Shown here: in pieces, positions 1 to 29,657 of the stretch
How positions within the stretch are numbered: the first letter of the stretch is position 1
Layout: each line of letters starts with the position of its first letter
Virus record (IMG/VR): IMGVR_UViG_3300045257_000080
Location: 1 to 29,657 of that record
Source: a virus
Direction: 5' to 3' (one strand)
Length of the DNA stretch: 29,657 bases
Position numbers and translations under genes: made by a program
The notes under the pieces: model-generated
Seen by the model: the letters and a program-made list of their open reading frames with translations, nothing else
The model's database searches: none
What the model was told of the DNA's origin: nothing

Positions 1-3000
1 ACATTCCACCGGTGGGCGAAGCTGCGGATCATGTCCGGATCGAACCCCGGTACCGTGTAGCGCGCGGTCAGGACCTTCGAGATTGCGCTGTCCGGCTGGC
101 TCTCCAGCCATGTATCGCGAATTGCCTGGATCGCGTCCTGCTTGCGATCGGCGAGCGCTACCTTATCGGCCGGAGACATTCCCGCATCTGGCGTGAAGCG
201 CGGATCAGTCTCGAGGCTCGAGATCGCCTTGGCGACAAACTGCGGCACACCAGCTGCGACACCGTAGTTATCTTCCTTGGTGCGCGGCCCGGACTTGATA
301 TCGGACAGTTCACCGTCTAGCCACCCTTGTGCGTGCAGGTCCTTCATCAGCGCCTCGAACCGATGCTGCTGATCGACCTTCTCGAAACGCGCCGCAAATT
401 TCGGCCGCGTGTTGTCGGTGCTGATCTGGACGTTCTTGAACCCGGCATCCACAAGCGCCTTGGCGACATGCGCCTGGGCGGCGGGGTCCACCGTGCCCGA
501 CGGCAGCTTGCGGATCGTCGCCGAGCCGAAATTGTCGCCGAAACGGCCTAGATGGAAATATGGAGCGCGTGCCATTCCAGCCAGAGCTTCGTGAGTTGCT
601 GCGATCTTCGCCTCGATCGGCGACAGATGCTGTGCCATTCCGCGCTGGTCTGCCGCCGTGCCGGCCGCCGCCTCGCCTCGCTTCTGCGCGACAAACGCCT
701 GCGATGCCTTGAGTTGGTCATTGAGCGCTCCCTGCCAGTGCGCGCGAACCTCCTCCGGAGTGGACAGCTCAGCGCGCGTCATGAAGGTGTCCATGGGGTT
801 GACCCCAGCCCCGGCAACACCGAGCGAGAATTCCGGGTCCGACGCGACCAGCGAGTGCATCTCGGACGCCATGCGGGCATAATTCATTGCCTCGTTCCAT
901 GCCCGGAACTCGTTGAAAACCTTGATCCCGGCCTTGTCGCCACGCGACAGGTCATTCTGCAGCTTCACCGCTTCACCGTGCAAACGCCGTAGGTCAGCGA
1001 TGTTGGCGTGATCCTGCAGGTGGGTATGATCCACGAACGCCTTGGACGGGTCGATCTGGAACTCAGTGGTCATTCGCATCAGCTGGCCCACCTTCTCGGC
1101 GAGCGCCTTGTTGCTATTCTGGAGCGCCTCGAAATTCTGATAAGCGGTATCACCCATCGACGCGAACCGTCCACGGATGGCGTCGTGCTGGCGCTTGGCC
1201 TCAGTGCGATCGAGCAGTCCCGGCATGCGCGCGCCGAACTCGCGATCGATGTGGTTCTGGCTGAACAGCCCGAGCGCCGCGCGCCGAGCTTTCACGCCCA
1301 GGTCGCGGATGTTGATGCCGTCCATGACCTTCGTCGCAAGCGCCGCAGCCTGCTTGGTTGCGTCATTGGCAGCTGAGACCGTCCGGTTCGCAGCACTCAC
1401 TCCGGCTTCGCTGGCGTTGGCTACCAGCCGCTGCCGGAGGCCGTAAGCCGGGTTGTCGCGCGCGAACACCGGCGCGAGGTCGCGCGCGCTCGTGCCCAGT
1501 ATCTGCTCGGAGACACGCAGCAGCTCGGTCAGCGCAGTGTCGTATTTCTGCCCCTGCAGCCCAAGCACATTCCGCACGAGCCCGACGAATTTGGAGAAAA
1601 CGCTCTCTTTCGGCTTGTACTCGATCGACTGCAGATACTTCTGCATCGTCGGGTTGGTCAGGCCCCAGGCGATAATCTCGTGTGGATCGGCGAAAGCGTT
1701 ATGCTCGCCCAACGCGTGGCCCAGCTCGAACTCGGTGTGCGTCAGCCGATCGCCATTGTCGAGGCGATCATTGACATGCCGAACGACCGCCTCGCCCAGA
1801 TCGCGCAGCGCCTTGACTGCCTTGCCCAGCGCTGTCTTGCCTTCAGGATCGGTGCGGTCTGCATAGTCGATCGCCTGCATCGTGACGGCGTGAATCATCT
1901 CGTGGGCAGCCAGCTGGTAATTCATACCGGCATCAGGACCCATGTCCGCGCTCTTGAGCCAGACCGTCGATTTCGCCGGGTTCTTGGTGACCTCGGTAAA
2001 GGCGCGCACATCCGGGTTGGAAAGCTCCACCGGCACGAGATCGCCCGGCTTGGCGATCTTGATATCGAATTCATGCCCACCGGCCGCCGTGACCTGCTTC
2101 ATCAGGCCCTGCACCTTTTCCATGATGGCGCGGCCGGCGGCGTTCGGCGCGTGATCGACCATGTGTTGGACAGTTTCGGAGAACGTCTTTCCCGTAACGA
2201 ACTGTTCGAACTGGGAATTGGCGCCACCCAGCAGTGCACCGCCGCGCAGGAACGAAGCTTTGCCCGCCTTGGAGGCTTGGATGATCTTCATCAACCGCTC
2301 GGCTTGGTCGATATGCCCGGCGTCGACCAGATCATGCAGCTTGGCCGCGCGCTGGTCGTTGATGAGACCTTGCTCGTGAGCGAAGTCGATCGTGTTGCGG
2401 ATGCCATACGCACGCACCGCACCTTCGGTCTGTGCACGCGTCTCGGTCTTGGTGCGGGTGTCACCGCGCGCGACATTCATTTCCTTGAAGATCGGCTGCC
2501 CACGGCTCGGGCGCGCGGGCGCCGCGGCCGGTTTCGCCTCGGGCTGGTTGAACAGCGTCTTGCCGCCCTGGACCTGCTGAAGCGCGGCAGCCAGCTCGGC
2601 ATCCGTCGTGCCGTTGCGTACCATGCGACGCAGGGCTGCTGCATCACTGTCGCTGACGGTCGACAGGTTTGTCGCGTCGAGCACGCGGTTCTGGGCCCGC
2701 TGGGTAATCTGGCCGGGCGTGAGCGGAGCAGACTTGACATCCTCGCGCGCAACAGCCTTGCCGGTCGTGCGGGTGTCCTGCCGCGCGCGGATCGCCTCGG
2801 TCTGCGCAAGCGTCTTGACGCCTGACTTCTCAACGAAATGTTGCGCCCAGACCTTGCCGGCCTCGTTGGCCGCCAACGCCTCGACAGTGGTATGCTGGCC
2901 CTGTGGCTGGCCAGTGACCTGCTCGCGCACGCCTTGCGTAAACGCGGCTTCGTGCGCCGGATCGGAGAAGCCCTGCTCACGCGCCGCCTGGGCGACATCG

Positions 3001-5171
3001 GCAACACCCTCGGGCGTACCGAGATATGCCTGCCGACCGGCCGGGGTGATATCCATGTGCTCATCGTTTGTGACGAGCCCCATTTTCTGCGCCAGTCGCT
3101 CAACCTGTGATGCCTCACCGTTGCGCGTGGTGGTGTCATCGGCCAGTGCACGGAAGACATTCGCCCGGGCCTGCTCCATGTTGACCGGCGTGCCGATCGC
3201 AGCCGCGCCGCGCTGGCGGCTGATCCCGGCGTCTTTCTTGAGCTGGTCCCACTGTGCGGGGAACGCCGCGTCCGGAGTTGCCGGCGTGAGGCTGACAGCC
3301 TCGGGAACCGCTGCTACAGGAGTGCCGGGCACTGCTTCTGTCGCCGCCGCTGCGGGCGTCGCTGAGGTGGTGCCCACCGGCGTCCCGACAGGCGCCTCAG
3401 GCGCCGTAGCCTCAGCCCGATCCGCTGCGGTGCGCTGCGCCTCGATCGCCTCGGCCTTGGGGGTGGGCTTCAGGTCCGCGTCGAGCAGCCCGATCCGCTG
3501 TGCCAGCTTCACGACGTTCGACTGGCTGTTCTGGTTGACCATGACCTCGTCATAGACCTTGGTGACCAGCTCCTGTGGGTTGGCCGCATCCAGCTTCTGA
3601 ACCCAGCCGCCGCGCAGCCCGGATTTAACGTCGTCGAGGCGCGTCTTGAAATCGCCGGTGAGCGGTACATCTCCACCAGCCTCTGCATTGCGTGCGGCGA
3701 TCTCCTCGGCAGCGTGCTGCTTCACAACCGGTGTGGCGTCCTTAGCCCGGAGCACCGTCTGCAGGTCCTCCATGCTCTCGCTGGTGAAGGTGCGCGGCGG
3801 CGTGCCCTCCACGGCGTTGGTGGCTGTCTGCTCCGAACTAGAACGACGATCTTTGACAGCATTGGCCAGCTGTGTTGGTTTGCCGTCAGCGTCAAGCAAC
3901 CCAACACGTTGCGCCGCAATAGTTGTAGTGGCCGATGTGTCACCATCGTCGAACACACGACCATACACCTTGTCCAACAAGTCCGCACGATCGGATGCCG
4001 TTAAATCCTGCACGAACTGGGTATTCATCAGTCCCTGCTTAAGATCGACAAGGCTGTCTTTAAACTCTCGCGGAGCATTTTGATCAACAATAATCTGGCG
4101 CAGTGCATCTGGACCCGCCGCGCTCACGCCGCGAGCATCAGTAACAACATCCGCAATTGGCATCGCATCTAGCGCACTCTGTGCTCCAGGATTGACCGCA
4201 CTGTTACCTCGCGGATCGACGACAATGTCCGCACGCTGCTGCACCGTCGGCTTCGTCGGGTCCGGCGCCGGCAGCGCGAGTTGGCTTGGCGGACTCGGCA
4301 GACCCAGTACCTGATCGATATGCGCCTTCATATCGTCCACGGTAACCTGCTCCGGGGGCTTGGCAATCGCCGCGCTCCGACGGAACCCGCCGGCAGCGCC
4401 CATGACCCCACCGACGGCAAACGCGGTCGCGGCGGCGTTGACATATTCGGCTGCTGCATCCGCACCGGATACCGGCAGGCCCGCTGAGTAGCGTTCACCG
4501 AGCTGCTGCCCAGCCTCTGCCACGGCTTCAGTTGCCCCCGCCTTGGCGATCGACTTGGCTGTGCGGGTCAGGAAGTTGCCGGTCTGGGTGGCGGCAAAAT
4601 CACCAATAACGTGTCCGGCGCCCGGCAGGAACCGCTCAACCAGCGCATCAGACGCTGCCTGGACCGGCGCCGCCAGCAACGATCGCTCAGCACCGGCCGA
4701 TGACAGGCCGCCATTCTCCTGTACAGCACGGTCGACGTTCGAGCCAACGAACATGGGCGTGCCCACAGCCACGGCGCCCGCGAGCGCACCGCCTGGGCCT
4801 CCAGCCAGTCCACCTCCAACACCGCCTGCAAGAATGCCCACGGTCTGGGGAAGCGATGTAGCGAGGTTCTCGCCAAGGAAGCGGCCGATCCCGACCTTGC
4901 CGCTGGTGAGGTCACTGATCGACGCCGGGGGCGCCATCGCCGCCTGTTGGTCAGCCCAGGCGAGGCCGGTCTTGTAGAATTGGTCGTCTTCAGGCGTGAG
5001 GTTGCCGCCCAGTTTCTCGAGTGCGTAAGGCAGCCCATAGCGGACCTGCCCATAGGTGCTGCGCGTGGCTGCACCCAGAACCGCGCCGAGCCCCGGACGG
5101 GGCTGCGCCGGCCCCTGGCTCAGGGCATTAATGACATCGTCATCGACCTGTACGTTGCCGATCATCGGCAT
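1..5171 (-). CDS. Giant polyvalent virion/ejection protein with zincin domain (C-terminus beyond window)
   Basis: The frame is open from an ATG at 5171 to the window edge, giving at least 1,723 residues without a stop. Residues about 105-135 are Gly/Ala-rich and membrane-like, as in phage ejection proteins. Residues about 390-710 hold degenerate repeats built around a GLLDAD-like core. HEMIH at residues 1090-1094 is an HExxH zinc-peptidase signature; HEIIAW with Glu1165, followed by LTNP, is a likely third ligand. Near residue 1560 a YFHLGRFGD segment resembles the YxPLxRFG motifs common in very large phage polyvalent proteins. It is the last gene of the late array, 3 bases after its neighbour, where N4-like and Bcep22-like phages encode a giant ejected protein. 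A role in the virion with cleavage of host or virion proteins is inferred. I saw no RNA polymerase motifs in this part. Confidence 0.8.
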   Translation of the reverse strand, partial: MPMIGNVQVDDDVINALSQGPAQPRPGLGAVLGAATRSTYGQVRYGLPYALEKLGGNLTPEDDQFYKTGLAWADQQAAMAPPASISDLTSGKVGIGRFLGENLATSLPQTVGILAGGVGGGLAGGPGGALAGAVAVGTPMFVGSNVDRAVQENGGLSSAGAERSLLAAPVQAASDALVERFLPGAGHVIGDFAATQTGNFLTRTAKSIAKAGATEAVAEAGQQLGERYSAGLPVSGADAAAEYVNAAATAFAVGGVMGAAGGFRRSAAIAKPPEQVTVDDMKAHIDQVLGLPSPPSQLALPAPDPTKPTVQQRADIVVDPRGNSAVNPGAQSALDAMPIADVVTDARGVSAAGPDALRQIIVDQNAPREFKDSLVDLKQGLMNTQFVQDLTASDRADLLDKVYGRVFDDGDTSATTTIAAQRVGLLDADGKPTQLANAVKDRRSSSEQTATNAVEGTPPRTFTSESMEDLQTVLRAKDATPVVKQHAAEEIAARNAEAGGDVPLTGDFKTRLDDVKSGLRGGWVQKLDAANPQELVTKVYDEVMVNQNSQSNVVKLAQRIGLLDADLKPTPKAEAIEAQRTAADRAEATAPEAPVGTPVGTTSATPAAAATEAVPGTPVAAVPEAVSLTPATPDAAFPAQWDQLKKDAGISRQRGAAAIGTPVNMEQARANVFRALADDTTTRNGEASQVERLAQKMGLVTNDEHMDITPAGRQAYLGTPEGVADVAQAAREQGFSDPAHEAAFTQGVREQVTGQPQGQHTTVEALAANEAGKVWAQHFVEKSGVKTLAQTEAIRARQDTRTTGKAVAREDVKSAPLTPGQITQRAQNRVLDATNLSTVSDSDAAALRRMVRNGTTDAELAAALQQVQGGKTLFNQPEAKPAAAPARPSRGQPIFKEMNVARGDTRTKTETRAQTEGAVRAYGIRNTIDFAHEQGLINDQRAAKLHDLVDAGHIDQAERLMKIIQASKAGKASFLRGGALLGGANSQFEQFVTGKTFSETVQHMVDHAPNAAGRAIMEKVQGLMKQVTAAGGHEFDIKIAKPGDLVPVELSNPDVRAFTEVTKNPAKSTVWLKSADMGPDAGMNYQLAAHEMIHAVTMQAIDYADRTDPEGKTALGKAVKALRDLGEAVVRHVNDRLDNGDRLTHTEFELGHALGEHNAFADPHEIIAWGLTNPTMQKYLQSIEYKPKESVFSKFVGLVRNVLGLQGQKYDTALTELLRVSEQILGTSARDLAPVFARDNPAYGLRQRLVANASEAGVSAANRTVSAANDATKQAAALATKVMDGINIRDLGVKARRAALGLFSQNHIDREFGARMPGLLDRTEAKRQHDAIRGRFASMGDTAYQNFEALQNSNKALAEKVGQLMRMTTEFQIDPSKAFVDHTHLQDHANIADLRRLHGEAVKLQNDLSRGDKAGIKVFNEFRAWNEAMNYARMASEMHSLVASDPEFSLGVAGAGVNPMDTFMTRAELSTPEEVRAHWQGALNDQLKASQAFVAQKRGEAAAGTAADQRGMAQHLSPIEAKIAATHEALAGMARAPYFHLGRFGDNFGSATIRKLPSGTVDPAAQAHVAKALVDAGFKNVQISTDNTRPKFAARFEKVDQQHRFEALMKDLHAQGWLDGELSDIKSGPRTKEDNYGVAAGVPQFVAKAISSLETDPRFTPDAGMSPADKVALADRKQDAIQAIRDTWLESQPDSAISKVLTARYTVPGFDPDMIRSFAHRWN

Positions 5172-5174
5172 GGG

Positions 5175-5915
5175 TTACTGCCCCCCGGCCTGCTGGTCCG
5201 CGAGCATCGCCTGCATCGACAGTCCCTGCGGATTGACACCGATCAGCGTCGCAAGGTTCTGTCGATATTTGTCGGTCGCCTTCTGCACCGCCGCGGTATA
5301 TTCCGGGCTGTCCGCACCGAGCTTTTTCGCTGCTGCCAGATCGGCTGCGAACTCGGCATCCGTGACCGCGCCGGCCGTGCCGGTGATCTTGTCTCTGTTG
5401 GTCTGCTGCACCTTGGTGAGCGCCGGCACCGCCTGGGCGATGCCCGACAGTGCCGCGAGATCGTGATTGGTCACCCCGGATTTGATCCGGCTGGCAATGA
5501 AGTTGTGAATTTCGTCTGCGGCATTGGCTGGTACCGCGGCCTCGCGCCCCTGTGCCATGGCGTTCGCAACCGGGTTGGTGGCGACTGCCACCGGCACCGG
5601 CTTGGCCGCCACAGGTGTTGGGAGCGCATCCGTCGTCGAGCCCGAGGAGCCGAGCGCACCACCAAGAAAGCTGCCGATCCCGCGCGCGACCCCCAGCGCC
5701 GGCCGGCCGACGACGTCAGTTACACCGGCCGCCAACCCTTCCGGCACCCCGACTAGCGACGCACCGGCCGCGCGCGCATAGTCGCCAGAGGCCACCGCGC
5801 GGTTGATCGCGCCAGTCGTGTTGGTGCGCACAGCGTTGATTGTGGGAAACGCGTCGCGGAAATACTGGCTGAGCTGATCAACCAGTCCCGGACTATCAGT
5901 GGTCTTGCTCGGCAT
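5175..5915 (-). CDS. Putative internal virion (ejection) protein, Ala/Gly-rich
   Basis: This 246-residue protein is rich in Ala, Gly, Val and Pro. Residues about 50-95 contain Gly/Ala-rich hydrophobic stretches (GVPEGLAAGVTDVVG, GIGSFLGGALG) that could associate with membrane, followed by a helical second half with many Ala, Lys and Gln. It starts 2 bases after the stop of the adaptor gene and ends 3 bases before the giant protein start, so the three genes are almost certainly co-transcribed. The position and composition fit a small ejection protein next to a giant one, as in T7-like and N4-like virions. This is inference from context, because no family motif was recognised. Confidence 0.6.
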   Translation of the reverse strand: MPSKTTDSPGLVDQLSQYFRDAFPTINAVRTNTTGAINRAVASGDYARAAGASLVGVPEGLAAGVTDVVGRPALGVARGIGSFLGGALGSSGSTTDALPTPVAAKPVPVAVATNPVANAMAQGREAAVPANAADEIHNFIASRIKSGVTNHDLAALSGIAQAVPALTKVQQTNRDKITGTAGAVTDAEFAADLAAAKKLGADSPEYTAAVQKATDKYRQNLATLIGVNPQGLSMQAMLADQQAGGQ

Positions 5916-5917
5916 CT

Positions 5918-6691
5918 CTATCTTTCCCAGGTAAAGCCGCCGCGGCCGAAACCCCAGCCCATCGGCGCGAACATCTTGCGCATAGCGATTTTCCGGGCTT
6001 TCGTCACGCTGACATCGAAACGAGCTGCAAACTCATCGGCACGCTTGGGCGCACCCGCGTCATCGTCAACGATCCGCAACGCCAGATATGCGGCCCAGTC
6101 GAGCATCTCAATGTGATGATCCTCAGGCAGTTCTGGTACGGCGCTGAGCGCAGTCGGGACCAGAGGCTGGAGCGGCTTTCGCACGACGCGCAGGCGCAGC
6201 GCCGCACCGGCCGTCTCCATGGCTGCGCTCGGCGCCGGCCAGACACGCATCGTCACCTGCGAGAAGCTGCTGCTGTCCAGATCGTTGAGCGCCTCATCAG
6301 TCGAAAAGGCGAGGGTCTCGCCAGGCGCCAATGTATCGAAGCTCTGCGGGTCCACCCACGACTCGCTGGGTGTGCAGTAGGCAGTAAACAGGCTGTGGCC
6401 CACCCGGTTGAGCGCGGCAGTGCGCCCGACCGTCTGGGCGCTCATGACCGAGATGATGGCAGGATGCAGATCGTAGATCGTCTGCCCCGCGACCAGGGGG
6501 ACCAGCGTTGCTTCGTTGGTGGTGCCGTCGCGCAGGATGAACGACTCGACAGCGAACTTGCGTTGCGCTTCGTTGATGAAGGTGCAGAGCGTCGCATCGG
6601 TCCACAAATAATCGGACGAGCCAGCAACCCGGCTCGTCCGATCATTTAGAACAGACTCCCGGAGCAGCGTGAGCAGTTCTCCGAGTGTCAT
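5918..6691 (-). CDS. Head-tail adaptor (connector) protein
   Basis: The 257-residue product begins MTLGELLTLLRES and has the layout of phage adaptor/gp4-like connector proteins. A short N-terminal helix is followed by a WTDATLCTFINEAQRKFA segment (residues about 30-47), a central beta-rich part with VRVWPAP-like strands, and a C-terminal helical part with DHHIEMLDWAAYLALR (about 190-205). This helix, together with the late KARKIAMRK helix, is typical of proteins that dock on the portal ring. An AGGGGGT/AGGA ribosome site lies just upstream of the ATG. The location between capsid genes and ejection proteins fits a connector. A strong 12-bp inverted repeat lies within codons 17-27. Confidence 0.65.
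   Translation of the reverse strand: MTLGELLTLLRESVLNDRTSRVAGSSDYLWTDATLCTFINEAQRKFAVESFILRDGTTNEATLVPLVAGQTIYDLHPAIISVMSAQTVGRTAALNRVGHSLFTAYCTPSESWVDPQSFDTLAPGETLAFSTDEALNDLDSSSFSQVTMRVWPAPSAAMETAGAALRLRVVRKPLQPLVPTALSAVPELPEDHHIEMLDWAAYLALRIVDDDAGAPKRADEFAARFDVSVTKARKIAMRKMFAPMGWGFGRGGFTWER
6611..6642 (-). repeat. Perfect 12-bp inverted repeat inside the adaptor gene
   Basis: ATCGGACGAGCC (6611-6622) and its exact reverse complement (6631-6642) flank an 8-base loop, about 50 bases into the coding sequence. Read leftward the stem is followed by ATTATTTG, so it looks like a weak terminator or attenuator. The codons (NDRTSRVAGSSD) are not otherwise unusual. Confidence 0.7.
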
Positions 6692-6708
6692 CTGTCCTAC
6701 CCCCTGCG

Positions 6709-7512
6709 CTAAACTCGCCGATATGGGTACTTGGAACGGTCGCGATAGCCAAGGACTTTCTGGGTCGAGGCATCGACGAGCGGCGACGACATCACCGCAT
6801 CGTCAAGCACACTGATCAGGAAATCAGGCACATCGACCTTCTCGCCGGGCTTGATCATATAGCTGCGCCCGTTGTGCCCGATGAACAGACCGGTCGGCGG
6901 GATGCTCTCATTCTCCTCGAGAATGATCGTCGAGACGCCCACCCCGGCGCTCTTGAGCGCCTTTTTGGTCGCGGCGTCCATCTCGCCCGAGAACTGGCGC
7001 GGGATGCTGTGCGGGACTTGATCGATCGGCGGCGCCTGGGTGGCCTGCACCGTGGTGACGTTTTGAAGCGCCTCGAGCACCGACCGCATCTGCGCCTGCA
7101 TCACCCTGATCTGGGCATCACGAGGGTCCTCACCCTTCCGGGGCTCGGGGTCGAGATCGGAGATATCCTGGTCAGCAGCCATGGATGCCGCCTGCTGCGC
7201 CTCAGGGCTCGGCTTGGGTGCCGGCTCCGGTGCGTTCTCGCCAGCGTCCTTGCCGTCAAGCGTCTGCGTCGAGGTGATATCCGCTGGCGGCTGAGGCACG
7301 GCGGCAATATCGCCCTGTCTCAGCGGAGCGTTACCGTCATCATCGCCACCATCCTGCCTGGGGCTCGCCGCGGCGATCGCGGCAGCCCGCGCGTCAGCCG
7401 TTTCCTTGCCACGCACGCGCTCGGGGGCGGCAAGGCTCGGATGGGTGAGATCGTAATATCCCCCACCATAGGGGGTGATTTTGACGCCGTTGATTTCGTA
7501 TGAGTCACTCAT
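6709..7512 (-). CDS. Putative virion-associated protein, function unknown
   Basis: This 267-residue protein starts with MSDSYEINGVKITPYGGGYYDL, a compact beta-like N-terminus. A long, charged, Pro/Ala/Gln-rich and probably disordered centre follows (residues about 45-130). The folded C-terminal part (about 185-267) contains IILEENESIPPTGLFIGHNG and SYMIKPGEKVDVPDFL. The ATG follows a strong AGGAGG ribosome site and overlaps the end of the upstream 89-residue gene by 8 bases. The gene lies within the head/connector block, so a structural or assembly role is inferred. I do not recognise the family. Confidence 0.65.
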   Translation of the reverse strand: MSDSYEINGVKITPYGGGYYDLTHPSLAAPERVRGKETADARAAAIAAASPRQDGGDDDGNAPLRQGDIAAVPQPPADITSTQTLDGKDAGENAPEPAPKPSPEAQQAASMAADQDISDLDPEPRKGEDPRDAQIRVMQAQMRSVLEALQNVTTVQATQAPPIDQVPHSIPRQFSGEMDAATKKALKSAGVGVSTIILEENESIPPTGLFIGHNGRSYMIKPGEKVDVPDFLISVLDDAVMSSPLVDASTQKVLGYRDRSKYPYRRV

Positions 7513-7774
7513 CGGGTGTTCCTCCTGCTTCCTTCGCGAGCTTGTCGAACGCGGATGTATATGTGTCCGGCGGCAGCGCGATGTCCATGGCCTTGTCGAG
7601 GAAGGCCAGCACCGCTTCCTTGGTCTCGAACGTATATTCGACGTTCGGATCAGTCCAGGGTGCAGGGCTGCTGGAATTGTCGCTCGCGCGGTTGCGCTTG
7701 ACGATCTCGGGGTCGGTCACAGTGACACAGAAGCTGGAGCGCTCGCGCTCGATGCGGATGCTATCGTATCCCAT
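7505..7774 (-). CDS. Small conserved late protein, function unknown
   Basis: The start at MGYDSIRIERERSSFCV gives 89 residues. A longer reading from 7822 would add a Pro/Arg tail encoded within a hairpin, so I prefer the internal ATG, although its upstream GAAGGG ribosome site is rather distant. The N-terminal half is beta-like (SFCVTVTDPEIV), the middle is Asp/Ser/Pro-rich, and the C-terminal half is helical (EAVLAFLDKAMDIALP). The stop overlaps the next gene by 8 bases. It lies between capsid and connector genes, and a minor head or assembly role is possible. Confidence 0.6.
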   Translation of the reverse strand: MGYDSIRIERERSSFCVTVTDPEIVKRNRASDNSSSPAPWTDPNVEYTFETKEAVLAFLDKAMDIALPPDTYTSAFDKLAKEAGGTPDE

Positions 7775-7809
7775 GATGGAGCAGCCCTTCGCCATTCGTG
7801 GTGGTGGTC

Positions 7810-7831
7810 GGAACCGCTGCACAGCGGTTCC
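7810..7831 (-). terminator. Hairpin downstream of the 104-residue virion gene
   Basis: GGAACCGCTG and its exact complement are separated by CA (effectively a 9-bp stem with a 4-base loop). It follows the stop of the 7841-8155 gene by about 10 bases in the leftward direction. There is no T-run, so it may be a processing or stabilising hairpin rather than a true terminator. Confidence 0.45.
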
Positions 7832-7840
7832 GATCCGACC

Positions 7841-8155
7841 TCAATCAGCGAACCAGTGCAGCACCTTGGTGCTGGCGTTGAGCGCGGCCGAAGTGGTGAA
7901 CCCGTTGGCGTTGAAGACGATCGCCGAGGTGGTGTCCTTGGTCATCGTGCCGGCCGCAACCGTCTTGATCACATTCGCGTCCGCCTGGGTGTCGAACTTC
8001 TCCCAGGTGATCACATCGGTCTCATTAAAGATAATGACGCGCTTCGGACGGAAGCCGAGATTGATCGTCAGCACCGTGCCGTCGCCGGTGTTGGTGCCGT
8101 TCGAGCCGCGGGCGATGCCCTGGCCGAAGCGAGAAACAGTTCCAGTCTGTGCCAT
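7841..8155 (-). CDS. Putative capsid decoration/head-associated protein
   Basis: The 104-residue product (MAQTGTVSRFGQG...) is rich in Thr, Ala, Gly and Asn with alternating hydrophobics (INLGFRPKRVIIFNET, TTSAIVFNANGFTT), which suggests an all-beta virion protein. It lies immediately downstream of the major capsid gene, separated by a GC hairpin, which is the usual place for an abundant decoration or head-completion protein. An AGGGGAT ribosome site precedes the ATG. No family was recognised and the role is inferred from position and composition. Confidence 0.55.
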   Translation of the reverse strand: MAQTGTVSRFGQGIARGSNGTNTGDGTVLTINLGFRPKRVIIFNETDVITWEKFDTQADANVIKTVAAGTMTKDTTSAIVFNANGFTTSAALNASTKVLHWFAD

Positions 8156-8185
8156 GGTATTCTATCCCCTGTCCTGTGCCGAAAT

Positions 8186-8205
8186 GGGGCGGCCGGAACC
8201 GCCCC
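8186..8205 (-). terminator. GC-rich hairpin after the major capsid gene
   Basis: GGGGCGG and CCGCCCC (7-bp perfect arms, 6-base loop) lie 12-31 bases beyond the capsid stop codon in the leftward direction and are followed by ATTTCG. Partial terminators after capsid genes are common in phages and set high capsid output relative to downstream genes. The poly-T tract is short, so it is probably leaky. Confidence 0.5.
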
Positions 8206-8216
8206 ACCGTGACGAT

Positions 8217-9254
8217 TTATGCCGTGGCGCCGACTTCGAGGCGGACCATGAAGGCCTCCTGAAGGATGACCGTCGCGGTCCAGAGCTTCCAGCCCACCGT
8301 GCCGCGCTGGCCCAGCGGATCGCCGGCCGCCGGCTTCGGATTGACGACCATCGGGGTCATCGAGTCCTTGCCCTTCAGCGGCACGATCCCGAAGGCGTCG
8401 CGCGCAAAGTAGAGGACCGGATAGACGTCGATGTTGACACCCGCGTTCGACCGCAGCGTCGGCGCCGTGGCAACGACCACACCGGCTGCCTCGAAGGGCT
8501 TGGCGACCGTGGTGGCGATATAGCGCACCTGCTCGACCGAGCCGATCTCGCCTTCCCAGGGCGTGGTGTGCGGACCGTAATCCGCGGTCGGCTTGAAGCC
8601 GGTCATGTCGCGGACATCCGTCTCCATGTCCGGGTGCACGACAGCGACATAGGCGGCTTCGACCGACTTCGTGTTGTAGTCCGGCGTCGAGGCAACCACC
8701 GCGGTGATCTTCTTCGCGTTCTGGCGCGACAGGGCCGTGGTGACGCGACGCTGGTCGGTCAGGCTGATCTTGTTCGCGACCAGCGCGCGCGAGGCAACGC
8801 CGGTTCCGTAAAACACATTCACGCCGGCCTTCAGCACGTTGTAGCGCAGGGTCTCGACGGTCTCGGCGGCGTTCTCGCCCAGCACATCCGTGGCAACACC
8901 AAGGATGTCGTCGGGATGCGTGTCATTGACGACATCGGTGATCGTGATGAAGTCGCCATACTGCGCCAGCTGGACGGTGTAGTCCTGGTTGGCGAGCGAG
9001 CGGCCATCGGGCGTGACGCCCTCGACCAGCGGGGTCGTCGCGAGCGGCGTGTAGAAGTTGCCCGAGCCGTTACCTGCCGCGCCGGTCGCACCGGACAGGA
9101 AGTAACGACGGAACTTCGCCGTCTGCGTCGAATTGGTGGGCAGCGCATAGGTCTGGCCGAACTTCTCGAACACGAGGAGCGGCAGCGCGCGCTTGAGCAT
9201 GCGAACAACGGCCCAGGCCGCTACTGCAGGAGAGATGTCGCCGTATGAAACCAT
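8217..9254 (-). CDS. Major capsid protein, N4-gp56 family
   Basis: This 345-residue protein matches the recognisable pattern of N4-gp56-type capsid proteins. An N-terminal helix with LKRALPLLVFEKFGQ is followed by LPTNSTQTAKFRRY (about 40-52), PLVEGVTPDGRSL (about 76-88), QLAQYGDFITITDVV (about 95-109) and ENAAETVETLRYNVLKAG (about 127-144). A C-terminal half with VRYIATTVAKPFEAAG completes the HK97-type fold. It forms the icosahedral shell. The ATG follows an AAGGGGGC ribosome site. The upstream gene encodes the scaffold candidate, and a GC hairpin lies just downstream. Length is somewhat shorter than the roughly 400 residues of N4 gp56. Confidence 0.9.
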   Translation of the reverse strand: MVSYGDISPAVAAWAVVRMLKRALPLLVFEKFGQTYALPTNSTQTAKFRRYFLSGATGAAGNGSGNFYTPLATTPLVEGVTPDGRSLANQDYTVQLAQYGDFITITDVVNDTHPDDILGVATDVLGENAAETVETLRYNVLKAGVNVFYGTGVASRALVANKISLTDQRRVTTALSRQNAKKITAVVASTPDYNTKSVEAAYVAVVHPDMETDVRDMTGFKPTADYGPHTTPWEGEIGSVEQVRYIATTVAKPFEAAGVVVATAPTLRSNAGVNIDVYPVLYFARDAFGIVPLKGKDSMTPMVVNPKPAAGDPLGQRGTVGWKLWTATVILQEAFMVRLEVGATA

Positions 9255-9278
9255 GGTCCGAGCCCCCTTGGGTTAAGC

Positions 9279-10334
9279 CTAACCACCAGTTGCAGCGTAC
9301 CGAGCGAAGGCCGAGTCGAAATCCTGCTGGTCCTCACCGGCGGGAACTTGGCTTCGATCGCCACTGACTGGGGCCAAGGACTCTGCCGCTTGTTTGGCAG
9401 CCTGGGACAGCTCGGTAGCAGGCTTGGCGGGAGCTGCTGGTGCCGGTGCTGGCGGTGTCCCAGCCGGAGCGGGAGCAGGTGCCGGTGCCGGCGCTGGCGG
9501 GGTCCCCGTCGTCGCCCTGTAACGCCCGATGAGATCAGCAACCTCCTCTGGTGTCCCGGTCTGCATAACCGTCTTGTACGGTGCTTGCAAGTAGGAAGGT
9601 TGCGTGTCGATCCAGGCGTTGACCGCTTCCTCCACCGGTGGCGCATAATCAGGCACCAGTTTGGCGAGCTGTTCGGTGTGGATGTTGTTGCCGATCGCGT
9701 TGACCTGCTCCTGCATCCTGAACAATGGTGCGACGAAACTGTTTACCTGCGAGAAGACGAACTTCATCAGGTCGTGATACTCAGCCCGGCGCACAAGCTG
9801 CTCGGCCTTGGCCACGTCGGGCCAATTTTCCTGATAGGTGGCGATTGCCGCCTCGTCCTCAGGTGAATAGAGCGGGGCTGGCGCAGGTGCGTCAGGTGCC
9901 GGCGTAGCAGCAGGCGCGGGAGGCTGGAGCACCTTGGCCAATTGCTCGGCAATCTCAGCCGCCGTCGCGGGTGCAGCTGGTGCCGGTGCAGGGTCCGGAG
10001 CTGGACTTGGTGCTGGCGTTGGATCAGGAGCAGGGGCCGGTGCGGGCGCTGGGCTTGGTGCAGGTGCTGGAGGATCGGCAGCTGGCGGTGTCAGCTCCTG
10101 CGCCCAGGCTTCCGCGAATGCATCGGGCGCGGGTGCGGGAGGCTCGGTCGGAGTGGGCGCTGGTGCCGGCGTGGGGTCCGGTGCAGGTGTAGGTGCAGGT
10201 GTTGGAGTCGGGTCCGGTGGCGTGTGTCCGGCCTCGTCACGCATCGGCCGACCGTACCGCGCCCGGCTTGCTGCGGCGCGCTGCTGGATATGGCTGGTGC
10301 CGGCGAGAAGAAGGCTGCGCGTGCGGATCATCAC
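9279..10334 (-). CDS. Putative capsid scaffolding protein, Pro/Ala-rich
   Basis: The 351-residue product has an N-terminal half dominated by PAPAP/TPAPDP low-complexity sequence (residues about 40-135), a helical core (about 150-260; YQENWPDVAKAEQLVRRAEYHDLMKFV and EVADLIGRYRATTG), a second Pro/Ala linker and a polar C-terminus. It sits directly upstream of the capsid gene and downstream of the portal gene, the standard place for a scaffold. The extended, Gln/Pro-rich composition fits an assembly protein. Its ATGATG overlaps the stop of the 80-residue gene (TGATG) and follows GGAGAACAAGTG. The Pro-rich linkers are unusually long. Confidence 0.6.
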   Translation of the reverse strand: MMIRTRSLLLAGTSHIQQRAAASRARYGRPMRDEAGHTPPDPTPTPAPTPAPDPTPAPAPTPTEPPAPAPDAFAEAWAQELTPPAADPPAPAPSPAPAPAPAPDPTPAPSPAPDPAPAPAAPATAAEIAEQLAKVLQPPAPAATPAPDAPAPAPLYSPEDEAAIATYQENWPDVAKAEQLVRRAEYHDLMKFVFSQVNSFVAPLFRMQEQVNAIGNNIHTEQLAKLVPDYAPPVEEAVNAWIDTQPSYLQAPYKTVMQTGTPEEVADLIGRYRATTGTPPAPAPAPAPAPAGTPPAPAPAAPAKPATELSQAAKQAAESLAPVSGDRSQVPAGEDQQDFDSAFARYAATGG

Positions 10335-10573
10335 TTGTTCTCCGGTGCCCGTACACTGGGCGGTTGAGTCGTCAATTCCTTGTGGAGCTTCGCCATATGG
10401 CGCGCTGCTCCCTGCAGCCGTAGCATATCGTCGCCCTCTGCGGTGACAAGGCTTTCTTTCGCCCCTTCACCAGATAGCTTCACGAGTTCGATAACTGCCT
10501 GTGCGAGCGGGTCCTGCAACCGCGCTGCGTCGCGGAGCCGGCTAGCTAGCTCCGTTATCCTGTCTCGACTCAT
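10331..10573 (-). CDS. Small helical protein between portal and scaffold genes
   Basis: This 80-residue, highly charged and helical product (MSRDRITELASRLRDAARL...) has heptad-like Leu/Ala spacing that could form a coiled coil. It overlaps the portal gene by 32 bases and is coupled to the scaffold gene by a TGATG junction. N4-like phages have a small gene at the equivalent place. A role in portal or procapsid assembly is possible but only inferred. Confidence 0.6.
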   Translation of the reverse strand: MSRDRITELASRLRDAARLQDPLAQAVIELVKLSGEGAKESLVTAEGDDMLRLQGAARHMAKLHKELTTQPPSVRAPENK

Positions 10574-12737
10574 CGGTTTGCTGTCCTGACTCGATCATCT
10601 TCAGCGCACTATCCACAGAGGTGCCCTGAGCGCCAGCAGTATTTTTCTGCGCCTGGGCAACGCCCTTGAGCGCTTCGGCCCACAGTTTCTTGATCTGCGC
10701 TTCGATAAGCTGGGCCTGCTGGTCCTGCTGCGCCTGGGTCTGCTGCCCGCGCTGCGCGGTGTTGCGCGCCGCCTGATCGACGGAGACCAACATTCCCTGC
10801 AAATCACGCGAGGCCATCTTGGCCTCGAGCAGCTTGCGACGATCGATATTGTCCCAGTCATCCGGCGTGAGCGTCTGCGAAAGCATGTCGATCTGGGCGC
10901 CGCGGATTTCCTTGGCAACAAGGCTGGTCGCACCACGCGGAATCACATCGAGATCACCCTCAGGCGCAAGGTCCGGGTTGAATTTTTTGTTGAAGCCCAC
11001 CAGCGACCAGATCACGCTTTGTGTGAAGCTGTCATAATTGCGAACGATATCCTTGAACGGCAGCGCCGCGTCGCCGCGCGCCATGCTCGCGCCGGCAGCC
11101 GTCCGCATCGGCTCGCTGGGCATCTGGGTCATGTCCCCACCGGTCTGCGGACCGATGAAGGTCTCGACCTCAGCGAACTCCATGAACATCTTCACCAGCT
11201 GCTGCAGATCGCCAATGTGCCCATCAATCTCGATACGCCGGATCGCTGGGAACTGGGCGGTCAGGCCGTCATCATCGCGATACCAGTTCTTGTACGCCTC
11301 GATAGCGGTGAGGTCCTGATCGGGGCGCATCAGCGCGGTGTTGATTTCGAACTGCGGGCCGCACACCACTGATGCGTTGTCGAGCACCATGCGGGTCGCG
11401 GCACAGATCGAGAGTTGGCTGTCGCGCACGATCGACGGCAGGCCCTGGCCAATCGGACTCGTATCGTCCTCGTCGAACTGGAAGATGTGGGCCTGCTTCA
11501 TCGTCGCGCCCAGCATGCGCCATGCGTTGACCTCGGCCTTGATGATCCACTGGTCGATCATCCACAGCTCGGCGTCGACGTCATCGACCCGCATCGACTC
11601 GGGTACCTCGGCGCCGGCCTCCATCAGGGTCTGTGCCGAAACGGGACCCTTCCAGATGATCACTTCATATTTTTCCCGGCCGGACGCAGACGCGCTAGTC
11701 GTCTCGCTGTGCGCAGACAGGCCCATCGTCTTAAGCTCAGTCTCCCAGCTCTTGGCCTTGAAATTGCCACCGGGCAGCGCGTTCAAGACAGCCTTGATCT
11801 GGGGAGAGAAGAAATCCTTGCGGTCGGCGAGCTTGCGAAGCGCGCTGCGGCCCAGGATTTTGCGCACGAAATACCCCTCACCGGGAAGGTCGCGCGCGCT
11901 CATGTCGGGATAGAAGTCCCAGACTGGCAGGAAGTTGAACTGGGGCTTGTAGATGTCGCGCGACACCGGTTTGAAGCCGCCTGCGACAGGGTTGCCCTGT
12001 GCGTCCTGTGCCCCTTCACCCTGCAGCATCCAGCCCGACGTCGTCACCTTGCGGACATAGGGTCCCTCGAGCACGCCGATGCCGTATTTGATCCCGCTAT
12101 CGACGATCTGGCGGTTGAGACCGATCCAGTCCTTGGTCTGGTCCCCACCGAGTTCGAGCAGCTGGTCGTTGATGATCTCGGTGTGCTGGATTGCGATCTT
12201 GTCGGCAAGCCGACGCACGGCTTCATCGACAAGGTCCTGCGTCAGCGCAACCGGCTGGCCCCCTGCCTGCAGCTCGGTCATCAGGTCGGATACCGCCTGG
12301 GCAACGTCCTCGGGGCTCATCTCCGGCGACGGGGACGCGCTCAGCTCCCAATTCGTCTCGTTGCCCGGGAACATCAGGTTCATGAGCCGCGAGAGCATCG
12401 AGATGCACTTCACCCGGGTCAGGCGCGGATACGCGCGCGAGCGGTTGGGTGGCAGCGTGCGCTCGATCGCGGGATCATAGATGCCGAGATACTGGCGCAG
12501 GTTCTTGAGCCACCTTTGCTCGGCCGGGATGCGCTCGCTGGCATACCGGTCATAGAGCGCCTTGTACCGCGCGCCCAGGTTGCGCAGAGTGGCGCCGTTG
12601 ATCTTGCGCACCGGCGCCGGAGCTGGGACCGGGACAGTCGCCTGGGTGGCGTCATTGTCGATCACCATGCCCGACGCGGGCGGGCTCTCAACCACCGGCA
12701 CGCTGGCGTTGATCGTGTTGCCCTTCTGTCCGGCCAC
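10542..12737 (-). CDS. Portal protein
   Basis: The 731-residue protein matches podovirus portals in length and style (N4 gp59 is about 760). It has a disordered Pro/Ala N-terminus (1-45), an early helical segment RYKALYDRYASERIPAEQRWLKNLRQYLG, then RLTRVKCISMLSRLMNLMFPGNETNWELSA (about 108-138), typical of the wing region. A stem/clip region follows, and the C-terminus is a Gln/Ala-rich helical tail. It would form the dodecameric ring at the packaging vertex. The start is a GTG (12737) with AGGGGG upstream, 10 bases after the terminase stop. The next gene starts within its 3' end. Confidence 0.85.
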   Translation of the reverse strand: MAGQKGNTINASVPVVESPPASGMVIDNDATQATVPVPAPAPVRKINGATLRNLGARYKALYDRYASERIPAEQRWLKNLRQYLGIYDPAIERTLPPNRSRAYPRLTRVKCISMLSRLMNLMFPGNETNWELSASPSPEMSPEDVAQAVSDLMTELQAGGQPVALTQDLVDEAVRRLADKIAIQHTEIINDQLLELGGDQTKDWIGLNRQIVDSGIKYGIGVLEGPYVRKVTTSGWMLQGEGAQDAQGNPVAGGFKPVSRDIYKPQFNFLPVWDFYPDMSARDLPGEGYFVRKILGRSALRKLADRKDFFSPQIKAVLNALPGGNFKAKSWETELKTMGLSAHSETTSASASGREKYEVIIWKGPVSAQTLMEAGAEVPESMRVDDVDAELWMIDQWIIKAEVNAWRMLGATMKQAHIFQFDEDDTSPIGQGLPSIVRDSQLSICAATRMVLDNASVVCGPQFEINTALMRPDQDLTAIEAYKNWYRDDDGLTAQFPAIRRIEIDGHIGDLQQLVKMFMEFAEVETFIGPQTGGDMTQMPSEPMRTAAGASMARGDAALPFKDIVRNYDSFTQSVIWSLVGFNKKFNPDLAPEGDLDVIPRGATSLVAKEIRGAQIDMLSQTLTPDDWDNIDRRKLLEAKMASRDLQGMLVSVDQAARNTAQRGQQTQAQQDQQAQLIEAQIKKLWAEALKGVAQAQKNTAGAQGTSVDSALKMIESGQQTDESRQDNGAS

Positions 12738-12747
12738 CGCGCGCCCC

Positions 12748-14253
12748 CTACTTCATGTGATACGAACTACCGCCAAATGAGCGGGGCGGGACGAACCCGC
12801 GGCCCTGCCCACCGCCTGCCGTATATCGCTCACCTTTGAGCACTTGTCGATGGAAGTAGCGCGCGAGGTATCCGAACGCGTCGCCGGGGTGGCTGAAGAT
12901 GTTCTTCTCCGGCTTCGCGCCGGCCGCGGTTTCCTTGATATTTTCCTTCGCGTCGAGCGCATAGCGCCAGCCGCCCTTGAGTGCGCGCACCAGCGTCGGA
13001 CAGGCTCGCTCGTCGATGATTAGCCTGGGCATGCCGAACGCCATCCCGGTGCAGAAATAGTCGATCGCGTCGAGCCGGAGCGGAAGCCGGTTGTTGGTCT
13101 CGATCGAGACCGGATAGGACCGCTTGATCGTCGCCAGGATCGTGTTCTCGTCATTCGCGTTGCGGTTGTTAGCCGCCGGATCGGGCGCGATGATAAAGCG
13201 GCCGGGCTGGAGATCGGCGAACCCACGGTTAAGGAACGGCCGCAGCCGCTCATTGATGAAGCGCGCGGTGCCGACACCGGACGTGATCAGCTCACCCAGC
13301 ACATGCAGCCGCCCCTCCAAATCCTCCTGGCCGAAAATCATCGCCGCACCGCCGATCCCCGGATCGTAACCGCCGATCAGGTCAAGGTTCGGATCGAAAC
13401 GCAGCGGCACCTTGGAGAGATGCGCGCGCCAGTTGAACGACGCGACAACCGGCTTGCCGGACACCGAGAAACCCCATTCGGCCTCGATGAACTGCTTGAT
13501 CCAAGCCTCGGTCTTGTTCTTCGCGGCGGCGGTATAATAGTCGCGCCCGCCGGGCAGGTTCTCGACATTCTCGGCAAAGGCCGAATAGCCGCTGGGCTGC
13601 AGGAAATAGCGCGCGCTGCGGGTGTCGAACACGATCCGGTGGTGCAGGCTGACGCCCTCACCGGGCTGGATGACACTGGCACCCGCATGCAGATAGTCGT
13701 GCCACCAATTATCCTCGGTCGACGGGTTGGACGACCCCCACATGCCCCAGTTGGTGGCGCCGCCCATGACCTTGGACGGATAGCGCCCGCAGCGCGCCGA
13801 CAGCGCGTCGATGATCGCCTGGGGGATTTCCACGAACTCGTCGACGATCGCGAAGGTGACCTCGAGCGATAGGACGCGCGCGATATCCTGCGGGCTGTCG
13901 AGTGGCCGGAACAGCACCTCGCACTCGACATCGCCATATTTCAGCACGAAATTCTTGTCGGTCTGGTACCATTTACCGGCCTGACCGTCCTTGAACCATG
14001 TGAACCAGCTATTGAGCGTGGTATCGCGCAGCTGGGTCGAGGTGTTGCGCACGATCACCGCCCGGCTGCGGCGGATACCGTCGGGCCCCTTCGCCTGGAG
14101 GCCCGCCATATAGACGAGCTTCATGAAAATGCCGGTGGTCTTGCCGGACCCGACCGGCCCCACAATCCAGTCGTAGAACAGCTCGCCGGGGAGGTGATCC
14201 TTGATGAACCGGCTGATCGTCGCAGGCGGGGTGTAATTGATCGTCGATGCCAC
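12748..14253 (-). CDS. terL: Terminase large subunit (packaging ATPase/nuclease)
   Basis: The 501-residue protein carries a Walker A motif GPVGSGKT (residues 32-39), an arginine-rich adenine-binding neighbourhood, a Walker B motif FAIVDE (Asp138-Glu139) and a C-terminal RNase H-like nuclease domain beginning around GGYDPG (about residue 300). PDPAANNRNANDEN and a late DAIDYFC follow as candidate metal ligands. It cuts concatemers and pumps DNA through the portal encoded just downstream. The start is a GTG that overlaps the TAG of the SGNH gene by one base (TAGTG), so translation is probably coupled. It has the size and motifs of a complete, functional enzyme. Confidence 0.92.
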   Translation of the reverse strand: MASTINYTPPATISRFIKDHLPGELFYDWIVGPVGSGKTTGIFMKLVYMAGLQAKGPDGIRRSRAVIVRNTSTQLRDTTLNSWFTWFKDGQAGKWYQTDKNFVLKYGDVECEVLFRPLDSPQDIARVLSLEVTFAIVDEFVEIPQAIIDALSARCGRYPSKVMGGATNWGMWGSSNPSTEDNWWHDYLHAGASVIQPGEGVSLHHRIVFDTRSARYFLQPSGYSAFAENVENLPGGRDYYTAAAKNKTEAWIKQFIEAEWGFSVSGKPVVASFNWRAHLSKVPLRFDPNLDLIGGYDPGIGGAAMIFGQEDLEGRLHVLGELITSGVGTARFINERLRPFLNRGFADLQPGRFIIAPDPAANNRNANDENTILATIKRSYPVSIETNNRLPLRLDAIDYFCTGMAFGMPRLIIDERACPTLVRALKGGWRYALDAKENIKETAAGAKPEKNIFSHPGDAFGYLARYFHRQVLKGERYTAGGGQGRGFVPPRSFGGSSYHMK

Positions 14254-15449
14254 TAAACCACCTGTGACAGCAACGTCGCCATGATCCCCGCTTCCATGTC
14301 CAGCAGCCCGCGCGCGTTGAGATGGATCAGATCATCCCACAGTCCGCCGGTGGCCGCCGAAAACGGCTCCTGCCCACCCATGTCGAGAAGGCGCTGGTTC
14401 AGATCATAGAGAACCGATGTCGCACCGAGCCCCGAACGGAACAGGTCCAGATAGGTCTGCTGCGTCGCATAGGCCGTCTGCGCCGCGGCACAGGGCGGCC
14501 ACGCCACGCCGATGATGCTCGCCGATCCCAGTGTGGTGAGCGCGCCCAGAAGCGTCGCAAGATTGGTCGAATAGGTCGCCGTGGCCACGCCGTTCATGGC
14601 GTCGTTCGACCCGGCGATCAGGATTTGCGCCTGCGCCTGCAGGACAGTGTTTTCCCAGAAGCGGTTGGGGATGTTGTTGGCGACCATGTTCGCCGTGGTG
14701 TAGCCAGAGGAGCCCATCGTCCGGATGAACAGCGTCGGCTTCGCGGCGGTGTACTCCTCATGCCCCCAGAGCTGGATGTTGCCGGACGCGTTGGTCACCT
14801 CGATCGTGTGCTGGCCGTAGGGGACGGTGATGAGCGTCGACTGCAGCCGCGCAGCCCCACTCTGCGAAATCGTCTGACTGGCAACCGACCCGCCACTGGT
14901 GGGCGTGGTGAAGTTGGTCGCACCGCCGTCGACAGTGATCGTCATACTGCCGCCGCCGCCGTTGCCGGCTGTATCCTGGAACCACAGCAGATTGTCCGTG
15001 TCGAAGCTGGTCGGCGTGATCGCACTCGGGTTGTAGATCATCTTGTCGCCGACAACGGTCGAGCGGAATGTCTTCCCGCCCAGCAGGTCCTGCCAGACAC
15101 CCCATGCCGTACCGGAGGCGATGGTGAATGTAGTCCGCGGATCATAGGTCGTTGCCGCCGCCGTGGTGCCGGGGTTGCCGAACGGATGGTCGGAAACGGC
15201 GATACCGAGTCTAGCGCGAAAATCCGCGGCGAGCCGCGCGCCAAGACTGTTGGCATAGGTCTTCCCACCCGAACAGCGCGCATGGCTGTCGCCGACGATG
15301 TTGAGGTACCCGGTCAGCTCGACGGCGGTCAGCAGCCGGTTGAGCTTGATATTCCACTTGCCGAGATTGGCCGCCGTTGCGTTGCGGACATAAGCGCGCG
15401 GGGTCTGAAGGCGCGACAGCGGCGCGGGCGGGATAGGCGAAAGCAACAT
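14253..15449 (-). CDS. SGNH/GDSL-family hydrolase, putative virion esterase
   Basis: The 398-residue protein contains the SGNH blocks in order: GDSHA with nucleophile Ser55, a block II-like HPFGNPG glycine, AGSND with Asn282, and DLIHLNARG with Asp373 and His376 near the C-terminus. Residues about 150-245 form a Thr/Ser/Gly-rich beta insertion that could bind carbohydrate. There is no signal peptide. SGNH enzymes on phage tail fibres and spikes deacetylate capsule or O-antigen, so a receptor-modifying virion enzyme is likely. It starts 3 bases after the putative virion protein gene at 15453-16079 and runs straight into the terminase. Confidence 0.8.
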   Translation of the reverse strand: MLLSPIPPAPLSRLQTPRAYVRNATAANLGKWNIKLNRLLTAVELTGYLNIVGDSHARCSGGKTYANSLGARLAADFRARLGIAVSDHPFGNPGTTAAATTYDPRTTFTIASGTAWGVWQDLLGGKTFRSTVVGDKMIYNPSAITPTSFDTDNLLWFQDTAGNGGGGSMTITVDGGATNFTTPTSGGSVASQTISQSGAARLQSTLITVPYGQHTIEVTNASGNIQLWGHEEYTAAKPTLFIRTMGSSGYTTANMVANNIPNRFWENTVLQAQAQILIAGSNDAMNGVATATYSTNLATLLGALTTLGSASIIGVAWPPCAAAQTAYATQQTYLDLFRSGLGATSVLYDLNQRLLDMGGQEPFSAATGGLWDDLIHLNARGLLDMEAGIMATLLSQVV

Positions 15450-15452
15450 GGC

Positions 15453-16079
15453 TTAGTTCCCCACGTACGAGAGGACAGCCGCAGCCGCGCTGATCAGATA
15501 GATCGCGTTGGTGTTGGTGACACTGAGTGGTGCCGAGGCTCCAGGCTCGAGGATGAAGCCGTTGCCGGAACCATCCGCAGTTGTCGAGACGGTGCTCCCA
15601 CCGATCAGCACGTTCGCCCCGTTGAGCGGGCTGGACTTGAGGATGAATCCGTTGACCAATGCATTGCTGGGAAGCTGGGCTCGCGTGTTGGCTGTCAACG
15701 CGATCTGGCCGGGAATGAAGGTGGCCGGGTTTGCGCTCACGATCGGCAGCGCGGTGCCTGATCCATCGATCTTGAGCCCGCCACCCGCGCCGAGCGCTGC
15801 CGGCAGGAGCGCAATCAGACTGGTGATGCGCTGCGCGATGCGCTGCAGTCGTCCGTTCAGTCCCGACGATGCGGTGTCGGTCGCGGGCGCCGCTTCAGTG
15901 ACCCCGCCTAGCGCGGTGATCTCGGTTGCCTGATTGGCCGCTGTCGCGCCGCCGGCCGATCCTGTGAGTGCGGCAACGGCGAACGCCCGGCGCCCGCTGG
16001 TGGAGAGAACCTCGACGACGGCCTGCTCTGCGCTGCCGACCCCGATCTCGTCGCCCCGGAAGATATCACCAACAGCCAT
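15453..16079 (-). CDS. Putative virion (tail/fibre-associated) protein
   Basis: The 208-residue protein has a helical N-terminal half (with LQRIAQRITSLIALLPAALG about 80-100). Its beta-rich C-terminal half carries the NGFILKSSPLNGANVLIGGSTV and NGFILEPGASAPLSV pattern seen in many small phage structural proteins. An AGGGGGT ribosome site precedes the ATG. Because it is adjacent to the SGNH enzyme, the two may form a fibre base and an enzymatic module. The function is inferred from pattern and context. Confidence 0.55.
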   Translation of the reverse strand: MAVGDIFRGDEIGVGSAEQAVVEVLSTSGRRAFAVAALTGSAGGATAANQATEITALGGVTEAAPATDTASSGLNGRLQRIAQRITSLIALLPAALGAGGGLKIDGSGTALPIVSANPATFIPGQIALTANTRAQLPSNALVNGFILKSSPLNGANVLIGGSTVSTTADGSGNGFILEPGASAPLSVTNTNAIYLISAAAAVLSYVGN

Positions 16080-16129
16080 CAGTCAGTACCCCCTGCTCCG
16101 CGCCGTATGCCCCAATTCACGCGGCGGGT

Positions 16130-16321
16130 CTAGTGCGGCTTGCGCAGGCCCCGCTCATATTGCTCGCGATGGTCAAACGCATCGTGATTGAAGAAGCCCG
16201 GAGCCTGCGGGTCCTCCCACACGCCGCACGCGCAGCCGATATCGAACGCGTGGCAGCCCACGTCCGACAGCGGCATGAGGTGGATTTCCATCACGTCCGG
16301 GTCGGGGTGCTGCAGATGCAC
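16130..16321 (-). CDS. Small phage protein with HLMPLSD / CACGVWED motif
   Basis: About 63 residues, starting at a GTG (16321) or at ATG 16291 (53 residues). The open frame reaches 16633, but its first part overlaps the well-supported upstream gene and is Arg/Ser-rich shadow sequence. The core HLMPLSDVG..CACGVWED...HDAFDHREQYERG resembles a widespread small phage family with an H-(V/L)-(I/M)-PL, CxC and H/DxRE pattern. Cys and His placement suggests metal binding. Its function is unknown in that family as I know it. The start is uncertain because no clear ribosome site is visible. Confidence 0.55.
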   Translation of the reverse strand: MHLQHPDPDVMEIHLMPLSDVGCHAFDIGCACGVWEDPQAPGFFNHDAFDHREQYERGLRKPH

Positions 16322-16382
16322 CCAGCCCCAGCGGGTCGTCGCAGGTCTCACCGGCGCCGCGGCGCACGGATGGTCGGTCGGG

Positions 16383-16856
16383 CTAGCCCAGCGCTGCCCG
16401 CAAGCGTTGTAGATCGGCGAGCCACTGGTCGAAATCCTGGAGGTCCATCTCGATGCGCCCGGCCTCGCCGCACCCACCAGAGCTGCCGTCAGTGTCGCCC
16501 AGAATTGCCGGCTTCTGCGGCGATCGGACAGTGATCGCGATCGTGTCAGGTGCATCACCGCACTTGGCGTTGATGAATGGCGGATAAGGGCTTCCGGGCG
16601 GTGTGAAGGCTGCTTCCATGATCTTGTCTCCATTGGTCAATTCCTCGAACGCCCGACCAAATTCCTCGGGCTCGATCCAGTGAACCTGGGGGCTCATATG
16701 CTCCTCGAACGTCATCACGCTCAGGATCACGCCCCGATCGGCCAGCTCGCGCAGGGTAGCTTGTGGCAGAACATATACGCCCGCCAGATCAAGCATGCTC
16801 TCGTCAGCGGCAGCAGCCACCGCGTCGGCGTCCACGACGGTCCCCACCACGATCAT
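16383..16856 (-). CDS. Hypothetical late-operon protein
   Basis: This 157-residue acidic protein (MIVVGTVVDADAVAAAADESML...) is coupled to its upstream neighbour by an ATGA overlap. Residues 25-60 include VYVLPQATLRELADRGVILSVMTFEEHM, and a Gly/Cys-rich turn (DGSSGGCGEAG) precedes a helical C-terminus QDFDQWLADLQRLRAAL. I do not recognise the family. It belongs to the coupled run of small genes between the putative small terminase and the virion genes. Confidence 0.6.
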   Translation of the reverse strand: MIVVGTVVDADAVAAAADESMLDLAGVYVLPQATLRELADRGVILSVMTFEEHMSPQVHWIEPEEFGRAFEELTNGDKIMEAAFTPPGSPYPPFINAKCGDAPDTIAITVRSPQKPAILGDTDGSSGGCGEAGRIEMDLQDFDQWLADLQRLRAALG

Positions 16857-16999
16857 CGCGCACGCTGGGGCAGAATAAGGGTCTCGACCAGCAAGCTCAT
16901 CGGGATCGAGAACGCACGCTCCATGAGCGGCGTCGGCTTGCCCATGCGGCGGATCAGCGCGCCGGTGAGGGGCGCGTAGGCGGGCGCGGGGCGCATCAT
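16853..16999 (-). CDS. Short Pro/Leu-rich protein, coupled start
   Basis: The MMRPAPAYAPLTGALIRRMG start gives 48 residues. An upstream in-frame ATG at 17092 is possible but would run through the 28-codon gene. The chosen ATG overlaps that gene's TGA (ATGA) and has AGGAG at a good distance. The C-terminal half (MSLLVETLILP) is hydrophobic. The stop overlaps the next ATG (ATGA). Function unknown. Confidence 0.5.
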   Translation of the reverse strand: MMRPAPAYAPLTGALIRRMGKPTPLMERAFSIPMSLLVETLILPQRAR

Positions 17000-17082
17000 G
17001 CCTTCTGCTCCTGCCGCGCCAGGAAGCAGATCAGCGCATAGCCGAGGAACATCAGCCATCCAGTCTTGGCCAGAAAATTCAT
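16996..17082 (-). CDS. 28-residue membrane micro-protein
   Basis: MNFLAKTGWLMFLGYALICF followed by a charged tail (LARQEQKA) encodes a single predicted transmembrane helix. The ATG overlaps the stop of the putative small terminase (TGATG), a GGGGAG ribosome site lies about 10 bases upstream, and its own TGA overlaps the next ATG. The double coupling supports a real gene despite its size. It could be a lysis or membrane-modulating peptide, but this cannot be told from sequence. Confidence 0.5.
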   Translation of the reverse strand: MNFLAKTGWLMFLGYALICFLARQEQKA

Positions 17083-17534
17083 CAGTAATCACTCCCCAAA
17101 TTGATCTGAATATTCAGGCTGTTGGCCACCAGCGCACCGCCACCCACCGCGTCGTCGCCGTTGGTGCGCGGGTCGAACCCGGCCCAGCGCGCGGTCAGCT
17201 CGATCAGCTTGCCCTTGACCGCCGCCGGCACCAGTGCATGGTCCTGATGGATCATCTTCCAGACCTGCTTGAGATTCTCCTCGGCGATCAGCTTGGCCTT
17301 CAGCTTGAAGCTCATCCCCTCCTGGCGCACCAGCTCGCACGCACCGGCCAGTTCCTTCAGGAATGTCGGGTTGCGCCGCAAGGCGTCCCACTCCTCATCG
17401 CAATAGCCGTATTCGACCTGGATTTCGCGCGGGCTGGCCGTCTTCAACGCCAGCTCAATGGGCAGCGTCGGCGGCCAGACGAGACTGGTCGGGTCCTTCT
17501 GGTCCCACATGCCGGGGAGGGTGAGTGCGTTCAT
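17082..17534 (-). CDS. terS: Putative terminase small subunit / DNA-packaging adaptor
   Basis: The 150-residue protein has an N-terminal segment with EIQVEYGYCDEEWDALRRNPTFL, then a helical core FKLKAKLIAEENLKQVWKMIHQDH (about residues 75-100), AVKGKLIELTARWAGFDPRTN (about 105-125) and a polar tail ending INLGSDY. This three-part pattern (helical core, KxxLIExxARxAG, extended tail) is shared with small packaging proteins in many podoviruses. It begins the coupled small-gene run that leads to terL. Being small, acidic and helical fits a DNA-recognition subunit, but the assignment rests on pattern and synteny only. Confidence 0.45.
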   Translation of the reverse strand: MNALTLPGMWDQKDPTSLVWPPTLPIELALKTASPREIQVEYGYCDEEWDALRRNPTFLKELAGACELVRQEGMSFKLKAKLIAEENLKQVWKMIHQDHALVPAAVKGKLIELTARWAGFDPRTNGDDAVGGGALVANSLNIQINLGSDY

Positions 17535-17646
17535 ATGCTTGGGATATCACTCGATGGATATCTCCGCAACAAAAAGCGGGCGCATGTCCTGCTATGAGAC
17601 ACACGCCCGTAGAATTGGGAGAGGATGCCCTGAAAGGGCCCCACCT

Positions 17647-17662
17647 GCGCCCGCGCGGGCGC
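17647..17662 (-). terminator. GC palindrome between the membrane protein and the small terminase
   Basis: GCGCCCGCGCGGGCGC is a perfect 16-base palindrome 7 bases beyond the stop of the 17669-17944 gene in the leftward direction. It would form a 6-bp stem with a 4-base loop. There is no T-run. The rest of the 134-base gap (17535-17668) shows only the upstream leader of the next gene. Confidence 0.4.
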
Positions 17663-17668
17663 GGTCAA

Positions 17669-17944
17669 TCAGGCAGGAGGCTGGTTGGCCGCGATTACTG
17701 CTCCAAGCTGCTCGTTGGCGGCGTTCAGACCCCCGACCACAGAGTTCACCCGCTCGGAAACATCATCCGCCGCCGGCAGGGATTTCAGCGTATCGATCAG
17801 CGTCGAGGCGCTATTCATGGTCGCGGTGAGGCGCGCGGCAGCCGCCTCGAGTGCATCGACCGCGTCGGTGTTGTTGCTCATGGAGAATACCTTCCACAGG
17901 ATGAGACCTTGCAGGACTGCCAGGGCGATCTGGATCACGAGCAT
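17669..17944 (-). CDS. Small membrane-anchored protein, possible holin-like, two candidate starts
   Basis: From ATG 17944 (AGGAG six bases upstream) the product is 91 residues. It has an N-terminal transmembrane helix (LVIQIALAVLQGLILWKVF), then an amphipathic, Ala-rich helical body with two likely coiled segments (DAVDALEAAAARLTATMNSA and ERVNSVVGGLNAANEQLGAV). A second ATG (17881-17883, MSNNTD) has GGAAGG upstream and would give a soluble form without the membrane helix. One membrane helix plus a helical domain resembles small late phage membrane proteins such as spanin or holin partners. No endolysin is present nearby to support lysis. Confidence 0.6.
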   Translation of the reverse strand: MLVIQIALAVLQGLILWKVFSMSNNTDAVDALEAAAARLTATMNSASTLIDTLKSLPAADDVSERVNSVVGGLNAANEQLGAVIAANQPPA

Positions 17945-18036
17945 GGGCATCTCCTGCGGCCGGCACCCACATACGCGCATGCAGCTCCGCGGTACAATGA
18001 ACAATCCGTCATGAAAGGGCGCCGCGACCCCCACCA

Positions 18037-18049
18037 GCGGCGAAGCCGC
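18037..18049 (-). other. Small hairpin between the first two late genes
   Basis: GCGGC-GAA-GCCGC lies in the 127-base gap 17945-18071, downstream of the 115-residue gene in the leftward direction. It has only a weak following T content. It could be a partial terminator or a leader structure for the membrane-protein gene. Confidence 0.35.
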
Positions 18050-18071
18050 CTACGGCGTTTGGAGGGTGGCC

Positions 18072-18419
18072 CTATAGATCGTATTTAGCGATCGTGGCTC
18101 CCTGAGCGTTCATCACCCATAGCGTCGGTCGCGGAAAGTTTCTGAGAGGCCGCGGTACATCCGCAAGCGCCTGTCCGGCCAGGGAGGACTGTTTCTCGTA
18201 TTCAGCAATGTCCATGGGGGTACTATCGATCACCGGACCATAGGTCATGCCCGGCGACAAATCCCCACGGTTGGCCCGAACCACGGCATAACCATCCTCA
18301 TAGGAGTGGGAGACGCTCTCGTAAGGCCCACTGATCTGCTCGATCGGGGTGAAGCCTGCAGCCGTACAATCGGGCGGCGTGGGGGCGGGCTCATAGAAAC
18401 GATATTTGATCGTGAACAT
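18072..18419 (-). CDS. First leftward gene, hypothetical protein
   Basis: The start at MFTIKYRFYEPAPTPP gives 115 residues and follows GAAGGAG. The longer frame to 18506 would begin with Arg-rich sequence and no ribosome site. The product is beta-rich (IKYRFYEP, YESVSHSYEDGYAVV) and ends LWVMNAQGATIAKYDL, a pattern seen in short phage orphan proteins. It is the first gene leftward of the divergent control region and would be the first late or leftward-early protein made. Function not recognised. Confidence 0.6.
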   Translation of the reverse strand: MFTIKYRFYEPAPTPPDCTAAGFTPIEQISGPYESVSHSYEDGYAVVRANRGDLSPGMTYGPVIDSTPMDIAEYEKQSSLAGQALADVPRPLRNFPRPTLWVMNAQGATIAKYDL

Positions 18420-18711
18420 GTCGTCTTCTCCTTCTTCGTCGTCGAGGCGGGATCGCTCCCGACATCCTGGGATCGCTCCTAGGACCGCGCCTGCATGCGC
18501 GCGCACGCGAGGAGTGTCAACACTAAAAGTAATTCTCGTGATGTTATCCAGTTAATAGAGTCGATTTTTCAGCAACCCAAAAATTTTTGGAAATCCTTTG
18601 CGAGGGATGGTGTAAGGGGGTGGGGTACTTGACTGCGAAAATCCCCCTCCGGGGGTCGCCGCCGGGAAAGGATTCTTTATAGGGACCCGCCCGCGCACCG
18701 CTCCTTAACGT
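18420..18711. promoter_or_regulatory. Divergent control region between the two arms
   Basis: About 290 bases without genes separate the leftward and rightward arms. Visible elements are a palindrome CCAAAAATTTTTGG (18577-18590), a CCCCC-TCC-GGGGG hairpin at 18643-18655 which read leftward is followed by ATTTTC, and a TTGACA on the minus strand near 18517 that lacks a matching -10. No convincing leftward sigma-70 promoter is visible. The late arm may therefore depend on another polymerase or activator. Confidence 0.5.
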
Positions 18712-18740
18712 ACGACACGTTGCCTCAGTCATCCTATAAT
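18712..18740 (+). promoter_or_regulatory. Early rightward promoter, sigma-70 type
   Basis: A perfect TATAAT (18735-18740) lies 17 bases after ACGACA (18712-18717, four of six matches to TTGACA). It points toward the first rightward gene, whose ATG is 68 bases downstream of the -10. The predicted transcript would begin near 18747 with an 8-bp hairpin. Confidence 0.6.
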
Positions 18741-18745
18741 GAGCG

Positions 18746-18768
18746 ACAGAGAGAACAACACTCTCTGT
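18746..18768 (+). promoter_or_regulatory. Hairpin at the 5' end of the early transcript
   Basis: ACAGAGAG and CTCTCTGT are perfect complements with a 7-base loop and lie at the predicted transcription start. This could be a protective 5' stem-loop or an operator overlapping +1. It sits just ahead of palindrome copy 1. Confidence 0.55.
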
Positions 18769-18771
18769 AAC

Positions 18772-18788
18772 CGTCGGATTATCCGACA
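18772..18788 (+). repeat. 17-base palindrome, copy 1 (leader of early gene)
   Basis: CGTCGGATTATCCGACA; the first base differs from the consensus TGTCGGATNATCCGACA, losing only the terminal pair. It is followed after 5 bases by AAAGGA (18794-18799) and an ATG at 18808. The upstream flank is TAAC instead of GAAAC. Confidence 0.85.
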
Positions 18789-18807
18789 ACATCAAAGGAC
18801 ATACATC

Positions 18808-19554
18808 ATGACTGTACAAACCAAGATCGAAGCCGCCGCGCCCGTCGCACCCAAGCCCTACTCGTTCAAGGGCGCGAACAAGGCAGTGCGCGACGCTGCG
18901 CTCGCAGGCATCGCATCATGCGCCTATGTGGAAGGCAGGGCACGCGCCGACATGATCGAACAGCTGCGTCTCGCACTAGGCAAGAAGCCGACTGACGCAG
19001 ACATCAACGCCATCCGCACCGAGTACATCGTCGGCCGCACCGCGCAGCGCCTCACGCCCTCTGATCTCCCCAAGGTCGACGCGACCATTGCCGATCGGAT
19101 TACATTCGCTCGTGCGTTGCTGAACAGCTACGCCATGCCGGTCAAGGATGGCGTCAAGGCCCGGCCCCTCCGCAAAGGCCAGCTCGGCCGCCGCACCGTT
19201 GCGCAACAGACTGTCATCCGCAACGCTGAGGCCGCATGGTCGCTCGTCAAGGCTGAACTCGGGTTCGGCGCCGCACAGACGCAGGCTACCAAAAACGCGA
19301 AGCAAACGCGCAAGCCGCGCATGGCTGGCGCATCCAGTGCGGGAACCGGCATCACGCACAGCCAGTTGGTGAGGTCCACCGATGGCGGTCCGATCACAGC
19401 CAAGGACGCGTGCGGATATATTGACAGCATGGCTGCAACGATGCTGGCGTTCAGCAACAAGCACGCAGCCGTGTTGCCGACGCTCTACGGCTTGAGCGTC
19501 AAGCGCTTCCATGCTGCCATCGCTGATGCGGCCAAACAGGTCAAACTCGCATAA
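18808..19554 (+). CDS. Early basic protein, function unknown
   Basis: The ATG at 18808, 8 bases after AAAGGA, gives 248 residues; an upstream in-frame ATG at 18739 overlaps the promoter and is rejected. The N-terminal third is Ala/Lys-rich, residues 30-80 form helices, and about 130-195 is strongly basic (KARPLRKGQLGRR, KNAKQTRKPRMAGA), suggesting nucleic-acid contact. The C-terminal 60 residues are helical (YIDSMAATMLAFSNKHAAVL). It is the first gene from the only perfect-TATAAT promoter and is closed off by a strong terminator, so it is probably highly and immediately expressed. No family recognised. Confidence 0.7.
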   Translation: MTVQTKIEAAAPVAPKPYSFKGANKAVRDAALAGIASCAYVEGRARADMIEQLRLALGKKPTDADINAIRTEYIVGRTAQRLTPSDLPKVDATIADRITFARALLNSYAMPVKDGVKARPLRKGQLGRRTVAQQTVIRNAEAAWSLVKAELGFGAAQTQATKNAKQTRKPRMAGASSAGTGITHSQLVRSTDGGPITAKDACGYIDSMAATMLAFSNKHAAVLPTLYGLSVKRFHAAIADAAKQVKLA

Positions 19555-19582
19555 CCAATAGCGCGCTACCGTGCGTTACCTC

Positions 19583-19619
19583 AACCCCGTTGCTCGATCG
19601 AGCAACGGGGTTTTTCTTT
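19583..19619 (+). terminator. Strong intrinsic terminator of the first early unit
   Basis: A 30-base perfect palindrome (19583-19612), with arms beginning AACCCCGTTGCTCGA, is followed by TTTCTTTG, a classical stem plus T-run. It lies 28 bases after the stop of the first early gene. Its symmetry (GGGGTT...) gives an A-run upstream too, so it could work in both directions. Confidence 0.9.
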
Positions 19620-19700
19620 GTCTCCAGCGCGCAGGCACGCATCAACCAGTTCACACGCTGCTGTGTGATGGTGCGCGCGGCCGGATCGGCGCCGCGAAAC

Positions 19701-19717
19701 TGTCGGATAATCCGACA
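19701..19717 (+). repeat. 17-base palindrome, copy 2 (non-coding region)
   Basis: Exact TGTCGGATAATCCGACA preceded by GCGAAAC, the commonest flank. No AAAGGA or start codon follows; it lies just upstream of the GT-rich repeats. It is therefore not tied to a ribosome site here. Confidence 0.85.
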
Positions 19718-19770
19718 CACAGCAACGTGTGGATTGTGTGGCGACATAGTAGTCGCACATCAACGTGTGC

Positions 19771-19826
19771 GTGTGTGATTTAACCAGCTAACATGTTGGT
19801 GTGTGATTTAACCAGTTCACACGTTG
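19771..19826 (+). repeat. Two 28-bp tandem repeats (iteron-like)
   Basis: Units start at 19771 and 19799 with GTGTGTGATTTAACCAG, then diverge slightly (CTAACATGTTG versus TTCACACGTTG). A related AACCAGTTCACACG block occurs at 19644-19657. The spacing of 28 bases is near but not exactly a whole number of helical turns. Confidence 0.8.
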
Positions 19827-20354
19827 TGGTGTGTTGAAACACACAGCTGCTTGTGTGTGTATGATTTTGAGAGGTTGTGTGCGTTATACGCGTTTGCGTA
19901 CGTGAATTATCTAATCTGCTAGACAGTATCAGAACGTTGGCTAGCAAGTTCGACTAGTGATCATCCCACAGCTCGTGTGTGTGCGTTGGATTATTGAGCA
20001 ATTTCAACGCACTGTGCCTCAGCCCACACGGCTTGGAATTTAGATTTTCAGTCACTTGATGTGCTATCTAGTTTAGTCATAAGAAATATATGATACCTTC
20101 TCAGAGCGCGTTTTTTTATGCGAAAGTGCGAAACAGCGTAATGGGCCTCCCACGCACCTCGCCAAGGAGAGCGAGTTAACAAAAAGCTCAAAATGCGAGA
20201 GATTTGGGCCATATGAGAGACTTATTAGTTTTTCCTACGGATAGTTGGCTATTAATAGAAAACGTCCCAAAAAAGCGCAGAAAACCGTCACTTTCTTCTA
20301 GCTATTCTAGCTAGTCAGCATTACAGTATGGCTAGCAGATAGAGGATCACAAAA

Positions 20355-21134
20355 ATGGCATCCACACCGATTATTTCTCTCCGAGGCGCCAAGGCGCTGC
20401 GAATTTCAGCTGCCCGCGACATCAACGCCAAGCAAATGTCTCGCCTCACCGGCATCTCGCTTCAGCGCCTTACGCTGCTCGAAAGCCTGAACGTCCACAA
20501 AGCCGAGGAGCCTTGGCTGGCCGAAGCGTACGCGATCTGCCGGGCACTTCGCTGTGATCTCATGACCGCGATCGGTGGGACCGTGGACAGGCTGGCCGAC
20601 ATCGACACCGGCTATGATCTTCAGGACCCTATCGATGTGTGGCGCACCGGCGTCCCGCTACCCCTGCGATACGGCATCAGGATGGCCGTGCGTTTCGGCC
20701 TTGACGATCCCTTCGAGCTGTATCGATGCCGCCCACAGCTGGAGAAGCAGATCATGGAGGTCTTCCTGGCGGGCGAGCGCACATCGGGTATATGTCCATG
20801 GTGCATCCAGCCCCTCGTGGGTGCCGCGGGCCATCTCGACACATGCCTGCCGGCGATCCTGTACCAGCCGCGCGATGCGCACATGGTCACTATCGGCACG
20901 GCGCCGAAGCCATGGAAGCCGCATGTGGCGCGGGGAGGGTCGAAGTTCGCGCCCGGGCTGCTGGCTGTGCGGGAGCGCGCAGGCGTCACGCAGGAGGTAT
21001 TCGCCGGGTCGATCGGCATCGCCGGGACCACCTACTACCGGCTGGAGAAGATGCGCGACAGGCTGACGATCACCCTAGCCACGAGGATATCGAGCATCTA
21101 CAAGGTGACGCTTGCGGATTTGTACGGGTCATGA
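20355..21134 (+). CDS. Predicted transcription regulator: two HTH-like segments flanking a CCHC zinc site
   Basis: The 259-residue protein follows AGAGGA. Residues about 20-75 read as an XRE-like helix-turn-helix (ARDINAKQMSRLTGISLQRL, then AICRALRCDLMTAIG). Residues about 145-163 hold CPWC..H..C, a likely structural zinc site. Residues about 203-258 form a second XRE-like domain (RERAGVTQEVFAGSIGIAGTTYYRLE, ending ISSIYKVTLADLYG). Two HTH units in one chain would suit a palindromic or spaced operator. It is a good candidate to bind the dispersed palindrome or the CTAG-type repeats ahead of its own gene. It overlaps the next gene by ATGA. Regulator status is likely; the target is inferred. 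Confidence 0.7.
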   Translation: MASTPIISLRGAKALRISAARDINAKQMSRLTGISLQRLTLLESLNVHKAEEPWLAEAYAICRALRCDLMTAIGGTVDRLADIDTGYDLQDPIDVWRTGVPLPLRYGIRMAVRFGLDDPFELYRCRPQLEKQIMEVFLAGERTSGICPWCIQPLVGAAGHLDTCLPAILYQPRDAHMVTIGTAPKPWKPHVARGGSKFAPGLLAVRERAGVTQEVFAGSIGIAGTTYYRLEKMRDRLTITLATRISSIYKVTLADLYGS

Positions 21135-21349
21135 GTGCGGGCATCGACGAGCTGGAGATTCGGTGCGCGCTGACAAGCGCCGACACGGCGGATTTCCTCC
21201 ACTACACCGAGCGACATGAATCCGATGTGCCCTACGGCATCCACATGCGGCGCAATGGTGATCTAAGGGGCTCCGTCTATTTCACCGACAAGCAGGCGCG
21301 TGAGCTGTTCAACTGGCTCGGCGTGCAGCTGCACAGGCACCGGCCGTGA
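21131..21349 (+). CDS. Small protein with C-terminal ELFNWLGVQLH motif
   Basis: This 72-residue protein is translationally coupled to the regulator (ATGA). It is beta-rich (IEIRCALT-like start, GSVYFTDKQ) and ends ARELFNWLGVQLHRHRP. The same ending (ARALFNWLGVELHKG) occurs in the 21790-22053 product, so the two are paralogues or share a domain. Function unknown; it may be a regulator partner because of the coupling. Confidence 0.65.
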   Translation: MSAGIDELEIRCALTSADTADFLHYTERHESDVPYGIHMRRNGDLRGSVYFTDKQARELFNWLGVQLHRHRP

Positions 21350-21351
21350 CC

Positions 21352-21379
21352 TTGACATAAGCCCTGATCGGCCCAGAAT
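21352..21379 (+). promoter_or_regulatory. Rightward promoter 2 (TTGACATAAG type)
   Basis: TTGACA at 21352-21357, 16-base spacer, CAGAAT at 21374-21379. The -10 lies between GCCC and GGGC, a small inverted repeat. The TTGACATAAG block recurs at 26879 and, with one change, at 24466. A 7-1-7 palindrome (CCACCCA-A-TGGGTGG, 21423-21437) and palindrome copy 3 follow in the leader. Confidence 0.6.
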
Positions 21380-21461
21380 TGGGGCTCATTCAGCAACCTG
21401 CCCACCGCCTCCCACCTGCCGCCCACCCAATGGGTGGAGCGAGCTGAACCTCCCTCGAAAC

Positions 21462-21478
21462 TGTCGGATTATCCGGCA
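21462..21478 (+). repeat. 17-base palindrome, copy 3 (leader of 101-residue gene)
   Basis: TGTCGGATTATCCGGCA; the one departure (GGC for GAC) would keep a G-U pair in RNA. It is preceded by CGAAAC and followed by AAAGGA and an ATG at 21510. Confidence 0.85.
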
Positions 21479-21509
21479 TCTTCACCAACCCGACCAAAGG
21501 ACCCCGACC

Positions 21510-21815
21510 ATGTCCGCCACCAACATCGACAACGTCGTCAACTTCCACCCCATGACACCGGCCCGGCGCGAGGGTGCCTATCACCCGGCCCTGACCGCCG
21601 CCGACATCAGCCGCATGAGCCCGCATGAGCTGGTCTATTTCACCGACGCACCGGCCGCCCATGTCTGTGCCTATCTCGACTTCAGGCGCGAGCAGATGCT
21701 CGACGCACGGCGCCGCGATGCGCTGGCCCATCTCGTCAAGCGCGAGGCCGACAGGCGCCGCAACACGCTGGTGGCGGAAGCTAGGGCGCATGGGTGGGAC
21801 GCGGGCCGTGGGTAG
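21510..21815 (+). CDS. Hypothetical protein, helical, basic
   Basis: The 101-residue product starts at MSATNIDNVVNFHPMTPARR after AAAGGACCCCGACC; the longer upstream frame is non-coding leader. The C-terminal two thirds are helical and charged (SRMSPHELVYFTDAPAAHVCAYLDFRREQML, then Arg-rich). No motif recognised. First gene of the unit driven by promoter 2; its end overlaps the next start by 26 bases. Confidence 0.65.
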   Translation: MSATNIDNVVNFHPMTPARREGAYHPALTAADISRMSPHELVYFTDAPAAHVCAYLDFRREQMLDARRRDALAHLVKREADRRRNTLVAEARAHGWDAGRG

Positions 21816-22053
21816 GAGCCGTCTGCAGAACCTCCAAGGCCATGAGATCGTGCGCATCCCTTGTGTGCTTGCGCCCACCACCGACAGCCTCGACCTGTTC
21901 CGACGCGATGGCGGTGGCGGTGGCGGTGGGCTTCTCGTGATCTCTGCGCGGCAGGAGGAAAACGAGCTTCGAAACACATTCCTCGACGCCGAGGGTGCCC
22001 GCGCGCTGTTCAACTGGCTCGGTGTCGAGCTTCACAAAGGGGGTCTCAAATGA
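21790..22053 (+). CDS. Small protein with ALFNWLGVELH motif (paralogue)
   Basis: The ATG at 21790 gives 87 residues; a GTG at 21808 is an alternative. A Gly run (RRDGGGGGGGLL, about 40-50) splits an N-terminal strand-rich part from the C-terminal part ARALFNWLGVELHKGGLK shared with the 21131-21349 product. The stop overlaps the next ATG (ATGA). The Gly run is encoded by a ggcggt repeat that could slip. Confidence 0.6.
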   Translation: MGGTRAVGRSRLQNLQGHEIVRIPCVLAPTTDSLDLFRRDGGGGGGGLLVISARQEENELRNTFLDAEGARALFNWLGVELHKGGLK

Positions 22054-22151
22054 CCACATCTCAGATCATCATGACACTCGTGGTCTACGCGATCGCCACC
22101 ACCGGGCTTGCCGGCTACGCGCTGGGCAAGCTGAGCGGCAGGAGGAACTGA
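22050..22151 (+). CDS. 33-residue membrane micro-protein
   Basis: MTTSQIIMTLVVYAIATTGL and a short basic tail (LSGRRN) form one transmembrane helix. AAAGGGGG lies at a good distance and the ATG overlaps the previous stop (ATGA). The following palindrome copy 4 starts 4 bases after its stop. Function unknown; one of three tiny membrane proteins in the window. Confidence 0.6.
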   Translation: MTTSQIIMTLVVYAIATTGLAGYALGKLSGRRN

Positions 22152-22154
22152 AGC

Positions 22155-22171
22155 TGTCGGATAATCCGACA
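22155..22171 (+). repeat. 17-base palindrome, copy 4 (ahead of tRNA-like element)
   Basis: Exact TGTCGGATAATCCGACA preceded by GAAGC. It lies 23 bases ahead of the tRNA-like element, about 130 bases ahead of the next ATG, and has no ribosome site directly after it. Confidence 0.85.
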
Positions 22172-22194
22172 CAGTAGTTTCGACACGCACTCAT

Positions 22195-22267
22195 GGGCCG
22201 CGCAGGTCGCCGCGACGGGACTTAAAACCACAGCGCGCGCCGGGTTCGACCCCCGGGCGGTCCACCA
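22195..22267 (+). tRNA. tRNA-like element, 73 bases with encoded CCA, degenerate anticodon arm
   Basis: GGGCCGC at 22195 pairs with GCGGTCC (seven pairs including one G-U), followed by A and an encoded CCA ending at 22267. A proper T arm is present: CCGGG-TTCGACC-CCCGG (22240-22256). The D region folds as GTCG-CCG-CGAC with an abnormally small loop. CTTAAAA could be an anticodon loop (UAA, Leu), but the stem does not pair (two of five). It may be a decayed tRNA, a tRNA mimic, or a captured tRNA 3' end. It is the only RNA gene candidate seen. Confidence 0.4.
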
Positions 22268-22301
22268 ATTCCATTATCTAAATTCGATAAAGGATTTTGT
22301 T

Positions 22302-22634
22302 ATGCGCACTCACAAAACTATCAGCGTCGAAGGGTCGCACGGCACCCTCATCGTCCACGCCGCGACAGGTGCGATCCTCGAACGCACCACAACGTGTGGC
22401 TGTGAGGACTGCGTCCCCGAGGCGAGCTATGCCTCGATCCTGTTCTTCGATCCGCTCGGGTGGGATGCGATCGCGCTGAACCACGGCGCGACCGACATCC
22501 TCTTTACCTCCTTCTGGGACTGCGCCGGCTATGCCAGGGCGATGAGCACGGCCAGCGTGTGGGGGCCGCGCGACAGCGCACCATGGGTCTATGCTGACGA
22601 GGTGTATCTGCTGGAGGACCTGCGCCATGGGTGA
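22302..22634 (+). CDS. Hypothetical protein with CGCEDC motif
   Basis: The 110-residue product starts after AAAGGATTTTGTT. The N-terminal half is beta-like, with a Cys cluster CGCEDC at residues about 32-37 that may bind metal. The second half has aromatic residues (FFDPLGW, FTSFWDCAGY). Overlaps the next gene by 8 bases. No family recognised. Confidence 0.6.
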   Translation: MRTHKTISVEGSHGTLIVHAATGAILERTTTCGCEDCVPEASYASILFFDPLGWDAIALNHGATDILFTSFWDCAGYARAMSTASVWGPRDSAPWVYADEVYLLEDLRHG

Positions 22635-23070
22635 GTGGATAGACGCGTCGATCAGGGTCGGTGGGCGGATCAGGCGGCCCGATGCCGAGGAACTGGTCGA
22701 TCAGCTCGAATGCTGGAACCTGACACCTGGTGGCGATGGCGACCCGATCAAACTTTTTCACCTGACGCAACCGCTCGCGGTATTCCGTGGGCTGGTTAAT
22801 TACGGCAACCTCGACGAGCTGACCGACTGGTGCGACCAGCACGGTCTGGACTGGGAGCACTGGTGCGACAGTGGTCCGGAATGGTCACCCCTGATCAGGC
22901 GCCGGGTCGCGGGTGAGTACGACGAACTGATCTGCGACGTCGAGAACGAGCCGATGATCTCGATCAAGGAGCTGATCAAGCTCGACGCGCTCGCCACCGG
23001 GTGGGCCGAGCTTCATGCCAGGATCAGGGCGTGGGCTGTGCCTGTGCCGCCGCTGGAGATCGTGCCATGA
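22627..23070 (+). CDS. Hypothetical acidic protein, Trp-rich
   Basis: The start at MGEWIDASIRVGGRIR gives 147 residues. It is acidic with many Trp/Cys residues (LECWNLTPG, LTDWCDQHGLDWEHWCDSGPEW at about 75-97), followed by a helical C-terminus ending PLEIVP. Its start overlaps the preceding gene and its stop overlaps the next ATG (ATGA). Function not recognised. Confidence 0.6.
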   Translation: MGEWIDASIRVGGRIRRPDAEELVDQLECWNLTPGGDGDPIKLFHLTQPLAVFRGLVNYGNLDELTDWCDQHGLDWEHWCDSGPEWSPLIRRRVAGEYDELICDVENEPMISIKELIKLDALATGWAELHARIRAWAVPVPPLEIVP

Positions 23071-23216
23071 TCAAGTCCGTTAGCTACGACGACATGCTGG
23101 TCGGAACGCCGTTCATCTGCAACTCTAGCCCCGATGGGTGGGATTTGTGGAGGAAGGGCGACTGGCCCGCCTTTGTCCGCCGATTTGTCGAAAGGGAGCC
23201 GTCATGCACGACATGA
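23067..23216 (+). CDS. 49-residue protein, VGTPF-type small fold
   Basis: MIKSVSYDDMLVGTPFIC starts the product; a Trp-rich centre (GWDLWRKGDWPAF) follows. The VGxxF start is shared in spirit with neighbours at 23307, 23843, 24136 and 26371. Coupled by ATGA to the upstream gene. Function unknown. Confidence 0.5.
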   Translation: MIKSVSYDDMLVGTPFICNSSPDGWDLWRKGDWPAFVRRFVEREPSCTT

Positions 23217-23314
23217 TCAAGGCACTCGGCCATCTGATCCGCGGCCAGCTGGTGGTCTGCGCCTATGGGCTGGGCATGCTGGCACTGAGCTGGGTGTTGT
23301 TCCGTCATGGCTAG
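23204..23314 (+). CDS. 36-residue membrane micro-protein
   Basis: MHDMIKALGHLIRGQLVV continues into CAYGLGMLALSWVLF, a predicted transmembrane helix with basic start and HG end. AAAGGGAG precedes the ATG. It overlaps both neighbours (13 and 8 bases), consistent with a coupled gene. Function unknown. Confidence 0.5.
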   Translation: MHDMIKALGHLIRGQLVVCAYGLGMLALSWVLFRHG

Positions 23315-23645
23315 GTCGCAAGAAAAAGAAAAGGCGCTTATTAAGCGTATTCGCGCAGTGCCGGTGGGCGAGTATTTCCTGCTGGTGTGGGATGACGACC
23401 CGAAACAAGGCACGTGCGGGACAGCCCTTTACGAACGCGTCACTGAGACTGAGATCAAGTGTCAGATTACAAGCCATGGCGTGCTCTGGATTGACCGCCC
23501 GGCCGTGCATTTAATCGATCGGGTAGATTTCGACAGCACAGCGCGCATCCATCGGATCAGCGATGAAGACGCAGGCACGCGCATCATGCTCGCGATCCAC
23601 GGCCAAGGCGCCAAGGCGATGCGGATGGGAGTTGGACATGGCTAA
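23307..23645 (+). CDS. Small beta-rich protein with IMLAIHGQG motif (paralogue pair)
   Basis: The 112-residue product starts with a Lys-rich helix, then VPVGEYFLLVWDDDP (about 18-32), strands, and near the C-terminus TRIMLAIHGQGAKAMRMG. The 24136-24447 product has RRIMLAVHGQGQRAIEP at the same place and VPIGGVFLIGTPPF at the start, so they are diverged duplicates. Role unknown. Confidence 0.65.
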   Translation: MARSQEKEKALIKRIRAVPVGEYFLLVWDDDPKQGTCGTALYERVTETEIKCQITSHGVLWIDRPAVHLIDRVDFDSTARIHRISDEDAGTRIMLAIHGQGAKAMRMGVGHG

Positions 23646-23850
23646 GCTCGTACGTGGTCCTGGCATATGGGCGTCGCTTGCCGCGCGCGTCCGGACCCAG
23701 GGCGACTATTCCGTCGCGGCGGGGCTGGAGCGCATGCTCGGCGAGCGCCGGACATGGGATGCGCAAGGTCGCACCTATCACCTCGTGACCGGCAGCTGCA
23801 TCGCCGACGTCGACAACCGCGTGTCGGAAGTGCGAGGCTGGTATGGATGA
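23638..23850 (+). CDS. Hypothetical small protein
   Basis: MAKLVRGPGIWASLAARVRT starts this 70-residue product after an overlap of 8 bases with the previous gene. A helical N-terminal half is followed by TYHLVTGSCIADVDNRVSEV. The longer frame from 23563 would overlap the previous gene extensively. Function unknown. Confidence 0.55.
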   Translation: MAKLVRGPGIWASLAARVRTQGDYSVAAGLERMLGERRTWDAQGRTYHLVTGSCIADVDNRVSEVRGWYG

Positions 23851-24139
23851 CAACACCGTCACCGACGCCGATGGCTGGTATGATTACCGGATCGGCGAGA
23901 CCTTCAACCTGTTCGGCATTCTGGAGAGCGTGGGGTTCGGCGCACCCGGCTCGATCCTCCTGCGCTTCAGCGACTGGCAGCAGGCTGTGATCGTCACCAG
24001 TCATCCGCGCGACATCAAGCCGATCCCGATCGGCGCGGATGTCATGGTGCGCGTTATGCGGACCGAGGACGGCATGGACGCGCGGGCGATCTGGGAGCTG
24101 GGCGGGGTGCCGATACCGCTTACGGGAGATCAGCCATGA
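23843..24139 (+). CDS. Small beta-rich protein, IGETF-type
   Basis: The 98-residue acidic product begins MDDNTVTDADGWYDYRIGETFNLF and continues as alternating strands (GSILLRFSDWQQAVIVTSH, ADVMVRVMRTEDG). The IGETF segment resembles the opening of its neighbours. Overlaps both flanking genes (8 and 4 bases). Function unknown. Confidence 0.6.
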   Translation: MDDNTVTDADGWYDYRIGETFNLFGILESVGFGAPGSILLRFSDWQQAVIVTSHPRDIKPIPIGADVMVRVMRTEDGMDARAIWELGGVPIPLTGDQP

Positions 24140-24447
24140 GACCGTCGGTCAAGGTGGCAAAGGCCAAGCAGTCAGAGGCAATGCTCAAGGTTCCGATCGG
24201 TGGTGTGTTCCTCATTGGAACACCACCTTTCTGCCTGTACCAGCGTATCGACAAGGCGCATGTTCAGTGTCTCGTCAACACTCGGGGAATTGTAGAGTCC
24301 TTGACTGTACGCACGCGCATCAACCAGCCCCGGTTCGCGCATGATGTCGAGATCATCCTGCTGCCTGAAGACGAACAATCCCGCCGCATCATGCTTGCCG
24401 TGCACGGCCAAGGCCAACGCGCGATCGAGCCCTACAAGACACAGTAG
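24136..24447 (+). CDS. Small beta-rich protein with IMLAVHGQG motif (paralogue pair)
   Basis: This 103-residue product matches the 23307-23645 product at both ends: a Lys-rich N-terminus, VPIGGVFLIGTPPF (about 19-32), and RRIMLAVHGQGQRAIEP near the C-terminus. It is the last gene of this unit, coupled by ATGA to its upstream neighbour and followed by promoter 3. Function unknown. Confidence 0.65.
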   Translation: MRPSVKVAKAKQSEAMLKVPIGGVFLIGTPPFCLYQRIDKAHVQCLVNTRGIVESLTVRTRINQPRFAHDVEIILLPEDEQSRRIMLAVHGQGQRAIEPYKTQ

Positions 24448-24465
24448 TACGTTGCTGTGCGGCTC

Positions 24466-24493
24466 TGGACATAAGAAAAGGCGCGTCTAGAGT
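24466..24493 (+). promoter_or_regulatory. Rightward promoter 3 (TGGACATAAG type)
   Basis: TGGACA at 24466-24471, 16-base spacer beginning TAAG, TAGAGT at 24488-24493. It is a weaker relative of promoters 2 and 4, with the same -35/TAAG block and spacing. Palindrome copy 5 follows 20 bases after the -10. Confidence 0.5.
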
Positions 24494-24513
24494 AGCTTAA
24501 TCGAAGGCGAAAC

Positions 24514-24530
24514 TGTCGGATCATCCGACA
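24514..24530 (+). repeat. 17-base palindrome, copy 5 (leader of 259-residue gene)
   Basis: TGTCGGATCATCCGACA, changed only at the central base, preceded by GCGAAAC. AAAGGA follows after 5 bases and the ATG is at 24550. Confidence 0.85.
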
Positions 24531-24549
24531 CCATCAAAGGACATATCCC

Positions 24550-25329
24550 ATGGCCACCAAGCTGAACTGGGAGTATCAAGACACCGGCAAGCATGCCGGC
24601 GAATATCACGCCGAGCACAACGGCTACCGCATCCGTGCGGTGCTCGATCAGGATGTGCTAAACCCGCTCAATGATGACGGGCACTGGCCAATGCTGGTGC
24701 GCGACGACGGCCGGGTTACGCTCTACGAGAAAACCGCGGGATTTCGTGCGGATGATCCGCTGTCCCGCATCAGCGATGCGCAGCTCGTGCATGACCAGAT
24801 CACGATCGCCAAGTTGCTGAGTGTCAAGATCGAGGTGCTGACTGCGCTTGTTGGTGACTATGGCCCCCGCGGGGTCAAATATTGCGACGATGGCGGGCTC
24901 CTGCGCGAGCAGTTCCAGAACATCCTCGACGACCAGCGCGAGAGCGAAAAATTCGAGACCTATGCCGAGCTGTTCAAGCTCGCCGGCATCCACGCCTATT
25001 GCGCTGATAGCTGCGGCCATAGCCAGGGCGACCGGGCTGAGGTGCTGGTCGTCGCCACGCCCGAGGCGATCGAGGAGTTCGGCTGCACTGAGGTGACCGA
25101 TGACGATCTGGCCGAGCAGGTCAAGCTCTACGGCGCGTGGGCATGGGGCGATGTCTATGGCTATGTGATCGAGCGCGTCCAGTTCGAAGACGACAGTGGT
25201 GACAATGTCGTTGTGGGGGTTGAGGAAATCGACAGCTGCTGGGGTTTCTACGGTTCGGACTTCGACTGGTCCGGGCTCGAGGATGCCGCCATGGAAGCAT
25301 GTCCTGATGAGGAGAAGATCGATGCCTAA
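24550..25329 (+). CDS. Hypothetical acidic phage protein with DSCWGFYG motif
   Basis: The 259-residue protein is strongly acidic. It starts ATKLNWEYQDTGKHAGEYHAEH (a repeated His/Glu/Tyr pattern), has a helical middle (LREQFQNILDDQRES), then a C-terminal part with AWAWGDVYGYVIERVQFED and DSCWGFYGSDFDW. The YGYVIE...DSCWGFYG ending is recognisable in small hypothetical proteins of many phages, with no known function to my knowledge. It may act as an inhibitor or mimic given its charge, but this is inference. First gene of the promoter 3 unit. Confidence 0.7.
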   Translation: MATKLNWEYQDTGKHAGEYHAEHNGYRIRAVLDQDVLNPLNDDGHWPMLVRDDGRVTLYEKTAGFRADDPLSRISDAQLVHDQITIAKLLSVKIEVLTALVGDYGPRGVKYCDDGGLLREQFQNILDDQRESEKFETYAELFKLAGIHAYCADSCGHSQGDRAEVLVVATPEAIEEFGCTEVTDDDLAEQVKLYGAWAWGDVYGYVIERVQFEDDSGDNVVVGVEEIDSCWGFYGSDFDWSGLEDAAMEACPDEEKIDA

Positions 25330-25651
25330 ATACACCTTCAGCTTTGAGCGCGAAGTGACCGAAACCGAGGGGTTCGAGCGCACGATCGAGGCGCCGAGCT
25401 ATGCCGAGGCGCAGGCTGTGGCAGCCAATCTCGCCGAGGAATTCAACCACTGCTGCCCGGATGACTGCACGGCAATTGACTCCAGCCACTGCGAGATCGG
25501 TGATTTCGACGCGATCTGCCCGCCCACCTATCGCGACGTCGACACGGTACCGGATTTTGTCGTGCTGGCAGACGGCCAGTGTGTGTTGGCACCCGAGGAA
25601 GACGACGCCGAGCTGATCGACAAGGCAGCTCAGCGGGCGCAGACGCAATAA
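25322..25651 (+). CDS. Hypothetical acidic protein, Cys-rich centre
   Basis: MPKYTFSFEREVTETEGFER starts this 109-residue product, overlapping the previous gene by 8 bases. Asp/Glu-rich throughout, it holds Cys residues at FNHCCPDDC...HCEIGDFDAICPP (about 42-67) that could bind metal or form disulfides. The C-terminus is helical (ELIDKAAQRAQ). Function unknown. Confidence 0.65.
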   Translation: MPKYTFSFEREVTETEGFERTIEAPSYAEAQAVAANLAEEFNHCCPDDCTAIDSSHCEIGDFDAICPPTYRDVDTVPDFVVLADGQCVLAPEEDDAELIDKAAQRAQTQ

Positions 25652-25663
25652 AGGACCAAGACC

Positions 25664-26371
25664 ATGCGCTCAACTCGACTAATCGCTGTCACCGATGAGT
25701 ACGACAACACGCCCGGGCTCGCGATCAAAGGCACTCCCACGCAAATGGAGGAGTTCATGGCTGATCGCGAGGGCACCTTGATCGCCCACGACATTCTCGA
25801 ACATCAGAACGGCGCTGGTGAGATTGGTTCAGTCTGGGATGAGCTGGAAGCCCTTGGCGGTCTCTGGCAGGTGCGCGGCCGACATGGTGATATGTGTGAG
25901 CTGAAGCATCGCAGCTTCTGGTCTCCAGCGCAGAATGTCGCCAGTGATGTGTCGCGCATGTTCGGAGACTGGATAGACCATCAGTATTGTGGCCCGGGCG
26001 GCCTCTCCGCCGGTGGTCGCAGGCACGACTATGACGACGAGTTCCGAGAGATCGTCGAGTACGCGCGCGAGAGCATCCGAGCCGAGTACACTGACATGGG
26101 CAATGGCTCGCCCGGCGAGGACGAGAACGGCTGGTCTCCGGACCTGTATGAGGCACTGGATACATATCTCGCGCTGGTGCCGCGCCGAATGCGGATCGGC
26201 TTTCGCAAGGCGGCGAGACGCTTCGGCCGAGACCCCTATGGCGGCATCTCGATGTTCAAGGAAATCCAGCGCGCGGTGGGCACCGCGTCGATTGAGTTCG
26301 AAGGGCAGGAATTTGTGCTCACCTATGGGCGGCAGCAGGCGATCCTGCGCGAGCTGCCTGGGGATTGGTGA
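25664..26371 (+). CDS. Hypothetical protein, 235 residues
   Basis: The ATG follows AAAGGACCAAGACC. The chain has a beta-like N-terminus, a helical middle (DVSRMFGDWIDHQY, DDEFREIVEYARESIRAEY), an acidic Gly/Ser-rich turn and a helical C-terminal part (RRMRIGFRKAARRFG). No catalytic motif seen. Its stop overlaps the next ATG (TGATG). Function unknown. Confidence 0.65.
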   Translation: MRSTRLIAVTDEYDNTPGLAIKGTPTQMEEFMADREGTLIAHDILEHQNGAGEIGSVWDELEALGGLWQVRGRHGDMCELKHRSFWSPAQNVASDVSRMFGDWIDHQYCGPGGLSAGGRRHDYDDEFREIVEYARESIRAEYTDMGNGSPGEDENGWSPDLYEALDTYLALVPRRMRIGFRKAARRFGRDPYGGISMFKEIQRAVGTASIEFEGQEFVLTYGRQQAILRELPGDW

Positions 26372-26703
26372 TGACTATGGAAATCATCCGCTCACCCGCC
26401 GATCTGGTCGCAGGCGATGTGCTCTACATCTCCAAGCTGGTGCGCCCGCGCGACCGGGACGAATATTGGTGGCGGGCGTACTGGATTGTCAAGGCCGCGC
26501 CGCGCCACAAGAGGCAGACATGGGTTGAGGGCATGGTGCTGAAGATGCACCCCGACCCGGACAAGGACCACCGACTGATCGACTTCGACGAGAAGTTCGA
26601 GACGCAGGTGATCCAGTTCCTGCCGGAGAACGATCATCCGCAAGGCGTGTCGGCGATGCGCATGAAGCACATCGCCTTGGGCACAATCAAATTGGGGGCA
26701 TAG
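26371..26703 (+). CDS. Hypothetical small protein, basic/aromatic
   Basis: From ATG 26371 (or 26377) the product is about 110 residues. It begins IIRSPADLVAGDVLYI, then Arg/Trp-rich strands (DRDEYWWRAYWIVKAAPRHK) and ends VSAMRMKHIALGTIKLGA. The VAGDVLYI start recalls the VGxxF proteins upstream. Coupled to its neighbour by TGATG. Function unknown. Confidence 0.6.
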   Translation: MTMEIIRSPADLVAGDVLYISKLVRPRDRDEYWWRAYWIVKAAPRHKRQTWVEGMVLKMHPDPDKDHRLIDFDEKFETQVIQFLPENDHPQGVSAMRMKHIALGTIKLGA

Positions 26704-26705
26704 TC

Positions 26706-26858
26706 ATGGAGTGGGAAGTGTACGCGCAGCGCGGTCCAGAGATGGTGGTGGCGCAGTTCAAGACAAAGATTGCCGCGAGCGACTACGCACGCTGGCGAAA
26801 TGAAATGGCCCGGAGCTTCAAGCCCTGGCGGGTGCGAGCGATAACCCCGACATCGTAG
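26706..26858 (+). CDS. 50-residue basic protein
   Basis: MEWEVYAQRGPEMVVAQFKT opens a short product ending in a helix, WRNEMARSFKPWRVRAIT. It starts 2 bases after the previous stop and ends 20 bases before promoter 4, so it is probably the last gene of the unit. A ribosome site is weak (GGGGGCATAGTC). Function unknown. Confidence 0.5.
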   Translation: MEWEVYAQRGPEMVVAQFKTKIAASDYARWRNEMARSFKPWRVRAITPTS

Positions 26859-26878
26859 TGCAGCGCCCTGCGGTGCGT

Positions 26879-26906
26879 TTGACATAAGCCCGGAGCCCCC
26901 TAGAAT
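26879..26906 (+). promoter_or_regulatory. Rightward promoter 4 (TTGACATAAG type) with a repeat around the -10
   Basis: TTGACA at 26879-26884, 16-base spacer starting TAAGCCC, TAGAAT at 26901-26906. GGAGCCC (26892-26898) and GGGCTCC (26909-26915) form a 7-bp inverted repeat enclosing the -10. Palindrome copy 6 follows 43 bases later and the AAA+ gene starts at 26989. Confidence 0.6.
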
Positions 26907-26949
26907 AAGGGCTCCACAGCAAATTACCCTGTGTTTTCAATCCCCAAGC

Positions 26950-26966
26950 TGTCGGATAATCCGGCA
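26950..26966 (+). repeat. 17-base palindrome, copy 6 (leader of AAA+ gene)
   Basis: TGTCGGATAATCCGGCA, same G-U-permitting change as copy 3, preceded by CAAGC and followed by AAAGGA and the ATG at 26989. Confidence 0.85.
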
Positions 26967-26988
26967 CTTACAACCAAAGGAAAATCCC

Positions 26989-28023
26989 ATGCAGGTCATC
27001 AACATCCCGACGATGAAGTCCATGATCCACCATCTCGGCGTCGGCAAGCGCCGGCCGCTCTACTTCTGGGGCCCGTCGGGTGTCGGCAAGAGCGAGGGCA
27101 TCCAGCAGGCCTGCGCCGAGCACGAGGGCGTGATGTGCGACATTCGCGTCAGCCAGTATGAGGGCATCGACTTTCGCGGCATCCCCGATGTGCAGGCCGG
27201 TTCCACCGTGTGGAACATGCCGGCGACGCTGCCCTTCAAGGGCAACGCCAAGTTCGAGATGTGCGACCCGGACAAGCCGATCTTCATGTTCCTCGACGAG
27301 ATCAACCAGGGCGATCCGTCGGTCACGTCGGTCTGCTACCAGCTCATCCAGGATCGCCGCATCGGCGAGCACGAACTGCTCGACAATGTCGTGATCGTCG
27401 CCGCCGGCAACCGCGACAGCGATCGCGGCGCCACCAACCGCTGGGCCTATCCGCTCGGCAACCGCGGCACGCACGCCGAGCTGGTCGCCGACGTCAAGGC
27501 ATGGTCGGCATGGGCTGCCACGACCAGTGTGCCGGCGGCACTGATCGGCTTCCTGAACTTCCGCGCGGAGCTGATCCACACCTTCGACAGCGCCAAGCCC
27601 ACCAAGGTGTTCGCGACCCCGCGCAGCTGGGGCTTCGTCGCCGAGGACATGGCCGATCCGAGCCTGCCCGAGGACGTGCGCCTCGCCAGCATGTCGGGCT
27701 CGGTGGGCGAAGGCCCGGCGGTCGAGCTGAGCGGCTTCCTCAAGATCATGGCGTCGCTCAAGCCGATCGAGGAGATCATCAAGGACCCGATGGGCGTTCC
27801 GATCAGCGAGGAGCTGGACGTGCAGTGGGCGCTCGCCACCCATGTCGCCGGTAACATGCTGAAGGACAACGCCGATCCGCTGCAGAAATTCCTGGGGCGC
27901 ATGGAGCCCGAGATGGTGGTGATGGCGTGGACGCTGGCGATCAACCGCGATCCGGACCTGACCGACACCAACGCGTTCCTGTTCGACTATTCGCCCAAGT
28001 ATCGGGCGCTGTTCCAGAACTGA
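26989..28023 (+). CDS. MoxR-type AAA+ ATPase (N4 gp24-like)
   Basis: The 344-residue ATPase has Walker A GPSGVGKS (28-35), Walker B FMFLDE (Asp103-Glu104), and sensor 1 AAGNRDSDRG with Asn141. The spacing and the short C-terminal lid are MoxR/AAA_5-like. It is followed by the metallopeptidase/VWA gene. MoxR-VWA pairs are chaperone-like remodelling machines in bacteria (for example RavA-ViaA, CoxD-CoxE), and N4-like phages carry an equivalent pair (gp24-gp25) of unknown role. An AAAGGA-type ribosome site lies 10 bases upstream. Probably remodels a phage or host protein complex early in infection; the substrate is unknown. Confidence 0.85.
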   Translation: MQVINIPTMKSMIHHLGVGKRRPLYFWGPSGVGKSEGIQQACAEHEGVMCDIRVSQYEGIDFRGIPDVQAGSTVWNMPATLPFKGNAKFEMCDPDKPIFMFLDEINQGDPSVTSVCYQLIQDRRIGEHELLDNVVIVAAGNRDSDRGATNRWAYPLGNRGTHAELVADVKAWSAWAATTSVPAALIGFLNFRAELIHTFDSAKPTKVFATPRSWGFVAEDMADPSLPEDVRLASMSGSVGEGPAVELSGFLKIMASLKPIEEIIKDPMGVPISEELDVQWALATHVAGNMLKDNADPLQKFLGRMEPEMVVMAWTLAINRDPDLTDTNAFLFDYSPKYRALFQN

Positions 28024-28027
28024 GAGA

Positions 28028-28044
28028 CCCCTGCAGGGCAGGGG
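28028..28044 (+). other. Hairpin after the AAA+ gene
   Basis: CCCCTGC-AGG-GCAGGGG lies 5 bases after the AAA+ stop, without a T-run. It probably marks an mRNA end or processing site; the following 28045-28130 leader carries palindrome copy 7. Confidence 0.4.
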
Positions 28045-28090
28045 GTGGTGCGCACCAGGGCGCAAGGTCGGAGCCCGCCACCCCCGAAAC

Positions 28091-28107
28091 TGTCGGATAA
28101 TCCGACG
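28091..28107 (+). repeat. 17-base palindrome, copy 7 (leader of VWA gene)
   Basis: TGTCGGATAATCCGACG; the last base would give a terminal U-G pair. CCGAAAC precedes it and CAAAGGA and ATG 28131 follow. No TTGACATAAG promoter lies upstream, so this copy is inside the AAA+/VWA operon. Confidence 0.85.
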
Positions 28108-28130
28108 TTTAGAAATCAAAGGACCCGGCC

Positions 28131-29279
28131 ATGAACGTCCAGACCAAGAACACCGCCGATCCGAAATATAAGCTAAGCAAAGCCAAAGCAAGATTGCTGA
28201 TGGACCACCCATTTTTTGCAACGCTGTTGCTGCGAACCGAGGTGCTGCTTTCGGACACAGTGCCCACCGCCGCCACTGATGGCGAGCGCATGTATTTCAA
28301 CCCGGACTTCCTCGACCAGCTGTCGATCGACGACACCATGTTCGTGCTCTGCCACGAGGTGGGGCACGACAGTCTGCTGCACTCGCTGCGGATGGGGATG
28401 CGCAACCACGAGATATGGAACCAAGCCTGCGACCACGCCATCAACCTGATGCTGATCAACCAGGGTATGAAGATGCCGGCCAAGGTGCCCGGGCTGGCCG
28501 ATGACAAATACAAGGGCATGTCGGCCGATCGCATCTATGACGATCTGCGGCGCAACCCGCCCCCAAAGGGTGGTGGCGGCGCGGGCAAGCCCGGCGGCAG
28601 CCCCGGCAACACGCTGGGTGGTGACGTGCTGCCCAGCAAGACTGGCGGCGATCCGGCTAAACAGGCCGCGGCTGAGACGCGCGCCAAGCAGAAGGTGGCG
28701 GCAGCCGCGAACATGGCGCGCATGGCAGGCAAGCTGTATGGCGATCTCGAGCGGATGGTCAGCGAATGCCTCGAGACCAAGGTGGCATGGACCGATGTGC
28801 TGCGCGAGTACATGCTCAAGATCGTGAAGTCCCGCGAGAGCTGGCAGCGGCGCAACCGCCGGTTCAAGGATTTCTATTTGCCCACCCGGCACAGCCGCCA
28901 GCTTGGCCCGATCATCTTCATCCCTGACACGTCGGGCTCGATGTGGGGAGACGACATGGAGAAAATTTGCTCCGAGATCGCCCACTGCACCTCGCAGTGC
29001 GCGCCCGAGAATATTCGGGTGATCTGGGCTGATAGCAAGGTGCAGGGCGAGCAGGTGTTCGACCCGAACGAGTTCGAGTTCGGCAAGCTCGTGCCGGTGG
29101 GCGGCGGCGGGACCGACATGCGCGTGCCGCTCACCTATGCCGAGCAGTATGATCCGCAGGTCGTGATCCTGATGACGGACTGCGAGACGCCCTGGCCAGA
29201 CGCGGAGCCGCCATATCCGGTGATCGTGATCAGCACGACGAGCAAGGTCGCGCCGATCGGCACCACGATCAACATATGA
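28131..29279 (+). CDS. Zincin-like plus VWA-domain protein (N4 gp25-like)
   Basis: The 382-residue protein combines two domains. Residues about 1-130 form a putative metallopeptidase-like region with HEVGH (75-79) and a later CDHAINLML segment, as in DUF2201-type proteins. A Gly/Pro-rich linker (about 145-180) follows. The C-terminal part is a VWA domain with MIDAS residues: DTSGS (266-270), a GGGTDMR threonine (about 328) and MTD (about 347-349). It is the expected partner of the upstream AAA+ ATPase. In such pairs the VWA protein binds the ATPase and substrate. Whether the HEVGH site is catalytic is unproven. Confidence 0.85.
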   Translation: MNVQTKNTADPKYKLSKAKARLLMDHPFFATLLLRTEVLLSDTVPTAATDGERMYFNPDFLDQLSIDDTMFVLCHEVGHDSLLHSLRMGMRNHEIWNQACDHAINLMLINQGMKMPAKVPGLADDKYKGMSADRIYDDLRRNPPPKGGGGAGKPGGSPGNTLGGDVLPSKTGGDPAKQAAAETRAKQKVAAAANMARMAGKLYGDLERMVSECLETKVAWTDVLREYMLKIVKSRESWQRRNRRFKDFYLPTRHSRQLGPIIFIPDTSGSMWGDDMEKICSEIAHCTSQCAPENIRVIWADSKVQGEQVFDPNEFEFGKLVPVGGGGTDMRVPLTYAEQYDPQVVILMTDCETPWPDAEPPYPVIVISTTSKVAPIGTTINI

Positions 29280-29590
29280 TGCACTTCTTCACCGCAGATG
29301 GCGCGCGCGTGCCCACCTTCCGCCAGCGCATTGTGACTGAAGCAGCTGTGCGCACAGAACTGCGGGTCGGTTACCGGACGGCGCAGACATGGGCCCCGGC
29401 ATATGTCGCCGAGCGTTGGGAAAAACGACACTGGTGGCTGTGGTCGACTGATCGAGTCACCCTGTGGGTTCCCGGGTCCATGTCGGCTGCATCGGTTGCG
29501 TCGCGGATATCCAAGAACGCAGTGTTTCCCCTTAAGCGCTGGCCCAATCTGGCGTCGATCGAAATGTATCTGAGGATGGTAAGACCATGA
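29276..29590 (+). CDS. Hypothetical basic protein
   Basis: The 104-residue product (MMHFFTADGARVPTFRQRIV...) is Arg/Trp-rich with a WEKRHWWLWSTDRVTLWVPG strand-like stretch at about 48-67 and a basic helical C-terminus. Its ATG overlaps the stop of the VWA gene by 4 bases (ATGA), suggesting it belongs to the ATPase/VWA operon. Function unknown. Confidence 0.6.
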   Translation: MMHFFTADGARVPTFRQRIVTEAAVRTELRVGYRTAQTWAPAYVAERWEKRHWWLWSTDRVTLWVPGSMSAASVASRISKNAVFPLKRWPNLASIEMYLRMVRP

Positions 29591-29657
29591 GCGAAGTCAA
29601 AAAATTCCGGCCGGTGCAGGAGCAGGACGCGACGATCGCACCAGGCGAGCCCGACAT
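29587..29657 (+). CDS. Partial gene at window edge
   Basis: MSEVKKFRPVQEQDATIAPG starts at an ATG overlapping the previous stop (ATGA) and runs off the window after 23 codons. The charged, probably disordered start gives no functional clue. Confidence 0.5.
   Translation, partial: MSEVKKFRPVQEQDATIAPGEPD

What the first reader, a model, noticed from the sequence alone, without database searches (positions are those of the whole stretch)
1..5171. Giant late protein with a zinc-peptidase motif (HEMIH ... E)
The open-ended protein carries HEMIH at 1090-1094 and Glu1165 in HEIIAW, 71 residues later, followed by LTNP. This looks like a zincin domain of the kind found in phage polyvalent proteins. 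It is placed as an ejected virion protein, so a peptidase delivered with the DNA is possible. In N4 the giant protein at this place is an RNA polymerase, but no such motifs were seen in this part, so the phage may have swapped the payload.
Basis: partly seen in the sequence, partly recalled or inferred. Interest (0 to 1): 0.7.

Follow-up and report, generated by a model that had tools for sequence, protein, structure and literature searches.

The report
Zincin domain in phage ejection protein
A giant protein that this phage probably injects with its DNA carries a conserved protein-cutting (zincin) domain that phage N4's injected RNA polymerase also carries, so it is a clear but fairly ordinary new member of a known group, lacking the polymerase.

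Summary
A 1,723-aa open-ended minus-strand protein (window 3-5171) has HEMIH at 1090-1094 and Glu1165 in HEIIAW. In 57 aligned relatives (18-50% identical to the window) both histidines, both glutamates and A1095 are invariant. AlphaFold gives a confident zincin fold (pLDDT 88) whose top structural matches are the C1 domain of N4 virion RNA polymerase (vRNAP), anthrax lethal factor domain IV and the PPEP peptidases.

The 'payload swap' reading is reversed. N4's vRNAP carries the same zincin just after its polymerase domain (Iyer 2017; cryo-EM, Bellis 2025), and so does phiKMV gp37. What the window protein lacks is the polymerase. Complete relatives are 2,246-2,360 aa, so the missing end is about 600 aa, a C-terminal 'tail-700' (PLxRFG) domain in relatives, with no room for a polymerase of about 1,100 aa.

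Ejection is supported by ejected or internal virion homologues, gene order, and striking cysteine avoidance (0 in 1,723 aa; 64 of 77 relatives have none).

Verdict: a new member of a known kind, an RNAP-less polyvalent ejection protein with a probably active zincin. Substrate and activity are unknown for the whole family.

The parts
3..5171 (-). Giant ejection-type protein, 1,723 aa, C-terminus cut off by the record's end; complete relatives are 2,246-2,360 aa
   Evidence: 48% identical to L010 protein (2,246 aa) over aa 1-1722; lengths of L010, L011, L014, L030 proteins
1437..2219 (-). Zincin (metallopeptidase-like) domain, about aa 985-1245
   Evidence: Alignment A3; AlphaFold model of aa 975-1250, pLDDT 87.7, pTM 0.87; VIA-align matches to N4 C1, lethal factor domain IV and PPEPs
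1890..1904 (-). HEMIH, aa 1090-1094: two zinc-ligand His and the catalytic Glu1091 (predicted)
   Evidence: Invariant in 57 sequences; kept in 19 of 19 loci not selected for it
1665..1682 (-). HEIIAW, aa 1164-1169, third zinc ligand Glu1165 (predicted)
   Evidence: Glu1165 invariant in 57 sequences; on the next conserved helix in the model
903..1289 (-). LPD39-like region, aa 1295-1423
   Evidence: PF18858 E 4e-5, 23.8 bits, below the cut-off of 27; over the cut-off in L011 and in phage Rollin
4182..5171 (-). Gly/Ala-rich N-terminal region, aa 1-330, possibly membrane-interacting (inferred)
   Evidence: Sequence; 57-60% identity of the first ~370 aa to relatives; no strongly hydrophobic segment by a simple scan and no detectable homology to the N4 N-terminus
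2247..4184 (-). Middle region, aa 330-975, where N4 has its polymerase; linkers with about three short winged-helix-like units
   Evidence: Low-confidence model (pLDDT 64, pTM 0.37); sub-threshold DUF5343 match at aa 415-449; no vRNAP Pfam hit
5175..5915 (-). Upstream small cysteine-free protein (246 aa), candidate second ejection protein
   Evidence: No cysteine; related to the ORF just before the giant gene in L010; no family match
5918..6691 (-). SU10-type head-tail adaptor
   Evidence: PF24175 E 4.8e-18
8217..9254 (-). Major capsid protein of the N4 gp56 type
   Evidence: phrog_1357 E 6e-64; 43% identity to phage Rollin
10542..12737 (-). Portal protein (PHROG name: head-tail adaptor)
   Evidence: phrog_332 E 4.9e-17; same place as the annotated portals of vB_Pun_Y3 and StenR_269
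12748..14253 (-). Terminase large subunit
   Evidence: phrog_2 E 8.4e-26

Best explanation
The gene encodes an RNAP-less polyvalent ejection (internal virion) protein of a podophage with an N4-type head, about 2,300 aa when complete. It is packaged in the capsid and passes through the tail and periplasm in an unfolded or beads-on-a-string state, which would explain why it has no cysteines (inferred from homologues and composition). Its zincin domain binds zinc through H1090, H1094 and E1165 and uses E1091 as general base (predicted from fold and invariance). Most likely it acts as a peptidase after delivery, at the inner membrane or in the cytoplasm, on a host protein, on the ejectosome or on its own chain, rather than before packaging (inferred, the weakest step). 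The domain is the same one that follows the polymerase in N4 vRNAP. Here the polymerase is absent, and early transcription would rely on the host enzyme (inferred).
For: Invariant HExxHA...E in 57 relatives and HExxH kept in 19 of 19 loci not selected for it. Confident zincin model with N4 C1, lethal factor domain IV and PPEPs as best structural matches. Profile matches to N4 gp50 (hhalign probability 94.6, E 7e-8; PDB 9pnr E 1.9e-7, 9sfn E 2.2e-68, 8vb2 E 9.8e-7). Homologues are ejected or internal virion proteins: N4 gp50, phiM1 gp48, phiKMV gp37. Zero cysteines in 1,723 aa, in 64 of 77 relatives, and in N4, phiKMV and Rollin counterparts. No RNAP models in the window protein or in the 50.7- and 64.8-kb relatives. 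N4 vRNAP is packaged uncut (PMC5512222).
Against: No peptidase activity or metal has been shown for any member in the papers read. Foldseek alone found no significant PDB match, and the VIA-align Z values (up to 6.9) are moderate. Ejection is inferred from homologues that share only the zincin: N-terminal and post-zincin parts show no detectable homology to N4 or phiKMV. The window protein lacks its C-terminus, and the relative records may be incomplete.
Confidence: 0.7

Rival explanations
1. The zincin is a self-processing peptidase: it cuts the giant polypeptide into domains, in the capsid during maturation or just after entry, to free the payload parts.
For: Iyer et al. propose autoproteolysis for such domains, with phage P1 DdrB processed before packaging as a clue (PMC5512222). 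The protein has long low-confidence linkers between small units.
Against: N4 vRNAP is packaged unprocessed. phiKMV-type gp37 is deposited as a 1,337-residue chain, though deposited length does not prove that it is uncut in the virion.
Confidence: 0.25
2. The domain is a structural zinc or packaging module without catalysis; in N4 the region is needed for encapsidation.
For: The N4 region that includes the domain is required for encapsidation (PMC5512222). In N4 the CTD contacts and represses the polymerase (PMC12633501). No activity is reported.
Against: The catalytic Glu is retained in 19 of 19 loci not selected for it; a structural zinc site would not need it.
Confidence: 0.2
3. One reading: the phage swapped N4's RNA polymerase payload for a peptidase.
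For: No polymerase is detectable in the window protein.
Against: N4 gp50 has the homologous peptidase domain too, so nothing was swapped in. Nearly all fetched relatives with this zincin show no N4-type polymerase. No tree was built, so the direction of gain or loss was not tested.
Confidence: 0.03
4. A polymerase exists in the missing C-terminal part or elsewhere in the genome.
For: The record is a fragment, with the C-terminus and most of the genome unseen.
Against: Four relatives with the complete gene have about 600 aa more, ending in the tail-700 domain. PF00940 and PF21894 are absent from the 50.7- and 64.8-kb relative records. In N4 the polymerase lies before the zincin, and that part is complete here.
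Confidence: 0.07

Closest known systems
N4 virion RNA polymerase gp50, C1 domain (aa 2124-2375; PDB 9PNR and 9PNT)
   Same: Homologous zincin with HExxHAxT and ExxAWGL; giant, cysteine-free, ejected; encoded in the late minus-strand block near head genes
   Different: No polymerase domain in the window protein; no detectable homology to the N4 N-terminus or C2
phiKMV gp37 / phiM1 gp48 (T7 gp16-position internal virion proteins; PDB 9SFN, 8VB2)
   Same: The same zincin (25-27% identity over aa 992-1225), no cysteine in phiKMV gp37, ejectosome protein
   Different: 1,263-1,337 aa; different remaining domains
Zincin-like MPTase of phage polyvalent proteins (Iyer et al. 2017, PMC5512222)
   Same: HEXXH plus second-helix Glu, giant multidomain phage protein, LPD39-type partner
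   Different: Assignment to one of their 12 MPTase clades could not be tested
Pseudomonas phage Rollin giant protein and the PLxRFG 'tail-700' (NF032893) / DarB-like C-terminal family
   Same: Rollin: same place after capsid and adaptor, LPD39, HExxH, DarB-like C-terminus. L010, L011, L014 and L030 carry NF032893 at the C-terminus
   Different: Rollin's HEMGH domain is not alignable to the window zincin by BLAST; the window itself ends before the tail-700 domain
Lethal factor domain IV and PPEP peptidases (MEROPS M34; family number from memory)
   Same: Fold and HExxH arrangement by structural alignment, Z 5.3-6.8
   Different: No sequence-level relation found; about 9-18% identity in structural alignments; no shared biology implied

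Membership tests
Zincin-like MPTase of polyvalent proteins | HEXXH motif on a helix | tested here: met
Zincin-like MPTase of polyvalent proteins | Conserved Glu on a second C-terminal helix | tested here: met
   Glu1165 invariant in 57 sequences, on helix 189-198 of the model
Zincin-like MPTase of polyvalent proteins | Core of three strands flanked by helices | tested here: met
   Predicted strands 60-66, 83-89 and 92-99 before the HExxH helix; structural matches to known zincins; prediction only
Zincin-like MPTase of polyvalent proteins | Fusion to other polyvalent-protein domains (LPDs) | tested here: inconclusive
   LPD39 below cut-off in the window, above it in L011 and Rollin
Zincin-like MPTase of polyvalent proteins | Peptidase activity | not testable with these tools
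   No assay here; none found in the papers read
N4-type virion RNA polymerase | T7-type RNAP domain with vRNAP Pfam modules | tested here: not met
   PF21894, PF21769, PF21867 and PF21624 hit N4 but not the window protein; N4 polymerase region by phmmer: no hit
N4-type virion RNA polymerase | C1 zincin domain | tested here: met
N4-type virion RNA polymerase | C2 domain and N-terminal domain | tested here: inconclusive
   No homology detected by hhalign, which cannot exclude a distant relation
Podophage ejection (internal virion) proteins | Present in the virion and ejected | not testable with these tools
   Inferred from homologues and cysteine avoidance; no proteomics
Podophage ejection (internal virion) proteins | Giant gene next to head genes, cysteine-free | tested here: met
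M34 (lethal factor / PPEP) peptidases | M34 fold and active site | tested here: inconclusive
   Z 5.3-6.8 over 135-161 residues; no sequence match
PLxRFG 'tail-700' / DarB-like C-terminal domain | NF032893 match at the C-terminus | not testable with these tools
   The window ends before the region; present in relatives L010, L011, L014 and L030

The most novel reading that the evidence does not exclude
One zincin family (HExxHAxT...ExxAWGLT) is a widespread injected peptidase of podophages with and without a virion polymerase (N4-like, phiKMV-like and this group), acting on a common host or ejectosome target on entry. The N4 polymerase would then be an add-on to a more common peptidase-bearing ejection protein.
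Probability: 0.3. Interest if true: 0.65.

Novelty: new member of a known kind. Interest (0 to 1): 0.35.

Why it matters
The C-terminal domain of N4 vRNAP, zincin included, has no known role in early infection. A family that keeps the zincin but lacks the polymerase suggests that the domain has a job of its own and points to smaller proteins (phiKMV gp37, 1,337 aa, structure solved) in which that job can be tested. It also warns against naming such giants 'virion RNA polymerase' by size, helicity and lack of cysteine, as was done for StenR_269.

Tried and rejected
A whole-protein scan of viral contigs found nothing; the zincin domain alone and then an alignment found relatives. Foldseek alone gave no PDB match below E 0.001; VIA-align was needed. 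phmmer of the full window protein against PDB sequences gave nothing useful, while the alignment profile gave 9sfn, the N4 entries and 8vb2. Homology of the N-terminus or of the post-zincin region to N4 or phiKMV: looked for with hhalign, not detected. A polymerase hidden in the middle region: rejected on the family searches; the model there is low-confidence helices and linkers, so its fold remains open. A polymerase in the missing C-terminus: judged unlikely because four complete relatives end in the tail-700 domain. Payload swap: rejected. No tree was built, so no direction of gain or loss of the polymerase is claimed. BLAST self-comparison of the middle region showed no internal repeat; the three similar units are seen only in the predicted secondary structure.

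Full report
Observation. The minus-strand ORF 3..5171 encodes 1,723 aa from an ATG and runs off the end of the record; the record is a 29,657-base virus contig identical to the window. By composition only 0.036 HExxH would be expected.

Is the motif real? An alignment-based scan found 171 related stretches among the viral contigs, of which 80 were kept, and 5 in bacterial genomes. In a 57-sequence alignment (18-50% identity to the window) H1090, E1091, H1094, A1095 and E1165 are invariant, T1097 98% and Q1177 96%, against a mean column conservation of 41%. Because that alignment was filtered on HExxHA, the fair test is the set of 19 loci without the exact HExxH search pattern, which were found through the second-helix pattern; all 19 keep HExxH 53-94 residues upstream. 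Some of these are near-duplicates; about 15 are distinct.

Fold. The domain (aa 975-1250) was predicted with pLDDT 87.7 and pTM 0.87, with helix, strands, HExxH helix and Glu helix in zincin order. Foldseek alone gave nothing significant. VIA-align ranked the N4 vRNAP structures (9pnt Z 6.9 over 182 residues; 9pnr 6.6), anthrax lethal factor domain IV (6.8), Certhrax (6.8) and PPEP-1 and PPEP-3 (5.3-6.1) on top, then neprilysin (4.2), with unrelated folds at 3.9 and below. These Z values are moderate, but the list is coherent, and sequence profiles independently connect the domain to N4 gp50 (hhalign probability 94.6, E 7e-8; 9pnr E 1.9e-7; phrog_2206 E 2e-13).

What N4 has. N4 gp50 carries HELVH at 2228 followed by NEFMAWGL, right after its polymerase domain. 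This was described by Iyer et al. 2017 (PMC5512222), and the structure by Bellis et al. 2025, who note the HExxH motif in C1 (2124-2375) and leave the CTD's role in early transcription open (PMC12633501). So the peptidase was not swapped in; the polymerase is what is absent here. The same domain is in phiKMV gp37 and phiNV3 gp38 and in phiM1 gp48, an ejectosome protein whose structure paper does not mention a protease.

No polymerase. The four vRNAP Pfam models hit N4 but not the window protein. The N4 polymerase region as a phmmer query hits only N4 and one Alteromonas genome locus (L095) among the relatives; several loci are truncated, so this is a lower bound. Close relatives with the full gene are 2,246, 2,254, 2,333 and 2,360 aa. 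In L010 and L011 about 600 aa lie beyond the point where the window ends, and the C-terminal part matches the PLxRFG tail-700 domain NF032893 in all four. PF00940 and PF21894 were not found in the 50.7- and 64.8-kb relatives, while PF00940 rang in both, and PF21894 in one, of the two bacterial genomes that carry 3,456- and 3,591-aa zincin proteins. The virus records may be incomplete.

Is it ejected? The gene follows capsid, adaptor and a small cysteine-free protein, as in L010. It has no cysteine in 1,723 aa, where 14 would be expected from the other window proteins; 64 of 77 distinct relatives have none, while neighbouring ORFs have 0.73%. Lack of cysteine is a published trait of N4 vRNAPs, explained by injection through the tail (PMC3915230). 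The one zincin relative with six cysteines, L012, has a different architecture. Ejection is therefore well supported but inferred.

Rest of the protein. The middle region, where N4 has its polymerase, was modelled with low confidence (mean pLDDT 64) as linkers with about three short winged-helix-like units; one overlaps a sub-threshold DUF5343 match. LPD39 follows the zincin, below cut-off in the window but above it in L011 and Rollin. The post-zincin region of the window group is related to several other giant groups but not detectably to N4 C2 or phiKMV.

Mechanism. Shown: conserved motif, predicted fold, homology, absence of RNAP models, cysteine avoidance. Inferred: zinc binding, peptidase activity, delivery with the DNA. 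The catalytic Glu is kept even where it was not selected for, which favours an enzyme over a structural site. N4 vRNAP is packaged uncut, which argues against cleavage before packaging and leaves action after delivery, on host or ejectosome proteins or on itself, as the best guess.

Novelty. The domain, its presence in N4 vRNAP and its polymerase-free use in giant phage proteins were published in 2017. The window protein is a new member. The points not met with in the papers read are the link of the phiKMV and phiM1 internal proteins to this zincin and the family-wide cysteine count; the literature search was limited to the open papers held, and the supplements of the 2017 paper were not read.

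Noticed in passing
L007:22776-29588 (Stenotrophomonas phage StenR_269): Annotated 'putative virion-associated RNA polymerase' on size, helicity and lack of cysteine (PMC10747016), but no RNAP Pfam model matches it, and it carries two HExxH motifs.
   Followed up: partly
L005:15452-22006 (Pseudomonas phage Rollin): The syntenic giant protein is annotated as an OppA-like oligopeptide-binding protein, but it has HEMGH, LPD39 and a DarB-like C-terminus, and no cysteine.
   Followed up: partly
window 2247-4184: Middle region of the giant protein: three similar helix-helix-hairpin-helix units in a low-confidence model, resembling winged helices; possible DNA-binding part.
   Followed up: partly
window 14253-15449: GDSL-like lipase/acylhydrolase domain (PF13472, E 5.8e-8) in a protein next to the terminase, perhaps a tail or spike esterase.
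   Followed up: no
window 26989-29279: ATPase (phrog_1297) followed by a protein of the HNH endonuclease / VWA-like family phrog_1314, also found in many N4-like phages.
   Followed up: no
L012:7715-12415: The same zincin (31% identity) in a different polyvalent protein with a DUF7178 match and six cysteines, unlike the ejection-type relatives.
   Followed up: partly
L094 and L095 (Vreelandella venusta and Alteromonas genome contigs): Zincin proteins of 3,456 and 3,591 aa in bacterial genomes, L095 with a recognisable N4-type polymerase region: possible N4-like prophages.
   Followed up: no
window 5175-5915: Cysteine-free Gly/Ala-rich 246-aa protein just upstream of the giant gene, no family match, C-terminal part conserved in L010: candidate small ejection protein.
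   Followed up: partly
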